Made by a program: the position numbers and the translations under genes
Part shown: positions 1 through 64,000 of the stretch, piece after piece
How positions within the stretch are numbered: the stretch's first letter is position 1
How the letters are laid out: each line of letters begins with the position of its first letter
The notes under the pieces: model-generated
What the model saw: the letters and a program-made list of their open reading frames with translations, nothing else
What the model was told of the DNA's origin: nothing
The model's database searches: none
DNA from: Actinomycetota bacterium
GTDB taxonomy: Bacteria > Actinomycetota > Thermoleophilia > Gaiellales > Gaiellaceae
Reading direction: 5' to 3'
Length of the DNA stretch: 64,000 nucleotides
NCBI GenBank assembly: GCA_003161615.1
Contig: PMOB01000003.1
Span: forward strand, 37,323-101,322

Positions 1-1
1 G

Positions 2-238
2 GTCACCACGGCGAAGCTCGCGGATGGCGCCGTCACGACGAGCAAGATCGCCTCCGCCAGCATCACGAGCAGCCTGCTCGCGGCCGGCTCGGTTACCGCG
101 GCGAAGATCGCCTCCGGAGCGGTTGGCACGTCGGCACTTGCGTCCGGTGCAGTCGGCACGAGCAACATCGCCGACGGTGCGGTGACGAGCGCGAAGATCG
201 CGAGCGGGACGATCACGTCGTCGAACTTGAGCTCCTCC
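2..238 (+). repeat. Tandem 30-bp / decapeptide repeats, about eight units
   Basis: Units start at 2, 32, 62, 92, 122, 152, 182 and 212, all in frame. Each encodes a variant of (V/I)-T-T-S-K-I-A-S-G-A. The last unit is one residue short. The array is cut by the window edge, so the real copy number is higher. Confidence 0.9.
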
Positions 239-931
239 CTCATCACTCAGCTCACGAGCGACACGGGCGACCTCGTTGGCAATCCGTCCTCGACCCAGAC
301 GATCACGTACGGCGGAGCCGCCGTCGGCACCGTTCTGAAGATGGCGAGCGGCGCGACCGCCGATCCGCTCGAGATTCAGGACTCGACCGGCAGCGACGTC
401 TTCGCAGTCGGCACCGATGGCTCCCTCACCGCGAGTGGCGCTCTCTCGACCGACGCCGGCGCGCTCACGTCCGACGGCTTCGGCGACCTCACGGTCGGCG
501 GCACATTGTCGACGGACAATGGCAACATCACCACGGACGGTCTCGGCAACCTCACGGTCGCCGGCTCGATCTCGACCGACGGCGGGAACATCTCGTCGGA
601 CGGCTCCGGGAACCTGACCATCCTCGGTGACGTCACCGACTGGGGCGGCAACTACCTCGAGGGTGCCGACGTGTTCGGCAACTCTCTCCAGCTCGACGGC
701 GGCGGCCTCGTCATCTACGGGACGAACAGCGACGGGAACTATCTCGACATCGGTGGCGGCACGCTCACCGTCGACGGCGACGGAAACCTGACCGTGACGG
801 GCAACATCATCGACGCCAACCTGCCGACCAGCGATCCGAGCGTGGCGGGCGAGATGTGGCAGAACTGCAGCGTGACCGACAGCAACGGCGACACGATCAA
901 CGGTTGCTTCGTTCAGATCGACGGCCCGTAG
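2..931 (+). CDS. Repeat-built fibre-like surface or tail protein, 5'-truncated
   Basis: The frame is open from the left edge, so the true start lies outside the window; 309 residues are visible. The first part consists of ten-residue units of the form V-T-T-S-K-I-A-S-G-A. Three 21-residue units rich in D, G, N, T and S follow. The end carries two cysteines (QNCSVTDS, NGCFVQIDG). No enzyme motif or membrane segment is visible. Such low-complexity Ser/Thr/Gly/Asp repeats are typical of fibrous, probably beta-structured and oligomeric surface or phage-tail-fibre proteins; the cellular role is unknown. An internal ATG-less start at 182 falls exactly on a repeat boundary and is unlikely to be the real start. 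A strong terminator follows. Confidence 0.75.
   Translation, partial: VTTAKLADGAVTTSKIASASITSSLLAAGSVTAAKIASGAVGTSALASGAVGTSNIADGAVTSAKIASGTITSSNLSSSLITQLTSDTGDLVGNPSSTQTITYGGAAVGTVLKMASGATADPLEIQDSTGSDVFAVGTDGSLTASGALSTDAGALTSDGFGDLTVGGTLSTDNGNITTDGLGNLTVAGSISTDGGNISSDGSGNLTILGDVTDWGGNYLEGADVFGNSLQLDGGGLVIYGTNSDGNYLDIGGGTLTVDGDGNLTVTGNIIDANLPTSDPSVAGEMWQNCSVTDSNGDTINGCFVQIDGP
446..634 (+). repeat. Three tandem 63-bp / 21-residue repeats
   Basis: Units at 446-508, 509-571 and 572-634 each start S-T-D and contain an S/T-D-G-x-G-D/N-L-T core. Weaker copies of the DGxGNLTV core appear before and after. The exact 21-residue spacing suggests recent in-frame duplication in a fibrous protein. Confidence 0.85.
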
Positions 932-953
932 TCTCGAGCACATAGCGAGACCT

Positions 954-986
954 GAGCGGCCCGGGGAACCGGGCCGCTCTCTTTCT
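954..986 (+). terminator. Intrinsic terminator of the fibre gene
   Basis: A perfect 11-bp GC-rich stem (954-964 with 969-979) has a GGAA loop and is followed by a T-rich TCTTTCT tail. It lies 22 bp after the stop codon of the fibre gene. Confidence 0.85.
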
Positions 987-1005
987 GGAGAGCACGCGAC
1001 TCGGC

Positions 1006-1011
1006 TACTTT
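1006..1011 (+). promoter_or_regulatory. Probable -10 hexamer TACTTT
   Basis: TAnnnT hexamer 12 nt before the ATG at 1024 and just after the preceding terminator. It would give a leader of only a few nucleotides. No clear -35 is seen. Confidence 0.45.
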
Positions 1012-1023
1012 GCGCCGACGACG

Positions 1024-1623
1024 ATGGTGGACGGACCGAACATCCAGGAGCAGCAACCGCTTCCGGCGCCCCGCCAGCGGGCGCTCGTGATCTCCTATCG
1101 CAGCGTTGCCGTCGCGCTGGGCGGTCTCGTCGTCGCCGCGGCAATCGGCGTGCTGGTATGGCAGTTCGCGTTCACGAGCACGCCGGCGGGGATCCCCGGA
1201 ATCCACCTCAGCTTCCCGAACGACTGGGCGCAGGTGTCGCCGGCCACGCTCAAGGGCGCACCGCCCAACGCCGTCGTCGGCTTGCTGCGGAAGGACAAGC
1301 GCGCCGTGCTCGTCGTCGTGCGCAGCGGGCCGATACCGCTCACCGCAGCCACGGCGAGCCGGCTCGACAGGCAGCTGAAGGCGAAGTACTCCGACTTCAA
1401 GCCGCTCCGCGCGCAGTACGTCCAGGTGCAGGCGGGCAAGGCCCTGGTTGTCTCCTACGAGCGGACGAAGCAGGGCAAGCACGGCGAGCTCGACACCGTC
1501 ACGTTCATTCCGGCGGGCAGCATCACCTACGTGCTCAATTCGACGTCTCCTGTCGGGGACGCGCGAATCGACCGCGAGCTGCAGGGGATCATCGGCTCCG
1601 CAAAGCTCGTGCCACAGCGATGA
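1024..1623 (+). CDS. Membrane-anchored protein of unknown function, paralogue of the next gene
   Basis: 199 residues. A short, basic cytoplasmic tail precedes one hydrophobic segment (about residues 28-50), so the rest should lie outside the membrane. The outer domain (about 58-199) opens with I-H-L-S-F-P-N-D-W and ends near V-P-Q-R. It aligns by eye along its whole length with the lipoprotein encoded next: both have a P-x-x-W near the start, a charged R-x-D/K-K segment, a long central helix-like stretch and a final Q/F-x-x-I-x-x-x-x-x-x-V-P. No enzyme motif is seen and no family is recognised. Its stop overlaps the next ATG (ATGA). Confidence 0.75.
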
Positions 1624-2108
1624 AGTCATCGGTGCGCACAGTGCTCTTAGGTGCCGTCCTCGCGCTGGTCGTGGCCGGGTGCGGAGGTGGAGGCAAGACC
1701 GCCTCGGGCAACGGTTATCACTTCGCGCTGCCGGCGCACTGGCACTCGGTCGCCCCGTCATCCGCAGTGGAAGGGGCGGTCTACACGCGCGACGGCAAGA
1801 CCGCCCTGCTCACGATCCGCAGCGAAGCGCGCGTGCCCATCGTCTCGACGCGCTTCATCAAGAGCCTCGACGCCGAGTTCCGGAAGAACCTCAAGGGCTA
1901 CGTGCCGCTCGCGCACCGGATCCTCGTTACGAAGGCCGGTCCCGTCTTCTACTTCTCCTACACCCAGAAGTCGAACGGCCGGCTGACGAGCATCATCCTC
2001 GTGCCGGGGCACGGGAAGAGCTTCATCCTCGACGCCGTCAGCAATCCCAGCTCGAAGGCCGCGACGCGCGATATCGCGAGCATCTTCCACACGTTCGTCC
2101 CGCGCTAG
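1620..2108 (+). CDS. Lipoprotein of unknown function
   Basis: 162 residues starting at an ATG that overlaps the upstream stop by 4 bp. The N-terminus is a classic lipoprotein signal: MKSSVRT, a hydrophobic core, then lipobox V-A-G-C, with Cys21 as the predicted lipidation site. A glycine-rich linker (GGGG) follows, then a roughly 130-residue domain similar to that of the preceding gene ([12 protein letters not shown] at the start, IFHTFVPR at the end). The protein should sit on the outer face of the cytoplasmic membrane. Co-translation with its membrane-anchored paralogue suggests the two work together. No function is recognised. Confidence 0.8.
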
Positions 2109-2533
2109 TGCGCGCCGTCGTCCAGCGGGTCGCGCGGGCGCGCGTCATGCCGGGCGGCGAGATCGGTCGTGGAGTCTGCGTCCTGCTCGGCGTCGCGCGC
2201 GGCGACGGGGAGGAAGAGGCGGCGCGGCTCGCGGGCAAGATCGCGCGGCTGCGGATCTTCGCCGCCGAGGACGGACGCTTCGACCGCTCGGTGCTCGAGG
2301 CCGGCGGGGCCGCCCTCGTCGTCTCCCAGTTCACGCTCATTGCCGACACGGCGAAAGGGAACCGGCCCAGCTTCGGCGAAGCAGCGCCTCCCGAGCAGGC
2401 TGAGCCCCTCTACGGGCGCTTCTGCGCCGAGCTGCGCACGCTCGGCGTTCCGGTCGAGACGGGAGTCTTCGGCGCGAAGATGGAGGTCGAGCTCGTCAAC
2501 GACGGCCCGGTCACCATCGTCCTCGACTCGTGA
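2108..2533 (+). CDS. dtd: D-aminoacyl-tRNA deacylase (DTD)
   Basis: 141 residues, close to the family length of about 145. DTD hydrolyses D-amino acids from mischarged tRNAs in the cytosol. The two hallmark motifs are present: V-S-Q-F-T-L-x-A in the middle and N-D-G-P-V-T at the C-terminus, which together form the active site across the dimer. The N-terminus is the usual M-R-A-V-V-Q-R-V. The GTG start shares a base with the upstream TAG stop (TAGTG), so translation is probably coupled. The gene overlaps the next by 4 bp. Confidence 0.95.
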
Positions 2534-3300
2534 GCGCACTCGCCGAGCTGCAGGAACGGCGGGCTGTCGAGTGCCGGCTCACGCCGGATCGCGCACTCGG
2601 AACGCTCGCTGAAGCGGAGACGTTCCTCCGCGATCGCGGTCTGCTCACCCGCACCGCGGACTCGGCGCTGCCAAGCCTGTTCGAGGCGTGTCACGAGGAG
2701 CCGTACGCGCGCGAGAAGCCCGGCTTCGGGCAGTGGCCGGCGACGAAGTTCCCGTGGTTCGGGGAGCTCGGCGCGCGCGGACATCTCGTCCTCGCGATCC
2801 ACCGCGGCAAGAGCCTCCTCGTCACCGAGGGCATCGCGGCGGTGCTCGACCCGATCCGCCGGGCGGAGCTCACGCGGATGGAGGCGGCGGACCCCGGCTG
2901 GGCACGGCTGCTCCGCCATCTCGCGGACGCGGGACCGTCCGAGCTCGAGGATCTCCAGACCGAGCTTTCCCTCACACCGAAAGAGCTGAAGCAGCTCCGC
3001 CATCCCCTCGAGCGCTGCGGCGCGATCGTCGCGCGTGCGCTCATCTACGAGGAGCCGCACAGGCACACGAGCGTTCTCGCCCGCTGGGACCAGGTTCGGC
3101 CGTCGGCGGGTGGTGAGGAGGGGCCGCGACGTGCGTTCGGCGATCTGATCTGTGCCGGGGTTCGGGCCGCCGTGGTCGCGCCCGAGCAGGAGCTCCGGCG
3201 CTGGTTCTCGTGGCGCTGGTACTGGGACGACGCGCTAGTCGACGGGCTCGTCTCGGAGGGCAGGCTCCGGCGCGTCGACGGCCATGTCGCGGCCGCCTGA
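2530..3300 (+). CDS. Conserved hypothetical protein, possibly AlkZ-related
   Basis: 256 residues from a GTG that overlaps the dtd stop (GTGA). The protein is soluble, with no signal or membrane segment. Recognisable features are [10 protein letters not shown] near residue 50, [12 protein letters not shown] at about 68-80, an H-R-G-K-S-L-L segment and a tryptophan-rich end (W-F-S-W-R-W-Y-W). From memory this resembles actinobacterial proteins annotated as AlkZ-related, distant from the YcaQ/AlkZ crosslink-repair glycosylases, but I see no Q-x-Q catalytic motif and do not assign an activity. It is probably the last gene of the four-gene run starting at 1024. Confidence 0.7.
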
Positions 3301-3315
3301 ACAAGGCCCGTTGCT

Positions 3316-3321
3316 ACACTC
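3316..3321 (+). promoter_or_regulatory. Possible -10 (TACACT) for the rimP-nusA-infB operon
   Basis: TACACT lies 76 nt before the rimP ATG, with GTTGC just upstream but no clear -35. A transcript from about 3328 would run straight into the terminator hairpin at 3348-3371. If real, the promoter is therefore followed by an attenuator. Confidence 0.35.
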
Positions 3322-3331
3322 GTTGCACCAC

Positions 3332-3371
3332 ATTTCGGCACTTCTGAAATGGGCCTGCGGGCCCATTTTTT
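3332..3371 (+). terminator. Intrinsic terminator or attenuator upstream of rimP, with overlapping alternative hairpin
   Basis: A perfect 9-bp stem (3348-3356 with 3360-3368) has a 3-nt loop and ends in a T tract (3366-3371), a canonical intrinsic terminator. A second, weaker stem, CATTTC (3332-3337) with GAAATG (3347-3352), shares bases with the 5' arm of the terminator, so the two are mutually exclusive. It may simply end the upstream operon, or attenuate rimP-nusA. Confidence 0.8.
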
Positions 3372-3397
3372 GTGACAAGGACTGACTGAGACAGCAG

Positions 3398-3829
3398 ATG
3401 CCCACGACATTCGAGAAGGAACGCCAGCTTCAGGAAGAGATCGTCCCGCGCGTCGAGAGTGACGTGCCGGGCGTCGACGTCCTCGCGGTCGAGCTGCTCA
3501 CGCCGACTCGCTTCTGCGTCTACGTCGACCACCCCGCAGGCGTCGATCACGCACTCTGCAAGCGCGTCACCGACGTCCTCCGCGATTACCTGCGTGAGTA
3601 CTCGGTCGAGGTCTCATCGCCGGGAACCGACCGGCCGCTCCGGCGCTACGAGCATTTCGCGCGCGCCGTCGGCCGCAGCGTCCGTCTTCGCACCGGGGGA
3701 AAGAAGCTGAAGGGCGAGGTCGTCTCCGCCGGAGAGAAGAGCGTCACCGTCGCCGCCTCGGACGGCGCCAAGACCGAGATCCCGTACGTCGAGATCGTGC
3801 GGGCCAACCTGATCGACGAGGGAGTCTGA
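3398..3829 (+). CDS. rimP: Ribosome maturation factor RimP
   Basis: 143 residues, normal for RimP, which assists 30S subunit assembly in the cytosol. Visible features are the D-V-L-A-V-E-L-L strand, C-V-Y-V-D-H-P-A-G-V in the N-terminal domain, the conserved V-S-S-P-G-T-D-R-P-L segment around residues 71-80, and the C-terminal SH3-like domain (L-K-G-E-V ... T-E-I-P-Y-V-E-I-V-R-A-N-L). It is immediately followed by nusA, as in most bacteria. One base separates its stop from the nusA ATG. Confidence 0.95.
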   Translation: MPTTFEKERQLQEEIVPRVESDVPGVDVLAVELLTPTRFCVYVDHPAGVDHALCKRVTDVLRDYLREYSVEVSSPGTDRPLRRYEHFARAVGRSVRLRTGGKKLKGEVVSAGEKSVTVAASDGAKTEIPYVEIVRANLIDEGV

Positions 3830-3830
3830 C

Positions 3831-5258
3831 ATGAGCCAGGAGATCATCGACGCCGTCCGCGAGATCGAGCGCGAGAAGGGGATCGAGGAAGGCGCCCTTG
3901 TCTCGGCGCTCGAGGACGCGCTCCTGGCCGCGTACAAGAAGACGCCGGGCGCATCGCGTCACGCGACCGTCGAGATGCACGACGACGGCGAGTTCCGCGT
4001 CTTCTCCGTCGAGTTGCCGCCCGACATCGAGGAGCGGCTGATCGACGAGGCCCGCGAGCGGAAGCTCGAGGAGCTCGAGCGGCTCGAGGAGGAGACGGGC
4101 GAGCGCCAGCACACCCTCATCTCGGACGACGATCTCGATGTCGACTGGTCAGAGATCCCCGAGAACGACGTCAAGCGTGAGGACGTGACGCCGGAAGGCT
4201 TCGGCCGCATCGCCGCGCAGACCGCAAAGCAGGTCATCCTGCAGCGGATCCGCGAGGAAGAGCGCCGGATGATGTACGACGAGTACATCGACCGCGTCAC
4301 CGAGGTTGTCACCGGCATCGTCCAGCAGGCCGGCGACCGGAACAACGTCCTCGTCGACCTCGGCAAGGTCGAGGCGCTGCTGCCGCGCTCCGAGCAGGTC
4401 GATGGCGAGCGCTACGAGCAGGGCTCGCGGATCAAGGCCGTGATCACCGAGGTGCGGAGCGGGACGAAGGGGCCGCAGGTGATCCTCTCCCGCCGCGATC
4501 CGGAGCTGATCAAGACGCTGTTCGAGCTCGAGGTGCCGGAGATCGCAGACGGCCTCGTCGACATCCGCGGCGTCGCCCGCGAGCCGGGCTATCGCTCGAA
4601 GATCGCGGTCGAGTCTCACGCCCAGGGCGTCGACCCGGTCGGCGCATGCGTCGGCCCCCGTGGCTCGCGCGTGCGCATGGTCGTCTCCGAGTTGCGCGGC
4701 GAGAAGATCGACATCATCCCGTGGAACCCGGAGCCCGCGCGGTTCGTCGCCAAGGCTCTGTCCCCGGCGCGGGTGCGCGAGGTCTACCTCGACGACGACG
4801 CCCGCGAGGCGACCGTCGTCGTGCCCGACGACCAGCTCGCGCTCGCGATCGGCAAGGAGGGCATGAACGCCCGCCTCGCCGCGCGCCTGACCGGCTGGAA
4901 GATCGACATCCAGAGCGACACCGAGTTCGCGCGGGCGGAGGCCGACGCGGCCTTCGGCGGCGGCGACGGCGAGGGCGGAGAGGACTACTCCGGCCGCTGC
5001 GCCGCGATCCTCACCAACGGCAAGCGGTGCCCGAACGCGGCGCTCCCCGGCTCCCGCTTCTGCGGCGTCCCGGCCCACCAGGAGCTCGAGGGCAGCGGCA
5101 GCGACTACGTCGGAGGCCCGCCGCCTGAAGAGCCCGAGCTCGAGGAGGCTCCCGCAGAGGCTGCGGACGCAAGCGAGGCCGAGGCCGGCGAGGAAGCGGA
5201 CGCCGGCGTCGCCGACGTCGAGGTCGTCGAGGCCGCTTCCGAGGAGGAGTCTTCGTAG
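3831..5258 (+). CDS. nusA: Transcription termination/antitermination factor NusA with C-terminal zinc-finger-like extension
   Basis: 475 residues. Order: N-terminal RNA-polymerase-binding domain (about 1-135), S1 domain (about 140-200), two KH domains (about 205-350, with [13 protein letters not shown] and [10 protein letters not shown]), then an unusual tail. The tail holds Cys390, Cys400, Cys411 and His416 (C-x9-C-x10-C-x4-H), a plausible metal site, and ends in a long acidic Glu/Ala-rich stretch. The core is unmistakable NusA, which modulates pausing, termination and antitermination. The cysteine module is not part of NusA in the well-studied species I know. Confidence 0.97.
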
Positions 5259-5269
5259 GCGTCACTCCG

Positions 5270-5509
5270 TTGCGGCGCTGCGCCGGTTGCGGCCGGCGGG
5301 CGCCGCAGCGCGAGCTGATCCGGTTCGTTGCCCGCGACGGTGCTCTCGTCGCCGGGCGGACCGAGCCGGGCCGCGGCGCCTACACGTGCGGCGACGTCGC
5401 CTGCTTCGAGAAGGCCGCGACGCGCGGGATGTTTGCTCGTGTCCTCAAGCAGCGCGTCAGCGTCGGCCCGAATCTGCAGCGCCTCTACACTGAAGACGAA
5501 CATGGCTAA
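5270..5509 (+). CDS. ylxR: YlxR family RNA-binding protein (DUF448)
   Basis: 79 residues between nusA and infB, the classic ylxR position. It shows the expected R-R-C-A-G-C-G-R-R start, R-F-V-A-R-D-G, and G-R-G-A-Y-T-C near residue 45. The start is a TTG; no better start exists in this frame after the nusA stop, and the conserved motif begins immediately. YlxR proteins are small, basic and thought to bind RNA. The gene overlaps infB by 8 bp, implying translational coupling. Confidence 0.9.
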
Positions 5510-7472
5510 CGGAGGCAATAGACCGAATCGCCCGCTCCGCCCGCGCGGTGGTGGCGGCGCTGCCGGTGGACGTCGCCGGCGTGTCGTCATCGACCAGGGT
5601 GGGGCACGGTCTCCGCGTGACCAGCGGCAGGCGCGCGCGGAAGCACAGGCGCGTCGCGAGCCGCGGCCGCCGGCAGCGCCTCCCACCGGTCCGGTTTCCG
5701 TCGAATCCGGTGTCAGCGTCCGCGACCTCTCGCAGGCGCTCGGCGTCCCGATGCCGGAGATCATCAAGATCCTCATGGGCCTCGGCCAGATGCGCACGGC
5801 AACCCAGTCGCTGAGCGACGAGGAGGTCGAGCTGATCGCGACCGAGGTCAAGCGCGAGATCACGATCAAGCACGCCGCCGACGAGGAGGAGGAGCCCGAG
5901 GCGTTCGACGACCCCGAGGAGTCGCTCACAGCGCGGCCTCCGGTCGTGACGATCATGGGCCACGTCGACCACGGCAAGACGACACTTCTCGACGCGATCC
6001 GTGACGCGCGCGTCGTCGCCACCGAGGCCGGCGGGATCACCCAGCACATCGGGGCGTACCAGGTGGACGTCGACGGCCGAAAGATCACCTTCCTCGACAC
6101 GCCGGGCCACGAGGCTTTCACCGCCATGCGCGCCCGCGGCGCGAAGGTCACCGACATCGCCGTCCTCGTCGTCGCAGCCGACGACGGTGTGATGCCGCAG
6201 ACGAAGGAGTCGATCTCCCACGCGCGCGCCGCCCAGGTTCCGATCGTCGTCGCGGTCAACAAGATCGACCTCGCCGACGCGAACATCGACCGCGTCAAGG
6301 GCGAGCTGGCGCAGGAGGGGCTCAACCCCGAAGACTGGGGCGGCGACACGCAGTTCGCGGCGGTCTCCGCCAAGACGCAGGAGAATCTGGACGAGCTCCT
6401 CGAGAAGGTGCTGCTTGTCGCGGATCTCGAGCTGGAAGGCCTGAAGGCCAATCCGAACACCGAGGCGTCAGGCCCGATCATCGAGTCGCGGCTCGACGTC
6501 GGACGCGGCCCCGTTGCGACACTCCTCGTCCAGCGCGGCACGCTCAAGGTCGGCGACGCGATCGTCGCCGGCGATGCGTACGGTCGCGTCAAAGCGCTGT
6601 TCGACTACAAGGGCGAGCGGCAGGAGAGCGCGGGTCCCGGCGATCCGGTCGAGATCCTCGGCTTCGACAAGCCTCCCGCGGCCGGCGAGCTCGCGCGCGT
6701 GGTCGAGAACGACCGCGAGGCGCGGGAGCTCGCGAACAAGCGTGGCGAGCGCCTCCGCCGCGAGCAGCTCGCCGCCGTCCGGCCCGCGACCGGTGTCTCG
6801 CTCGAGCGCCTGTATGAGCAGCTGCAGGCGGGTGAGGTTTCCGACCTCAACCTCGTAGTGCGCGGCGACGTCGTCGGCTCAGTGGAGGCGGTCGTATCCG
6901 AGCTGTCGAAGTTCGAGCATTCGGAGGTGCGGCTCAACGTGATCCAGCAGGGCGTCGGCGCGATCACCCAGAACGACATCATGCTCGCCTCCGCGTCCGA
7001 CGCGCTCATCGTCGGCTTCAACGTCCGCCCGAACGCCGAGGCTCGCGAGCTCGCGTCGCGCGAGGGCGTCGAGATTCGCACGTACGACGTCATCTACAAG
7101 CTGACGGAGGAGATCGAGCAGGCGCTCGTCGGGAAGCTGTCCGCGATCTCGACGGAGGAGACGATCGGCGAGGCGGAGGTGCGGGCGCTGTTCCGCGTCT
7201 CCCGGCTCGGGACGATCGCAGGCTGCATGGTCACCCATGGCGTCGTCCGCCGGAACGGGAGTGTGCGCGTGATCCGCGACGGGGCCGTGATCTACACGAC
7301 GACGATTTCGCAGCTGAAGCGGTTCAAGGACGACGTCCGCGAGGTCGCGGAGGGGTTCGAGTGCGGCATCCTCCTCGAAGGCTTCAACGATGTGAAGGAA
7401 GGCGACGTTCTCGAGATCTTCGAGACGCGTGAGATCGAGCGGACGACGCTCGACGAAGCCCCGACTGCGTAA
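5502..7472 (+). CDS. infB: Translation initiation factor IF-2
   Basis: 656 residues. The ATG at 5502 ([13 protein letters not shown]) is chosen because it overlaps ylxR by 8 bp and opens a typical basic, glycine/arginine-rich N-terminus. IF-2 is the GTPase that brings initiator tRNA to the ribosome. G1 (G-H-V-D-H-G-K-T), G3 (D-T-P-G-H-E), and G4 (N-K-I-D) motifs are intact, followed by the beta-barrel domains and the fMet-tRNA-binding C-terminus. The N-terminal extension is short compared with Streptomyces or Mycobacterium IF-2, leaving about 60 residues before the IF2_N helix ([10 protein letters not shown]). Confidence 0.97.
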
Positions 7473-7484
7473 TCCGGGCGCCAG

Positions 7485-7784
7485 ATGGCGAGCGGCTGGG
7501 TCGGGATCCTCACCTGTGAGCTCCACTTCCCCGAGGCGCACTCGCTGAAGGAGAAGCGCATGTTCCTGCGCTCGGCGAAGGCGCAGCTCGAGCGGCGCGT
7601 CGGCGCCTCCGTGGCGGAGGTCGACCATCACGACGTCTGGCAGCGGGCGCGGCTCACCGCCGCGGTCGTCACGCGCGAGCATCGCGAGGCCGAGCGGCTG
7701 CTCGACGAGGCAGAGCGCTGGCTGCGCGGGCAGGAGTGGGAAGTCGCGCTCGCCGAGCGCGTGCTCGTCGATCCCGACGATTAG
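7485..7784 (+). CDS. ylxP: YlxP-like DUF503 protein
   Basis: 99 residues directly after infB, where ylxP is usually found. It has the family pattern: a starting beta strand G-I-L-T-C-E-L-H-F-P, then H-S-L-K-E-K-R, V-A-E-V-D-H-H-D-V-W-Q-R and a C-terminal helix. The function is unproven; the family is associated with ribosome assembly by gene neighbourhood. The next expected gene, rbfA, is displaced by a nucleoside phosphorylase. Confidence 0.9.
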   Translation: MASGWVGILTCELHFPEAHSLKEKRMFLRSAKAQLERRVGASVAEVDHHDVWQRARLTAAVVTREHREAERLLDEAERWLRGQEWEVALAERVLVDPDD

Positions 7785-7794
7785 GGTCGTCTCC

Positions 7795-9090
7795 GTGAAT
7801 GCGGCGGAGCTGATCGAGCGGAAGAAGCGCGGTGAGGAGCTCGGCGCGGAGGAGCTCGGTGACTTCATCTCGGGCTACGTGCGGGGCGATGTGCCCGACT
7901 ATCAGGCTGCGGCGTTTCTCATGGCGGTCTGGTTCCGCGGGCTCACTCCGGCGGAGACCTACGCGTTGACTGACGCGATGGTGCGGAGCGGCGAGACGGT
8001 CGATCTCGCCGCGCGGCTCGGCCGGCGCGTCGTCGACAAGCACTCCACCGGCGGGGTGGGGGACAAGATCACGATTGCGGTGGGGCCGGTCGTCGCCGCG
8101 TGTGGCGTCCCGTTCGGGAAGATGAGCGGCCGCGGGCTCGGACACACCGGCGGGACGCTGGACAAGCTCGAGTCGATTCCGGGGTTCCGGGTCGAGCTCT
8201 CGACGGACGAGCTGGTCGAGCAGACGCGCGAGATCGGGATCGCGGTCGCGGGGCAGAGCGCCAACCTCGTGCCGGCCGACAAGAAGCTCTACGCGCTGCG
8301 GGACGTGACGGCGACCGTGGACGAGGTTTCGCTGATCGCGGCGAGCATCATGTCGAAGAAGATCGCGGGCGGCGCGAGCGCGCTCGTCCTCGACGTCAAG
8401 GTCGGGGAAGGCGCGTTCATGCGGACGGTCGAGGAGGCGCGGCGCCTGGCGGAGGTGATGCGGGCGCTTGGTGAGCGTGCGGGCATGGACGTCGTCTGCG
8501 TCCTGACGGACATGGAACAGCCGCTCGGCCAGGCGGTGGGCAATGCGGTGGAGGTTCGCGAGGCGGTCGCGTGCGTGAGCGGCGGCGGGCCGGCGGACTT
8601 CCGTGAGCTTGTCGTCGACGCCGCGGCGCAGCTGCTGGCGCTGTCGGATCTCGGCGTCGACGAGGCGGAGGGGCGAGTGCGCGCCGAGGCGGCTCTGGCG
8701 GACGGTTCGGCGCTCGCGACGTACGAGCGGTGGATTCGAGCGCAGGACGGCGATCCCGATCTGTCGGTGTTGCCCGTGGCCCCGGTCGTGCGCACGCTGC
8801 GGTCGCCGCGGGCCGGGTTCGTGCGGGAGCTGCGGGCGCGCGAGGTGGCGGTCGTGGCGATGGAGCTCGGAGCGGGACGGCACGAAGCCGGCGATCCCAT
8901 CGACCACGCGGTGGGGGTCGTCTGCGTGAAGAAGCGGGGCGACGCGATGGAGGCGGGAGAGCCGCTTGCGGAGATCCACGCAAGGGACGAGGACGCGGCG
9001 GACACGGCTGAGGAGGCTCTCCTCGCCGCGTACGACATCGGCGCCGAGCCGCCGGAGGCCCGGCCGCTCGTGCTCGAGGTGATTCGCTGA
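7795..9090 (+). CDS. pdp: Pyrimidine-nucleoside (thymidine) phosphorylase
   Basis: 431 residues, full family length, GTG start. The enzyme cleaves thymidine, deoxyuridine or uridine with phosphate to free base and (deoxy)ribose-1-phosphate. K-H-S-T-G-G-V-G-D-K (phosphate site) and the signature S-G-R-G-L-G-H-T-G-G-T-x-D-K-L-E are intact, as are S-I-M-S-K-K-I and the C-terminal barrel domain. It resembles the broad-specificity Bacillus Pdp. Its position inside the nusA-infB-rbfA operon is unusual and fits the nucleoside-salvage genes elsewhere in the window. Purine-rich G runs make its coding strand look somewhat different from its neighbours. Confidence 0.93.
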   Translation: MNAAELIERKKRGEELGAEELGDFISGYVRGDVPDYQAAAFLMAVWFRGLTPAETYALTDAMVRSGETVDLAARLGRRVVDKHSTGGVGDKITIAVGPVVAACGVPFGKMSGRGLGHTGGTLDKLESIPGFRVELSTDELVEQTREIGIAVAGQSANLVPADKKLYALRDVTATVDEVSLIAASIMSKKIAGGASALVLDVKVGEGAFMRTVEEARRLAEVMRALGERAGMDVVCVLTDMEQPLGQAVGNAVEVREAVACVSGGGPADFRELVVDAAAQLLALSDLGVDEAEGRVRAEAALADGSALATYERWIRAQDGDPDLSVLPVAPVVRTLRSPRAGFVRELRAREVAVVAMELGAGRHEAGDPIDHAVGVVCVKKRGDAMEAGEPLAEIHARDEDAADTAEEALLAAYDIGAEPPEARPLVLEVIR

Positions 9091-9259
9091 CGGCTCCCGC
9101 AGGCGCTGTGCTCCCGGTGGGTAGCGGCAGCGATGTTGGCGCGGAGTTGGTGCAGACGCGGCACTCCTCGACGGATAGCGTCGACTCCGAGGGCGGAGGG
9201 AACACGACCCCACCCTGGGTGGGGAGTGGGAGGAGAGGCGAACCCGCTTCAATACGGCC
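9091..9259 (+). other. Intergenic region before rbfA with a small hairpin
   Basis: 169 bp without a gene. It holds a 7-bp GC hairpin at 9208-9224 (CCCCACC with GGTGGGG), not followed by T residues and so not a clear terminator, and a purine-rich GGGAGGAGAGG stretch at 9228-9238. It may contain a separate promoter for rbfA-nrnA-truB-ribF, but I cannot point to convincing -35/-10 boxes. Confidence 0.4.
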
Positions 9260-9619
9260 ATGACCGACCGGATGCGACGCGTGAACGAGTCCGTGCGCCA
9301 GGTGCTCGCCGAGGCGGTGCCTGAGCTCAAGGACCCGCGGATCGGCCTCGTCACCGTGACCGGCGTCGATACCACGTCGGACCTCCGTCACGCGACGGTC
9401 TTCGTCAGCGTTCTCGGTTCAGGGCGCAAGCGTCGCGCCACGCTCCTCGGCCTCGACGCTGCCCACGGACTCCTCCAATCCCGCCTCGCGCGCGAGCTGA
9501 GAATGAAGCGAACTCCCCAGCTGACCTTCGAGTACGATCCGTCGGTCGAGCGCGGCGTGCGCATGAGCCAGCTCATCGACGAGCTCGCGCCGGACGACGA
9601 CGATGACACAGACGAGTGA
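9260..9619 (+). CDS. rbfA: 30S ribosome-binding factor A
   Basis: 119 residues, normal length. RbfA is a KH-fold cold-shock factor needed for late 16S rRNA and 30S maturation. It shows the expected R-V-N-E-S-V-R-Q-V-L-A-E start, L-K-D-P-R-I-G-L-V-T-V-T-G-V, D-L-R-H-A-T-V-F-V-S-V, and F-E-Y-D-P-S-V-E-R-G near the end. The C-terminus is a short acidic tail (DDDDDTDE) that overlaps nrnA by 17 bp. Confidence 0.95.
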   Translation: MTDRMRRVNESVRQVLAEAVPELKDPRIGLVTVTGVDTTSDLRHATVFVSVLGSGRKRRATLLGLDAAHGLLQSRLARELRMKRTPQLTFEYDPSVERGVRMSQLIDELAPDDDDDTDE

Positions 9620-10598
9620 CCTGAAGGCGATCGCCGAGGCGGTGCGGAAACACGACCGCTTCCTCGTCGTCACCCACGAGAATCCAGACGGCGACGCCCT
9701 CGGCTCCCTTCTCGCCGCCACGCTCGCGCTGCGCAGCCTCGGCAAGGACGCCGTCATGTACCTCCCAGGCGATACGCCTCTGCCACGCGAGTACGGATTC
9801 ATGCCGCTCGAGGAACTCGTCCGCGAACCGCCCACGGACGTAGGAGAGCGCGTCCTTCTCGCCGTCGATTGCGCAAAGGCGGAGCGGATCGGCGACGACG
9901 CCGCGGTCTCGCGAGCGCAGTTCGTCCTCGATATCGACCATCACCACGACAACACGCGCTTCGGCGACCTCAACCTCATCGTCCCCGACGCATCGTCGAC
10001 CGGCGAGGTGCTTCGCGACGTCATGCAGGAGCTCGGCGTCGAGCTCACTCCGGAGCTCGCCGAGCCGCTTTACATCGCGCTCGTCACCGACACCGGACGG
10101 TTCCAGTACGCGAACACCACGCCAAAGGCTCTGCGCCTCGCCGCGGAGCTCGTTGACGCCGGCGCCGACATCCACGCCGTGTTCCAACAGGTGTACGAGT
10201 CGGTGGAGTTCGCAAAGCTCAAGCTGCTCGCTCGCGTGCTCGATCGCGCCGAGGTGCTGGAGGGAGGCCGGATCGTCGTCTCGCACCTCCTGCGCACCGA
10301 CTTCGCGGAGGTTGGCGCGTCCGAGCCTTACTCCGAGGGGCTCATCGACTACCTACGCGCGGTCGAGGGAGCCGAGCTCGCCGTCTTCGTCCGTGAGCAG
10401 CTGAACAGCAGCGCCGACGCGCACAAGGGGTCGCTGCGCTCTTCGATCGACGAGCTCGATGTCTCCGCGATCGCGCGACGGTTCGGCGGCGGCGGACACC
10501 GGCAGGCGGCCGGCTTCTCGAGCGACCTGCCGCTGGCGGAGATCGTCGAAGGCGTACGTCTCGGTTTCCTCGAGCAACGTGCCGCCTCGCGCGCTTGA
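9603..10598 (+). CDS. nrnA: DHH-family bifunctional oligoribonuclease / pAp phosphatase
   Basis: 331 residues. NrnA degrades short RNA oligonucleotides and dephosphorylates 3'-phosphoadenosine 5'-phosphate in the cytosol. Visible are the T-H-E-N-P-D-G-D-A-L-G-S motif, the D-I-D-H-H-H (DHH) metal motif, D-T-G-R-F-Q-Y in the middle and the DHHA1 domain ending in F-G-G-G-G-H-R-Q-A-A-G. It is placed between rbfA and truB, as in many actinobacteria and firmicutes. The ATG overlaps rbfA by 17 bp. Confidence 0.94.
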   Translation: MTQTSDLKAIAEAVRKHDRFLVVTHENPDGDALGSLLAATLALRSLGKDAVMYLPGDTPLPREYGFMPLEELVREPPTDVGERVLLAVDCAKAERIGDDAAVSRAQFVLDIDHHHDNTRFGDLNLIVPDASSTGEVLRDVMQELGVELTPELAEPLYIALVTDTGRFQYANTTPKALRLAAELVDAGADIHAVFQQVYESVEFAKLKLLARVLDRAEVLEGGRIVVSHLLRTDFAEVGASEPYSEGLIDYLRAVEGAELAVFVREQLNSSADAHKGSLRSSIDELDVSAIARRFGGGGHRQAAGFSSDLPLAEIVEGVRLGFLEQRAASRA

Positions 10599-11262
10599 GC
10601 CGGCGGGCGTCGCGCTCGTCGACAAGCCGAGCGGCTCGTCCTCCTTCGCCGTCGTCTCCCAGATCCGCAGGATGACGGGAGCGCGAACCGGGCATGCCGG
10701 GACGCTTGATCCCTTTGCGACCGGGCTGCTGCTGTTGTTGTCCGGGCGGGCAACTAAGCTCGCACCATGTCTCGTCGGCCTGGACAAGCGCTACCTGACG
10801 GAGATCGATCTCACCGCGCGCACCTCGACCGGGGATCCGGAGGGGGAGATCGGCGAGCGGCACGAGCCGCCCTCCGGCGCCGAGCTCGAGGCGCGGCTCG
10901 CGGGCCTCCGGGGTGAGATCGAGCTGCCGATCCCGGCCGCTTCGGCGGTGAAGATCGGTGGCGAGCGGGCGTACAAGCTTGCGCGGCGCGGCGTCGAGGT
11001 GGAGATGCCGATGCGCCGCTCGACCGTTCGCTCGCTCGACGTCATCACGTATAGAAGCGGACGCCTCGTGGTCGACCTTCGCGTCAGCTCCGGGACGTAC
11101 ATCCGCTCGATTGCGGACGTGCTCGGCGGACACTGCGTCTCGCTGCGTCGCACGGAGGTAGGGCCATTCTCGGTCGAGGATGCCGTGGCGCCGGAGGCGT
11201 TCACGGCCGAACGGCTGATCCCGGAGGCCGAGGTGCTCGTACGCGTCGAGGCGCGGTCGTGA
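10579..11262 (+). CDS. truB: tRNA pseudouridine(55) synthase TruB, short form
   Basis: 227 residues from the GTG at 10579, which overlaps nrnA by 20 bp; the frame stays open upstream but conservation begins right after this GTG (G-V-A-L-V-D-K-P-S-G). TruB makes pseudouridine 55 in the T-loop of tRNAs. The catalytic aspartate lies in A-G-T-L-D-P-F-A-T-G-L-L; L-D-K-R-Y and R-S-I-A-D-V-L-G are also present. About 300 residues is usual; here the protein stops soon after the catalytic domain, so the C-terminal PUA domain seems to be absent or minimal. Confidence 0.92.
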   Translation: MPPRALEPAGVALVDKPSGSSSFAVVSQIRRMTGARTGHAGTLDPFATGLLLLLSGRATKLAPCLVGLDKRYLTEIDLTARTSTGDPEGEIGERHEPPSGAELEARLAGLRGEIELPIPAASAVKIGGERAYKLARRGVEVEMPMRRSTVRSLDVITYRSGRLVVDLRVSSGTYIRSIADVLGGHCVSLRRTEVGPFSVEDAVAPEAFTAERLIPEAEVLVRVEARS

Positions 11263-12125
11263 ACGTCGCGCGTCAACCGGCTGAGCTGGAGCAGGCGCGG
11301 CGAGCGGCCGCCGTCGGCACGTTCGACGGCGTACATCGCGGCCACCTGCGCGTGATCGAAGCCGCGCGGGCAGCTGGCCTACGGACCACGGTCGTGACCT
11401 TCGATCCCCATCCGCGGGCCGTTCTCGGTGGCACGGTGGAGCTCCTTGCGACGCTCGAGCGGCGTCTCGAGCTGCTCGACGCTGCGGGAGTCGAGGACGT
11501 CCTCGTGCTCCCCTTCGACGAGCAACTCGCTGCGCTGCAGGCGACGGAGTTCGCGGAGCGGATGCTGCGTGGGATCGGGGCGGAGGTGATCGCGGTGGGC
11601 GAGACGTTCCGCTTCGGGCGCGGCCGCGAGGGCAACCTCGTGCTCCTCGAGGAGCTCGGCTTCGACGTCCGGCGCGTGCCGCTGCTCGCGAACGTCTCTT
11701 CGAGCCGCATTCGCGAGCTCGTCCTCGCGGGCGAGATGGAGCGTGCCGCCTCACTCCTCGGCCGGCCGCCGGAGGTCGAGGGCACCGTTGTGCACGGAGA
11801 CGGCCGCGGCCGCGCGCTCGGCTTCCCGACGGCGAATCTCGACATGCCGGCGGGGTTGCTCATGCCCCCCGACGGCGTATACGCAGGCTGGACGCGCGAC
11901 CGGCTCGCCGCTGTCTCGATCGGGACGAACCCACAGTTCGACGGCGTGGAGCGGCGCGTCGAGGCGCACCTGCTCGACTTCGACGACGACCTCTACGACC
12001 AGCGACTCGTCGTCGAGGTCTGGAGCTGGGTGCGGGAACAACGGCGCTTCGACTCCGTCGACGACCTCGTTGCCGCGATCGGGGCGGATGTCGAGCGGAT
12101 ACGAGCCTCCGCGCGGCCCGTCTGA
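11259..12125 (+). CDS. ribF: Bifunctional riboflavin kinase / FAD synthetase
   Basis: 288 residues, GTG start overlapping truB by 4 bp. The N-terminal adenylyltransferase domain shows V-G-T-F-D-G-V-H-R-G-H and S-S-S-R-I-R-E-L. The C-terminal flavokinase domain starts at about residue 168 with V-E-G-T-V-V-H-G-D-G-R-G and contains G-F-P-T-A-N-L. Together they convert riboflavin to FMN and FAD. The truB-ribF pairing is common in bacteria. The gene ends the operon; it converges on the minus-strand ggt gene with only 5 bp between, and no terminator is evident. Confidence 0.95.
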   Translation: MNVARQPAELEQARRAAAVGTFDGVHRGHLRVIEAARAAGLRTTVVTFDPHPRAVLGGTVELLATLERRLELLDAAGVEDVLVLPFDEQLAALQATEFAERMLRGIGAEVIAVGETFRFGRGREGNLVLLEELGFDVRRVPLLANVSSSRIRELVLAGEMERAASLLGRPPEVEGTVVHGDGRGRALGFPTANLDMPAGLLMPPDGVYAGWTRDRLAAVSIGTNPQFDGVERRVEAHLLDFDDDLYDQRLVVEVWSWVREQRRFDSVDDLVAAIGADVERIRASARPV

Positions 12126-12130
12126 GACGG

Positions 12131-13534
12131 TCACTCCTCCAGCGCAAGGGCGGCGCCGCTGCGCCGTGGATCCGCGGCGCCACCGGCACGGCCGATCAGG
12201 CTGACGCCGCCGAAGTAGTGGTGCCGCTCGGGCCAGCGCCGCACCGCGCGGCCCGCAGCCTCTATCGCGGCGAGCCCGTCCTCGTCGGCGCCTGGCTCGG
12301 CGTTCACGACAGCGCCGGCCGGATGGACGCGCGGGCGGTCGACCGCCTCCTGCGGTGCGAGCGCCTCGTCGACGATGCCGAGTGCTGCCGTAAGGAGCGC
12401 GGTGCGCAGGCGGCTGCCACCGGCGGAGCCCGCCGCAAGGCCGATGCCCGCCTCGTCGAGGACGAGGGTGGGAGCCATCATGCTCGGGATCCGCTCCCCG
12501 GCGGCCGGGATGCCATCCACGAGCAGGTCGGCCTCGCCGAGCATGCTGTTGAGATGGAGATCGAGACCGGGGAGGTAGTCGCCGGAGCCGAGTCCGAGGC
12601 TCGTCGTGAGGACGCAGGCGTTCCCGGCGGCGTCGACCGCGACGAGATTCGTCGTGTGCTGGGCGGCGTCCGCCGTCCCGTCGAGTGCCGCCACGAGCGT
12701 GAGCAGCCGTTCTGCGGGTGACAGCCGAGCGAGGTCGCGCACGCGCGCAAGCGTCTCGGGAACCGCGGAGATGCCGCGGCGCGTGAACCAGCGGGCTCCG
12801 AGCCGCTCCACCTCGACCGGCTCGCCCCAGACGGCCGCGTAGGCAGCGAGATCGTCCGCTGTGACGAGGGCACCGCGCTCGGCGGCGAGCCCCAGGAGAG
12901 CTCGGCCGATCGTCCCCGAGTAGACGCTGGCCGCGCCTTCGGCCGCGACCGCGTCGAGGGCGGCGACGAGGCCCGGCTGCTCGAGCCGATCTCCCGCAGC
13001 GAGTAGCCGCCCACCCGGCGAGTAGATGCGCGCGCCGAGGTCGAGCGTCAGGACCGGCCCGATCATCTCGAGACAGGCGGCGTGGGCGGGAGGAAGCTCG
13101 ACGCCGTCGCGCGCAAGCCGAAGAGCAGGCTCGACGAGTTGCGGCCACGGGAGGCGGCCGTACTCCCGCCACAGCGAGCCGAGACCGGCGGCGACGCCCG
13201 GCACCGCGCATGAGCCCGGGCCGACCGCGTAGTGGACGAGCTCCGCGCCGAACGGCACCTCGAGCTCGACGAGCTCCACCTGCCGCGGCTCCGCGCCGAG
13301 GCCGGGCACGGCGCAGAAGCAGTCGAGGTTGCGCGCCACCGAGCGCTCGGCGTCCCAGACGATCGCGTGTCCACCGCCGAGCAGCCCGGTCATCACCGTC
13401 TCGGCGACGCACGAGGCGAGGGACGCAGCGACGGCCGCGTCGACCGCGCTGCCGCCCGCGACGAGAACCTCGAGCCCAGCGGCTGCCGTCGCCGGATGCC
13501 CGGCCGCAACGCCGGCCGGAAGCTGTCCGCTCAC
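12131..13534 (-). CDS. ggt: Gamma-glutamyltransferase family protein
   Basis: 467 residues, GTG start, stop overlapping nothing but the 5-bp gap to ribF. The family consists of N-terminal-nucleophile hydrolases that cleave themselves and transfer gamma-glutamyl groups. The expected catalytic threonine is in H-T-T-N-L-V-A-V-D; G-L-L-G-G-G-H-A-I-V-W-D (oxyanion/substrate loop) and S-M-M-A-P-T-L are also present. It is shorter than E. coli Ggt (about 580) and has no visible signal peptide, so it may be a cytosolic Ggt-like or cephalosporin-acylase-like member. It lies downstream of a serine hydrolase with a 4-bp overlap, so the two form an operon. Confidence 0.85.
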   Translation of the reverse strand: MSGQLPAGVAAGHPATAAAGLEVLVAGGSAVDAAVAASLASCVAETVMTGLLGGGHAIVWDAERSVARNLDCFCAVPGLGAEPRQVELVELEVPFGAELVHYAVGPGSCAVPGVAAGLGSLWREYGRLPWPQLVEPALRLARDGVELPPAHAACLEMIGPVLTLDLGARIYSPGGRLLAAGDRLEQPGLVAALDAVAAEGAASVYSGTIGRALLGLAAERGALVTADDLAAYAAVWGEPVEVERLGARWFTRRGISAVPETLARVRDLARLSPAERLLTLVAALDGTADAAQHTTNLVAVDAAGNACVLTTSLGLGSGDYLPGLDLHLNSMLGEADLLVDGIPAAGERIPSMMAPTLVLDEAGIGLAAGSAGGSRLRTALLTAALGIVDEALAPQEAVDRPRVHPAGAVVNAEPGADEDGLAAIEAAGRAVRRWPERHHYFGGVSLIGRAGGAADPRRSGAALALEE

Positions 13535-14664
13535 GCGCCTGCCCGCGGCATGGCGAGCCAGCCGACCCGCGCTACGCCCGGGCGAGGGAAGTCGACGCGA
13601 TGGCTCATCAACAGACCGCCCGCAAAGCCGTAGACGTCGCCGCCGAGCGGCTCGACCGGGTACGCCGCGCGCTGGATGCGAGTGCCTGCGAGCGGATCGG
13701 TCTCCGCCTCCCCTACACGCCAGCCGGCGCCGGCCTTCTCGACGGTCGCCTCCGAGCCCGCGAGCGCGTAGCGACCCGGCTCGAGCGGACAGGTCGGAGT
13801 TAGTGACAACTTGTCAGTAGCGGGCGTCAGCCCGAGCGCTTGGACGACTCGCCGGATCAGGCCGCTGCCGCGCCAGCTGTTCGTCAGGACGGCAAGGGCG
13901 AGCTTCTCCTCCGGCACGACGAGCAGGAGCGACTGGAAGCCGCCGACCGAGCCCTCGTGGTCGAAAGCAACGCGGCCGCCCACGAGCTCCCGCCGCCAGC
14001 AGCCGAGGCAGTATTCGGCGCCGAGCGCCGCGGCCTGCGGCTCTCGCAACGCGGCCCGCTGTTCCGCCGACAGCGGCCCTGGACCGCCGAGCTGGTGCTC
14101 CGCAAAGCGCAGGATGTCGCTCACGGTCGACCACAAGCCGCCGGACGGCCGTCGCGAGACCGGATAGTCGAGCGTCCCCGCCGGCCGGTGCCCCGTCTCG
14201 CCGTCCTGGACGTGCCCTTCGGCCGCAGCCGCCGGCTCCTCGAACGTCGTCGCCGCAAGGCCCAGCGGCTCGAGGATCCGCTCCCGCAGCGTGTCGGAGT
14301 AGGAGAGACCGCCCGCAGCGGCACACGCTTCGCCCACAGCCCAGTAGCCGGCGTTCGAATACGACCACAGCCCGCGGCACGCTTCGGGCAGCGGTTCCGG
14401 AGCCTCGGGCCGGAAGCCCGCGGTGTGCGAGAGCCGAGCCCGCACGGGCGCGTCGTGCTCGATGGAAGCCGCCGCGAGCGACGCCGTGAACCACTTTGTG
14501 ATGGATGCCACGCGAAACGGCGTCTCCGCATCAATCGGGCCGTCCGCCGCGAGCTCCACGCGACCGTCGACCGACAGCCCCGCCGCGACTGCCGGCACGC
14601 CTGTCCGCGTCCGTGCCTCGCGCACGATCTCGACCAGTTTTCCCTGCGGAATCGCGCTCTCCAT
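13531..14664 (-). CDS. Serine hydrolase of the class C beta-lactamase / PBP4* family
   Basis: 377 residues. The S-x-x-K nucleophile motif is S-I-T-K (near residue 54), and the Y-x-N motif is Y-S-N-A-G-Y. L-S-H-T-A-G-F is the typical H-T-S/A-G segment. No signal peptide is visible, so it may be cytosolic. Members include esterases, D-amino peptidases and beta-lactamases; the substrate cannot be told. It is the first gene of a two-gene operon with ggt, and both may act on small peptides or amides. Confidence 0.85.
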   Translation of the reverse strand: MESAIPQGKLVEIVREARTRTGVPAVAAGLSVDGRVELAADGPIDAETPFRVASITKWFTASLAAASIEHDAPVRARLSHTAGFRPEAPEPLPEACRGLWSYSNAGYWAVGEACAAAGGLSYSDTLRERILEPLGLAATTFEEPAAAAEGHVQDGETGHRPAGTLDYPVSRRPSGGLWSTVSDILRFAEHQLGGPGPLSAEQRAALREPQAAALGAEYCLGCWRRELVGGRVAFDHEGSVGGFQSLLLVVPEEKLALAVLTNSWRGSGLIRRVVQALGLTPATDKLSLTPTCPLEPGRYALAGSEATVEKAGAGWRVGEAETDPLAGTRIQRAAYPVEPLGGDVYGFAGGLLMSHRVDFPRPGVARVGWLAMPRAGA

Positions 14665-14676
14665 GCCGGTTTCCGC

Positions 14677-14683
14677 TACCCTA
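14677..14683. promoter_or_regulatory. Divergent -10-like elements between the serine hydrolase and rpsO
   Basis: TACCCT on the plus strand (14677-14682) and TAGGGT on the minus strand (14683-14678) overlap almost completely. The minus one lies 13 nt before the serine hydrolase ATG. The plus one would leave an approximately 80-nt leader for rpsO. Confidence 0.35.
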
Positions 14684-14768
14684 CCCGGCGACCCAGGCCC
14701 GGCTCGCGTGACGTCCTTGGCGGCGCGGGCGGAGCCCCGGGAGGCAACAGCAGGAAGGAGAAGGGCAA

Positions 14769-15038
14769 ATGGCCCTAACCAAGGAAGCGAAGCAGGAACT
14801 GATCACGAAGCACGGGCGCAACGACGCCGACACCGGCTCGACTCAGGTGCAGGTGGCGATGCTCACAGAACGGATCAACGAGCTGACCGAGCATCTGCGC
14901 ACGCACAAGCACGACCACTACTCGCGGCGCGGGCTGCTCAAGCTCGTAGGACGCCGCCGCCGCTTCCTGAACTACCTGCAGAAGAAAGATCTCGAGGGCT
15001 ATCGCGCCCTCATCAAGGAGCTCGGCCTGCGCCGTTAG
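14769..15038 (+). CDS. rpsO: 30S ribosomal protein S15
   Basis: 89 residues, exactly the usual length. S15 binds 16S rRNA early in 30S assembly. It has the family hallmarks [29 protein letters not shown] and [12 protein letters not shown] good Shine-Dalgarno, AAGGAGAAGG, precedes the ATG. It is followed by pnp, the near-universal rpsO-pnp pair, with the structured pnp leader in the 93-bp gap. Confidence 0.98.
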
Positions 15039-15050
15039 CTCCATCACTTC

Positions 15051-15107
15051 GGAGGGTGGAAGTTCGAGCGAATCCACCGCAAGGATTGGCTCGAGCTCCC
15101 GCCCTCC
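15051..15107 (+). promoter_or_regulatory. Long leader hairpin between rpsO and pnp (probable RNase III target)
   Basis: The 5' arm (15051-15075) pairs with the 3' arm (15083-15107) over 25 positions with only two mismatches and two G-U pairs, closed by a 7-nt loop. This matches the position and size of the RNase III-cleaved hairpin that governs PNPase autoregulation in E. coli and has been described in Streptomyces. Confidence 0.85.
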
Positions 15108-15124
15108 ACAAAGCAAAGTGGAGG
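15103..15124 (+). promoter_or_regulatory. Alternative hairpin sequestering the pnp Shine-Dalgarno
   Basis: CCTCCAC (15103-15109) is perfectly complementary to GTGGAGG (15118-15124), which is the pnp Shine-Dalgarno, 7 nt before the ATG at 15132. Its 5' arm lies within the 3' arm of the long hairpin, so only one of the two structures can form. Confidence 0.75.
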
Positions 15125-15131
15125 ACAATTT

Positions 15132-17606
15132 ATGAGTATCGCGACCGACCGCCGGGCGCAGGTCTCCGTCCAGATCGGACAGCAGGAGATCAGCTTCGAA
15201 ACCGGCAAGCTCGCGAAGCAGGCGGACGGCGCAGTCGTCGTCCGCGCCGGCGACACAATGGTGCTCGCCACCGCCCAGGGGCGCGCGGAAGCGCGCGAGG
15301 GCGCAGACTTCTTCCCCCTCACGGTCGACGTCGAGGAGCGGATGTACGCCGCCGGCAAGATTCCGGGCGGCTTCTTCAAGCGGGAAGGGCGCCCGACCGA
15401 GCGCGCAATCCTGACCGCGCGGATGATCGACCGGCCGATTCGGCCGCTGTGGCCGAAGGGCTTCCGCAACGAGGTGCACGTGGTTTGCACCGTCCTCAGC
15501 GCGGACATGGTCACGGCCCACGACATCCTCTGCATCAACGGCGCCTCGGCGGCGCTGATGCTCTCGCCGCTGCCGTTCAGCGGCCCGGTGGGCGCCGTGC
15601 GGATCGGGCTGATCGAAGGCCAGTTCGTCATCAACCCGACGCTGCGTGAGGTCGAGGACGACTCCGAGCTCGATCTGATCGTCGTCGGCACGAAGGACGC
15701 GCTGACGATGGTCGAGGCGGGCGCGAACGAGGTGCCCGAGGAGAAGATCCTCGAGGCTCTCGAGCTCGCGCACGGCGAGATCGTCAAGCTCTGTGAGGCG
15801 CAGGAAGACCTGCGTCGCCAGGCCGGCAAGGCGAAGTGGCTCGATCCCGAGCTTCAGGCTGAGCTCGAGCGCGACCACGGCCACACGATCTGGGAGCGCA
15901 TCCAGGCGGCCGGGATCCGCGAGGCCTCCACGAGCGTCGACGAGCTGCTCTCCGAGCTCGCTCCGGCTATCTCGATGGACTCGACCGACGACGACATCAC
16001 CCGCCAGCTCCAGGTCCGCTCGGCGCTCGCCGCGTTGCTCGAGAAGCAGCGCGCCGTCGCCGTCGAAGGCCCGGTGCGCGAGCAGTTCGCTGACGACCTG
16101 AAGGCGCTCACCGACGCGGAGCAGGACTCGAAGGCACTCAAGTCCGCGAAGCGGCAGCTCCTCTTCGACCGCATCGTCGACGAGGTGGAACTGCCCTTCC
16201 CGGTCGGTGCCGCGTCCACAGACGGCGAGGAGCCGGTCAAGGACTCGCAGACGAAGTCGTACGTCAAGAAGGCGTGCGAGTCGATCTACAAGGATCTCGT
16301 GCGGCAGAAGATCGCCGTCGACAAGCGCCGGCCCGACGGGCGCGGCGCCGAGGAGATCCGGCCGATCGAGGTCGAGGTCGGCGTCAACCCGCGTGCGCAC
16401 GGCTCCGGCCTGTTCACCCGCGGCCAGACGCAGATCCTCTCCACGCTGACGCTCGGCACCGCGAAGGAGGGGCAGCGCATCGACGACCTCTCCCTCGAGG
16501 AGGAGCGCCGCTACATGCACCACTACAACTTCCCGCCGTTCTCGGTCGGGGAGACGGGCTTCATGCGCGGCCCGAAGCGGCGTGACATCGGCCACGGTGC
16601 GCTCGCGCAGCGGGCGCTCGAGGCGGTCATCCCGACGGCGGACGAGTTCCCCTACACGATCCGCATCGTCTCTGAGACGCTCGAGTCGAACGGCTCGTCC
16701 TCGATGGGTTCCGTCTGCGGCTCGACGCTGTCCTTGATGGACGCGGGCGTGCCGCTCAAGGCGCCGGTCTCCGGCATCGCGATGGGGCTCGTCAAGGAAG
16801 GCGACGACTACGTCATCCTCACCGACATCCAGGGCGCGGAGGACCACCTGGGCGACATGGACTTCAAGGTCGCCGGCTCTCCGAACGGGATCACCGCGCT
16901 TCAGATGGACATCAAGATCACCGGCGTCACGCAGGAGATCATGCGAGACGCGCTCGAGCAGGCGAAGCGGGCCAGGGAGTTCATCCTCGAGAAGATGCTC
17001 GAGGTCATCCCGGAGTCGCGCTCCGAGCTCGCCTCCAACGCCCCGCGGATCTCGTCGGTCAAGATCGACCAGGAGAAGATCGGCATGGTCATCGGCAAGG
17101 GCGGCGAGACGATTCGCAGCCTCGAGTCCGACTATGAGGTGAAGATCGACATCGGGGAGGACGGCACGATCCTCATCTACGCGACCGAGGGCGAGAAGGC
17201 CGACGCGGCGATCGCCGCGATCGAGGCCATCACGAAGGAGCCCGAGGTCGGGGACGCCTATACCGGCAAGGTCGTGAAGACGACGCAGTTCGGTGCATTC
17301 GTCGAGCTGAAGAAGGGGACCGACGGTCTCCTCCACGTCTCGAACGTCGGCCCCGGCCGGGTTGCGCACATCGAGGACGTGATGAGCCGCGGCGACGTCG
17401 TCGACGTCGTCGTCCAGGAGGTCGACAAGGCCCGCGGCCGGATCGGCCTCAAGCTCGTCGCGAAGCACGAGAACGGCACTCTCGTCCAGCCGGAGGAGCT
17501 GATCGAGCGGGCGAAGGATGCGCCGCCGCGGCCTCCGGAGGAGGAGCGGCCGCGCGGTGGCGACCGCCGCGGCGGACGCGGCGGGGGCGGCCGGTCCCGC
17601 GACTAG
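15132..17606 (+). CDS. pnp: Polyribonucleotide nucleotidyltransferase (PNPase)
   Basis: 824 residues. PNPase degrades RNA 3' to 5' with phosphate. Order: first RNase PH-like domain (about 10-145), helical linker, second RNase PH domain (from about 398, K-R-R-P-D-G-R-G), KH domain (I-G-M-V-I-G-K-G-G-E-T-I-R, about 655-670) and S1 domain (Y-T-G-K-V-V-K-T-T-Q-F-G-A-F-V-E-L), then an Arg/Gly-rich tail. S-M-G-S-V-C-G-S-T-L-S-L-M-D-A-G marks the catalytic core. In E. coli the second PH domain starts near residue 310, so the linker is about 90 residues longer here. Expression is probably controlled by the leader structures just upstream. Confidence 0.97.
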   Translation: MSIATDRRAQVSVQIGQQEISFETGKLAKQADGAVVVRAGDTMVLATAQGRAEAREGADFFPLTVDVEERMYAAGKIPGGFFKREGRPTERAILTARMIDRPIRPLWPKGFRNEVHVVCTVLSADMVTAHDILCINGASAALMLSPLPFSGPVGAVRIGLIEGQFVINPTLREVEDDSELDLIVVGTKDALTMVEAGANEVPEEKILEALELAHGEIVKLCEAQEDLRRQAGKAKWLDPELQAELERDHGHTIWERIQAAGIREASTSVDELLSELAPAISMDSTDDDITRQLQVRSALAALLEKQRAVAVEGPVREQFADDLKALTDAEQDSKALKSAKRQLLFDRIVDEVELPFPVGAASTDGEEPVKDSQTKSYVKKACESIYKDLVRQKIAVDKRRPDGRGAEEIRPIEVEVGVNPRAHGSGLFTRGQTQILSTLTLGTAKEGQRIDDLSLEEERRYMHHYNFPPFSVGETGFMRGPKRRDIGHGALAQRALEAVIPTADEFPYTIRIVSETLESNGSSSMGSVCGSTLSLMDAGVPLKAPVSGIAMGLVKEGDDYVILTDIQGAEDHLGDMDFKVAGSPNGITALQMDIKITGVTQEIMRDALEQAKRAREFILEKMLEVIPESRSELASNAPRISSVKIDQEKIGMVIGKGGETIRSLESDYEVKIDIGEDGTILIYATEGEKADAAIAAIEAITKEPEVGDAYTGKVVKTTQFGAFVELKKGTDGLLHVSNVGPGRVAHIEDVMSRGDVVDVVVQEVDKARGRIGLKLVAKHENGTLVQPEELIERAKDAPPRPPEEERPRGGDRRGGRGGGGRSRD

Positions 17607-17633
17607 TGCCGCGGTGACGAGTAGCTCCATGCG

Positions 17634-17664
17634 AGGGGCGGCTGGAACAGATCCGGCCGCCCCT
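17634..17664 (+). terminator. Probable terminator after pnp
   Basis: A perfect 9-bp stem AGGGGCGGC (17634-17642) with GCCGCCCCT (17656-17664) and a 13-nt loop lies 28 bp after the pnp stop. The tail is only TTCC, so termination may be weak or hairpin-driven. Confidence 0.6.
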
Positions 17665-17698
17665 TCCGTGCTCCGCGTCACGAATCACCCAAACGGGG

Positions 17699-17722
17699 CA
17701 ATAATCCCGTCAGGGCTTATTG
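17699..17722 (+). promoter_or_regulatory. Leader hairpin before the GGDEF gene
   Basis: CAATAA (17699-17704) pairs with TTATTG (17717-17722) and CCC with GGG around a GTCA loop, with one T/C mismatch between. The hairpin sits 18 nt before the ATG at 17741. AT-rich bases in a GC-rich genome suggest a functional element: leader structure, operator, or part of the promoter. No known riboswitch was recognised. Confidence 0.5.
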
Positions 17723-17740
17723 GCCGACCGGGAAGTGCCG

Positions 17741-19369
17741 ATGACACGAGCGGATAAAGACCTCGTGAAACATCCAACCATCTCACCGCTGCGGGGCCTC
17801 GTAGAGGTCACCCGTCTATTGCGGGCGCGTGAGGACCTCCCGGGCCTGCTGGACGCCGTCGCGCGCACGATCGGCGAGTCGCTCGGCTATCGCACCGTCG
17901 CGGTCAATCTCTATCGCCCGGCCTGGGACGACTTCGAAGTCACGACCGTGCACGGCAACGAAGAGGCGCGGTCGACGCTGCTCGGCAACGTCCGCGAGGG
18001 AAGCGACTGGGCCGTCCTCCTTGACGACCGCTTCGAACTGCACGGCGCGTACGTCGTCCCGAGCGGCTCGGTCGACTGGGACGCGCTCGGCACGAGCTAC
18101 ACGCCGCGCGGCGAGCGCCTCGCCGATCCGGACGCGTGGGATCCGGAGGACGCGCTCTTCGTCCCGATGCGCGACCAGGATGGCAACCTCCTCGGGATCA
18201 TCTCGGTCGACGAGCCCCTCAGCGGCGCCCGGCCAAGCGACGACGAGCTCGAGGTGCTCGTTGCGCTCGCCGACCACGCAGCGCTCGCGCTCGAGGAGTC
18301 GAAGGAAGCCAGGGACGCGAAGCGTCACCAGCGGGCGCTCGAGGAGCTGCTCGCCGTCTCCTCGCGAATCACCGGCGAGACCGCGAGCGACGAGATCCTC
18401 CGCCGCGTCTGCATCGGCATCCGTGACGCGCTCGAGTTCAACAACGTCTGCGCCGCGCTCGTCGACCCGGACACCGGCGCGGTCATCCCGCACGCTGTCG
18501 CCGGCTGGCAGCTCGACGAGATGCGGAATCGCGACCGGGTCTCCGTCGCGCAGATCGAGCCGCTGCTCGACGACGAGTTCGAACAGGAGGGCTGCTACCT
18601 CCTCACGCACGAGGAGGCACACGGGCGCATCGCCACCGGAGTCGAGGTCTATCCGTCGCAGCTGAACGGGCGCGGCCCCTGGGCCTGGAACCGCCACTGG
18701 CTGATCGTTCCTCTCCGCGACGGCGAGGGCGCGCTGCTCGGAATCATCTGGGTGGACAACCCCTCCGACCGGCTCGTCCCCTCAGCCGACCGGCTGCAGG
18801 CGCTGCGGATCTTCGCCAACGACGCAGCCGCGGCGCTCGTCTCCGGCCGCCATCTCGGCGAGCTCCGCTTCCTCGCCGACCACGACCCGCTCACGCGTCT
18901 CCTCAACCGCCGCGCCTTCGTGCAGCGGCTCGACGGAGAAGTGGCCCGGGCGACGCGCTACGGCCGGTCCTTCGGCCTCGTCATCGCAGACCTCGACCAG
19001 TTCAAGCAGCTCAACGACCGCTACGGCCATGCGGCAGGCGACGCCGCGCTCGTCGCGTTCTCGGGCGTCCTTTCCCGCGCGCTTCGCAAGCCGGACGCCG
19101 CGTTCCGGATCGGCGGGGACGAGTTCGCGATGCTGCTCGCGGAGGCGACGGACGAGGACGCGCGCCTCGTCGTCGTCCGCGTACAGGCGATGCTCGAGGA
19201 GATGAGCGTGGCCGGCGAGCCGTACCTGGGCGAGCTCTCGGCGAGCTTCGGCTGCGCCTCCTGCCCGGACGACGCGGGCGACGCTCAGACGCTGTTCCGG
19301 CTCGCGGACGAGGCGCTGTACGACGCGAAGCGCTCCGGCGCCGGCCTCCGCTTCGTCGCGCGCGCCTAG
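17741..19369 (+). CDS. Diguanylate cyclase with two GAF domains
   Basis: 542 residues from the ATG at 17741; a TTG 21 bp upstream is possible but would start inside the leader hairpin. Two GAF-type sensor domains (about 20-185 and 195-365) precede a GGDEF domain (about 380-540). The active-site G-G-D-E-F is intact at 458-462, and the inhibitory I-site R-x-x-D is present at 449-452, exactly five residues before it. The protein should therefore make cyclic di-GMP from GTP and be product-inhibited. There is no membrane segment, so it senses a cytoplasmic signal. No EAL domain is present. Confidence 0.92.
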   Translation: MTRADKDLVKHPTISPLRGLVEVTRLLRAREDLPGLLDAVARTIGESLGYRTVAVNLYRPAWDDFEVTTVHGNEEARSTLLGNVREGSDWAVLLDDRFELHGAYVVPSGSVDWDALGTSYTPRGERLADPDAWDPEDALFVPMRDQDGNLLGIISVDEPLSGARPSDDELEVLVALADHAALALEESKEARDAKRHQRALEELLAVSSRITGETASDEILRRVCIGIRDALEFNNVCAALVDPDTGAVIPHAVAGWQLDEMRNRDRVSVAQIEPLLDDEFEQEGCYLLTHEEAHGRIATGVEVYPSQLNGRGPWAWNRHWLIVPLRDGEGALLGIIWVDNPSDRLVPSADRLQALRIFANDAAAALVSGRHLGELRFLADHDPLTRLLNRRAFVQRLDGEVARATRYGRSFGLVIADLDQFKQLNDRYGHAAGDAALVAFSGVLSRALRKPDAAFRIGGDEFAMLLAEATDEDARLVVVRVQAMLEEMSVAGEPYLGELSASFGCASCPDDAGDAQTLFRLADEALYDAKRSGAGLRFVARA

Positions 19370-19374
19370 CGAAC

Positions 19375-19380
19375 TACCAT
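19375..19380 (+). promoter_or_regulatory. Probable -10 hexamer TACCAT, leaderless promoter
   Basis: TACCAT is separated from the GTG of the M16 protease gene by only 6 nt, so transcription would start at or within the start codon. Confidence 0.5.
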
Positions 19381-19386
19381 CCTCGC

Positions 19387-20682
19387 GTGCAGAAGGTCAC
19401 GCTGAGCGAGCTCGACACGGGCGAGCGCGTCGTCTCGGAGCGCGTCCCGAGCGTTCGCTCCGTCGCGATCGGCTTCTGGATCGACGTCGGCTCCCGCGAC
19501 GAGCGCGAGGACCGCGCCGGCGTCTCCCACTTCATCGAGCACCTCCTGTTCAAGGGCTCGCGGCGCTTCGACGCGCAGGAGATCGCGGAGACGTTCGACG
19601 CCATGGGCGCCGAGATCAACGCTGCGACCTCACGCGAGAACACCGTCGTCTACGCGCGCGTGCCGGACAAGCACGTCGAGACCGCGCTCGAGGTGATGAC
19701 GGACATGGTCTTCGCGCCGTCGCTCGCCGAGGTCGACGCAGAGCGGGAGGTCGTCCTCGAGGAGATCGCGATGTACGAGGACACGCCGCAGGAGCTCGTG
19801 CACGATCTCTTCTCCCAGGCGCTCTTCGGCAGCCAGCCGCTCGGCCGCCCGGTGATCGGGACTGCGGAGGTCATCTCCACCGTGAGCCGTCGCGCGCTCG
19901 CGAGCTACCACCGCACCGCCTACGCGCCGGGGAACATCGTCGTCGCGGCAGCGGGGAACCTCGAGCACGACCGGCTCGTCGCGCTTCTCCAGAGGAGTGA
20001 GCGCCGCGCCGGCGCGCCGGCCCGCGCCGGGACGCGCGTCCGCCGCCCGCTCACGAAGCCACCCAGCCCCGAGCTCCGCTTCCAGCGCAAGGACACCGAG
20101 CAGTACCACCTCTGCCTCGGCGCAACCGGCATCTCGCGCTCCGACCGGCGCCGCTTCGCAGCCTCGCTCCTCGACTCGATCCTCGGTGGCTCGGCTTCGT
20201 CCCGTCTCTTCCAGGAGATCCGCGAGAAACGCGGCATGGCGTACTCGGTCTACAGCTTTGCGGCGCAGTACTCGGACACCGGCGTGCTCGGCGTCTATGT
20301 CGGCACGCGGGAGGAGAACCTCGGCCCTTGCGTCGAGATCGCCGTCGAGCAGATCGGCGAGATCGCGGCCGGCCGGTTGCGGAATGGCGAGCTCGAGCGG
20401 GCGAAGGAGAACCTCAAGGGCCGCATCGTTCTCTCCCTCGAGTCGACGTCCAACCGGATGAGCCGGCTCGGCAAGGCGCTTGTCACCGACACGGAGCTCC
20501 TGACGCTCGAGCGCGTGATGGCGGAGATCGACGCGGTGGACGGCGACGAGCTCGCGGAGCTCGCTGCTGTGTTGCTGCCGCCGGAACGGCTCGCGGCCTC
20601 GGGCGTCGGCCCCGACGAGGAGCGGTTCCGCGCGGCGGTTGCGCGCGCGAGCTCCGGCCTCGTCGAGCAGGCGGCGGCGTGA
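19387..20682 (+). CDS. M16-family zinc metalloprotease
   Basis: 431 residues, GTG start. The inverted zinc motif H-F-I-E-H (H-x-x-E-H) is present near residue 46, with the third ligand glutamate expected in E-R-E-V-V-L-E-E-I about 75 residues later. The C-terminal half is the usual inactive M16 partner domain. Relatives (Bacillus MlpA, mitochondrial processing peptidase) cleave short peptides. The gene sits after rpsO-pnp and before dapB, as in Bacillus. No signal peptide is seen. Confidence 0.93.
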   Translation: MQKVTLSELDTGERVVSERVPSVRSVAIGFWIDVGSRDEREDRAGVSHFIEHLLFKGSRRFDAQEIAETFDAMGAEINAATSRENTVVYARVPDKHVETALEVMTDMVFAPSLAEVDAEREVVLEEIAMYEDTPQELVHDLFSQALFGSQPLGRPVIGTAEVISTVSRRALASYHRTAYAPGNIVVAAAGNLEHDRLVALLQRSERRAGAPARAGTRVRRPLTKPPSPELRFQRKDTEQYHLCLGATGISRSDRRRFAASLLDSILGGSASSRLFQEIREKRGMAYSVYSFAAQYSDTGVLGVYVGTREENLGPCVEIAVEQIGEIAAGRLRNGELERAKENLKGRIVLSLESTSNRMSRLGKALVTDTELLTLERVMAEIDAVDGDELAELAAVLLPPERLAASGVGPDEERFRAAVARASSGLVEQAAA

Positions 20683-21311
20683 AGGTCGCTTTCTTCGGCG
20701 CCGAAGGTAAAGCGGGCGCCGCAGTGGTCGCCCGGCTCGCGGCCGCAGGGCACGAGGTGCGTGGGATCGAGATCGGCGACGAGCCGGACGTGGCGGGCTG
20801 CGACGCCGCGATCGACTTCACGACCCCGGAAGCCGCCCCGCAGAACGTCCGCGCCGCGCTCGAGCAGGGCGTCTCCTGCGTCGTCGGCACGACGGGCTGG
20901 GATCCGGCGGAACTCGGTGCCTTCGCCTCCGAGAAGGGCCTGCGCCTCTTCGTGGCGCCGAACTTCTCGATCGGGGCGGTTCTGATGATGCGGTTCGCGC
21001 GCGAAGCGGCTGAGCACTTCCCGCGCGCGGAGATCGTCGAGCTGCACAACGAGGCGAAGAAGGACGCGCCCTCCGGCACCGCCAAGGCGACCGCGGAGGC
21101 GATCGGCGGCAACACCGTCGTCCACTCGGTCCGCCTACCGGGACTCGTCGCGCACCAAGAAGTGATCTTCGGCGGGGAGGGACAGCTGCTCACGATCCGG
21201 CACGACACGACCGGCCGGGAGTCGTTCGCGGACGGCGTTCTCCTTGCCCTCGCCAAGCTCGACGAGCTGCCGCCGGGCTTGACGGTCGGCCTCGACACGC
21301 TCTTGTCGTAG
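20679..21311 (+). CDS. dapB: 4-hydroxy-tetrahydrodipicolinate reductase
   Basis: 210 residues from the GTG that overlaps the M16 stop by 4 bp. DapB reduces dihydrodipicolinate with NAD(P)H in lysine/meso-DAP synthesis. The nucleotide loop is F-F-G-A-E-G-K-A-G; V-G-T-T-G-W, A-P-N-F-S-I-G-A-V and the catalytic segment E-L-H-N-E-A-K-K-D-A-P-S-G-T-A follow. The second histidine of the usual H-H-x-x-K motif is N here. The protein is some 30-60 residues shorter than E. coli DapB, mainly at the N-terminal domain. dapA, its usual neighbour, is almost 12 kb away. Confidence 0.93.
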   Translation: MKVAFFGAEGKAGAAVVARLAAAGHEVRGIEIGDEPDVAGCDAAIDFTTPEAAPQNVRAALEQGVSCVVGTTGWDPAELGAFASEKGLRLFVAPNFSIGAVLMMRFAREAAEHFPRAEIVELHNEAKKDAPSGTAKATAEAIGGNTVVHSVRLPGLVAHQEVIFGGEGQLLTIRHDTTGRESFADGVLLALAKLDELPPGLTVGLDTLLS

Positions 21312-21316
21312 ACAAT
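21311..21316 (+). promoter_or_regulatory. Possible -10 (GACAAT) of the osmoprotectant transporter operon
   Basis: GACAAT, directly at the dapB stop, is 7 nt before the ATG at 21324 and would give an almost leaderless transcript. It lacks the first T of the hexamer seen elsewhere, so it is less certain. Confidence 0.3.
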
Positions 21317-21323
21317 CCCGCTC

Positions 21324-22271
21324 ATGCGGACCGAGGCGGCCGAGCTCGTCTTCGATGAGGCGACGAAGGTCTACCCGGGCCGGGAGGGCGCGGCGGTCCA
21401 CGAGCTGTCGCTCACCGTGCCCGCGGGGGAGATCTGCGTCCTCGTCGGCCCTTCCGGCGGCGGCAAGACGACGGCGCTCAAGCTCGTCAACCGGCTGATC
21501 CCGCTTACGAGCGGTTACATCCGGATCGACGGCAAGGCGATCGGGGACTACAACATCACGGAGCTCCGCCGCTCGATCGGCTACGTCATCCAGCAGGTCG
21601 GCCTGTTCCCGCACTACACAGTCGAAGGGAACATCGGCGTCGTGCCCCGTCTTTACGGCGAGTCCCGGTCCTGGATCAAGGCCCGCTCGGCCGAGCTGCT
21701 CGACCTCGTCGGTCTCGATCCTTCGTACGCCAAACGCTTCCCGGCGCAGCTTTCCGGAGGCGAGCGCCAGCGCGTCGGCCTCGCCCGCGCGCTCGCGGCG
21801 AACCCGCCGCTGATGCTGATGGACGAGCCGTTCGGCGCCATCGATCCGATCGTCCGAACCCGGCTGCAGGACGAGTTTCTCCGCTTGCAGGGCGAGCTGC
21901 GCAAGACGGTCGTCTTCGTCACGCACGACATCGACGAGGCGATCAAGATCGGGGACCGGATCGCGATCCTGCGCGAGGGCGGCAAGCTCGCGCAGTACGA
22001 CACGCCGATGCAGATTCTCGATCATCCAGTGGACGAGTTCGTGGCGGACTTCGTCGGCCGCGACCGCGCGCTCAAGGCGCTGGCGTTGCAGAAGCTCGGC
22101 GACCTGAAGCTTGGCGAGGGCGTGCGCGACGGCTTGCCGCGGCTGCCTGCGGAGACGAGCCTGCGCGACGCCCTCTCCTTCCTCCTGGCGGAGCGGCAGG
22201 AGGCCGCTGTCGTCACCGGAGAGAACGGCAAGCCGCTCGGAGTCGTGACACGCGAGGATCTCCTGCGGTGA
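21324..22271 (+). CDS. Osmoprotectant (glycine betaine/choline-type) ABC transporter ATP-binding protein
   Basis: 315 residues. Walker A is G-P-S-G-G-G-K-T-T, the signature is L-S-G-G-E-R-Q-R-V, and Walker B is L-M-L-M-D-E-P-F-G-A-I-D. The C-terminal 60 residues form part of a CBS domain (A-V-V-T-G-E-N-G-K-P-L-G-V-V), as in OpuCA-type ATPases, where it senses ionic strength or cyclic di-AMP. It is followed by two permeases and a binding protein, completing a four-gene Opu/Osm-type importer. The substrate is probably glycine betaine, choline or a related quaternary amine. Confidence 0.92.
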   Translation: MRTEAAELVFDEATKVYPGREGAAVHELSLTVPAGEICVLVGPSGGGKTTALKLVNRLIPLTSGYIRIDGKAIGDYNITELRRSIGYVIQQVGLFPHYTVEGNIGVVPRLYGESRSWIKARSAELLDLVGLDPSYAKRFPAQLSGGERQRVGLARALAANPPLMLMDEPFGAIDPIVRTRLQDEFLRLQGELRKTVVFVTHDIDEAIKIGDRIAILREGGKLAQYDTPMQILDHPVDEFVADFVGRDRALKALALQKLGDLKLGEGVRDGLPRLPAETSLRDALSFLLAERQEAAVVTGENGKPLGVVTREDLLR

Positions 22272-22993
22272 ACGGAGTTCGCTTCGCCGGTGGTGGCGTC
22301 GTCATCCCGCATTTCCACAAGCCGAGCGCCTGCCTCCTTCACAACGGCTGGTTCTGTGCCGACTGGCTGCGCCAGCACTGGGGAGACACGCTGCAGCCGG
22401 ATCTGATCCAGCACATCAAGCTGACGCTCCTTGCGGTTGGGATCGGCTTCGCGATTTCGTTCGTGCTCGCGCTGATCGGCTTGCGTTTCCGGCTACTCGA
22501 CCTTCCGCTCGGCGCGTTCTCGGACTTTCTCTACACGATCCCGAGTCTCGCGCTCTTTGTGCTGCTCATCCCGCTCACAGGGCTGACGGTCACGACGATC
22601 GAGGTCGCGCTCGTCTCGTACACGCTGTTCGTCCTCTACAGGAACATCGTCGCGGGGCTGCGCGCCGTGCCGGCGGACGTGCTCGAGGCGGCGCGGGGGA
22701 TGGGGTTGACGCGGACGGAGACGTTCCTGCGCGTCGAGCTGCCGCTATCGGCGCCGGCGATCCTCGCCGGGCTGCGCGTCGCGACCGTCTCGACGATCTC
22801 GATCGCGACGGTCGGGGCGTTGTTCATCGCGTACGGGTTGGGGCAGCCGATCTACGACGCACTCCAGCAGCCCGACATCTTCAGGACAGAGCTCGTCGCC
22901 GGCGGCGGGCTGGCGATCCTTCTCGCCCTCACCGCCGACGCCTTGCTCGCGCTCGTCCAGCGAGCCGTGACGCCGTGGACGAGGGCGCGATGA
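22268..22993 (+). CDS. Osmoprotectant ABC transporter permease
   Basis: 241 residues, GTG start overlapping the ATPase gene by 4 bp. About six hydrophobic segments follow a roughly 45-residue N-terminal extension with H and W residues. The E-A-A-R-G-M-G-L-T coupling (EAA) loop that contacts the ATPase is at about residue 140. It pairs with the second permease downstream to form the membrane channel. Confidence 0.9.
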   Translation: MNGVRFAGGGVVIPHFHKPSACLLHNGWFCADWLRQHWGDTLQPDLIQHIKLTLLAVGIGFAISFVLALIGLRFRLLDLPLGAFSDFLYTIPSLALFVLLIPLTGLTVTTIEVALVSYTLFVLYRNIVAGLRAVPADVLEAARGMGLTRTETFLRVELPLSAPAILAGLRVATVSTISIATVGALFIAYGLGQPIYDALQQPDIFRTELVAGGGLAILLALTADALLALVQRAVTPWTRAR

Positions 22994-23649
22994 TCGTCTC
23001 GAGCCTCGTCATCGATGCGTTCCGGTTCATCGGGGACAACGGCTCGCTGCTTCTCAGTGAGACGGGTCAGCTGGCCAAGCTCGCGTTCGCCTCGCTCGCA
23101 ATCTCCCTCGCCATTGCGCTGCCGGTAGGGCTCTGGCTGGGCCACAAGCACCGCGGGCTCTTCCTCGCGCTCGGTGCCTCGACGCTTGGCCGCGCCCTGC
23201 CGAGCATCGCCCTGATCGGACTGGGCATCGCCGTTCTCGGGGTCGGGTTCTGGAACGTCTCGGTCGCCCTCGTCGTACTGGGAGTCCCGCCGATCCTCAC
23301 GAACGCGTACCTCGCGGTGGACGGCGTAGACCGCGACGCGGTCGAGGCGGCCCGCGGGATCGGATTGACCGAGACGCAGATCCTCACGCGCGTCGAGCTG
23401 CCGCTCGGACTGCCGCTCATCCTCGCCGGGATCCGCATCTCGGCGGTGTTTGTCGTCGCGACGGCGACGATCGCGGCCGTCGCGGGCCTCGGCGGCACCC
23501 TGGGCGATGTGATCGTCAACCAGGCGAGCTACGGCGAGGCGGGCGTATTCGCCGCCGCGCTGTGCGTCTCGGCCGTCGCCTTGGGGACGGCCGGCCTACT
23601 CGGACTGATGCAGGCCGCGGCCTTCCGCAGGATGACCCCGAGGACGTAG
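22990..23649 (+). CDS. Osmoprotectant ABC transporter permease, second subunit
   Basis: 219 residues from the ATG whose ATGA overlaps the upstream stop; a GTG 15 bp earlier is in frame but less likely. It shows the E-A-A-R-G-I-G-L-T coupling loop, almost identical to that of the first permease, and about six membrane segments. The two permeases are diverged paralogues, as in OpuCB and OpuCD. Confidence 0.9.
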   Translation: MIVSSLVIDAFRFIGDNGSLLLSETGQLAKLAFASLAISLAIALPVGLWLGHKHRGLFLALGASTLGRALPSIALIGLGIAVLGVGFWNVSVALVVLGVPPILTNAYLAVDGVDRDAVEAARGIGLTETQILTRVELPLGLPLILAGIRISAVFVVATATIAAVAGLGGTLGDVIVNQASYGEAGVFAAALCVSAVALGTAGLLGLMQAAAFRRMTPRT

Positions 23650-23683
23650 GGTCCCGCACAGGTAAATCGAGAGGAGGGAAGTG

Positions 23684-24610
23684 ATGGTTCGCAAGCACAC
23701 ACGCCGTGCTGCAAAGGCGGCGTTCGCGGTCTCGATCGGAGTCGCGCTTCTCATCGGTCTGCTCGCCAGCACCGCCGGCGCAGCGAAGACCGCCTCGAAG
23801 CCGACGATCGTGATCGGCACGAAGAACTTCGCGGAGGAGTACATCCTCGGCCAGATCTACGGCCAGGCACTGCAGGCGAAGGGCTTCAAGGTCGTCTACA
23901 AGGGGAGCTTCGGCTCGTCCGAGCTCGCCGACAAGGCGATCACGAGCGGGAAGATGAACTTCTATCCCGAGTACACCGGCGTGATCGCCCTCGACCTGGC
24001 GAAGGCGAAGAACGCGCCGAAGACTGCGGCCGCCACCTACACCGTGGCCAAGCAGTTCGAGAACACGCGTGGTCTGACGTTGCTCAACCCGACGCCGTTC
24101 TACGACACGGACACGTTCACGATGCTGACGAAGACGGCGAAGAGACTGAAGGTGCACACGATCGCCGACATGAAGGGGCACGCGTTCACGTACGCGGGGT
24201 ATCCCGAGTGTCAGACCCGGATCACGTGCATCCTCGGGATGAAGAAGATCTACCACCTCACGAACATCAAGTTCATCCCGATCGGGACGATCAGCGTCTA
24301 CACGCTGCTCGACGAGGGGAAGGCGACGGCCGGTGACGGCTTCTCGACCGACCCGGCGCAGCTCAACAAGAAGTACACCGCTCTCGTGGACAGCAAGCAC
24401 ATCTTCGGGTTCCAGAACGTCGCGCCGGTGTTGTCCAAGAAGCTCCTCACGGGCTCGTCCGGCACGCTGCTCGCGCGGACCTGCAACACCGTCTCGAGCA
24501 AGCTCTCGCTCGCGGCGATGCGGGCGATGAACAGGGCCTATTACGTCGACAAGGCGTCCGCGAAGCAGATCGCGCACGGCTTCCTGTCCGCCAACCACCT
24601 GCTCAAATAG
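23684..24610 (+). CDS. Osmoprotectant ABC transporter substrate-binding protein
   Basis: 308 residues. The ATG at 23684 is preferred to the GTG one codon earlier because it is 6-7 nt after a strong GGAGG. The N-terminus is a signal peptide (basic MVRKHTRRAAK, hydrophobic core, A-G-A-A cleavage region) without a lipobox cysteine. The mature domain starts with T-I-V-I-G-T-K-N-F-A-E-E-Y-I-L-G-Q, the classic opening of OpuC/OsmX-type receptors, and contains Y-P-E-Y-T-G-V. The protein should be secreted or retained near the membrane. It closes the transporter operon. Confidence 0.92.
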   Translation: MVRKHTRRAAKAAFAVSIGVALLIGLLASTAGAAKTASKPTIVIGTKNFAEEYILGQIYGQALQAKGFKVVYKGSFGSSELADKAITSGKMNFYPEYTGVIALDLAKAKNAPKTAAATYTVAKQFENTRGLTLLNPTPFYDTDTFTMLTKTAKRLKVHTIADMKGHAFTYAGYPECQTRITCILGMKKIYHLTNIKFIPIGTISVYTLLDEGKATAGDGFSTDPAQLNKKYTALVDSKHIFGFQNVAPVLSKKLLTGSSGTLLARTCNTVSSKLSLAAMRAMNRAYYVDKASAKQIAHGFLSANHLLK

Positions 24611-25933
24611 TTGAAGGTCGTCGTCCTCGGCGGAGGGTCGACCGGCGAGCATTTCGTCGGCGCCCTCCGCCGGTTCGACTCCGAAGCGGAGATCACGCTG
24701 GTCGAGAGCCGCCTCGTCGGCGGCGAATGCTCGTACTTCGCGTGCATGCCGACGAAGACGATGCTGCGGGCGACCGAGCTCGCGGCGTCACTCGGCCGGG
24801 CGCCTGGGCTCGCCGCCGAGCGGCCCGACCCGGCCGGCGTGTGGTCGTGGCGCGACTGGATGACGAACGACTGGGACGACTCCGGACAGCTGCATTACCT
24901 CGAGGAGTGGAACTGCCGGCTCGTCCGGGGGGAGGCTCGCGTCGTGCGCCCCGGCGTCGTCGAGGCCGGCGGCGAGGAGGTTCCCTACGACAAGCTCGTC
25001 CTAGCGACGGGGTCGCGGCCTGCGATTCCTCGCGTCGAAGGGCTCGACACCGTCGAGTACTGGACGAATCGCGAAGCGACCAGCACGCACGAAGTGCCCG
25101 AGAGCCTCGTCGTCATGGGCGGCGGGCCGGTCGGCGCCGAGCTCGCGCAGTTCTTCGCGCGGATGGGGTCGCGCGTCACGATCGTCGAGCGGGGCGATCA
25201 CCTGCTCGGCCGGGTGCATTCCGACGCCGGCGAGCTGCTCGCGGAGGCGTTCCGGGCGGACGGAATCGATGTCCGAACGGGCGTCGGCATCGAGAAGGTC
25301 GAGCCGGGTATCCGCGTCCACCTCTCGGACGGCTCTGAGGTGGAGGGCGAGCGGCTGCTGGTCGCTACCGGCCGGCGGCCGAATACCGAGGGCCTCGGCC
25401 TCGAGGAGCTCGGCGTCGAGATCACTCCGCGCGGTGTAAGGGTCGACGAGCGGCTGAGGGCCGCCGAGAACGTCTGGGCGATCGGCGACGTCAACGGCAT
25501 CGCCCTCTTCACGCACGTCGGCAAGTACCAGGCGCGTGTCGCCGCCTCGGATCTCGCGGGCCGCGCAGCGAAGGCCGACTATCGAGCCATCCCCGCGGGC
25601 GTTTTCACCGATCCGGAAGTCGCAACCACCGGGCGTACCGATGGCGATGACCTGGTGACGGCTCGGGTGGAGCTCGGCTCGGTGCCGCGGCTCTCGACCT
25701 ACGAGAAGCCGGCGCGGGACGGCTTCATCCGTCTGTTCGCGGATCCGGCTGAGCGCGTCCTCGTCGGTGCGGTCTGCGTCGGGCCGCAGGCTGCGGAGTG
25801 GCTCGGCCAGCTGACGCTCGCGATTAGGGCTGCGGTCCCGCTCGAGACGCTCCTGGACACAATCCAGCCGTATCCGACCTTTTCCGAAGGCGTTTTCCTC
25901 GCGCTGCTCGCGCTGCGCGACGCGCTCGAATAG
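24611..25933 (+). CDS. FAD-dependent pyridine nucleotide-disulfide oxidoreductase
   Basis: 440 residues, TTG start immediately after the upstream stop. It belongs to the group of dihydrolipoamide dehydrogenase and mercuric reductase. The FAD loop is G-G-G-S-T-G, the redox disulfide is C-S-Y-F-A-C followed by M-P-T-K, the NAD(P) loop is G-G-G-P-V-G-A-E-L, and the second FAD motif is W-A-I-G-D-V-N. The C-terminal H-x-H-P-T-x-S-E motif is replaced by Q-P-Y-P-T-F-S-E, so the catalytic histidine is missing. Substrate unknown. Zero spacing suggests co-transcription with the transporter. Confidence 0.88.
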   Translation: MKVVVLGGGSTGEHFVGALRRFDSEAEITLVESRLVGGECSYFACMPTKTMLRATELAASLGRAPGLAAERPDPAGVWSWRDWMTNDWDDSGQLHYLEEWNCRLVRGEARVVRPGVVEAGGEEVPYDKLVLATGSRPAIPRVEGLDTVEYWTNREATSTHEVPESLVVMGGGPVGAELAQFFARMGSRVTIVERGDHLLGRVHSDAGELLAEAFRADGIDVRTGVGIEKVEPGIRVHLSDGSEVEGERLLVATGRRPNTEGLGLEELGVEITPRGVRVDERLRAAENVWAIGDVNGIALFTHVGKYQARVAASDLAGRAAKADYRAIPAGVFTDPEVATTGRTDGDDLVTARVELGSVPRLSTYEKPARDGFIRLFADPAERVLVGAVCVGPQAAEWLGQLTLAIRAAVPLETLLDTIQPYPTFSEGVFLALLALRDALE

Positions 25934-25946
25934 GCCGCAGGTTTTG

Positions 25947-26000
25947 TCCGTGTGCGCACGGATGCGAGGTAATCGCCGGGAGGCCACGCTCGAAGCGTGG
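25947..26000 (+). promoter_or_regulatory. Two inverted repeats in the hydrogenase operon leader
   Basis: TCCGTG-TGCG-CACGGA (25947-25962) is a perfect 6-bp inverted repeat 34 nt before the hydB GTG. A second, CCACGCT-CGA-AGCGTGG (25984-26000), is a perfect 7-bp stem whose 3' arm contains the GTG start codon (25997-25999). The first could be an operator, the second an RNA hairpin restricting translation initiation. A GGGAGG at 25978-25983 could be the ribosome-binding site. Confidence 0.5.
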
Positions 26001-27133
26001 AGTCGGAGCGTTCTGTAGTCATCGCGCCGGAGGCGCTCGACGACCTGATCGGCGCCCTGCGGCGCCGTGGTTTCCGCGTCCTCGGCCCGACGGTGCGGGA
26101 CGGGGCGATCGTCTACGACGAGCTCGACAGCGCCTCGGAGCTGCCGATCGGCGTCACCGACCGCCAGGAGCCCGGCAGCTACCGGCTCGAGGAGCGGGAC
26201 GACGAGGCGCGCTTCGGCTACGCGGTCGGGCCGCACTCCTGGAAGCGCTTCCTCTTCCCGCCGCGGATCACGCTCTGGCGCGCGAAGGCGGAGAACGGCG
26301 GCCGGAAAATCGAGGAGGAGCCGCCCAACGAGACGCAGCTCGCATTCATCGGCGTGCGCTCCTGCGAACTGAGCGCCATCGCCATCCAGGACAGGGTCTT
26401 CATCGGCGGCAAGTTCGTCGATCGCGACTACGCCGCCCGGCGCGACGGCGCGTTCCTCCTTGCAGTGAATTGCGGCGAGCCGGGCGCCAACTGCTTCTGC
26501 GCCTCGATGGACGCGGGCCCGCGCGTCCGGGATCCGTACGACCTCGCGCTCACGGAGATGCTCGACGGCGAGCACCGCTTCCTGGTCGAGGTCGGGAGCG
26601 AGCGTGGGGCGGATGTCCTGGCGGAGCTGCCGTCGGTGCCCGCGTCGCAGTCCGATGTCGCCTCCGCGCTAGCCGTGACGAATGACGCGGCCGCGCGGAT
26701 GACGAAGGCAATGCCGCAGGTCGACCTCCACGCCCTGCTGGCCGGCAGCCTCGAGCACCCGCGCTGGGACGACGTCGCCTCCCGCTGCCTCAGCTGCACG
26801 AACTGCACGCTCGTCTGCCCGACCTGCTTCTGCTCGTCGGTCGAGGACACGAGCGACCTCGCCGGCGTCGAGACCGCCCGCGAGCGCGTCTGGGACTCGT
26901 GCTTCTCGCTCGACTACTCGTACATCCACGGCGGCAGCATCCGCGCCTCGTCCCGCTCCCGCTACCGGCAGTGGCTCACGCACAAGCTCGGGACGTGGGT
27001 CGACCAGTTCGGCACGGCGGGTTGCGTGGGCTGCGGGCGGTGCATCACCTGGTGCCCGGTCGGGATCGACATCACCGAGGAAGTCGCCGCGCTGAGCAAA
27101 CAGGAGGAGAAGAGCCATGCCGCAACAGCTTGA
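25997..27133 (+). CDS. hydB: [NiFe] hydrogenase beta subunit (iron-sulfur, HydB type)
   Basis: 378 residues, GTG start within a hairpin. It is the electron-transfer subunit of a group 3b (sulfhydrogenase-like) enzyme, passing electrons between the hydrogenase dimer and the flavin subunit. Two C-terminal 4Fe-4S motifs are seen: [12 protein letters not shown] and [16 protein letters not shown]. The N-terminal region ([13 protein letters not shown]) is typical of HydB and AsrA-like proteins. More cysteines lie in G-A-N-C-F-C-A-S. First gene of the hydrogenase run; its 3' end overlaps the next gene by 17 bp. Confidence 0.93.
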
Positions 27134-27587
27134 CGAGGTCCTCGCGCAGATCCCGTTCTTCGACGGGATGGCGGAGGACGAGATTGCGCTTATCGCGGGC
27201 TGCGGTCGCAACGTCCACTTCGACGAGGGCGCGACGATCTTCCGGCAAGGCGACGCGGCCGACGACTTCTACGTGATCCGCCACGGCACGGTCGCCGTCG
27301 GCAACTTCGTTCCGCCCCGCGGCGAGCTCGTGATCGAGACGCTCGAGGCGGGCGACCTGCTCGGCTGGTCGTGGCTTTTCCCGCCGTATCGAACCCACTT
27401 CGACGCTCGCGCCCTGTCGCCCGTCCGTGCGACCCAGTTCGACGGTAAATGCCTGCGCGACAAATGTGCTGCGGATCCCGCCCTCGGCTTCGATCTCATG
27501 AGCCGCTTCGCGCAGGTGCTGATCGAGCGCCTGCAGTGGACCCGCCTCCGACTCTTCGACCTCTATGGCAACGGCCACTCCGTCTGA
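27117..27587 (+). CDS. Cyclic nucleotide-binding-domain protein without DNA-binding domain
   Basis: 156 residues forming one Crp-like beta-barrel domain ([11 protein letters not shown] at the start, [19 protein letters not shown] in the middle) and a final C-helix. There is no helix-turn-helix, so it is not a normal Crp/Fnr regulator. The phosphate-binding segment reads [13 protein letters not shown] and departs from the cAMP-binding consensus. It lies between the beta and gamma subunit genes with overlaps on both sides (17 and 23 bp), implying strict co-expression and perhaps a role as a regulatory subunit of the hydrogenase. Confidence 0.88.
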
Positions 27588-28413
27588 GCTTCACCCGGTC
27601 GGGGCATTCGTTCCGCTCCCGTTCCGCGTCGCCGAGCGGCGGCAGGACACGGGAGACACCTGGACGCTGACCCTCGAGCCCGAGGAGAGCGGTTTCGCAG
27701 TCGAGCCGGGCCAGTTCGCCATGGTGCACGTCTTCGGCGTCGGGGAGGTGCCGATCTCGGTCAGCGGGCCGCCGGAGCGGCCGGGCGACCCGATCGTCCT
27801 GACGGTGCGCGCGGTCGGCGCCGTGAGCGGTGCGATCTGCGCGTCCGAGCTCGGCGCGCTTCTCGGCCTGCGCGGGCCGTGCGGGAACAGCTGGCCGATC
27901 GCTGAGGCGACCGCAGGCGACGTGGTCGTCGTGGCGGGAGGGATCGGGCTTGCGCCGTTGCGGCCGGTCGTCCTTCACACGCTCGCGCAACGAGATTCCT
28001 ACGGCGCGGTCTCGGTTCTCTACGGCGCGCGCACACCCGCCGACCTGCTCTACACGGATCAGCTCGAGGAGTGGCGCTCCACGATCGCGGTCGACGTCAC
28101 CGTCGACGCGGCCGAGCCGCCCTGGAAGGGCAAGGTCGGCGTCGTGCCGAAGCTCGTCGCAACCGCGGAGTTCCGCCCCGAGGCTGTCACCGCGTTCGTC
28201 TGCGGGCCGGAAGTGATGATGCACTTCACCGTTCAGGCGCTGCGCGAGCGGGGGGTGCCTGACGAACGGATCATGCTCTCGCTCGAGCGCGACATGCGTT
28301 GCGGGATCGGCCTCTGCGGCCACTGCCAGCTCGGCCCGACGCTCGTCTGCCGCGACGGGCCCGTCTACTCGCAGGCCGACGTCGGCGCGCTGCTGGGGGT
28401 GAGAGAGCTGTGA
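27565..28413 (+). CDS. hydG: [NiFe] hydrogenase gamma subunit (FAD/NAD(P)-binding, HydG type)
   Basis: 282 residues of the ferredoxin-NADP reductase fold. An FAD-binding beta-barrel (P-G-Q-F-A-M-V-H-V, then P-I-S-V-S-G-P-P) is followed by an NAD(P) domain ([12 protein letters not shown]) and a C-terminal 2Fe-2S site, [12 protein letters not shown] with a fourth cysteine in L-V-C-R-D-G-P. This subunit exchanges electrons with NAD(P)H. It overlaps the cyclic-nucleotide-domain gene by 23 bp and the small-subunit gene by 4 bp. Confidence 0.94.
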
Positions 28414-29171
28414 AGCCGACTCTTGCGGTCTGGAAGTTCGCGTCGTGCGACGGCTGCCAGCTGACGATCCTCGACCTCGAGGACGACCTGCTCGCGCTGA
28501 CCGGCGCGATCGAGATCTCCGACTTCCGCGAGGCGACGAGCGCCGTCGTCGAAGGGCCGTACGACCTGTCGCTCGTCGAGGGCTCGATCACGACGCCGCA
28601 CGACGCCGAGCGGATCCAGGAGATCCGCCGCAACTCCAAGGCTCTGATCACGATCGGCGCTTGCGCCACGTCGGGCGGGATCCAGGCCCTCCGCAACTTC
28701 GCCGACGTTGACGAGTTCACGCGCGTCGTCTACGCCTCGCCGCAGTACATCTCGACGCTCGCCACCTCGACGCCGATCTCCGACCACGTCTCAGTCGACT
28801 TCGAGCTGCGCGGCTGCCCGATCGACAAGCGCCAGCTGCTCGAGCTCGTGAGCGCCTTCCTGATCGGCCGGAAGCCACGGATCCCGACGACGAGCGTGTG
28901 CACCGAGTGCAAGCGGCGCGGCGTCGTCTGCGTCACCGTCGCGCACGGCACGCCGTGCCTCGGGCCGGTCACGCAGGCCGGCTGCGGCGCGCTCTGCCCG
29001 GCCTACAACCGCGGCTGCTTCGGCTGCTTCGGCCCGATGGAGTCGCCGAACACGAGCTCTCTCATCCCGCTGCTGCGGCGGCTCGGCCGTAGCGACACCG
29101 ACGTCGAGCGTCTCTTCTCCACCTTCAACGCGGGCTCCGAGCCATTCCGAAAGGCGGCAGGGCATGGCTAG
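28410..29171 (+). CDS. hydD: [NiFe] hydrogenase small (delta) subunit
   Basis: 253 residues from a GTG overlapping hydG by 4 bp. It carries the iron-sulfur relay of the hydrogenase dimer. Cluster ligands are visible in [46 protein letters not shown] and R-G-C-F-G-C-F-G-P, enough for three clusters. No Tat signal is present, so the enzyme is cytosolic, as expected for group 3. It overlaps the large-subunit gene by 8 bp. Confidence 0.95.
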
Positions 29172-30456
29172 GCGTCGGACGATTGTCACCGACTACCTCG
29201 CCCGGGTCGAGGGCGAGGGCGCGATGACCGTCAAGCTCGTGGGCGACAAGGTCGAGCACGTCGAGCTGCGGATCTTCGAGCCCCCGCGCTTCTTCGAAGC
29301 GTTCCTGCGCGGGCGTTCCTTCCTCGAGTCGCCGGACATCACCGCGCGCATCTGCGGCATCTGCCCGGTCGCGTACCAGACGAGCGCCGTCAACGCCATG
29401 GAGAGCCTCTGCGGGGTGGAAGTGCCCGAGCCGATCCGACAGCTGCGGCGCCTTCTCTACTTCGGCGAGTGGATCGAGAGCCACGCGCTGCACGTCTACA
29501 TGCTCCATGCGCCCGACTTCCTCGGCTACGAGAGCGCAATCGAGCTCGCCCGCGACGCGCCTGCAGCGGTCGAGCGCGGTCTCGCGCTCAAGCGCACCGG
29601 CAACGACGTGATGACCCTCGTCGGCGGCCGGGAGATCCATCCGATCAACGTCAGGGTCGGCGGCTTCTACCGCACGCCTTCGAAGCGCGAGCTGCGGACG
29701 CTTGCGGCGCCGCTCGAGCGGGCTCTGGAGGCTGCGCGCGAGACGGTGCGCTGGACAGCCGGCTTCGAGTTTCCCGAACGGACGGTCGAGTGCGACCTCG
29801 TAGCGCTCGCGCAGCCCGATGCATATGCGATCGAGAACGGGCGAATCGTCTCGAGCGGCGGCTTGGACCTCGCGCCGGCGGAGTACGAGGAGCACTTCGA
29901 GGAGCTGCACGTCGAGCGCTCGAACGCGCTCCAGTCGCAGCTGCGCGGCGGCGGGACGTATCTCTGCGGGCCGCTGGCGCGCTACACCCTCGCCTCCGAC
30001 CGGCTCTCGCCCGGCGCCCGGGAGGCTGCGGCGGCGGCCGGGCTCGGCTCGGAGTGCCGCGATCCGTTCCGCAGCATCGTCGTGCGCAGCGTCGAGCTCG
30101 TGCACGCGTGCGAGGAGTCGCTGCGGCTGATCGAGGCGTACGAGGAGCCGGACGCGCCATTCGTCGAAGTCGAGCCCGTCGCAGGCACCGGCTACGGCGT
30201 CAGCGAGGCGCCGCGCGGCCTCCTCTACCACCGCTACCGCATCGACGCGGAAGGCACGATCCTCGAGGCGAAGATCGTCCCGCCGACCTCGCAGAACCAG
30301 CTCGCCATCGAGGACGACCTCCGCGACGTCGTGACGCGGAACACGAGCCTCGACGACGACGCGCTGCGCGGGCTCTGCGAGCAGACGATCCGCAACTACG
30401 ACCCGTGCATCTCCTGCGCGACGCACTTCCTCGAGCTGGACGTGGAGCGGAAATGA
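29164..30456 (+). CDS. hydA: [NiFe] hydrogenase large (alpha) subunit, group 3b type
   Basis: 430 residues. The nickel-iron site is bound by four cysteines in two motifs: [11 protein letters not shown] near residue 60 and D-P-C-I-S-C-A-T-H close to the end. The nine residues after that histidine (FLELDVERK) are probably removed by the maturation protease encoded next. The enzyme should reversibly couple H2 oxidation to NAD(P)H formation, or reduce protons and sulfur, in the cytosol. Group 3b is inferred from the HydB-HydG-HydD-HydA composition and [11 protein letters not shown]; the nearest-subgroup call needs a tree. Confidence 0.94.
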
Positions 30457-30929
30457 GCGGACACACGATCGTGATCGGAGTAGGGAACGCGTTGCGCGGC
30501 GACGACGCGGCCGGCGTCGAGGTCGTCGAGCGGCTGCGCGACCGCGTGCCGCCGGGGGTCGTCGTCGCTGCGTGCGATGAAGAGCCGAGCCGCCTGATCG
30601 AGGCGTGGGCGGGCGCCGACGCAGTCGTCCTCGTCGACACGGTCGCGTCCGGAGCTCGAGTAGGGACGCTTCACCGCTTCGACGCCGGCGAGACGCCGAT
30701 CCCGGCACGGGTTCTCCGTTCCTCGACCCACGCGATCGGGCTGGCGGAGACGATCGAGCTCGCGCGCGCCCTCGGGAAGCTGCCTCCCCGTGTCGTCGTC
30801 TACGGGATCGAGGGCGCGTCGTTCGCGGCCGGTGCCCCGCTCACGCCCGCGGTCGAGGAGTCTGTGGGACGGCTCGTGGAGACGATCCTGGGCGATCTCG
30901 AGGAGGTGGCATGCACGAGTGCGCCCTGA
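30453..30929 (+). CDS. Hydrogenase maturation endopeptidase (HyaD/HycI family)
   Basis: 158 residues from an ATG overlapping hydA by 4 bp (ATGA). The nickel-sensing protease signature G-V-G-N-A-L-R-G-D-D-A-A-G is at the N-terminus, with the conserved D near V-D-T-V in the middle and S-T-H-A-I-G-L near residue 92. It trims the C-terminus of the large subunit after nickel insertion. A downstream GAGGAGG serves hypA. Confidence 0.93.
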   Translation: MSGHTIVIGVGNALRGDDAAGVEVVERLRDRVPPGVVVAACDEEPSRLIEAWAGADAVVLVDTVASGARVGTLHRFDAGETPIPARVLRSSTHAIGLAETIELARALGKLPPRVVVYGIEGASFAAGAPLTPAVEESVGRLVETILGDLEEVACTSAP

Positions 30930-31192
30930 TGCAAGACCTGATGCGCGAGATCGAGGACGTCGCGCGCGCCGACAACGCGCTGCGCGTCACGCGCATCGAG
31001 GTCCGCCTCGGCGCCCTGTCGCATTTCACGCCCGAGCATTTCCGCGAGCACTTCGTCGACGCCTCGCAGGGAACGCTCGCCGAAGGCGCAACCGTTGCCG
31101 CTCGCTTGGCAACGAGTCTCGACGACCCGAACGCGACCGGCGTCGTCCTCGAGAGCATCGAGGTCGAGCTGCCGGAGGAGGTCGGCGGCTGA
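30911..31192 (+). CDS. hypA: HypA-like nickel metallochaperone lacking the zinc domain
   Basis: 93 residues, starting with the nickel-binding M-H-E, preceded by GAGGAGG and overlapping the protease gene by 19 bp. The fold pattern R-V-T-R-I-E-V-R-L-G-A-L-S-H-F-T-P-E-H and G-T-L-A-E-G-A is typical HypA. The normal protein is about 113-118 residues with two C-x-x-C pairs for zinc; here that segment is deleted and the only cysteine is Cys4. The C-terminal strand (L-E-S-I-E-V-E-L) is kept, so the loss looks clean rather than a truncation. It probably delivers nickel to HydA. Confidence 0.85.
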   Translation: MHECALMQDLMREIEDVARADNALRVTRIEVRLGALSHFTPEHFREHFVDASQGTLAEGATVAARLATSLDDPNATGVVLESIEVELPEEVGG

Positions 31193-31392
31193 TGTGCATC
31201 GGCTCGGTCGCATTCCTCGCCGACGTCTGGGACGAGTCAGGCGCGCGCGCCGGTCGGCTCGTCGACGGCCGCGTGGTGCCGCTCGGGTTCCTGCCCGAGG
31301 CGGAGGCCGGCGACGCCGTACTTCTCCATCTCGGCATCCCGGTCGAGCTTCTCGACCTGACACCTGAACAGCAAAAAGGAGTCGCATCATGA
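31192..31392 (+). CDS. hypC: HypC/HupF-type hydrogenase assembly chaperone
   Basis: 66 residues; the ATG shares one base with the hypA stop (TGATG). The essential Met-Cys at the N-terminus (M-C-I-G) is present, and V-L-L-H-L-G-I-P-V corresponds to the conserved L-V-H-x-G-F-A segment. The usual proline of M-C-x-x-x-P is absent. HypC carries the Fe(CN)2CO group with HypD to the large subunit. hypB, hypD, hypE and hypF are not in the window and must be elsewhere. Confidence 0.82.
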   Translation: MCIGSVAFLADVWDESGARAGRLVDGRVVPLGFLPEAEAGDAVLLHLGIPVELLDLTPEQQKGVAS

Positions 31393-32300
31393 ACCGCCGT
31401 ACCGTGGGGATCCTCCTCGCCCTCTCGACCGCATGCATCAGCGGCGTGGCCATCTGGGTCAACGGCCACGCCGTCACGCACTTCACCGACGCCACGGTCT
31501 ACACGACTGCCAAGGACGCGGTCGCCGGCCTGCTCCTCTGCCTGCTCGCGGTGACGTGGCGGTCGCGCGGTCCGGCCCCGGCTGCGGTTCAGCTCTCGCC
31601 CCGGGCGCGGATCGCCGGACTAGCGGCCGTGGCCGTGATCGGCGGCAGCGTCCCGTTCGTCCTCTTCTTCGAGGGACTCGCGCGCGCGGAGGCGACGCAG
31701 GCGTCCTTCATCCAGAAGACGCTCGTCATCTGGGTCGTGTTGCTCGCCGTGCCGCTGCTCAGGGAGAAGGTGCGCTGGCCGCATCTCCTCGCGATCGTTC
31801 TGCTCATCGCCGGCCAGGCGTGGCTCGTTCCGGCGGTCGGCCGGGTCGCGTTCGGGACGGGGGAGGCCATGATCCTCGGCGCGACGCTGCTCTGGTCGGT
31901 CGAGGTGATCGTCGTCAAGAAGCTGCTTGCCGGGATGCCCTCGCGGACGCTCGCGGCGGCACGGATGGGCCTCGGCACGGCGCTCCTGTTCGGCTGGCTC
32001 GCGGTGGCCGGGAAGCTCGGGACTTTCGCGGCGCTCGGCATGACGCAGTGGCGCTGGGTCGTCCTCACGGGCTTGATCCTGACCGCGTACGTCGGCACGT
32101 GGTACGCCGCGCTCGCAAGGGCGCAGGCGGTGGACGTGACGGCCGTGCTCGTCTTCGGCGCCGTCGTCACCGCGGCCCTCTCCGGCGCGTTCGACGGCGT
32201 GAGCGTCAATCCCGTCGGGACGGTGCTCATCGTCATCGGAACGCTGCTGATCGGTGCGCTCGCCCTCCGCCGCAAGACGGAGGAGGCGGGCGCCACGTGA
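31389..32300 (+). CDS. EamA/DMT-family transporter
   Basis: 303 residues with about ten membrane segments arranged as two EamA repeats. F-F-E-G-L-A-R-A-E-A-T-Q-A-S-F-I-Q-K and R-A-Q-A-V-D-V-T-A-V-L are typical of the drug/metabolite exporter family. Substrate unknown. It overlaps hypC by 4 bp and the next gene by 4 bp, so it is co-translated with the hydrogenase maturation genes; a metal- or metabolite-related role is conceivable but not shown by the sequence. Confidence 0.88.
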   Translation: MNRRTVGILLALSTACISGVAIWVNGHAVTHFTDATVYTTAKDAVAGLLLCLLAVTWRSRGPAPAAVQLSPRARIAGLAAVAVIGGSVPFVLFFEGLARAEATQASFIQKTLVIWVVLLAVPLLREKVRWPHLLAIVLLIAGQAWLVPAVGRVAFGTGEAMILGATLLWSVEVIVVKKLLAGMPSRTLAAARMGLGTALLFGWLAVAGKLGTFAALGMTQWRWVVLTGLILTAYVGTWYAALARAQAVDVTAVLVFGAVVTAALSGAFDGVSVNPVGTVLIVIGTLLIGALALRRKTEEAGAT

Positions 32301-33061
32301 GCGATCCGGCGGGAGCGCTCCTCTTCGCGCGCTACGCGTACCCGCCGAACGCGCTCGGTCTCTGCGGCGCCGACAGTCCGGCAACGCTGCTCGAGTACGG
32401 CGATGCGCGCGAGAGCGACGGGGGTCTCGCGGCGCTCGCGCGCACGTTCGACGGCGCGTGGCCGTACCTGACGCTGATTGCCGAGTGGAGCGGGATCGAA
32501 GATCCGCTCGATCCGCGCGTCGTCGAGGCGTACTGGGTCGGCAACGGCCTCCTCGCGCGCGTGCCGCCGGGGAAGCTGGCGCGCCACGTCGAGGATCGCT
32601 TCCACGGCCGGCTCGGCCGGGCGGAGGAGACGGTCGGCACGATTGCGGCCGCCGGCGCCGTGCCGCACCACTGCTTCCACGTGTTCGCCGTCTACCCGTG
32701 GCTCGGGCTGCTGCGCGGCGGCATGGTCGAGCAGCCGCTCCACGTCCTCGACCAGTGCCGGACGACCGCGGCGCGCGTCATCGCGCGTGACGGCGACGAG
32801 GCGGACGTTCTCGCGCCGCCGCTCTCCTGGGAGGACGGACTCCTGCGGCTCGGCGAGCCCGAGCCGCGACGGGTGCGCTGGCGCGCCGGGGGCCGGTCGT
32901 TCGTGGAGCCGCCGCAGCCGGGACAGCTCGTCTCACTCCACTGGGACTTCGTCTGCGACGTCCTGACGCCGCCGGGCGCCGATCGCCTGGAGCGGGTGAC
33001 GCGCCGCGTACTCGCCCTCGTCAACACGGGTGCGGGTCGAGGATCCCTGCTCGCCGCGTAG
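32297..33061 (+). CDS. Conserved hydrogenase-associated protein (DUF6390-like)
   Basis: 254 residues from a GTG that overlaps the EamA stop. It opens with A-L-L-F-A-R-Y-A-Y-P-P-N-A-L-G and contains A-Y-W-V-G-N-G-L-L and P-H-H-C-F-H-V-F-A-V-Y-P-W. From memory this matches the family called DUF6390, usually found beside [NiFe] hydrogenases. The conserved H-H-C-F-H suggests metal binding or catalysis. No membrane segments or signal. Function unknown; the neighbourhood implies hydrogenase maturation or regulation. Confidence 0.78.
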   Translation: MSDPAGALLFARYAYPPNALGLCGADSPATLLEYGDARESDGGLAALARTFDGAWPYLTLIAEWSGIEDPLDPRVVEAYWVGNGLLARVPPGKLARHVEDRFHGRLGRAEETVGTIAAAGAVPHHCFHVFAVYPWLGLLRGGMVEQPLHVLDQCRTTAARVIARDGDEADVLAPPLSWEDGLLRLGEPEPRRVRWRAGGRSFVEPPQPGQLVSLHWDFVCDVLTPPGADRLERVTRRVLALVNTGAGRGSLLAA

Positions 33062-33064
33062 AAT
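33059..33064 (+). promoter_or_regulatory. Probable -10 hexamer TAGAAT, leaderless dapA promoter
   Basis: TAGAAT overlaps the TAG stop of the preceding gene and lies 5 nt before the dapA ATG, so transcription would begin at the start codon. It would separate dapA expression from the hydrogenase operon. Confidence 0.5.
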
Positions 33065-33069
33065 CCAGC

Positions 33070-33957
33070 ATGGTGCTCGGCTCCGTCATCACAGCGATGG
33101 TGACGCCGTTCCGCGCTGACGGCGCGATCGACGTCGAAGGATTTCGCGAGCTCGCGACGTTCCTCGTCGACAACGGCTCCGACGGTCTCGTTGTCTCCGG
33201 CACGACCGGCGAGTCACCGACGCTCAGCGACAAGGAGAAGCTCGTCCTGTTCGCCGCTGCGGTCGACGCGGTCGGCGACCGGGCGACGATCATCGCGGGC
33301 ACCGGCACGTACGACACCGGCCACTCCGCTCACCTCACCGAGCAGGCGGCTCAGCTCGGCGTCGACGCTGTCCTCGTCGTAACGCCGTACTACAACAAGC
33401 CGCCGCAGCGGGCGATCGTCCGCCACTTCGAGAAGATCGCCGGCGCGAGCGACCTGCCGATCGTCGCCTACAACATTCCGTCGCGGGTGATCACGAAGAT
33501 CGAGCCGAAGACGATCGCGCGGCTCGCCGAGATCGAGACGGTCGTCGCCGTCAAGCAGGCGCACGACGACCTCGACGACGCGCGCTTCATCGCGGAGGAG
33601 ACGCGGCTCGACCTCTACTCGGGCGACGACCCGGTCACCTTCTCCTTCCTCGAGCTCGGCGCCGTGGGCGTCGTCTCGGTGACGTCCCACCTCTGGGGAC
33701 CGCAGATCGCGGAGATGATCCGCCTTCACCGCGACGGCGACGTCGACGGTGCACGCGCGATCCACGAGGAGCTGCAGCCGTCGTACGACCTCCTGCGGAT
33801 CCAGACGAACCCCATCCCGATCAAGGCGGCGCTCAACCTGACCGGCCACGAGGTCGGCGGCCACCGCCTGCCGATGGTCGAGCCGGACGAGCCGGAGCTG
33901 GCGGAGATCCGCTCCTGCCTCGAGCGGTCCGGGCTGCTCGCTGCGGCCTCGGCGTAA
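33070..33957 (+). CDS. dapA: 4-hydroxy-tetrahydrodipicolinate synthase
   Basis: 295 residues, normal length. DapA condenses pyruvate and aspartate semialdehyde, the first committed step to lysine and meso-DAP. The motif G-T-T-G-E-S-P-T-L-S, the proton-relay tyrosine in V-T-P-Y-Y-N-K-P, Y-N-I-P-S-R, and the Schiff-base lysine in V-A-V-K-Q-A are present. It precedes rnj, as in Bacillus and many actinobacteria. Confidence 0.95.
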   Translation: MVLGSVITAMVTPFRADGAIDVEGFRELATFLVDNGSDGLVVSGTTGESPTLSDKEKLVLFAAAVDAVGDRATIIAGTGTYDTGHSAHLTEQAAQLGVDAVLVVTPYYNKPPQRAIVRHFEKIAGASDLPIVAYNIPSRVITKIEPKTIARLAEIETVVAVKQAHDDLDDARFIAEETRLDLYSGDDPVTFSFLELGAVGVVSVTSHLWGPQIAEMIRLHRDGDVDGARAIHEELQPSYDLLRIQTNPIPIKAALNLTGHEVGGHRLPMVEPDEPELAEIRSCLERSGLLAAASA

Positions 33958-33964
33958 CGGCACC

Positions 33965-33970
33965 TAGACT
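33965..33970 (+). promoter_or_regulatory. Probable -10 hexamer TAGACT before rnj
   Basis: TAGACT lies 8 nt before the rnj ATG, giving a transcript that starts at or one or two bases before the codon. Confidence 0.45.
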
Positions 33971-33978
33971 CCGGCACG

Positions 33979-35637
33979 ATGGGCGTCTGCCGGATCATCC
34001 CGCTCGGCGGCCTCGGCGAGGTCGGCAAGAACATGACCGTCTACGAGGCGGACGGCTCGATCGTCGTCGTGGACGCCGGCTTGGCCTTCCCGCGCGACGA
34101 GCACCTCGGCGTCGATCTCGTCCTGCCGGACTTCGGCTACCTGCGCGACCGCGAGGAGATGGTGCGCGCCGTCGTCCTCACGCACGGCCACGAGGATCAC
34201 GTCGGCTCGCTGCCGTACCTCATGCGCGAGGTGCGGATCCCGCTAGTGATCGGGACGCGGCTGACGCTCGCGCTCGTCAAGTCGAAGCTCGATGAGCACG
34301 GGCTGGCGAACTCCGCGGAGCTGCGGGAGATGGCGCCGGGCGACGAGCCGGTCGACATAGGCCCGTTCCGCCTTGAGCTCGTTCGCATGGCGCACTCGAT
34401 TCCCGACGCGGCCGCCGTGGTGCTCGAGACGCCGGGCGGACGTTGCGTCCACACCGGTGACTACAAGCTCGACCACACGCCCGTCGACGGACAACGAACG
34501 GACGTCGGCCGGCTCGCGGAGATCGGCAGCCTCGGCGTCGACTTGCTGCTGGGCGACTCGACGAATGCCGAGCGGGCCGGTGTCACGGAGTCGGAGCGGG
34601 TCGTCGGCGAGGCGTTTCGCCAACTCTTTCCGCGCCGCACCGGCCGGATCCTCGTCTCGTCGTTCGCCTCGAACGTCCACCGGATGCAGCAGGCGGCAGA
34701 CGTCGCGGTCGACTGCGGCCGCAAAGTCGCGTTCGTCGGCCGCTCGATGCGCAAGAACGCCAACATCGCTCGGAACCTCGGCTACATGAACGTGCCCGAG
34801 TCGGCGATCATGCGGCCGCAGGACCTCAACGAGCTGCCGCGCGACCAGCAGCTGATCCTCTGCACCGGCAGCCAGGGCGAGCCGATGTCGGCGATGACCC
34901 GCATCGCCTACAACGACCACCAGTCCATCCGGGTCGAGCGCGGCGACACGGTGATCATCTCCGCGAAGCCGATTCCGGGGAACGAGCTCCGCGTCCACGA
35001 TGCGATCAACCGGCTCGCGAAGATGGGCGCCGAGGTGCTGCACGAGGACAACGCCCCCGTGCACGTCTCCGGCCACGGCAAGGCGGAAGAGCTGCGCACG
35101 ATCATCGGCCTCACCCGCCCGAAGGCCGTGATGCCGATGCACGGCGAGTTCCGGATGCTGGCTGCGCACGCACAGCTCGCACGCGAGGGCGGCGTTCCGG
35201 AGGACCGGATCATCCTCGCCGAGAACGGCAGCATCGTCGAGTTGCGGGACGGAGTGCCGTCGATCGTCGGCGAGGTCGAGGCGGGCGTGACATTCGTCGA
35301 CGGCCTCGGAGTGGGGGACGTACACGACGTCGCGTTGCGCGACCGCCGCAAGCTCTCGGAGGACGGGATCCTGATCCTCGTCGCCACGCTCGCGGCGCAG
35401 GACGGCGGCGGGCTGACCGCGCCGCCGGAGTTGATCGCGCGCGGCTTCGGCGAGCAGGCGGAGCCGTTGCTGGACGAGCTGCGCGCGGAAGCGGCGCGGG
35501 TTCTCGAAGAGCTCCTCTCCGACAACGTGACCGAGATCAAGCTCCTCCAGGAGCACCTGCACGACGCGCTGGGCGGCATCGTCTACAACCGCACACGCCG
35601 GCGCCCGATGGTGCTTCCCGTCATCGTCGAGGTCTAA
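33979..35637 (+). CDS. rnj: Ribonuclease J
   Basis: 552 residues. RNase J is a metallo-beta-lactamase/beta-CASP nuclease with endo- and 5'-exonuclease activity in mRNA decay. The zinc motif L-T-H-G-H-E-D-H-V-G is intact, as are H-T-G-D-Y-K-L-D, D-S-T-N-A, the beta-CASP F-A-S-N-V-H-R and C-T-G-S-Q-G-E-P segments, and V-H-V-S-G-H-G (beta-CASP C motif). Start codon is ATG with no Shine-Dalgarno, consistent with leaderless initiation. RNase J plus the RNase Y gene below suggests a Gram-positive-type RNA decay system. Confidence 0.96.
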   Translation: MGVCRIIPLGGLGEVGKNMTVYEADGSIVVVDAGLAFPRDEHLGVDLVLPDFGYLRDREEMVRAVVLTHGHEDHVGSLPYLMREVRIPLVIGTRLTLALVKSKLDEHGLANSAELREMAPGDEPVDIGPFRLELVRMAHSIPDAAAVVLETPGGRCVHTGDYKLDHTPVDGQRTDVGRLAEIGSLGVDLLLGDSTNAERAGVTESERVVGEAFRQLFPRRTGRILVSSFASNVHRMQQAADVAVDCGRKVAFVGRSMRKNANIARNLGYMNVPESAIMRPQDLNELPRDQQLILCTGSQGEPMSAMTRIAYNDHQSIRVERGDTVIISAKPIPGNELRVHDAINRLAKMGAEVLHEDNAPVHVSGHGKAEELRTIIGLTRPKAVMPMHGEFRMLAAHAQLAREGGVPEDRIILAENGSIVELRDGVPSIVGEVEAGVTFVDGLGVGDVHDVALRDRRKLSEDGILILVATLAAQDGGGLTAPPELIARGFGEQAEPLLDELRAEAARVLEELLSDNVTEIKLLQEHLHDALGGIVYNRTRRRPMVLPVIVEV

Positions 35638-35639
35638 CG

Positions 35640-36350
35640 TCACACCCGTCGCTGCGCGACGAAGACGAGCTCGCGGCCGGGCCGGTCCGGCGCGTCGCGC
35701 ACGTCGAGCAGCTCGTAGCCGTGTCGGGCGAGGTCGGCCTTCACCTCGTCGCGCTCGCGGAAGCGCAGAGTCGAGTCCGACGTCAGGACACCGGCGTCGG
35801 GAAAGAGAAACGTCGTCCGGAAGGAGACGAGCGGCAGGTCGACGTCCGTCAACTCCTGCCAGCACTCGACGCCGGCGGCTCTGCGCAGGGTCTGCTCGCG
35901 CGTCCACTCCTCCCAGGCGCGCCGCGCGGGGTCTCGCGTCTCGAGGACGAGGATCCCGGCGGGCCGAAGTGCTTCCCGGATACCGCCGAGCGTGCCGGCC
36001 CAGTCGGCCGGGTCGACGATCGCCTGCGCGACGTTTCCGGTCATCGTCGCCAAGTCGACCGCGATGGCAGGCAGCCCCGTCGCATCGCCGTGGATCCAGC
36101 GCACGCGATCCGCGAGCGGCTTCGCACGCGCGATGTCGAGCGACGCCGCGGCTGGATCGACTCCCACCACGTCGATGCCGCGGGCCGCGAGCAGCACCGC
36201 GAGGCTGCCGGTGCCGCAACCGACGTCGAGCACACTGTGGGCGCCGAGCTCGTCGACGATCGCCGCGTAGACGTCAAGGTCGCTCCGGTCGTCGTCGAAG
36301 ACGTCGTAGAGCGGCGCCAGGCGGGGATCGGCGAACGCGGCGTCGGGCAC
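35640..36350 (-). CDS. Class I SAM-dependent methyltransferase
   Basis: 236 residues, GTG start. The SAM-binding motif I is V-L-D-V-G-C-G-T-G-S-L-A, followed by the acidic residue in V-V-G-V-D-P and D-A-T-G-L-P. The C-terminal half resembles small-molecule methyltransferases (D-L-P-L-V-S-F-R-T-T-F). The substrate cannot be inferred. It is 3 bp downstream of the cupin gene and probably co-transcribed; it converges on rnj. Confidence 0.88.
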   Translation of the reverse strand: MPDAAFADPRLAPLYDVFDDDRSDLDVYAAIVDELGAHSVLDVGCGTGSLAVLLAARGIDVVGVDPAAASLDIARAKPLADRVRWIHGDATGLPAIAVDLATMTGNVAQAIVDPADWAGTLGGIREALRPAGILVLETRDPARRAWEEWTREQTLRRAAGVECWQELTDVDLPLVSFRTTFLFPDAGVLTSDSTLRFRERDEVKADLARHGYELLDVRDAPDRPGRELVFVAQRRV

Positions 36351-36353
36351 CGG

Positions 36354-37286
36354 TCAGTCGTCGTCGACCGGCTCGCCGTCGAGGTACTCGAGTGGCTCGA
36401 TTCGCCCGATCACGCCGAGGCCGCGCCAGTGGACCTTGCGCGAGCGCGGGAACCAGGTCACGTCATCCGGAGCCCGCGTGCCGTAGACGAGCATCGTCAC
36501 GCCGTCCGGGCCGGCGCGGAAGGAGTGGGAGATCCCGGTGCCCGGCGGGCGCGCAACGATGTGGCCAGGGCGAAGCGGCGTCTCCTCGACCTCCAGGTCG
36601 TTGTTCCACAGCTCGAGCGTCGCGGCTCCGTCGAGGATCACGTAGATCTCTTCCTCGGCCGCGTGGCAGTGGGGGAGATTGCCACGATGCCCGGCGTCGA
36701 TCCGCTCCCAGCCGAACCCGGCGAGCTTCGTCGACTCGTCCGGCGTGAAGTAGACGTAGTGCTGATAGCGGTGATCGTGCAGCTCAAGCTCGTCGACGTT
36801 GACGACGTTGGCGGGGCGCGGCGCCGGGTCGTTGTACGCGAGCGGCTCTCCCACGGCCTCGACGTCCCACGGATCGTCGTCGCGGCCCTCGACCCACGGG
36901 TAGCCGATCCGGATCGCCCGCGAGCGTGGCAGCCAGCCGACCTCCGTTGGATGCCGGGTGCCGAAGACGAGGTACTCGAGCCCCTCGGGGCCGGCGACAA
37001 AGGTGTGCTCGAAATGGTCGGCCTGCTGGATGACGCAGTCGAGCGGCCGAATCTCGTGCACCTCGCCGTCCTGCCACGCGAGCCCTGAGCCCGAGAGGAC
37101 GAAGAACAGCTCCTCCGACGCGCCGTGGGAGTGAGGCGGAGTCGGCAGCCTGCCCGGCTCGACGCGGACGCGATTGACGCCGACGCTCTTCGTGCCCGCG
37201 GCGTCGCCGAGCCGCTGCCACGTCGCGTCCATCTCGCCCTTCGCCGGCCGAAAGCTCTCGACGTCGTCCCAGTGCGCGACTCCCAC
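36354..37286 (-). CDS. Two-domain cupin protein
   Basis: 310 residues from the GTG at 37286, chosen because it lies 8 nt after a -10-like TAGACT. Each half carries a cupin: P-P-H-S-H-G-A-S-E-E-L-F-F-V (first) and L-P-H-C-H-A-A-E-E-E-I-Y-V-I (second), with the histidine/glutamate pattern that binds a metal. P-R-S-R in both halves also points to internal duplication. Possible roles are a sugar isomerase, dioxygenase or ligand-binding protein; none can be chosen. It is divergent from ribokinase. Confidence 0.85.
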   Translation of the reverse strand: MGVAHWDDVESFRPAKGEMDATWQRLGDAAGTKSVGVNRVRVEPGRLPTPPHSHGASEELFFVLSGSGLAWQDGEVHEIRPLDCVIQQADHFEHTFVAGPEGLEYLVFGTRHPTEVGWLPRSRAIRIGYPWVEGRDDDPWDVEAVGEPLAYNDPAPRPANVVNVDELELHDHRYQHYVYFTPDESTKLAGFGWERIDAGHRGNLPHCHAAEEEIYVILDGAATLELWNNDLEVEETPLRPGHIVARPPGTGISHSFRAGPDGVTMLVYGTRAPDDVTWFPRSRKVHWRGLGVIGRIEPLEYLDGEPVDDD

Positions 37287-37292
37287 GGCAGC

Positions 37293-37306
37293 GGAGTCTA
37301 GGCTCC
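37293..37306. promoter_or_regulatory. Shared bidirectional promoter core for the cupin and ribokinase genes
   Basis: The near-palindrome GGAGTCTAGGCTCC contains TAGGCT on the plus strand (37299-37304) and TAGACT on the minus strand (37300-37295), sharing the central TA. The plus element is 6 nt before the ribokinase GTG, the minus one 8 nt before the cupin GTG. Only 24 bp separate the two start codons. Confidence 0.55.
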
Positions 37307-37310
37307 CGCC

Positions 37311-38120
37311 GTGCCCCGCCTCACCGTTGTCGGTTCGATCAACCTCGACCTCATCGTGCGCTGCGCTCGGCTGCCGCGGCCGGGGGAGACGGTGACGGGC
37401 GCGTCCTTCTCCCGTGGGCCCGGCGGCAAGGGAGCGAACCAGGCGGTAGCCGCCGCCCGGCTCGGCGCGGAAGTGCGGCTGATCGGCTGCGTGGGGAACG
37501 ACTCCTTCGCAGCCGAGGCGCTCGCGGGCCTGCGCGAGGCCGGAGTGGACGAGGGCTGGCTCGCGCGCGACGCCCCGACCGGCGTAGCGCTGATCACCGT
37601 CGACGCCGACGGCGAGACGACGATCGTCGTCTCGCCCGGCGCGAACGAGCTCCTCCGGCCGGAAGACATCGAGCTCGACGACGCCGAGGCCGTCCTCTGC
37701 CAGCAGGAGATCCCCGCCGACACCGTCGCGCAGACCGCCGCGCTCGCGCCGCGCTTCTTCCTCAACGCCACGCCCGCGCGCGCGGGCGCGCCCGACGCGG
37801 AGCTCACGATCGTCAACCGGCTCGAGCTCGACGCGCTCGGCGAGCGGCGCGGCCTCGTCTGCCTGACGCTCGGCGCCGAGGGCGCTGTCCTGATCGAGGA
37901 CGGGGAGGAGGTCGCACGGGCCGAGCCGCCGCCGGTGCAGGCCGTCGATGGGACCGGCGCAGGCGACGCGTTCACGGCCTGTCTCGTCGTCTCGCTCCTC
38001 GACGGACGGCCGCGCGACGAGGCGCTGCGCCGCGCCTGCATCGCCGGAGCGCTTGCAGCCTCCCGTCCCGGCGCGCAAAGCTCGTTCCCGACCGCGGCGG
38101 AGGTGGACGCACTGTTGTGA
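37311..38120 (+). CDS. rbsK: Ribokinase (PfkB family)
   Basis: 269 residues, GTG start. The two PfkB signatures are present: G-G-K-G-A-N-Q-A-V-A-A-A-R-L-G near residue 40 and V-D-G-T-G-A-G-D-A-F with the catalytic aspartate near residue 220. N-x-D-L in the opening and the G-P-G-G-K-G-A-N-Q form fit ribokinase, which makes ribose-5-phosphate. It overlaps the nucleoside hydrolase gene by 4 bp, which would provide the ribose. About 40 residues shorter than E. coli RbsK, so a related nucleoside kinase is not excluded. Confidence 0.88.
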   Translation: MPRLTVVGSINLDLIVRCARLPRPGETVTGASFSRGPGGKGANQAVAAARLGAEVRLIGCVGNDSFAAEALAGLREAGVDEGWLARDAPTGVALITVDADGETTIVVSPGANELLRPEDIELDDAEAVLCQQEIPADTVAQTAALAPRFFLNATPARAGAPDAELTIVNRLELDALGERRGLVCLTLGAEGAVLIEDGEEVARAEPPPVQAVDGTGAGDAFTACLVVSLLDGRPRDEALRRACIAGALAASRPGAQSSFPTAAEVDALL

Positions 38121-39037
38121 GCACGAAGATCGTCATGGACTGCGATCCCGGCCACGACGACGCGATGGCCATCCTCCTCGCGCTCGCCTCGCCGGAGCTC
38201 GAGCTCGTCGGCGTCACGACGGTGGCCGGCAACCAGACGCTCGACAAGACGACCCGCAACGCGCTGATCACGCTCGAGATCGCGGGCCGGAGCGACGTCC
38301 CGGTCGCGGCCGGGGCAGACAGGCCGCTCCGCCGCGAGCTGCGCACAGCGGCTCACGTCCACGGGGAGACCGGCCTCGACGGGCCGGAGCTGCCGGAGCC
38401 GAGCGCGGCGCCGGTGGACGCCCACGCCGCGGATTTCCTCGCCGAGCTGATCGAGCCGGGCGTCGTTCTCGTCCCGACGGCGCCGCTGACGAACGTCGCG
38501 CTGATGCTCGAGCGTCACCCGGACGTCCGCGGGCGCCTGGCTCACATCGTCTGGATGGGCGGCTCGATCGCCGAAGGGAACGTCACGCCCGCCGCCGAGT
38601 TCAACTCCTTCGGCGATCCGGAGGCGGCCGCGGCGGTCTTCGCGAGCGGGATCCCGATCACCATGATCGGCCTCGACGTCACGCACAAGGCCCTGTTCAC
38701 GCGCGCGGACGCCGACGAGTTGCGCGATTCCGGTCGCGTCGGCCGTTTCGTTGCCGAGCTCTCCGACTTCTTCCAGCTCTTCCACGAGCGCTCGTACCGC
38801 TTTGACGGGGCGCCGATCCACGACGCAATGGCGGTCGCGCACGTCATCGACCCGACGCTCGTCACGACGGAGCACGTCAATGTCGCGGTCGAGACGAGCT
38901 CGGAGTACTGCGACGGCCGCACCGTCGTCGACCTGCGCGGCGTCAGCGGCCGGGAGCCGAACGCCGACGTCGGCGTGGACGTCGACGCGCCGCGCTTCCT
39001 CGATCTGCTCGTCTCGCGGCTGGCGTCCTTGCCGTGA
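38117..39037 (+). CDS. Inosine-uridine-preferring nucleoside hydrolase family protein
   Basis: 306 residues, GTG start overlapping rbsK by 4 bp. The calcium-binding signature D-C-D-P-G-H-D-D-A is at the N-terminus, the later metal-site aspartate is in D-A-M-A-V-A-H, and L-T-N-V-A-L, H-x-V-W-M-G-G are present. The enzyme hydrolyses ribonucleosides to base and ribose. The ribose can be used by the ribokinase encoded just upstream, so the pair forms a salvage module. Confidence 0.92.
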   Translation: MSTKIVMDCDPGHDDAMAILLALASPELELVGVTTVAGNQTLDKTTRNALITLEIAGRSDVPVAAGADRPLRRELRTAAHVHGETGLDGPELPEPSAAPVDAHAADFLAELIEPGVVLVPTAPLTNVALMLERHPDVRGRLAHIVWMGGSIAEGNVTPAAEFNSFGDPEAAAAVFASGIPITMIGLDVTHKALFTRADADELRDSGRVGRFVAELSDFFQLFHERSYRFDGAPIHDAMAVAHVIDPTLVTTEHVNVAVETSSEYCDGRTVVDLRGVSGREPNADVGVDVDAPRFLDLLVSRLASLP

Positions 39038-39744
39038 GCCTCGTCTTCGCCTGCATCGCGCCGCACGGCGACCTCGACCTCGATCCGTCGCTGCGTCCGG
39101 CGATGGAGGAGCTCGGCCGGCGCGCGGCAGCTGCGCGGCCAGACGTCGCGGTCGTGGTCACGCCGCATTCGGTTCACGTCGACGGCCATTACGCGGTCGT
39201 GACCTCGGGGACGATCGGGGAGCACGAGACCGACCGCGCCACCGCCGACGCCCTGCTCGCCTCGCCGCTGCCGATCCTCGGCGTCTCGTACGGCGGCAAC
39301 GACCCGGCGACTGCGGAGTTCCCCATCGACTGGGGCGCCGAGATCCCGCTCGAGTTCGTCAAGGCGCCGAAGGTCGTCGTCGTCTCGCCGGCGCGCGACC
39401 GTCCGCTCGCCGAGCATTTGCAGCTCGGCGCGGCGATCGCCGCCCTCCCCGGCCGCGTGGCGCTGATCGCGAGCGCCGACCATGGCCACGCCCACACGCC
39501 GGACGGGATCTACGGCTACCACCCTGCGGAAGCGGAGTACGACGCGCTTCTGCAGGAGATCGTCGCGTCCGACCGGCTCGACTTCTTCCCGCTCGCGCCG
39601 CTCGCCGACGATGGCAACGCGGATTCCCTGTGGCAGCTCGTCGTCCTGCAGGGCGCGGTCGGCGCCGACGCGCGCGCCGACGTGCTCGCCTACGCCGCGC
39701 CGACGTACTACGGGATGCTCGTCGCCGACATCCCGCTCGGCTAA
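39034..39744 (+). CDS. LigB-family (class III extradiol dioxygenase-like) protein
   Basis: 236 residues, GTG start overlapping the nucleoside hydrolase gene by 4 bp. It shows the LigB fold pattern: A-P-H-G-D at the start, V-V-T-P-H-S-V-H-V-D-G-H, and A-S-A-D-H-G-H-A-H-T-P-D-G at about 146-158. These histidines match the usual iron ligands of the family, although related MEMO-type proteins lack dioxygenase activity. The substrate is unknown and unrelated to the neighbouring nucleoside genes on sequence grounds. Confidence 0.82.
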   Translation: MSLVFACIAPHGDLDLDPSLRPAMEELGRRAAAARPDVAVVVTPHSVHVDGHYAVVTSGTIGEHETDRATADALLASPLPILGVSYGGNDPATAEFPIDWGAEIPLEFVKAPKVVVVSPARDRPLAEHLQLGAAIAALPGRVALIASADHGHAHTPDGIYGYHPAEAEYDALLQEIVASDRLDFFPLAPLADDGNADSLWQLVVLQGAVGADARADVLAYAAPTYYGMLVADIPLG

Positions 39745-39777
39745 AGGAACAGGCCGCCGAGCGGCGAACCGGCTCGT

Positions 39778-41973
39778 ATGCCGCGGAAGCGGAAGTCGAA
39801 GCTGCGTCCGAGGGTGCCGAGTCGCGTCAAGAAGACGCAGACAAAGCGCTCGCGCCCACGCAACCAGCATCCCGAGCTGTGGGGCCTCGGGTCGATCGCG
39901 CTCGGCCTTTTCCTCGGCGCCGTCCTCTATTTCGGTTGGAACGGTGGCTACGTGGGAGGCTGGCTCGGCAACGGCCTTGATCGCATCGTCGGCGGCGCCA
40001 TGTACGTCTTGCCGGTGGCGCTCGTAGTCCTTGGGGGACTGACCGTGGCGAAGAGCTCGCTAGTCGATGTGCGGCCGTTCCGCGCCGGCCTCGCCGTTCT
40101 CGCCTGCGGCCTGATGGTCTCGCTCGGGAAGGACACGGGCGGCTACCTCGGCCAGGTGATGGGAGGAGCCGTCGGCATCGCGATCGGCGCGACTGGGTCG
40201 CTCCTGTTCGGGATCTTCCTGATGCTGATCGGCTCGCTGCTCCTGACCGGCGCGTCGCTCGGCGCGATCCTCCGCCGCTCGGGCCGCGAGCTTCACGGAG
40301 CCGCGAAGAAGGCGCGATCCAGACGTACCGCTGGCAGCCACCTCGACGAAAGCGTCGCGGCGCCCGCGCCCGCGTTCACCCACGCACCTCCGGTCGACGG
40401 CGTCGAGGCGTATCCGGACGTCGTGAGCATTGCGCCGCCGCACGCGAGGATCGCCGCCTCGGATATCCTGCAGACCGAGCCGGCGCGGCTGGTCGAGGAC
40501 CCGCCGACCCTCTTCGACGAGGTCACCTCCGAGCACGCCGAGTACAAGCTGCCGGACGCCGGCGTCCTCCGCACCTCGCCCGAGCGCACCGACGAGTCGG
40601 GAGAAGCCGCCGCGCACATCGCGGAGCTTCTCGTCCAGACGCTCGCGCACTTTGGTGTCGAGGCGACGGTGATCGGGCAGATCTCCGGCCCGCGCGTGAC
40701 GCGCTACGAGCTGCAGCTCGCGCCGGGGACGAAGGTCTCGAAGGTCGCCGCCCTCAAGGACGACCTTTCGTACGCGCTGGCCACGACGGAGATCCGCATC
40801 CTCGCGCCGATCCCCGGCAAGCAGGCCGTCGGCGTCGAGCTGCCGAACCTCGCGCCGAACCTGGTCACGCTCGGCGACATCTACGAGCCGCTCCCGCCGA
40901 CCGCGAGCCCGGTTTCCGTCTGGTTGGGGAAGGACATCTCCGGCGCTGCGGTCTGGACCGATCTCGCGCGGATGCCGCACCTCCTCATCGCCGGCACGAC
41001 CGGCTCGGGTAAGTCCGGCTGCCTCAACGCGCTGCTCACCTCCGTGCTCCTGCGCGCGACGCCGGATGACGTGCGCCTGATCCTCATCGACCCGAAGCGG
41101 ATCGAGCTCAGCCATTTCGAGGCCGTGCCGCACCTCCTCACACCCGTCGTCTCGAGCCCGAAGGAGGCGAGTGCGGTCCTCGCCAACTGCCTCGCCGAGA
41201 TGGAGCGCCGCTACGAGCGCCTCTCCTCGGTGCGCGCGCGCAACATCAACGAGGCGAATCGCGCCTTCCGCCAGCGCGGCGAGCCGACGCTGCCGTACAT
41301 CCTCGTCGTGATCGACGAGCTTGCCGACCTGATGATGGTCGCGCCGCAGGCTGTGGAGGACGCGGTGATCCGGCTGGCGCAGAAGTCGCGCGCGGTCGGC
41401 ATCCATCTCGTCCTCGCGACGCAGCGGCCGTCCGTCGACGTGATCACGGGGATGATCAAGGCCAACGTCCCGTCGCGGATCGCGTTCGCGGTCTCCTCCC
41501 AGACCGACTCGCGCGTCATCCTCGACACGGGCGGCGCCGAGTCGCTGCTCGGCCAGGGCGACATGCTCTTCAAGCCGCTCGGCACGTCGCGGCTCCAGCG
41601 CGTCCAGGGCGCGTATGTCTCGGAGGAGGAGATCGCGCTCGTCGTCGAGCAGACGCGGCAGCGCGAGCAGCAGCTCGACGAGAGCTATCTCGAGCTTCCA
41701 GAGGTTTTTGCCGAGCCGGACGGCTCTGCCGAGCACGGCGAGTTCGACCCGGACGACGACCCCTTGCTCGACAAGGCGATCGAGATCGTCATCCAGACCC
41801 AGACGGCTTCCGTCTCCCTCCTGCAGCGCCGCCTGCGCGTCGGCTATACGCGGGCCGGCCGCCTCGTCGACATGCTCGAACGGCGCGGGATCGTCTCCGG
41901 CTACGAAGGCTCGAAGCCGCGCCGTGTTCTCGTCGACGAGGGCCAGTACCACACGTACGCCGCCGCCGAATAG
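39778..41973 (+). CDS. ftsK: DNA translocase FtsK
   Basis: 731 residues. About four membrane segments in the first 170 residues anchor it at the division septum; a linker of about 100 residues leads to the motor. Walker A is A-G-T-T-G-S-G-K-S and Walker B is Y-I-L-V-V-I-D-E-L-A-D-L-M. The C-terminal winged-helix gamma domain (A-S-V-S-L-L-Q-R-R-L-R-V-G-Y-T-R-A-G-R-L) reads the orienting sequences. FtsK pumps chromosome ends and helps dimer resolution. It is about as long as Bacillus SpoIIIE. No promoter is obvious. Confidence 0.96.
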   Translation: MPRKRKSKLRPRVPSRVKKTQTKRSRPRNQHPELWGLGSIALGLFLGAVLYFGWNGGYVGGWLGNGLDRIVGGAMYVLPVALVVLGGLTVAKSSLVDVRPFRAGLAVLACGLMVSLGKDTGGYLGQVMGGAVGIAIGATGSLLFGIFLMLIGSLLLTGASLGAILRRSGRELHGAAKKARSRRTAGSHLDESVAAPAPAFTHAPPVDGVEAYPDVVSIAPPHARIAASDILQTEPARLVEDPPTLFDEVTSEHAEYKLPDAGVLRTSPERTDESGEAAAHIAELLVQTLAHFGVEATVIGQISGPRVTRYELQLAPGTKVSKVAALKDDLSYALATTEIRILAPIPGKQAVGVELPNLAPNLVTLGDIYEPLPPTASPVSVWLGKDISGAAVWTDLARMPHLLIAGTTGSGKSGCLNALLTSVLLRATPDDVRLILIDPKRIELSHFEAVPHLLTPVVSSPKEASAVLANCLAEMERRYERLSSVRARNINEANRAFRQRGEPTLPYILVVIDELADLMMVAPQAVEDAVIRLAQKSRAVGIHLVLATQRPSVDVITGMIKANVPSRIAFAVSSQTDSRVILDTGGAESLLGQGDMLFKPLGTSRLQRVQGAYVSEEEIALVVEQTRQREQQLDESYLELPEVFAEPDGSAEHGEFDPDDDPLLDKAIEIVIQTQTASVSLLQRRLRVGYTRAGRLVDMLERRGIVSGYEGSKPRRVLVDEGQYHTYAAAE

Positions 41974-42014
41974 CCGCCGCGTCGCCTCCTCTTCCCCCTC
42001 GGCCGGAACCGGGC

Positions 42015-42020
42015 TAGGAT
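42015..42020 (+). promoter_or_regulatory. Probable -10 (TAGGAT) of the nucleoside transporter gene
   Basis: TAGGAT within GAACCGGGCTAGGATCGC. An almost identical block (GAACCGCGCTAGGATCGC) occurs after recX. A leader of about 30 nt with a strong Shine-Dalgarno GAGGAGGG (42047-42054) leads to the GTG at 42058. Confidence 0.5.
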
Positions 42021-42057
42021 CGCTCCTGACCGGGTCTACGACGAACGAGGAGGGCAC

Positions 42058-43083
42058 GTGAGGGTTTCACGCTGGGTGCTTCTGGCGGGGGTGATTGGAA
42101 TCGTTGCGGCTGTCGCCGTCGCCGGCTCGCTCGGCGCTTCGAAGGCGCCGGCCGCGGCGAAGACCACGTTCAAGGCGGCGCTCGTGAGCGACGTCGCCGG
42201 CTTCAACGACAACGGGTTCAACAAGAACCAGCTCAAGGGTCTGAAGATCGCGGCGACGAAGGTCGGCGGGCAGGCGATTCCGCTCGTCTCGCACTCGTCG
42301 AGCGACTATCAGCCGAACTACAACATCGCCGTGCATGACGGCGCGAACATCATCGTCGCGGCGGGCTTCCTGCTCGCGGACACGATGAAGACGTACGCGC
42401 AGCAGTACCCGAACATCAAGTTCGCGATCACGGACGACTCCGTGGGCGATCCCGCTCTCGGCGGCTTCTCGAACGAGGAAGGCATCACCTATGCGACGCA
42501 GGAGGGTGGCTGCCTCGTCGGCGTGCTCGCCGCGGAGATGGCGAAGAAGATGGGCAAGAAGGTCATCGGCGTCGCCGGCGGCCTGAAGATCCCGCCGGTC
42601 GACTCGTACATCGCGGGCTTCAAGTACTGCGCGGCGAAGGCGGTCAAGGGCACGAAGACGCTCATCCAGTACTCCGGGAGCTTCACGGACGAGTCGAAGT
42701 GCGCCACGATCGCGCAGAACGAGATCAACAAGGGTGCCGAGGTTGTCTTCCAGGTCGCCGGGCTGTGCGGCGACGGCGCTCTCAAGGAGGCCTCGAAGCT
42801 CGGCAAGTGGGGCATCGGCGTCGACGCTGACGAGTACGGCGTCGCCAAGAGGATCCTCACGAGCGCGCTCAAGAAGACCGACGTCGGCGTCGAGAAGGCA
42901 GTCGAAGGCGCCGCCAACGGCAAGTTCAAGGGCAACAAGGATCTCCTGCTCAACCTCAAGAACAACGGCGTGGGCGTCGGCAAGATCAGCCCGAAGGTCC
43001 CGAAGTCGTGGATCACGCTGATGAACAGCTACAAGGCCAAGATCATCAAGGGCACGCTCAAGCCCCCGGCGGTCTTGAAGTAG
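42058..43083 (+). CDS. BMP-family nucleoside ABC transporter substrate-binding protein
   Basis: 341 residues with an N-terminal signal peptide (hydrophobic segment about 7-27). V-S-D-V-A-G-F-N-D-N-G-F-N-K, A-A-G-F-L-L-A-D-T, and E-G-G-C-L-V-G-V-L-A-A-E-M are typical of the BmpA/PnrA/NupN group of nucleoside receptors. No lipobox cysteine is seen, so it is secreted or retained by the signal anchor. It is followed by a strong terminator-like hairpin and the matching ATPase and permeases. Confidence 0.92.
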   Translation: MRVSRWVLLAGVIGIVAAVAVAGSLGASKAPAAAKTTFKAALVSDVAGFNDNGFNKNQLKGLKIAATKVGGQAIPLVSHSSSDYQPNYNIAVHDGANIIVAAGFLLADTMKTYAQQYPNIKFAITDDSVGDPALGGFSNEEGITYATQEGGCLVGVLAAEMAKKMGKKVIGVAGGLKIPPVDSYIAGFKYCAAKAVKGTKTLIQYSGSFTDESKCATIAQNEINKGAEVVFQVAGLCGDGALKEASKLGKWGIGVDADEYGVAKRILTSALKKTDVGVEKAVEGAANGKFKGNKDLLLNLKNNGVGVGKISPKVPKSWITLMNSYKAKIIKGTLKPPAVLK

Positions 43084-43101
43084 GTCGAACCAGATCGGAG
43101 C

Positions 43102-43134
43102 GGAGAGGGCGGGCGTGAGTCCGCCCTCTCCTTT
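43102..43134 (+). terminator. Internal terminator between binding protein and ATPase genes
   Basis: A perfect 11-bp stem (43102-43112 with 43121-43131), an 8-nt loop and a short TTT tail. It ends 5 nt before the ATG at 43140, which has no ribosome-binding site of its own. It probably lets the binding protein be made in excess and stabilises its mRNA. Confidence 0.75.
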
Positions 43135-43139
43135 CACCC

Positions 43140-44687
43140 ATGGCGAATCCCGACCCCGTGAGCCAAACGGAAGACCTCGTCCTCGAGATGCGGGGTATCC
43201 GTAAGGAGTTCCCGGGCGTGGTCGCGAACGACGAGGTCTCGTTCGAGGTGCGACGCGGCGAGGTGCACGCGCTACTCGGCGAGAACGGCGCGGGCAAGTC
43301 AACGCTGATGAACATCCTATACGGGCTCTACAAGCCCGATGGAGGCGAGATCCGCGTCAACGGCAAGCCGGTCTCCTTCTCCTCTGCGCGCGAAGCGATC
43401 CAGGCCGGAATCGGGATGGTGCATCAGCACTTCATGCTCATCCCGGTGATGACGGTCGCCGAGAACATCGTCCTCGGCATCGAGCCGAGCAAGGGTTTCC
43501 TTCTCGACGAGTCGGGCGCGGAGCAGCGCGTGCGCGAGCTCTCGCAGCAGTACGGCCTCGCGGTCGATCCGGGCGCTCTCGTCTCCGACATCACCGTTGG
43601 CCAGGAGCAGCGCGTCGAGATCCTCAAGGCGCTCTACCGCGGCGCAGACCTGCTCATCCTCGACGAGCCCACCGCGGTGCTGACGCCGCAGGAGGCAACC
43701 GAGCTGTTCCAGATCATCCGGAGCCTCCAGGCGGACGGGAAGTCCATCATCTTCATCACTCACAAGCTGAACGAGGTGCTTGAGATCGCGGATCGGATCA
43801 CCGTGCTGCGCCGCGGCAAGACGATCGAGACCGCGCCGCGCGCAGGCGCCACTGAGGCGTCTCTCGCACGCGCGATGGTCGGCCGGGAGGTGCTGCTGCG
43901 GGTGGAGAAGGGCGCCTCGGACGTCGGCGACGTGCTCCTCGACGTGAAGGATCTTCACGTGCTGGATGACCGCGGAATCGAAAAGGTGCGTGGCGTCTCG
44001 TTCACCGTCCACGCAGGCGAGATCGTGGGTATCGCCGGAGTCGACGGCAACGGGCAGTCGGAGCTGATCGATGCCCTGGCCGGTCTCCAGAAGGTTCAGC
44101 AGGGGACGATCACCGTCGACGGCCGGGACATCTCCGAGGCAACGCCCCGCCAAGCGCTCGACGCGGGCGTCGGGCATATCCCCGAAGATCGGCAGCGCCG
44201 GGGGCTCGTGCTCGAGTTCTCGATCTCCGAGAACGTTGCGCTCCATGACTATGCGAGTCCGCCGGACGCCCGCTGGGGTTGGATCTTCCCGGGGCGGATG
44301 GTCGAGCACGCGAAGCGGCTGATCAAGGACTTCGACGTGCGCGGCGGCGGACCGTTCACCCGCGCCGGCGGGCTCTCGGGCGGCAATCAGCAGAAGCTCG
44401 TAGCCGCGCGCGAGATCGACCGCGATCCGAAGTTCCTCATCGCGGCACAGCCGACGCGCGGGCTCGATGTCGGCGCGATCGAGTACCTCCACCGCCGGCT
44501 CGTCTCCGAGCGGGACGAGGGCCGGGCAATCCTCCTGGTGTCGCTGGAGCTCGAGGAGATCCTCTCGCTCTCCGATCGCATCCTCGTGCTCTACGAGGGA
44601 CGCATCGTCGGCGAGCACACGAGTGACGTCTCGGAAGAGGAGATCGGTCTCAAGATGCTCGGCGGGAAAGAGAAGACGGCAGCGTGA
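43140..44687 (+). CDS. Nucleoside ABC transporter ATP-binding protein (two-domain)
   Basis: 515 residues with two ATPase domains. Domain 1: Walker A G-E-N-G-A-G-K-S-T and Walker B L-L-I-L-D-E-P-T-A. Domain 2: degenerate Walker A G-V-D-G-N-G-Q-S-E, signature L-S-G-G-N-Q-Q-K, and I-A-A-Q-P-T-R-G-L-D in place of the usual D-E acidic residue pair. This asymmetry is typical of sugar/nucleoside (RbsA/NupO) importers. The start lacks a Shine-Dalgarno, since the upstream sequence is the terminator hairpin. Overlaps the first permease gene by 4 bp. Confidence 0.93.
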   Translation: MANPDPVSQTEDLVLEMRGIRKEFPGVVANDEVSFEVRRGEVHALLGENGAGKSTLMNILYGLYKPDGGEIRVNGKPVSFSSAREAIQAGIGMVHQHFMLIPVMTVAENIVLGIEPSKGFLLDESGAEQRVRELSQQYGLAVDPGALVSDITVGQEQRVEILKALYRGADLLILDEPTAVLTPQEATELFQIIRSLQADGKSIIFITHKLNEVLEIADRITVLRRGKTIETAPRAGATEASLARAMVGREVLLRVEKGASDVGDVLLDVKDLHVLDDRGIEKVRGVSFTVHAGEIVGIAGVDGNGQSELIDALAGLQKVQQGTITVDGRDISEATPRQALDAGVGHIPEDRQRRGLVLEFSISENVALHDYASPPDARWGWIFPGRMVEHAKRLIKDFDVRGGGPFTRAGGLSGGNQQKLVAAREIDRDPKFLIAAQPTRGLDVGAIEYLHRRLVSERDEGRAILLVSLELEEILSLSDRILVLYEGRIVGEHTSDVSEEEIGLKMLGGKEKTAA

Positions 44688-45958
44688 CCGAGCCGACGCC
44701 GACGAACGACCCGGGCCTGGTGCCGCCGGCCGAGGATGGCTCAATCACCACCTTCGCCGCGCGTTTGGCTCTGAAGCAGCGATCCGGCGGTTTCCTCGTG
44801 CCGCTCGCGACCGTGCTCCTCGCCTTCCTCATGGGCGGCGTGGCGATCGTCGCGACACAGCACGGCAGCATCGGCACCCGGATCCACAACGCCCTCCGCG
44901 CCTACAACCAGATCTTCGACGGCGCGGGCCTCAACTGGATCGCGCATCCGACAACGAGCATCGCGGACATCGCCGCTTACAACCTCTCGCAGACGCTGCT
45001 CCAGACGACGACGTTGATCCTCACCGGACTCGCCGTTGCGTTCGCGTTCCGCTGCGGGATGTTCAACATCGGCGGCCAGGGCCAATACCTCGTCGGCCTG
45101 ATCGTCGCGAATTGGCTCGGCGTCGACTTCGCCGGCATGGCGACCCTGCCGCACATCCTGATCGCGGTCGGTGGCGCCACCGTCGCGGGTGCGGCCTGGG
45201 CGGGAATCGCCGGTCTCTTGAAGGCGACTGTCGGCGCGCACGAGGTGATCTCCACGATCATGCTCAACTGGATCGCGCTCTGGGTGGCGACCTGGATCTT
45301 CGGTGACGGCGGACCGCTCCAGAACTCGCTTAACCCAGCGGACCCGGTGTCGAACCCCGTCGCGCACAGCGCGCAGCTGCCAACCTTCTGGGGCCCGCAG
45401 GGCTTCCAGGGCGTCGACATCGGGCTGTTCATCGCGATCGGCGCGCTCGTCGTCTTCTGGGTGCTGCTCAACCGGACGACCGTTGGCTACGAGGTGAAGG
45501 CGGTCGGCTTCAACCCCGACGCGGCGGCGTACGGCGGTATCAACGTCAAGAAGAATCTCATTCGCGCGATGGCGATCTCCGGCGGCTTCGCGGGCCTCGC
45601 CGGTGCCGTCGACATGCTCGGCTACCTCTACAAGTACGGGTCGCTCGACGTGGGGGTCAGCCAGGTCGGCTTCCTCGGCATCGCCGTCGCGCTCCTCGGC
45701 CGGAACACCGCGGGCGGAACGCTGTTCGGCGCCTTCTTCTTCGGCGCGCTCCTGTACGGCACGAACCACGGGCTGCAGGTAATTCAGCATCCGGTCGTCA
45801 GCGCGGAAGCCGGCGGCGACTTCACGTACATCATCCAGGGACTCGTCGTCTTGTTCGTCGGCGCCGACCTCCTGATCCTCTACTTCTGGAACTCGCGCAA
45901 GAAGCTCCGTCCTCGTGCTCGGGGCAAGCCGGTGCAGGCGCCGGAGGCCGCGGCTTGA
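44684..45958 (+). CDS. Nucleoside ABC transporter permease
   Basis: 424 residues, GTG start. About nine to ten membrane segments. F-R-C-G-M-F-N-I-G-G-Q-G-Q-Y-L (N-terminal signature) and G-A-H-E-V-I-S-T-I-M-L-N-W-I-A are the hallmarks of nucleoside (NupP/BmpC) permeases of the BPD_transp_2 family. It pairs with the second permease in the membrane. Confidence 0.93.
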   Translation: MTEPTPTNDPGLVPPAEDGSITTFAARLALKQRSGGFLVPLATVLLAFLMGGVAIVATQHGSIGTRIHNALRAYNQIFDGAGLNWIAHPTTSIADIAAYNLSQTLLQTTTLILTGLAVAFAFRCGMFNIGGQGQYLVGLIVANWLGVDFAGMATLPHILIAVGGATVAGAAWAGIAGLLKATVGAHEVISTIMLNWIALWVATWIFGDGGPLQNSLNPADPVSNPVAHSAQLPTFWGPQGFQGVDIGLFIAIGALVVFWVLLNRTTVGYEVKAVGFNPDAAAYGGINVKKNLIRAMAISGGFAGLAGAVDMLGYLYKYGSLDVGVSQVGFLGIAVALLGRNTAGGTLFGAFFFGALLYGTNHGLQVIQHPVVSAEAGGDFTYIIQGLVVLFVGADLLILYFWNSRKKLRPRARGKPVQAPEAAA

Positions 45959-47163
45959 ACACGTGGACGACCCGCCTCGACAACCCGCTGAGCGTGAGAC
46001 TGCGGGACGCGTCCGTGACCGGCTACGCCGGATTGGGCCTCGGGGTCTTCGCCGCGTTCCTCGCCATTCCACCGATCGAGGCTCGCGCGGTCGTCTGGCC
46101 GATCCTCGCCGGGATCCTCGGTGCCTCGCTCGGAGTCTGGACTGTCACGCGCGGTCGCCGCCGCCTCGGCTGGGGCGCAGTTGCTGCCGGTGTGATCGGG
46201 ATCGGGTTGGGCATTCTTGCGACGCGGTCGAGCGCGGGGAATCTCTCCTCCGTCTTCGACGCGACGCTGTTCGCACAGACACTCAGCTTTGCCACGCCGC
46301 TCATCTTCGGCGCGATCGGCGGGATGTTCTCCGAGCGCAGTGGAGTGGTGAACATCGGCCTCGAGGGAATGATGGTCATGGGCGCCTTCTGGGGCGTCTA
46401 CGGCGCGGACAAGGGCAACTCGTGGGCCCTCGGGCTTGTGGTCGCCATGGGTGCCGGCGGGCTCATCGCGCTCGTCTACGCCTTCTTCGCCATCCAGCTC
46501 CGCTCCGACCAGATCGTCGGCGGCACGGGCGTGAACTTCCTCGCCGTCGGGATCACGGGCTACTTCTTCGTCACGCTCTACCACAACAACCCGATCCCCA
46601 ACGGCGTTCCGCTGCTCCCGAACGTCCACATCGCGGGGCTTGGCCACTTCCTCGAGGGGTCGATCGGCGATCTCAACATTCTCACGTGGGCCGGGCTCGC
46701 CCTCGTGGTCGTGTCGTACGTCGTGATGTTCAAGACGCCGATCGGCCTGCGGATCCGCGCCTGCGGCGAGCACCCGCGCGCTGCCGACACGGTCGGGATC
46801 AACGTCTACGCCATCCGCTACGGCTGTGTCGTGCTCTCAGGCGTGCTCGCGGCGACTGGCGGCATCTATCTCTCCGAAGGCCCGCAAGGGAACGGAAGCT
46901 TCCTTTTCGACATGCCTCAGGGCGTCGGTTTCATCGCGCTCGCGGCGTTGATCTTTGGCAACTGGCGCCCGGCCGGGGCGTTCGCCGCGGCGCTGCTCTT
47001 CGGCTTCTCGACCGCAATCGGCCTGCGCCTCCAGGTCTACTCCGCGAGCTACGCCACGCTGTTCAACGCGCTGCCGTTCATCCTGACGCTGATCGCGGTC
47101 GCCGGCGTAATCGGCCGGACGGTCGCTCCCGCCGCCGACGGCAAGCCGTACGCGAAGCAGTAG
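45955..47163 (+). CDS. Nucleoside ABC transporter permease, second subunit
   Basis: 402 residues, TTG start overlapping by 4 bp. S-E-R-S-G-V-V-N-I-G-L-E-G-M-M-V-M-G-A is the family signature (NupQ/BmpD), and R-A-C-G-E-H-P-R-A-A-D-T-V-G follows. About ten membrane segments, with an N-terminal extension of about 100 residues containing two or three extra hydrophobic helices. It ends the transporter operon and converges on nadA with 6 bp between stops. Confidence 0.92.
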   Translation: MNTWTTRLDNPLSVRLRDASVTGYAGLGLGVFAAFLAIPPIEARAVVWPILAGILGASLGVWTVTRGRRRLGWGAVAAGVIGIGLGILATRSSAGNLSSVFDATLFAQTLSFATPLIFGAIGGMFSERSGVVNIGLEGMMVMGAFWGVYGADKGNSWALGLVVAMGAGGLIALVYAFFAIQLRSDQIVGGTGVNFLAVGITGYFFVTLYHNNPIPNGVPLLPNVHIAGLGHFLEGSIGDLNILTWAGLALVVVSYVVMFKTPIGLRIRACGEHPRAADTVGINVYAIRYGCVVLSGVLAATGGIYLSEGPQGNGSFLFDMPQGVGFIALAALIFGNWRPAGAFAAALLFGFSTAIGLRLQVYSASYATLFNALPFILTLIAVAGVIGRTVAPAADGKPYAKQ

Positions 47164-47169
47164 CCGCGG

Positions 47170-48117
47170 CTACGTAATCGCGACCATGCGCTCGATCGCG
47201 AGGCGCGCGCGGTCGGCGAGGTCTGGCGCGACGGTGACGCGGTGGACGTTGTCGCGGAGCGAGTTGCGCACCTTCTCGAGCGTCGTCACCTTCATGAAGC
47301 GGCACTCCGCGTCTTCGCGCACCGGCTCGAACGTCTTGCCGGGAGCCTCTTTCTGGAGCCGGTGGATGATCCCCGTCTCGGTCGCGATGAGGAAGCGCTT
47401 CTTCGGGGAGCGCTTCGCGTAGTCGATCATCTTCTCCGTCGAGAGGATCTGCGTCCGCTCGTTGCCGAAGGCCATCGCCTGGCTCGCGCAGCCGCATTCC
47501 GGATGGACGAGCAGCTCGGCGTCAGGTGCTTCGGCCTGCCAGCGCTCGATGTCCTCGGGACGGATTCCGGCGTGGACGTGGCATTCGCCAAGCCAGATCT
47601 CGAGCTTCCGGCCGGTCACCTTCTCGAGCCAGAGACCCAGGTACATGTCCGGGAGGAAGAGGATCTCCGTCTCGGGTGGGATGGCCTCGATCACCGACTT
47701 CGCGTTGCCGGACGTGCAGCAGTAGTCGCTCTCCGCCTTGACCTCGGCCGTCGTGTTCACGTAGGAGACGACGACCGCGCCTGGATGCTCCGCCTTCCAC
47801 GCCCGCAGCTGCTCGGCATCGATCGACGCCGCAAGCGAGCAGCCGGCGCCGAGGTCCGGGAGGAGGATCGTCTTCTCCGGGCTGAGAATCGCCGCGGTCT
47901 CCGCCATGAAGTGAACGCCCGCGAAGACGATCGTCGATGCCTCTGCGGCCGCCGCCTGACGCGACAGTCCCAGCGAGTCGCCGACGTAGTCCGCGACGTC
48001 CTGCACCTCGGGGCGCTGGTAGTTGTGCGCGAGGATCACGGCGTCCTTCTCCTCCGCCAGCGCGCGGACCTCCTCGTGCAGCTCCGTGAACTCTGTCGTC
48101 GACGGGGCGACGGTCAT
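47170..48117 (-). CDS. nadA: Quinolinate synthase
   Basis: 315 residues. NadA condenses iminoaspartate and dihydroxyacetone phosphate to quinolinate using a 4Fe-4S cluster. The three cluster cysteines are visible in G-C-S-L-A-A, Y-C-C-T-S-G-N-A and H-P-E-C-G-C; N-Y-Q-R-P-E-V and G-V-H-F-M-A-E-T are also conserved. Last gene of nadB-nadC-nadA; its ATG overlaps the nadC stop by 4 bp. Confidence 0.95.
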   Translation of the reverse strand: MTVAPSTTEFTELHEEVRALAEEKDAVILAHNYQRPEVQDVADYVGDSLGLSRQAAAAEASTIVFAGVHFMAETAAILSPEKTILLPDLGAGCSLAASIDAEQLRAWKAEHPGAVVVSYVNTTAEVKAESDYCCTSGNAKSVIEAIPPETEILFLPDMYLGLWLEKVTGRKLEIWLGECHVHAGIRPEDIERWQAEAPDAELLVHPECGCASQAMAFGNERTQILSTEKMIDYAKRSPKKRFLIATETGIIHRLQKEAPGKTFEPVREDAECRFMKVTTLEKVRNSLRDNVHRVTVAPDLADRARLAIERMVAIT

Positions 48118-48950
48118 GTGACCTCCAGTGAGACGTGAAGCGAGCGAGCGGAATGGGTGAGCGCCCCGACGGAGACGAAGTCGACCCCGGTCTCGGCGTA
48201 GGCGCGGACGGTGGCGAGCGAGACGCCGCCGGAGGCCTCGAGCTCGGCGCGGCCCGCGACGTCCATCACCGCTTCGCGCACCTGCTCGGGGCTCATGTTG
48301 TCGAGGAGGATCCGCGGAGCGCCTGCGTCGACGGCCTCGCGCACCTGCTCGAGCGTCTCGGCCTCGATCTCGACCGGCAAGCCGTCAGCGCCCCCGTTTA
48401 GGGCGGCGAGCGCCTCGGCGATCCCTCCCGCGACGCGGATGTGGTTCTCCTTGATCAGGACGCCGTCGTAGAGCCCGGCGCGGTGGTTGTGGCCGCCGCC
48501 GCAGCGGACGGCGTACTTCTCGAGCGCGCGCAGGCCCGGCGTCGTCTTGCGTGTGTCGAGGATCTCGGTGCGCGTCCCGTCGGTGAGCTCGACGAAGCGG
48601 CGCGTAAGGGACGCGATGCCGCAGAGGCGACCGACGAGGTTGAGTGCGACGCGCTCACCGCTGAGGATGGCGCGCGCGGGCCCCTCGATCACGGCGACCA
48701 CGGCCGGAACTTCCGAGACCGCCGTGCCCTCGTCGAGCTTCGCCTCGAGCGTCACGGACGGGTCGAGCGCAGCGAAGACGGCCGCGGCGACCGGGATGCC
48801 GCAGACGACGCCCGGCTCCTCGAGCAGCAGTTCGGCGCGGCAACGCGCGTCCTCGGGGACGAGTGCCAGCGTCGTCGCGTCGCCGGCGCCGACGTCCTCC
48901 GCCAGCGCGGCGGCCACGACCCGCGTGATGTCCTCCTGCGTCAGCTCCAT
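48114..48950 (-). CDS. nadC: Nicotinate-nucleotide pyrophosphorylase (carboxylating)
   Basis: 278 residues from the ATG at 48950 (MELTQEDITRVV); the open frame extends upstream inside nadB but has no conservation there. NadC turns quinolinate and PRPP into nicotinate mononucleotide. L-D-T-R-K-T-T-P-G-L-R, G-G-G-H-N-H-R-A-G-L-Y-D and the lysine in I-K-E-N-H-I are the expected active-site motifs, and E-A-S-G-G-V is near the end. It overlaps nadB by 10 bp. Confidence 0.95.
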   Translation of the reverse strand: MELTQEDITRVVAAALAEDVGAGDATTLALVPEDARCRAELLLEEPGVVCGIPVAAAVFAALDPSVTLEAKLDEGTAVSEVPAVVAVIEGPARAILSGERVALNLVGRLCGIASLTRRFVELTDGTRTEILDTRKTTPGLRALEKYAVRCGGGHNHRAGLYDGVLIKENHIRVAGGIAEALAALNGGADGLPVEIEAETLEQVREAVDAGAPRILLDNMSPEQVREAVMDVAGRAELEASGGVSLATVRAYAETGVDFVSVGALTHSARSLHVSLEVT

Positions 48951-50293
48951 CGCTGCAGCTCCGGCTCGTGATCTGGTTGCACGACGAAGTGGCCGGCAAA
49001 GGCCTCGTCGGCGATGGGGAAGTCCTCCCGGAAGTGGACGCCTCGGCTCTCCTCGCGCGCGAGTGCCGACGTGGCGACGAGGCGAGCGAGCGGATGCGGT
49101 GCGTCGAGAAGGCGCCTCAGGCCGGCTGCGCTGCGGATCAGCCCCGCTTCGCGCCACAGCATTTCTCCCGGCGCTTTCTCCGTCAGCGACAAATCGTCAC
49201 AAGCGTTGGCAAAGGCGGGTCCGTCGAGCGCGGCGAGCCCGGCGCGGCGGCCGAAGACGAGGCACTCGAGGAGTGAGTTGGAGGCGAGCCGGTTCGCGCC
49301 GTGCACACCGGTTGCGGCGCACTCGCCGGCTGCGTACAGCCCGGGAACTGTGGTGCGTCCTTCGAGGTCGGTGACGATGCCGCCGATCGCGTAGTGGGCG
49401 GCGGGGGAGACGGGGATCGGCTCGTCCGCCGGCGCGTAGCCGGCGCGTACGAGCGTCGCCATCAACGTCGGGTAGCGATCGCGCTCGATCTCACGGAGGT
49501 CGAGCCGTGTTCCCGTGCGGGCTGCGATCGCGCGGGCGACGACGTCGCGCGGCGCGAGCTCGTCGACGAACCGCTCGCCATCGCTGTCCAGCAGCGTCGC
49601 CCCGGCGCCGCGCAGCGCTTCCGAGAGAAGGAAGCCGTCGTGGGCGTTCCCGTCGCGGAGCGCCGTGGGGTGGAACTGGACGAGCTCGAGGTCGGCGAGC
49701 GCCGCTCCCGCCGCGTGCGCGAGAAGGAGGCCTTCTCCGGTCGCGCCGCTGGGGTTTGTCGTGCGCGACCAGAGCGCGGCATAGCCGCCGGTGGCAAGGA
49801 CGACCGCCGCGCCGCGGAAAGGCTCGAGCGACAGGACGCGCGTGCCTTCCTCGATCCGGATGCGCGGATGCTCGGCCGCGCGCCGGGTCAGGACGTCGGC
49901 GATGTGGCGGCCGGTGTCGGCGCCTCCGGCGTGAACAACGCGCGCGCGGGAGTGGCCGCCTTCGAGAGAGAGCCCTTCGTCGAACGCGACGCCGAGCTCG
50001 CGCAGCCAGGCGATCCGGGCGGGCGCCTCCGCCGCGAGCAGCTCGACGGCGCTCGTCCGGCAGAGGCCGCGGCCGGCCGCGAGTGTGTCGGCCACGTGGA
50101 GGGAGGGGTCGTCGTCCGGGCCGACCGCCGCCGCGACGCCGCCCTGCGCGGCATAACTGTTCGAGGCCGTGTGCGACGCTTTGGCGAGGACAGTGACGGT
50201 CGAGCCTGCGTCGGCGGCGGCGAGAGCGGCGGAGAGGCCGGCGACTCCGGCTCCAATCACGGTCACGTCGGGCTGTTGGCGTTTTTGCCTCAC
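48941..50293 (-). CDS. nadB: L-aspartate oxidase
   Basis: 450 residues from a GTG. NadB oxidises aspartate to iminoaspartate with FAD. The FAD loop is V-I-G-A-G-V-A-G-L-S-A-A, with N-S-Y-A-A-Q-G-G-V-A and H-A-G-G-A-D-T-G-R-H (active-site region) and G-L-Y-A-A-G-E-C-A-A-T-G-V-H-G-A-N-R-L-A. E. coli NadB has about 540 residues; the C-terminal helical domain is shortened here. First gene of the nad operon, facing nrtR across a 21-bp gap. Confidence 0.95.
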   Translation of the reverse strand: MRQKRQQPDVTVIGAGVAGLSAALAAADAGSTVTVLAKASHTASNSYAAQGGVAAAVGPDDDPSLHVADTLAAGRGLCRTSAVELLAAEAPARIAWLRELGVAFDEGLSLEGGHSRARVVHAGGADTGRHIADVLTRRAAEHPRIRIEEGTRVLSLEPFRGAAVVLATGGYAALWSRTTNPSGATGEGLLLAHAAGAALADLELVQFHPTALRDGNAHDGFLLSEALRGAGATLLDSDGERFVDELAPRDVVARAIAARTGTRLDLREIERDRYPTLMATLVRAGYAPADEPIPVSPAAHYAIGGIVTDLEGRTTVPGLYAAGECAATGVHGANRLASNSLLECLVFGRRAGLAALDGPAFANACDDLSLTEKAPGEMLWREAGLIRSAAGLRRLLDAPHPLARLVATSALAREESRGVHFREDFPIADEAFAGHFVVQPDHEPELQRWS

Positions 50294-50299
50294 GAGCGA

Positions 50300-50326
50300 T
50301 AACCTCTACAGCGAGTGTACACGGTT
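50300..50326. promoter_or_regulatory. nadB/nrtR promoter-operator region
   Basis: TAACCT (50300-50305) lies 9 nt before the nrtR GTG and fits a nearly leaderless promoter. On the minus strand TACACT (50321-50316) could be the nadB -10. The stretch AACC-n2-TACA-n5-TGTA-n3-GGTT (50301-50326) is an imperfect inverted repeat containing the 8-bp palindrome GTGTACAC at 50315-50322, and is the best candidate NrtR operator. It would cover the nrtR start codon. Confidence 0.5.
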
Positions 50327-51019
50327 GCCGACTCCCAGGCGAAAACCGCCGCCCACGCGGTGCTCGCAGCCGTGCTCCAGGTGCGGGACTGCGAGCTTCA
50401 GGCGCTCCTTTGGCAGCGCGGGAGGGAGCCGTACGCCGGCTTGTGGGCGCTACCCGGCGGCGTAATCACGGCGGATGAGACGCTGGCGGACTCCGTTCGT
50501 CGGCATCTCGCGGAGAAGGTCGACGTCCGGGAGCTCTCGCATCTCGAGCAGCTCGAGACACTGAGCGACCCGGGGCGGAACCCTGCGAGGCGAGAGCTGG
50601 CGACGGCGTATCTCGGCCTCGTCCCGGCGGGAGTCGATCCCCACGTTCCGGAGGACACCCGCTGGCACGCGGTGGACGACCTGCCCGAGCTCGCCTACGA
50701 CCACGCGGCGATCCTTCTCAGCGCTCGCGAGCGGCTGCGCGGAAAGCTGTCGTACACGAACCTCGGCTTCGCGCTCGCACCGCCGCGCTTCACCCTCGCC
50801 GAGCTGCGCGACATCTACGCCGCGGCTCTCGGCCACACCGTCAGCGCGACGAACCTCCAGCGTGTTCTGCTGCGGCGCCGCCTCCTCGAGGACACCGGCG
50901 AGCGGCGGCACTACGGCAGCGGTGGCGGGCGGCCGGCGGCGATCTACCGTTTCCGCAGCACCGAGCTCGAGATCACGGATCAGTTCGCCGTCCTGCGGCC
51001 CCCTACAATGGATCGCTGA
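50315..51019 (+). CDS. nrtR: NrtR-type NUDIX-domain transcriptional regulator
   Basis: 234 residues, GTG start. A NUDIX-like domain (about 12-145) precedes a winged-helix domain (about 155-230, F-T-L-A-E-L-R-D-I-Y-A-A-A-L-G). The NUDIX box reads G-G-V-I-T-A-D-E ... R-R-H-L-A-E-K; the residues needed for hydrolysis (R-E-x-x-E-E) are mostly lost, as in NrtR proteins that only sense ADP-ribose or a related nucleotide. Such regulators repress NAD synthesis genes and are usually adjacent to them, as here with nadBCA. Confidence 0.9.
   Translation: MYTVADSQAKTAAHAVLAAVLQVRDCELQALLWQRGREPYAGLWALPGGVITADETLADSVRRHLAEKVDVRELSHLEQLETLSDPGRNPARRELATAYLGLVPAGVDPHVPEDTRWHAVDDLPELAYDHAAILLSARERLRGKLSYTNLGFALAPPRFTLAELRDIYAAALGHTVSATNLQRVLLRRRLLEDTGERRHYGSGGGRPAAIYRFRSTELEITDQFAVLRPPTMDR
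51004..51009 (+). promoter_or_regulatory. Possible -10 hexamer TACAAT
   Basis: TACAAT inside the 3' end of nrtR, 11 nt before the TTG at 51021. It is the closest match in this region to the actinobacterial TAnnnT consensus. Confidence 0.4.
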
Positions 51020-51020
51020 G

Positions 51021-51380
51021 TTGGCCGTTCGGATCCAGACCCTGACGCAGGCCCGGCGGTCGAATCACCGCGCGTCTTTTGCGGTCCTCTGCAGCATCGT
51101 CGCGGCCGGAGTGATCCCTGTGGCCATCGAGCTGACGCGGAAGATCCCCGGCGCCGTGCTCCTCGACGCGGTGTGGGCGATCCCCGTCGCCGCCCTCGCC
51201 GCAGTGGCGGCGCTGAGGTTCGAGCGGGGAGCGCGCGGGGCGTTCGCCCTCACCCTCGAGCAGGCAGGCGGTCTGCGGATCCGCATCAGTCGCGTCCTCG
51301 CGGTAGCCGGAATTTGCTTCACGCTCTCCGCGTCGATCGCGGTCGGGCTTTACGAGTTGCTGCTCCGCCTGGAACACTGA
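51021..51380 (+). CDS. Small membrane protein of unknown function
   Basis: 119 residues from the TTG one base after the nrtR stop; longer starts would lie inside nrtR. Three hydrophobic segments (about 22-42, 50-70 and 93-115) separated by short basic loops (R-F-E-R-G-A-R-G). No motif is recognised. It is followed after 5 bp by the RodZ-like gene, so a role in the cell envelope is possible. Confidence 0.65.
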   Translation: MAVRIQTLTQARRSNHRASFAVLCSIVAAGVIPVAIELTRKIPGAVLLDAVWAIPVAALAAVAALRFERGARGAFALTLEQAGGLRIRISRVLAVAGICFTLSASIAVGLYELLLRLEH

Positions 51381-51385
51381 GGGCC

Positions 51386-52021
51386 ATGTTCGAGATCGGC
51401 TACAGCCTGAGATCTGCGAGAGAGCACCAGGGCCTGGGCTATCCGGACGTCGAGCTCGCGACGAAGGTCCGGGCGAAGTACATCCGGGCGCTCGAGGAGG
51501 AAGATTTCGACTCCCTGCCCGGCGACACGTACGTCCGCGGTTTCCTGCGCGCCTACGCCGACTTCCTCGGCCTCGACGGCGAGATCTACGTCGACGAGTA
51601 CGCCTCGCGCTTCCATGCGACGGGGGGCTGGTACGAGGACGATCCGGCGCCGCAGCCGCGGCGTCCGCGCCGCACCCGGCGGGACAGGACGATCGAGCGG
51701 CGAGCGGTCGTGCTCGCGCTGGCCGGGATCGCGATGCTGACGGCGCTCGTCTTCGCCGCGTGGCGGTACGGCGGCTCGACGACGAACGTTCCAGCACTCG
51801 AGAACCATCAGAAGACCGCCGGTCTCGTCGTACACGGCGTGCGCCAGGGGACGTATCTCGTCGTGCGTCGCGACTCGAAGACGGGACGGCTCCTCTTCAG
51901 CGGCACGCTCGCACCGGGCAGGACGGAACGGTTCAGTGGCACGCGCTTCTACGTCTTCGCTCGCCGGCCGAGCGGCGTGGGGATCACGCGCGCGTCGGGC
52001 GTGACGCTCGTCCGCAAGTGA
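51386..52021 (+). CDS. RodZ-like protein with N-terminal helix-turn-helix
   Basis: 211 residues from the ATG at 51386. A helix-turn-helix domain of the RodZ type (I-G-Y-S-L-R-S-A-R-E-H-Q-G at the start, A-L-E-E-E-D-F-D-S-L-P-G-D-T-Y-V-R-G-F-L-R in the middle) is followed by a basic linker, one membrane segment (about 105-125) and a small outer domain (about 140-211). In rod-shaped bacteria RodZ links MreB to the cell-wall machinery. Its position before cinA-recA is the conserved one (Bacillus ymfM); the pgsA gene usually found between is absent. Confidence 0.85.
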   Translation: MFEIGYSLRSAREHQGLGYPDVELATKVRAKYIRALEEEDFDSLPGDTYVRGFLRAYADFLGLDGEIYVDEYASRFHATGGWYEDDPAPQPRRPRRTRRDRTIERRAVVLALAGIAMLTALVFAAWRYGGSTTNVPALENHQKTAGLVVHGVRQGTYLVVRRDSKTGRLLFSGTLAPGRTERFSGTRFYVFARRPSGVGITRASGVTLVRK

Positions 52022-53289
52022 CGCAGCGCCCGCGCGCGGCCGTCGTCGTCACCGGCAGCGAGCTCGTCCGCGGCGAGCGCACCGACCGGAACGGCCCCTT
52101 CCTCGCCGCAGAGGCGCTGCGCCACGGCCTCGAGCCTGCGCGGATCACGATCGTCGGCGACAACCCGGCTGAGCTGGAGACCGTCCTCCGGGAGAGCCTG
52201 GAGGCCGACGCGTGTCTCGTCTCCGGCGGGCTCGGGCCGACGCACGACGACCGCACCGTCGAGCTCCTGGCGCGGGCCACGGGCTTGGAGCTCGTGGTGG
52301 ACGAGGCGCTCGAGGCGGAGATCGAGGCGATTTCCCGCTCGGTCGCCGAGCGGCTGCGGCGTCCCTACGCGGATTTCGCTCCGGGCGTGCGGAAGCAGGC
52401 GACCCGGCCGGTCCCCGCGGCCTCGATCGGGCTCGCGGGAACGGCGCCGGGCCTCGTCCTCCGCGCTCCAACCGGTTGCGTCGTCGTCGTCCTGCCCGGG
52501 CCGCCGGCCGAGTTGCGGCGCCTCTGGCCGAACGCCGTCGCCAGCGAGCCGATGCAGGAGCTGCTGGCACGCACGCGTCCGCCCGGCCGCAGGGTGTTGC
52601 GGCTCTTCGGCCTGAGCGAGTCCGCCGTCGCGCGGGCACTCGAGGAGGCCGGGGGAGACGGCGACGGCGTCGAGGCAACGATCTGCGCGCGCGATTTCGA
52701 GCTCCACGTCGACCTCGTCGTGGAGCCGGGCGCCGAAGAGCGGGCCGACGTTCTCGAGGGCGAGCTCGTCGAGCGGCTCGAGCGATGGCTGTTCGCGCGC
52801 GACGAGCGTGGGGTGGAGGAGCACGTCCTGTCGCTCGCGCGTGCGCGCGGCCTGAAGCTGGCGACGGCAGAGTCCTGCACCGGCGGTCTCGTTGCGGCGC
52901 GGCTGACGAGCATTCCCGGCTCGAGCGATGTCTTTGTCGGAGCGGTCGTCGCGTATGCCGACGCCGTGAAGGCCGCGGAGCTGGACGTGCCGCAGGAGCT
53001 GCTCGCGGAGCACGGCGCGGTCTCGGCCGAGGTGGCCGAGGCGATGGCGGAGGGCGCGCGGCGCCGGCTGGGAGCGGATCTCGCTGTCTCGGTGACGGGG
53101 ATCGCAGGTCCCGGCGGCGGGACGGAGGAGAAGCCGGTCGGTCTCGTCCACATCCACGCGAGCGGCCCGGACGGCTCGCGGGCGCGCCGGCTCGACATCC
53201 CCGGCGAGCGGGAACAGATCCGGGCGCGCGCGACGGTCACCGTGCTTCATCTCCTCCGGCAGATCTTGGAAGACGACACGAACCCTTGA
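52018..53289 (+). CDS. cinA: Competence/damage-inducible protein CinA (nicotinamide nucleotide amidase)
   Basis: 423 residues from a GTG overlapping the upstream stop by 4 bp. The N-terminal molybdopterin-binding-like domain has V-V-T-G-S-E-L-V-R-G-E and S-G-G-L-G-P-T-H-D-D. The C-terminal PncC domain has A-E-S-C-T-G-G-L-V-A-A-R-L, V-S-A-E-V-A-E-A-M-A and S-V-T-G-I-A-G-P-G-G-G. CinA recycles NMN and is classically next to recA. Its pyridine-nucleotide link fits the nearby nad genes, but the recA association is general. Confidence 0.95.
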   Translation: MTQRPRAAVVVTGSELVRGERTDRNGPFLAAEALRHGLEPARITIVGDNPAELETVLRESLEADACLVSGGLGPTHDDRTVELLARATGLELVVDEALEAEIEAISRSVAERLRRPYADFAPGVRKQATRPVPAASIGLAGTAPGLVLRAPTGCVVVVLPGPPAELRRLWPNAVASEPMQELLARTRPPGRRVLRLFGLSESAVARALEEAGGDGDGVEATICARDFELHVDLVVEPGAEERADVLEGELVERLERWLFARDERGVEEHVLSLARARGLKLATAESCTGGLVAARLTSIPGSSDVFVGAVVAYADAVKAAELDVPQELLAEHGAVSAEVAEAMAEGARRRLGADLAVSVTGIAGPGGGTEEKPVGLVHIHASGPDGSRARRLDIPGEREQIRARATVTVLHLLRQILEDDTNP

Positions 53290-53316
53290 CGAAGCCGTAC
53301 GCGGTCGGCCTCTAGC

Positions 53317-53949
53317 GTGGGCGGCGATGAACGGCTCCGGCTTTTCCTCGCCCTCCGCCTGCCCCCCGACGTCCTCGACGACGTTCAGCGCTGGCAGCGC
53401 GAGCAGCTGCACGGGCATGTGGAGGGCGGGGTCCGGCTCGTCGGGCGCGAGCAGCTTCACGTCACGCTCGCGTTTCTCGGCCACCGCCCGGCGGGCGAGG
53501 TCGACGGCATCGTCGGTGCCCTGCGAGACGCGGCAGCCGGTGCGGAGGAGATTCGACTCACGCCGCTCCACTACCGCGAGACGCGCAGCGTCGGGATGCT
53601 CGTCCTCGACGACGAAGCCGGTCGCGCGGGCGCTCTGGCGGGCGATCTTCACGTGCGTCTGGAGCGGCTCGGTGTCTACAAGCGCGAGCGCCGCGCCTGG
53701 CTGCCGCACCTCACGGTGGCGCGCTGGAACGCGCGTAGGCTCGACGGAGCGCGTCAAGGAGCGGAGACGTCGGCTTTGCCGGCGTCGGAGCGGGGTCATC
53801 GGCAGCCGCGCCTACGTCCAGAGCATCCGCCGCTGCGAACGTTCGTTCCGTCCGACGCGGCTGCTTATCTGTCACAGCTTCGACCCGGGGGCGCGGAGTA
53901 CCGCGTCCTCGCATCGGGGGCCCTGGGAACGAGAGTAGGAGGCGAATAG
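53317..53949 (+). CDS. thpR: RNA 2',3'-cyclic phosphodiesterase (ThpR/LigT)
   Basis: 210 residues, GTG start giving M-G-G-D-E-R-L-R-L-F-L-A-L-R-L-P. Two H-x-T-x motifs, L-H-V-T-L near residue 47 and P-H-L-T-V near residue 130, form the 2H active site. The C-terminal V-P-S-D-A-A-A-Y-L-S-Q-L-R-P-G-G is conserved. Compared with the usual protein, about 26 extra residues (codons 53728-53805) lie between the second motif and the C-terminal segment. It is 27 bp after cinA and abuts recA. Confidence 0.9.
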   Translation: MGGDERLRLFLALRLPPDVLDDVQRWQREQLHGHVEGGVRLVGREQLHVTLAFLGHRPAGEVDGIVGALRDAAAGAEEIRLTPLHYRETRSVGMLVLDDEAGRAGALAGDLHVRLERLGVYKRERRAWLPHLTVARWNARRLDGARQGAETSALPASERGHRQPRLRPEHPPLRTFVPSDAAAYLSQLRPGGAEYRVLASGALGTRVGGE

Positions 53950-55040
<1,091 letters not shown>

Positions 55041-55044
<4 letters not shown>

Positions 55045-55628
55045 CCCGAATCGTCACGGCTCTCCGCGAGCGCGGCCGCGGCAAGGTCGAGATCGAGCTC
55101 GACGGCGTGCCCTGGCGTGCGCTGCCCGTCGGCGTGGTGGTCCGGGCCGAGCTCCGCGTCGGGAGACCGCTCGATCGCGACACCGCGCGCCGGCTCGCGC
55201 GTGAGTTGCGGCGGGAGACCGCGCTGGCCCGGGCGGCTCGGGCTCTCGCAACCCGTGACCGGTCGCGCGGCGAGCTCGAGGAGCGACTCGAGCGGGCGGG
55301 AGTGCCTGCGGCTGCTCGCGAGGAGGCGCTGGCCGCGCTCGAGGCGTCCGGCGTCGTCGACGACTCGCGCGTCGCGGAGGCGCGCGCCGCCGAGCTGGCA
55401 CGGCGGGGGTACGGCGACCTCGCGATCCGCTCCGACCTGCGGCGGCGGCAGGTTCCGGGCGAGGCGGCGGCTGCTGCTATCCAAGCGCTGGAGCCGGAAC
55501 CTATCCGAGCCCGGCAGCTGCTCGAGTCGCATGGCTCGGCGCCTGCCGTCCTCCGCCGCCTCGCCGCCCGCGGCTTCTCCCGAGACACCCTCGAGGATCT
55601 CGCGGCGTCTGTTGCGCAGGAGGCGTGA
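55041..55628 (+). CDS. recX: Regulatory protein RecX
   Basis: 195 residues, GTG start (GTGA overlap with recA). Composed of three-helix repeats; [30 protein letters not shown], and [10 protein letters not shown] fit the family. It tunes RecA filament activity. The N-terminal about 50 residues (before A-R-R-L-A-R) are a poorly conserved beta-rich region seen in other RecX proteins. Confidence 0.92.
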
Positions 55629-55635
55629 ACCGCGC

Positions 55636-55641
55636 TAGGAT
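55636..55641 (+). promoter_or_regulatory. -10-like TAGGAT after recX
   Basis: Part of GAACCGCGCTAGGATCGC, nearly identical to the promoter-like block before the nucleoside-transporter gene (42007-42024). It lies 236 nt upstream of rny and just before a terminator-like hairpin. Confidence 0.35.
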
Positions 55642-55659
55642 CGCGACACGTTCCATCCA

Positions 55660-55684
55660 CGTTTTGCCTGCAAACGCGCTTTTT
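55660..55684 (+). terminator. Probable terminator after recX
   Basis: CGTTTTGC (55660-55667) pairs with GCAAACG (55670-55676) with one bulged T, followed by CGC and five T residues (55680-55684). It lies 32 bp after the recX stop. Confidence 0.6.
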
Positions 55685-55871
55685 CCGAAACCGCAACGCA
55701 CATGATCCAGACTTCGATCACGAGACTCGGGAGGACTCGGCCGAGGTAGCGCACGGACTTCGCGCAGGTTGACTCCTGCCGAAGAGCGGCTGAGCGGAGA
55801 ACCGTCGAGTAGGCCGGCGCCGGCTGGGATGCGCCGCGTTCGCGCGACTGTCCACCGAGCAGGGAGCCGCA

Positions 55872-57453
55872 GTGATCGAGATCGGAATCGCCATCGGGAT
55901 CGCGGCAGGGGTCGGACTCGCGCTGGTGGCGGTGTCCGTGTTCGGAACGACCGGAGTGAGCAGGGCGCGCCGCATTCGCGACCAGCTGCTCTCGGATGCG
56001 CGGCGGGAAGCCGACGCAGCTCGGCGCGAGGCAGAAGTCGACGCGCGGGAACAGGTAGTTCGCGTCCGGGCCGAGATCGACACGGAGCTTGCCGACAGGC
56101 GACAGCGGGTCCTACAGATCGAGGAGCGGGTGCTCGCCAAAGAGCTCGAGGTGGAGCAGCGGCTTGTCGAGCTCGAGCGGCACGACCAGGGGCTGGCCGA
56201 CCGGGAGAGGCATCTGCGCGGCCTCCAGGACACGCTGAAGAAGACTCACGCGGAAGCGCTCGCCGGGCTGGAGCGAATCGCCGGCATGAGCCAGGCAGAC
56301 GCAGGCCCACATCCTCGAGCGTGGCGAGTCGCAGGCCCGCCACGAGCTCGCCCGGCGGGTGCGGATCCTCGAGGACGAAGCGCGTGCGGACTCGAAGCGG
56401 CGCGCTCGCAACCTCATCGCGGACGCGCTCCAGCGCGTTGCGGCCAGCCACGCGGCGGAAACGACCGTCACGGTGGTCGAGCTTCCGTCCGACGACATGA
56501 AGGGCCGGATCATCGGCCGCGAGGGCCGGAACATCCGTGCCCTCGAGCACCTCACCGGCGTCGACTTCATCGTCGACGACACTCCGCACGCGGTCGTCCT
56601 TTCCTCTTTCGACGGGCTGCGGCGCGAGATCGCGCGCATCACGCTGACGCGGTTGATCGAGGACGGCCGGATCCACCCGGCGCGCATCGAGGAGACGTAC
56701 TACGAGTCGAAGTCCGAGGTGGCGGAGCTCGTCCGTCAGGCCGGCGAGCAGGCGGTCTTCGAGGCGAACTGCGGGCCGTTCCACTCCGAGCTCGTCGGCA
56801 TCCTCGGCCGCCTCCGCTACCGGACGAGCTACGGCCAGAACGTCCTCCAACACACGCTCGAGGTCGTTCACCTCGCCGGGATCATGGCCACCGAGCTCGA
56901 AGCCAGCGTCCAGACGGCGAAGCGCGCCGCGATGCTCCACGACATCGGCAAGGCGATGACGCACGAGGTGGAGGGCTCACACGCACGCATCTCGGCCCAG
57001 CTCGCTCGCCGCTACGGCGAGTCGCAGGGAGTCGTCCATGCGGTCGAGGCACACCACTACGAAGTGCAGCCGCAGACGGTGGAAGCGGTGCTCCTGATCG
57101 CTGCCGACGCGGCGTCGGCCAGCCGCCCGGGCGCGCGCGGCGAGAGCCTCGAGCACTACATCCGGCGCCTCGAGGCGCTCGAGGAGCTCGCCGGATCGAA
57201 GCCCGGTGTCGAGAAGGTCTACGCGCTGCAGGCAGGCCGGGAGATCCGCGTCATTGTCAGCCCCGCCGACGTCGACGACGACGAGGCGGCGCTGCTCGCC
57301 CACGAGATCGCGCGCGAGATCGAGGACAGCCTCGAGTATCCGGGGCAGGTGAAGGTGACTGTGATCCGCGAGAGCCGCGCGGTGGAGGTGGCGAGAAACC
57401 ACGGCGCCGTCCAGCCTCTTCCTGCGGTCAACTCGCCGATCCAGGCGGCCTAG
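55872..57453 (+). pseudogene. rny: Ribonuclease Y, frameshifted
   Basis: RNase Y is the membrane-anchored endonuclease that starts mRNA decay in many Gram-positives. The GTG at 55872 opens the expected N-terminal membrane segment (about 1-25) and coiled coil. At 56301/56302 the reading frame breaks: upstream residues end ...A-G-M-S-Q-A-D-A, then frame +1 continues A-H-I-L-E-R-G-E-S-Q-A. Alignment with RNase Y indicates a loss of 2 bp. Downstream the KH domain (G-R-I-I-G-R-E-G-R-N-I-R) and HD domain (M-L-H-D-I-G-K-A) are intact to a normal end. Either sequencing error, recent inactivation or a recoded site. Confidence 0.85.
56359..57453 (+). CDS. RNase Y C-terminal part (KH and HD domains) as an uninterrupted frame
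   Basis: The second part of the broken rny gene could be translated alone from the GTG at 56359 (364 residues), yielding a soluble protein with the KH domain, H-D metal motif and C-terminal domain (V-K-V-T-V-I-R-E-S-R-A-V-E). It would lack the membrane anchor. No Shine-Dalgarno is apparent at this GTG, so it is more likely part of one protein than a separate gene. Listed so the frame is not lost. Confidence 0.45.
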   Translation: MRILEDEARADSKRRARNLIADALQRVAASHAAETTVTVVELPSDDMKGRIIGREGRNIRALEHLTGVDFIVDDTPHAVVLSSFDGLRREIARITLTRLIEDGRIHPARIEETYYESKSEVAELVRQAGEQAVFEANCGPFHSELVGILGRLRYRTSYGQNVLQHTLEVVHLAGIMATELEASVQTAKRAAMLHDIGKAMTHEVEGSHARISAQLARRYGESQGVVHAVEAHHYEVQPQTVEAVLLIAADAASASRPGARGESLEHYIRRLEALEELAGSKPGVEKVYALQAGREIRVIVSPADVDDDEAALLAHEIAREIEDSLEYPGQVKVTVIRESRAVEVARNHGAVQPLPAVNSPIQAA

Positions 57454-57464
57454 CCTGACCGGGC

Positions 57465-57470
57465 TACCCT
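57465..57470 (+). promoter_or_regulatory. Probable -10 hexamer TACCCT, leaderless miaB promoter
   Basis: TACCCT in ACCGGGCTACCCT is 7 nt before the miaB GTG. The ACCGGGCTA context resembles the block before the nucleoside-transporter gene. Confidence 0.5.
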
Positions 57471-57477
57471 TCGCGCC

Positions 57478-58794
57478 GTGAAGCGGTACCACGTCACGAC
57501 GTTCGGGTGCCAGATGAACGCCCATGACTCCGAGCGGATCAAGGGCCTGCTCGAGGAGCTCGGGCTCGGCGAGGCGCCCTCCCAGGACGAGGCGGACGTG
57601 ATCGTCCTCAACACCTGCACCATCCGCGAGAAGCCCGATACGCGCTTCGCCGCGCACATGGGCAACGCCGCGAGCCTGAAGCGCAAGCGGCCGGGGACGG
57701 TCGTCGCCGTCGGCGGCTGCTACGCGGAGGCGCAGCGCGAGCGGCTCTTCACGCTCTACCCCGACGTCGACGTCGCTTTCGGGCCGGGCACGATCGCCCA
57801 TCTCGGCGACTGGCTCGGTGCGGGTGGAGAAGGCGTGGCGCGGGGCAGCTTCGGTACCGGCTCCGAGAGGGAGTTCGCCGCAGGTTTGCCGCTGCACCGC
57901 GAGCGGCGCTTCCAGGCGTGGGTGCAGGTCTCGATGGGCTGCAACTCCGTCTGCTCGTACTGCATCGTGCCGGCTGTCCGTGGGCGCGAGATCTCGCGCC
58001 GGCCCGGCGAGATCCTCGCCGAGGTCGAGCAACTCGCGACCGAGGGAGTCCGCGAGGTCACCCTCCTCGGTCAGAACGTCAACTCCTACGGCCGGGACGT
58101 CGGCTCGAGCTTCGCCGAGCTCCTGCGGGCAGTCGACGCCGTCGACGGGATCGACCGGATCCGGTTCACGAGCCCGCATCCGAAGGACTTCCGCCGCGAC
58201 GTGATCGCGGCGATGGCGGAGTGCGCCGCCGTGTGCGAGCACGCGCACCTGCCGCTCCAGTCGGGATCGACGCGCGTCCTCAAGGCGATGCGCCGCACGT
58301 ACTCGCGCGAGCGGTACCTCAAGCTGGTCGCAGAGCTGCGGGCGGGGATCTCCGACCTCGCGCTCACGACCGACATCATCGTCGGCTTCCCCGGCGAGAC
58401 CGACGCCGACTTCGCCGAGACGCTCGAGGTTGTGGCGGAGGTCGGATTCGACGGCGCGTTCACGTTCGTCTACTCGCCGCGCGCAGGCACAGAGGCGGCG
58501 AGCATGGACGATCAGATTCCCGACGAGCTGAAGCGGGAGAGGATCGAGCGGCTCGTCGAGGTCGTCCAGCGTGGCGCGGCCAAGCGGAACGCGACCCGGG
58601 TGGGTCTCGTCGAGGAGGTGCTCGTGGAAGGGCCGAGCCGCACAGAGCCGGATGTCCTGCGCGGGCGGACGCGGCGGAACACGACGGTCAACTTTGCCGG
58701 TCCAGCGGCTCCCGGTGAGCTCGTGCCGGTGACGATCGAGGCGTCCACCTCGACGACGCTACGCGGCATCCGGCTTGCGGCAGTTGCAGCCTAG
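57478..58794 (+). CDS. miaB: tRNA-2-methylthio-N6-dimethylallyladenosine synthase
   Basis: 438 residues, GTG start. MiaB is a radical-SAM methylthiotransferase that modifies A37 of tRNAs already prenylated by MiaA. The N-terminal cluster cysteines lie in T-F-G-C-Q-M-N, N-T-C-T-I-R and G-G-C-Y-A-E; the radical-SAM motif is C-N-S-V-C-S-Y-C-I-V-P. A TRAM domain ends the protein. It overlaps the next gene by 20 bp; miaA is two genes downstream. Confidence 0.95.
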   Translation: MKRYHVTTFGCQMNAHDSERIKGLLEELGLGEAPSQDEADVIVLNTCTIREKPDTRFAAHMGNAASLKRKRPGTVVAVGGCYAEAQRERLFTLYPDVDVAFGPGTIAHLGDWLGAGGEGVARGSFGTGSEREFAAGLPLHRERRFQAWVQVSMGCNSVCSYCIVPAVRGREISRRPGEILAEVEQLATEGVREVTLLGQNVNSYGRDVGSSFAELLRAVDAVDGIDRIRFTSPHPKDFRRDVIAAMAECAAVCEHAHLPLQSGSTRVLKAMRRTYSRERYLKLVAELRAGISDLALTTDIIVGFPGETDADFAETLEVVAEVGFDGAFTFVYSPRAGTEAASMDDQIPDELKRERIERLVEVVQRGAAKRNATRVGLVEEVLVEGPSRTEPDVLRGRTRRNTTVNFAGPAAPGELVPVTIEASTSTTLRGIRLAAVAA

Positions 58795-59539
58795 AGATCT
58801 CGTCTGGGACGGCTGTCTCAACGTCCGTGAGCTTGGCGGGCTGCCGACGCGGGACGGCGGCGAGACTCGGTTCGGTGCCATCGTCCGGGCGGACAACGTG
58901 CGTCAGCTGACGGAGGACGGCTGGTCGGCGCTCGTCGAGCACGGCGTGTGCACGGTGATCGACCTCCGCGGCGACGGCGAGCGCGTCGACGATCCTCCGG
59001 CCGGGCTTCCTGTCAACGTCGTCCAGACGCCGTTCTTCGCGACGAACGATGCAGAGTGGGATGCGGTCGTGAGCGAGCTCGACGCGGCGGTCGCCGCGGC
59101 ACCCGACGTTGCGACGGCGACGCGAGACGTCTACCTCGTCTTTCTCGAGCGGCTCGCGGCGAACGTCGCCGCCGCGGTGCGTGCGGTCGCGCACGCCCCG
59201 GAGGGCGGCGTCGTCATTCACTGCGCCGGTGGCAAGGACCGCACCGGCCTGCTCGCCGCCTTCCTCCTTCACCTCGCGGGTGTCGCCGACGAGGAGATCG
59301 CGACCGACTACTCGCTGAGCGAGGAGCGCCTCCGGCCGCGGCACGAGGCGTGGTTCGCCGCCGCCGAGAGCGAGGAGGAGCTCGAGCGGCTGCGGCGGGT
59401 CGCGCAGACGCCGTTTGCGTCGATGACCGGCGTGTTCTCTGAGCTCGACCGGCGCTACGGCGGCGTCGAGGGGTATCTCCGCTCGGCCGGGGTGACGGAT
59501 GAGGAGTTGCGGCTCGTCCGGGCGCGACTCCGTGGCTGA
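58775..59539 (+). CDS. Tyrosine-phosphatase-family protein (PTP loop)
   Basis: 254 residues from a TTG inside the end of miaB. The PTP signature H-C-A-G-G-K-D-R-T-G (C-x5-R) is intact near residue 150, with R-A-D-N-V-R-Q-L and V-I-D-L-R earlier. From memory the N-L-R-E-L-G-G-L and R-S-D-x-L patterns fit the Y_phosphatase3 (Siw14/MptpB-like) group, acting on phosphotyrosine, phosphoinositides or other phosphates. It lies between miaB and miaA but has no known link to tRNA modification. Confidence 0.85.
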   Translation: MRQLQPRDLVWDGCLNVRELGGLPTRDGGETRFGAIVRADNVRQLTEDGWSALVEHGVCTVIDLRGDGERVDDPPAGLPVNVVQTPFFATNDAEWDAVVSELDAAVAAAPDVATATRDVYLVFLERLAANVAAAVRAVAHAPEGGVVIHCAGGKDRTGLLAAFLLHLAGVADEEIATDYSLSEERLRPRHEAWFAAAESEEELERLRRVAQTPFASMTGVFSELDRRYGGVEGYLRSAGVTDEELRLVRARLRG

Positions 59540-60428
59540 CCTCGTCATCGGTCTGTTCGGCCCGACCGCGAGCGGCAAGTCGGACGTCGCCGCCGCTGTC
59601 GCCGGGCTCATCCCGGCCGACGTCGTGTCCGCGGACGCGATGCAGGTCTACGACGGCCTTCCGATCCTCACCAACCGCTCTCCGCATCCCGAGCGGCTCG
59701 TCGGCATTTGGCCGCTGACCCACGAGGCGTCGGTCGGGGAATACGCCCCGCTCGCGCACGCCGCCGTCGACGAGATCATCGCCGCGGGCCGGACGCCGCT
59801 CGTCGCCGGCGGGACAGGGCTTTACTTCCGCGCCGCGCTCGCAGAGCTCGAGCTACCCGCGGCGCCCACGAGCGGCGATCGCGAGCGCTGGAGCGCGCTG
59901 TATGACAAGGGCGCGTCAGAGGCGCACGCGCGCCTGCGGGAGCTGGATCCGGCCGCGGCCGAGCGCGTCCACCCGAACGACCGGCGCCGCGTCGTCCGCG
60001 CGCTCGAGCTCGCCGCGGCCGGTGGCTCGCTCATCCCCGGCGAAGAGCGGCTGTTCGGCGGTGACTGGCGCCATCCGACACTCGTCGTCGGTCTCGAGGT
60101 CCCGAAGGCCGAGCTCGAGCGGCGGATCGTGGAGCGAACGCACCGGATGTTCGACGCGGGGGTCGAGGTCGAGGTGCGCGCCGCGCTCGCGGGAGAGCTG
60201 TCGCCGACCGCGCGGAAGGTGATCGGGCTCGATGAGGTCGCGTCGCTGCCGCGCGACGAGGCAACCGAGGCACTCGTCGTTCGCACCCGCCGCTATGCGG
60301 CGTACCAACGCAAGTGGATGCGCCGGCTCGAGGGTGTGGTTATGGTCGCTGCCGACCGCCCGCCGGAGGAGACCGCTGCTGAGATCGTCACGCTGGCACG
60401 CGCACGGGAACGTCTACCTCGTCCATGA
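59532..60428 (+). CDS. miaA: tRNA dimethylallyltransferase
   Basis: 298 residues from the GTG at 59532, which overlaps the phosphatase gene by 8 bp. MiaA transfers an isopentenyl group to A37 of tRNAs reading UNN codons. P-loop G-P-T-A-S-G-K-S, D-A-M-Q-V-Y, the L-A-V/H-E-x-x-S-V-G-E-Y region, G-G-T-G-L-Y-F-R and Q-R-K-W-M-R-R-L are the expected motifs. Confidence 0.95.
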   Translation: MADLVIGLFGPTASGKSDVAAAVAGLIPADVVSADAMQVYDGLPILTNRSPHPERLVGIWPLTHEASVGEYAPLAHAAVDEIIAAGRTPLVAGGTGLYFRAALAELELPAAPTSGDRERWSALYDKGASEAHARLRELDPAAAERVHPNDRRRVVRALELAAAGGSLIPGEERLFGGDWRHPTLVVGLEVPKAELERRIVERTHRMFDAGVEVEVRAALAGELSPTARKVIGLDEVASLPRDEATEALVVRTRRYAAYQRKWMRRLEGVVMVAADRPPEETAAEIVTLARARERLPRP

Positions 60429-61059
60429 CGGGCCGGCCTCGGTCGCCGAGGCCGAGGGGACGGACGGCGTCGTCGAGGTGCTCGGGATCGACGGCGACGA
60501 CGTGACGATCGGAATCCTCAATCCCGACGGCTCGCACGCGGAGATGTCCGGCAACGGCACGCGAATCGCCGCCGCGTGGCTGATGAGCCGGACCGGATCT
60601 CCGCGGGCGTGCGTCCACGTGGGTGAGCGGACGGTCGAAGTGCGGCGCGTGGGGGAGGGTCTTTATGAGTCGGAGCTCGGCCCGGTCGAGGTCTTCCCGC
60701 TCGAAGTCGTCGCCGGAATCGAGCTGACGCCCGTCTCCGTGGGGAATCCTCACGCGGTCGTCGCCGGCGAGCCCGACCGCATCTCAGAACTCGGCCCGTT
60801 ACTCGAGACGCACGAGCGCTGGCCGGAGCGGACGAACGTGCAGGTCGTGCGCATCGACGGCCCGAGCGAGGTGACGGCGCGGGTCTGGGAGCGCGGGGTT
60901 GGGGAGACGTCCGCCTCGGGCACGAGTGCGGTCGCCGTGGCTGCGGCGACGCACGGCTCGGGCGAGGTGCTCGTCCATTTCCCGGGAGGAGACCTCACCG
61001 TCCGACTTGACGACGGGCGCGCCTGGCTGACAGGCCCGGCGGAGCCGCTCGACGGCTAG
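60334..61059 (+). CDS. dapF: Diaminopimelate epimerase-like protein with both catalytic cysteines replaced by serine
   Basis: 241 residues if the GTG at 60334 is used (95-bp overlap with miaA); a non-standard CTG at 60379 would give the usual short N-terminus (R-W-H-A-H-G-N). DapF converts LL-DAP to meso-DAP using two cysteines. Here the first motif reads M-S-G-N-G-T-R (TCC, 60547-60549) instead of x-C-G-N-G-x-R, and the second reads G-E-T-S-A-S-G-T-S-A (TCG, 60916-60918) instead of A-C-G-T-G-A. N-P-D-G-S and S-V-G-N-P-H are kept. It may be an altered isomerase or a non-enzymatic paralogue. It follows miaA as in other actinobacteria. Confidence 0.88.
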   Translation: MWLWSLPTARRRRPLLRSSRWHAHGNVYLVHDGPASVAEAEGTDGVVEVLGIDGDDVTIGILNPDGSHAEMSGNGTRIAAAWLMSRTGSPRACVHVGERTVEVRRVGEGLYESELGPVEVFPLEVVAGIELTPVSVGNPHAVVAGEPDRISELGPLLETHERWPERTNVQVVRIDGPSEVTARVWERGVGETSASGTSAVAVAAATHGSGEVLVHFPGGDLTVRLDDGRAWLTGPAEPLDG

Positions 61060-61066
61060 CCCCGCT

Positions 61067-61810
61067 TCAGCTGCCGATCTCGAACTCGCGGAGAACGTCG
61101 TTGAGGCTCGTCTTCAGATCCGTCTGCTCGCTCCGCCAGCCGACGATGAGGGCGCACGCGACCTGGAACGTCCCGGCCGGGAACTCCTTCGGCCGCGTTC
61201 CCGGCAAGACCACCGCACGCGGCGGCACGTAGCCGCGGTGCTCCACGGGCGCGGCTCCTGTCACGTCGATGACCGGAACCGACCCTGTCAGCGAGACGTT
61301 CGGCGCCAGCACCGCCCGCTCGCCGACGATCACTCCCTCGGTCAGGATGCAGCGGGAGCCGACGAAGGCGCCGTCCTCGACGATCACCGGACGCGCCTGC
61401 AGCGGCTCGAGCACACCGCCGATTCCGACGCCGCCGGCGAGATGGACGTCCGCGCCGATCTGCGCGCACGAGCCGACCGTCGCCCACGTGTCGACCATCG
61501 TGTTCGGGCCGACCCAGGCGCCGATGTTCACGTAGCTCGGCATCAGGATCACACCAGGGGAGAGGAAGGAGCCGTAGCGCGCCGTCGCAGGCGGGACGAC
61601 GCGCACCCCTCGCTCGGCGTAGTCGTGCTTGAGCGGGATCTTGTCCAAGTACTCGAACGGGCCGACCTCGATCGGCTCGACCTTCCGGACGCGGAAGTAC
61701 TCGAGGATCGCCGCCTTCGCCTCCTCGTTCACGCGCCACTCGCCGTCGACCTTCCCGGCGACGCGGATCTCGCCGCGGTCGAGAGCCGCGATCGTCTCGT
61801 CGACGTTCAT
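61067..61810 (-). CDS. dapD: Tetrahydrodipicolinate N-succinyltransferase
   Basis: 247 residues from the ATG at 61810, which forms an ATGA overlap with the upstream aminotransferase; a GTG at 61846 is less likely. Left-handed beta-helix enzyme that succinylates tetrahydrodipicolinate. P-S-Y-V-N-I-G-A-W-V-G-P-N-T-M-V-D, H-L-A-G-G-V-G-I-G-G-V-L-E-P and the hexapeptide repeats are visible. It shows the organism uses the succinylase route. Convergent with dapF (7 bp apart). Confidence 0.94.
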   Translation of the reverse strand: MNVDETIAALDRGEIRVAGKVDGEWRVNEEAKAAILEYFRVRKVEPIEVGPFEYLDKIPLKHDYAERGVRVVPPATARYGSFLSPGVILMPSYVNIGAWVGPNTMVDTWATVGSCAQIGADVHLAGGVGIGGVLEPLQARPVIVEDGAFVGSRCILTEGVIVGERAVLAPNVSLTGSVPVIDVTGAAPVEHRGYVPPRAVVLPGTRPKEFPAGTFQVACALIVGWRSEQTDLKTSLNDVLREFEIGS

Positions 61811-62910
61811 GTCAACTCCCCGATGATCGTCGCCGCCCGCTCGCACTCCTCGAGCGTCGGGACGAGCGCGAAGCGGACATAGCCCTCACCGCTCGGCCCG
61901 AACATCTCACCGGGGGAAACGATGATCCCGCGCTCCAGCAGCTCGTTCGGATCAGGCCCGACGACCCAGAGATACATGGTCGCGTCGCTTGCGACGATCT
62001 CCCAGCCGTGCGCCTCGATCGCCGGGATCAGAACGTCGCGCTTCGCGCGGTAGCGGGCGCGCGTCTCCGCGACGTGGCGTTCGTCGTTCCAGGCCACGAC
62101 CGAGGCGCGTTGCACGAACTCCTGGGGCGCGGTACCGACGGTGGGGCGGTACGCCTTCAGCGCCGCCACGATCTCCGGCGGCCCGGCCACGAATCCCGAG
62201 CGGTAGCCGGTCATCGACGAGCGCTTGCTCAGCGTGTGGAAGGCGACAACGCGCGAGCGATCGACCGCCTGCAGCGCCGACGGAGGCGGCGCGTCGAACC
62301 AGAGCTCTGTGTACGCCTCGTCCGACGCGATCACAAAGTTGTGCCGTTCCGCCGCCTCCGCGAGCTCCTCGTAGAACTCGAGCGGAGCCACGGCGCCGGT
62401 GGGATTGTGCGGGTAGTTGACCCAGATGAGCGCGACATCGTCATCGAGCTCGTCGAGATCCGGAAGGAAGCCGCTCTCGCGCCGAAGCGGCAGCGTCCGC
62501 ACCTCCGCGCGCGCGAAGAGGGCACCGCGCTCGTAGACCGGATAGGCCGGCTCGCCGAAGGCGACGACTTGGCCTCCCACATCCAGCACCTGCGCGAGCG
62601 AGAAGATCGCCTCCTTCGAGCCGTAAGTCGGAACGATCTCGGTATCCGGATCGATGGATACGCCGAAGCGTCGCTCGAGCCAGCCCGCGGTCGCGTCCCG
62701 CAGCTCCGGCAGGCCCTGCGCAAGCGGATACGGCGCCCGTTCGGGAAGGGCGTCCACAAGCGCTTCGCGGATCATCGGGTCGGTCGGCTCGTTCGGATCG
62801 CCCTTGCCGAAATCGATCACCTCGACGCCGGCCGCGAGCAGCCTTTGCCGCTCCTCCTCGAGCCGCACGAACGGATATGCCGCCATCTCCGCCAGAACCG
62901 GATTGATCAC
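61807..62910 (-). CDS. dapC: Aminotransferase, probable succinyldiaminopimelate transaminase (DapC)
   Basis: 367 residues. Class I/II PLP aminotransferase with N-Y-P-H-N-P-T-G, D-E-A-Y near residue 195, and the PLP lysine in T-L-S-K-R-S-S-M-T-G-Y-R-S-G. G-D-P-N-E-P-T-D at the N-terminus is the substrate-side segment of this group. The position between dapE and dapD argues for DapC, which transfers an amino group to N-succinyl-2-amino-6-ketopimelate. Confidence 0.9.
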   Translation of the reverse strand: MINPVLAEMAAYPFVRLEEERQRLLAAGVEVIDFGKGDPNEPTDPMIREALVDALPERAPYPLAQGLPELRDATAGWLERRFGVSIDPDTEIVPTYGSKEAIFSLAQVLDVGGQVVAFGEPAYPVYERGALFARAEVRTLPLRRESGFLPDLDELDDDVALIWVNYPHNPTGAVAPLEFYEELAEAAERHNFVIASDEAYTELWFDAPPPSALQAVDRSRVVAFHTLSKRSSMTGYRSGFVAGPPEIVAALKAYRPTVGTAPQEFVQRASVVAWNDERHVAETRARYRAKRDVLIPAIEAHGWEIVASDATMYLWVVGPDPNELLERGIIVSPGEMFGPSGEGYVRFALVPTLEECERAATIIGELT

Positions 62911-63929
62911 GTAAGGAACCTAGCCAGCACGTCGTACGCCGTGTGCAGGTTCGGGACCGGAACCTGCTCGTCGACGCGGTGTGCGTACGCCGTCGCGCCT
63001 GGCCCGTAGTTGATGGCGTCGATCCCTTGCTCGGCGAACTGCGCGACCGGAGTCCAGGCCTGCTTCGGGGCAAGCTCGGGGACGAGCTCGCGCAGCCGTT
63101 CCACGAGCGGATTCCCCAGCGCGGGTCGTGCGGCAGGGGAGTTGTGGAGGACGTGAAGCTCGCCGGCCGGAACGAGCTCGCGGAGCCGCGCCTCGGCCTC
63201 GTCGCGCGAACGCCCGGGCGCGTAGCGAAAGTTCAGCTCCGCGGCTGCGAGCGCCGGGACGACATTCGCGGCGATCCCGCCTTCAACACGGACGACGCTG
63301 ACGACCTCCCGGTAGATGAGCCCGTCGAGCTCGACGTCGAGTGGCGAGAGGGAAGCAAGCGGCGCAAGTCCCTCGACGAGCGCGTGAATCGCGTTTCGTC
63401 CCGTCCACGGCCTTGCCGAGTGGGCGCTCTCGCCGTGGAAGTCGACGCGCGCCTGGATGTTGCCGAGGCAACCGGCGTGGAGAGCGCAGTCGGTCGGCTC
63501 GAGCACGACGGCGAGTTCCGCACCGTCGAGGACGCCGCTCTCGAACATCGCCGGCAGCGGGCTCTCCTCGAGCGCGACCTCTTCCCGGGTAAAGAAGAGA
63601 AACCTCGCCTCAGCGCCCGCCCTGGCGAGCTCGAGCATCACCGCAACGCCGCCCTTCATGTCGCTCGCCCCAAGCCCGTGCACGGCGTCGTCGGAGATCC
63701 GCCCCGGCAAGTTGCCCTGCTCCGGCACGGTGTCGAGATGCCCTGCGAGGACGACCGGCGCCGTCGGCAGGCCCCAGACGATCGCCTCGCCGTCGTCGTA
63801 GAGAGGCTCGCCGGGGAGAAGAGCCCGCACGAGCGCCATCGCCTCGGCTTCGACGCGGCTCTCCGAGCGGACGTCGACGAGCTCGAGCGTGCGGGAGGCG
63901 AGGTCGGGAGTCGGCACAGCAGTGGTCAT
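62907..63929 (-). CDS. dapE: Succinyl-diaminopimelate desuccinylase
   Basis: 340 residues from the ATG at 63929. M20 zinc peptidase family: L-A-G-H-L-D-T-V-P, G-A-S-D-M-K-G-G-V, and F-T-R-E-E-V bear the metal ligands and catalytic glutamate; C-L-G-N-I-Q-A-R-V-D-F-H-G-E-S-A-H-S-A-R-P is the dimerisation/active-site strand. It overlaps dapC by 4 bp. First gene of dapE-dapC-dapD, supplying LL-DAP to the epimerase step. Confidence 0.93.
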   Translation of the reverse strand: MTTAVPTPDLASRTLELVDVRSESRVEAEAMALVRALLPGEPLYDDGEAIVWGLPTAPVVLAGHLDTVPEQGNLPGRISDDAVHGLGASDMKGGVAVMLELARAGAEARFLFFTREEVALEESPLPAMFESGVLDGAELAVVLEPTDCALHAGCLGNIQARVDFHGESAHSARPWTGRNAIHALVEGLAPLASLSPLDVELDGLIYREVVSVVRVEGGIAANVVPALAAAELNFRYAPGRSRDEAEARLRELVPAGELHVLHNSPAARPALGNPLVERLRELVPELAPKQAWTPVAQFAEQGIDAINYGPGATAYAHRVDEQVPVPNLHTAYDVLARFLT

Positions 63930-63932
63930 AAT
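63927..63932 (+). promoter_or_regulatory. Possible -10 hexamer CATAAT
   Basis: CATAAT spans the dapE start codon on the opposite strand and is 9 nt before the ATG at 63942. It would give a nearly leaderless transcript for the gene at the right edge. Confidence 0.35.
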
Positions 63933-63941
63933 GACGCGCGG

Positions 63942-64000
63942 ATGACTGCGCGACAGCCCGATCGCTCGTCGGCGGCCGAGCCCGAGCGCGGGCTCGTCCT
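63942..64000 (+). CDS. Start of a further gene, truncated by the window end
   Basis: ATG at 63942 opens a frame of 19 visible residues (M-T-A-R-Q-P-D-R-S-S-A-A-E-P-E-R-G-L-V) with no stop. After miaB-miaA-dapF many genomes carry hflX, and an E-R-x-x-L-V pattern is compatible with its N-terminus, but 19 residues are not enough to name it. Confidence 0.4.
   Translation, partial: MTARQPDRSSAAEPERGLV

Follow-up and report, generated by a model that had tools for sequence, protein, structure and literature searches.

A family-restricted RNA element in the rpsO-pnp gap of the Gaiella family: a candidate cleavage-dependent switch of pnp translation

Hairpins in the leader of the pnp gene, which encodes polynucleotide phosphorylase (PNPase), have been described both in Escherichia coli and in actinobacteria. 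In Streptomyces coelicolor, RNase III cuts a hairpin located between rpsO (encoding ribosomal protein S15) and pnp, and the PNPase activity of an rnc null mutant is 2-4 fold higher (PMC10126417). Staggered cuts have been reported in the pnp leader of Propionibacterium acnes (PMC3848588), and in E. coli a short RNA that shields the mRNA of PNPase is digested by PNPase itself (PMC10362022). In addition, the Actino-pnp RNA is represented in Rfam as family RF01688 (Weinberg et al. 2010, PMC2864571).

Here we describe the rpsO-pnp gap within a window of 64,000 nucleotides (the whole stretch of DNA that was analyzed) from a 2.3 Mb genome of the class Thermoleophilia. The genome is assigned to the Gaiella family (labeled f1), soil actinobacteria that also include the metagenome-assembled genome Gaiella sp. 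FR_16 (locus L045). All features below are located on the plus strand. The rpsO gene (14769-15038; Pfam PF00312, E 2e-35) is followed after 93 nt by the pnp gene (15132-17606), whose 824-aa product contains KH and S1 domains according to a domain search, and a gene for RNase III is present in the genome. The Shine-Dalgarno (SD) sequence of pnp, GGAGG (15120-15124), lies 7 nt upstream of the ATG codon at 15132, and a long hairpin, termed P1 below, nearly fills the gap. The leader of rpsO itself (14665-14768) is likewise conserved in relatives, with GCUACCCUA, which is probably the -10 region of a promoter, followed by GCGACCCAG...UUCCUU...CGGGAG. Its consensus hairpin has double changes at 4 of 14 pairs among the relatives, no Rfam match was found in 14665-14768, and this leader may represent an S15 autoregulatory site.

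The locus resembles its E. coli counterpart in the position between rpsO and pnp, in the long, imperfect double-stranded stem found there, and in the presence of both RNase III and a PNPase with KH and S1 domains. The gap itself differs: in E. coli it spans 246 nt and additionally houses a terminator of rpsO and a promoter for pnp (PMC5872136). The S. coelicolor hairpin is similar in being actinobacterial and having internal loops, whereas the gap there is larger, with a terminator and two promoters before pnp, and SD occlusion is not described in the reviews consulted.

The P1 hairpin is formed by a 5' arm at 15051-15075 (GGAGGGTGGAAGTTCGAGCGAATCC) and a 3' arm at 15083-15107 (GGATTGGCTCGAGCTCCCGCCCTCC), both of them evident on direct reading, in the computed folds, and from covariation. 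Of its 25 positions 23 are paired (two as G·U), and the two mismatches are A15060·C15098 and G15070·G15088; the 7-nt loop (15076-15082) varies in both length and sequence among the relatives. The predicted folding energy is -42.9 kcal/mol (z -8.2), a value that none of 200 shuffled sequences reached. The 5' arm is itself SD-like (GGAGGGUGG). The second hairpin, P2, has a loop of 8 nt and pairs 15103-15109 (CCTCCAC) with 15118-15124 (GTGGAGG) without a mismatch, so that its 3' arm holds the SD sequence and its 5' arm, the anti-SD strand, overlaps the end of P1 at 15103-15107. Both hairpins had been proposed in a first-pass annotation of this DNA, and their coordinates, the counts of mismatches and G·U pairs, and the shared positions 15103-15107 proved to be exact on the sequence. 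Neither P1 nor P2 is followed by a run of T, and we rejected an intrinsic terminator as an explanation for either hairpin.

We searched for S15 in the genus, family, and class, and excised the rpsO-pnp gaps from the fetched DNA. The Gaiella family is represented by 92 distinct gaps, in which an element of the P1 type is present. In its 5' half, a purine-rich arm and then a 1x1 mismatch precede the core GUUUGAG, and the core is followed in order by a small internal loop, AGC, and the variable loop, while the complementary strand reads GCU..CUCAAAC..CUCC. Covariation analysis of rpsO-pnp gaps had been suggested as a check of the first-pass annotation, and for the long hairpin its outcome is favorable: in an alignment of 48 sequences from the family, changes on both sides were detected in 13 of 23 pairs. 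The alignment contains 77 double-change cells as opposed to 23.6 in shuffled controls (n=500), 92.9% of cells are paired as opposed to 86.3%, and the covariation score was reached by none of the 500 shuffles. Sliding the partner strand by a single column nearly halves the pairing, which falls to 38-51% when the partner is slid. The excess of double changes over shuffles and the collapse of pairing on sliding constitute strong evidence, drawn from sequence comparison, that P1 is selected as an RNA structure.

The core GUUUGAG/CUCAAAC and the mismatches that flank it are nearly invariant, beyond what pairing would require. Such constraint on the letters of both strands would fit recognition of the P1 core by a protein other than RNase III, either PNPase itself through its KH and S1 domains or another RNA-binding protein, that blocks or remodels the leader without cleavage, although we consider this very improbable. 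A stem of more than 20 bp with phased mismatches fits what is generally known of RNase III substrates, and the conserved mismatches of P1 are phased along a stem of this kind. The staggered cuts in the P. acnes pnp leader (PMC3848588) also argue against recognition without cleavage, whereas the RNase III-independent translational repression by PNPase reported in E. coli (cited in PMC10362022) argues for it.

The distribution of P1 was assessed using a covariance model built here (R1), which was searched against 250 genomes of the class and against phylum samples. Matches were obtained in 65 of the 250 class genomes, all of them in the Gaiella family and at the rpsO-pnp gap. Within the window, R1 matches 15050-15109 with 64 bits. 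There is one P1 per genome in these 65 genomes, the second row for each genome in the output reporting the inverted repeat again on the complementary strand. No match was found in the remaining genomes of the class and phylum samples under strict filters that may lose weak matches, and under the same filters a few genomes of the family were also without a match. Elsewhere in the window, a short, very GC-rich inverted repeat at 43102-43131 gave a weak R1 match on both strands (18 bits, E about 0.2), which is probably due to chance.

A class-wide design was rejected, as R1 found nothing outside the Gaiella family and the other Thermoleophilia leaders analyzed, including those of two families from the same order (f2 and f3), differ from P1 and have no SD complement. 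The pnp leaders of the sister families within the order (L176-L187) are about 63-73 nt long and contain an unrelated GC-rich hairpin (GGCGGCACGCGGGACGCGUGGCCGC in f2) in place of P1; thus P1 was either lost in the sister families or gained in the Gaiella family.

No Rfam match at the gathering cut-off was obtained for P1, for the window as a whole, or for the loci of the relatives. Lax matches to eukaryotic microRNA models (mir-612, MIR164) fell on generic hairpins and were taken as artifacts, so a known RNA family was rejected on these grounds. The mir-3431 model also matched two relatives (L147:610-677 and L160:291-354) with E values between 9e-6 and 8e-4, short of its cut-off, which cautions that microRNA models are false friends for long bacterial stems.

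Like the Actino-pnp RNA, P1 is a hairpin located in the leader of pnp in Actinomycetota. RF01688 was absent from the window both at its gathering cut-off (47.7 bits, the threshold of membership) and at E<=10, and it gave no match in the loci of 19 relatives at E<=1 or in 200 Thermoleophilia genomes, while 16 of 197 genomes in the phylum sample, from other Actinomycetota, did match. By score, the Gaiella-family element is not a member of RF01688. Judged by eye from folds, some Gaiella-family leaders (L017, L021-L025) resemble Actino-pnp leaders (L218-L231) in the order of their elements, namely a helix, a 1x1 mismatch, a helix of 5-7 bp, a 1x1 mismatch, one pair, a 1x1 mismatch, and a helix. 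This resemblance may reflect distant homology or an equal spacing requirement imposed by RNase III. The conserved letters differ, being UCGGUAGUGGC..GCUUCGAUCGA in Actino-pnp and GUUUGAGCGAGC..GCUGACUCAAAC in the Gaiella-family element. The anti-SD strand is inside the main stem in the latter, whereas in Actino-pnp it is in an added base stem. In leaders of the Streptomyces type (L218-L223, L243-L257) this base stem (GGAGAAGCGC/GCGCUUCUCC) presents UUCUCC for pairing with the pnp SD sequence GGAGAA, by the same logic as in the window.

We estimated how often a hairpin such as P2 would arise by chance. When the 42 nt upstream were shuffled, a 7-nt stretch perfectly complementary to the SD arm arose in 0.7% of the shuffles; the corresponding figure for 42-mers from the genome is 0.6%. 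Among 79 starts preceded by GGAGG in 221 kb of the genome, only two, pnp included, have a P2-like hairpin. The frequency of about 0.6% per site, together with recurrence in relatives, led us to reject chance as the origin of P2.

The first-pass annotation had also claimed that the 3' strand of P1, once released, folds onto the SD sequence, and the predictions agree with this claim. For 86 leaders, the median predicted SD accessibility is 0.47 with the leader intact and drops to 0.016 without the 5' strand of P1, with values below 0.3 in 84 of 86. Shuffling the upstream strand gives a median of 0.31, and the native strand gives a lower value in 84 of the 86 leaders. Averaged by genus, accessibility is 0.41 in the intact state versus 0.07 in the released state, and it is lower in 32 of 33 genera, which are not independent of each other. 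By prediction and comparison, an anti-SD strand that pairs either within P1 or with the SD sequence is therefore kept in the relatives.

The register of P2 slides between genera, and for this reason column-by-column covariation is limited to a few clear cases and swap and shuffle tests were used in place of a single family-wide covariation count. The duplex between the strand and the SD sequence has a mean energy of -13.0 kcal/mol over all leaders, compared with -11.65 for swapped and -9.6 for shuffled strands. When strands were swapped by genus, the native duplex was stronger (-13.6 versus -12.1 kcal/mol) and was the better one in 25 of 33 genera (Wilcoxon p 1.4e-4), shared ancestry being not fully corrected in these tests. 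Clear compensation within P2 was observed in two cases. Most members of the window's genus have CCUCCAC/GUGGAGG, as opposed to CCUCCAA/UUGGAGG in L150 and L151, and L159 has GCUCC/GGAGC, as opposed to CCUCC/GGAGG in its congener L157. The comparative support for P2 is thus weaker than that for P1 but positive. On these sequence comparisons, the complementarity between the strand and the SD sequence is mostly generic, because the 3' strand of P1 has to be pyrimidine-rich and every strand of that kind pairs with an SD sequence, and a smaller part of it is lineage-specific.

The same released-strand test was applied to other lineages. It is positive in the Gaiella family (mean z -1.7), mixed in 73 Actinomycetes (mean z -0.74), and negative in other Thermoleophilia (mean z 0.1) and in E. 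coli (L273). The E. coli 3' arm, unlike that of the window, is not complementary to the SD sequence (duplex -3.6 versus -3.3 kcal/mol for shuffled strands). Of the 49 Actinomycetes leaders that have an Actino-pnp-like core, 13, mostly from Streptomyces, have an SD complement in the strand that is better than 95% of shuffles.

The generic part of this complementarity bears on the possibility that P1 is an RNase III processing site only, which separates rpsO from pnp mRNA and starts the decay of the latter as in the E. coli and Streptomyces scheme, the SD complement being a by-product of the pyrimidine-rich 3' strand. We regard this as a rather unlikely account, albeit one with several points in its favor: the strongly conserved part of the leader is P1, generic complementarity explains most of the pairing energy between the strand and the SD sequence, E. 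coli regulates through such a hairpin with a 3' arm that lacks an SD complement, and the rnc effect in S. coelicolor is described as mRNA stabilization (PMC10126417). Against it stand the native pairing, which exceeds that of shuffled strands and of strands swapped across genera, and the compensatory changes inside P2 (L150/L151, L157/L159).

The state of the SD sequence in the intact leader is less simple than the first-pass annotation had assumed. It had stated that the SD sequence is free as long as the long hairpin is intact, whereas the predicted accessibility in intact leaders averages about 0.46 over the relatives and is just 0.17 in the window. The low value in the window results from a third pairing: in the minimum-energy fold of the whole leader, 15118-15123 is paired with 15039-15044, a stretch that immediately follows the stop codon of rpsO. 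Accessibility rises to 0.63 when this stop-proximal stretch is excluded, as it might be under a ribosome finishing rpsO. Over all leaders this weak third alternative is slightly above chance in complementarity (-6.4 versus -5.7 kcal/mol for shuffles); it is stronger in three genera (g1, g31, g9) and absent or not above chance in others (g3, g11).

These data invite another explanation, in which pnp translation is coupled to that of rpsO, with 15039-15044 holding the SD sequence until terminating ribosomes open it and with P1 and P2 setting a basal level. The minimum-energy fold, the rise in accessibility, and the excess of complementarity in the three genera are all consistent with coupling. 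The effect over all leaders is small, however, and the lack of an above-chance third pairing in g3 and g11 means that it is not the general design. We consider coupling improbable as the main explanation; in some lineages the third pairing may add coupling to rpsO translation.

Taken together, we favor, with a probability of about one half, the reading that a lineage-specific pnp-leader RNA, encoded in the rpsO-pnp gap, acts as a cleavage-dependent translational switch. Under this model, every pnp mRNA would probably arise by read-through from rpsO and carry P1, with its stem of about 25 bp and conserved mismatches, which RNase III is expected to cut by analogy with Streptomyces, P. acnes, and E. 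coli. As long as the 5' and 3' strands remain base-paired, the anti-SD strand would be occupied and pnp could be translated. When PNPase is plentiful, it would degrade the 5' strand, short and still annealed, starting at the 3' end created by the cut, and the freed strand would fold onto the SD sequence as P2 and switch pnp translation off. P1 is predicted to be much more stable than P2 (-42.9 versus -12.9 kcal/mol), and P2 would therefore need the 5' strand to be gone. The first two steps, cleavage by RNase III and digestion of the 5' fragment by PNPase, would be the same as in E. coli autoregulation, and what is new in the scheme is the predicted last step, in which the released strand pairs with the SD sequence. 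Computational comparison of the sequences demonstrates the compensatory conservation of P1, the family-wide complementarity of its 3' strand to the SD sequence, and the tuning of this complementarity within lineages.

We thus view the Gaiella-family element as a family-restricted RNA without an Rfam counterpart that would work like the known elements of pnp autoregulation, with an explicit SD-occluding alternative. A structured RNA missing from Rfam is thereby added, together with its covariance model. In E. coli, the route from degradation of the leader strand to lost pnp translation has been described mainly as mRNA decay and a partly undefined repression, while the sequence of the window points to an explicit final step, one that is conserved throughout a bacterial family and has an echo in Streptomyces. 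It is possible, though we hold this only tentatively and think it doubtful, that actinobacterial pnp leaders follow a common design, the strand that RNase III and PNPase set free being itself the antisense of the pnp SD sequence, and that the Gaiella-family element represents a version of Actino-pnp that is either independent or strongly diverged and relies on this principle as well. If so, PNPase activity would be read out directly as SD occlusion.
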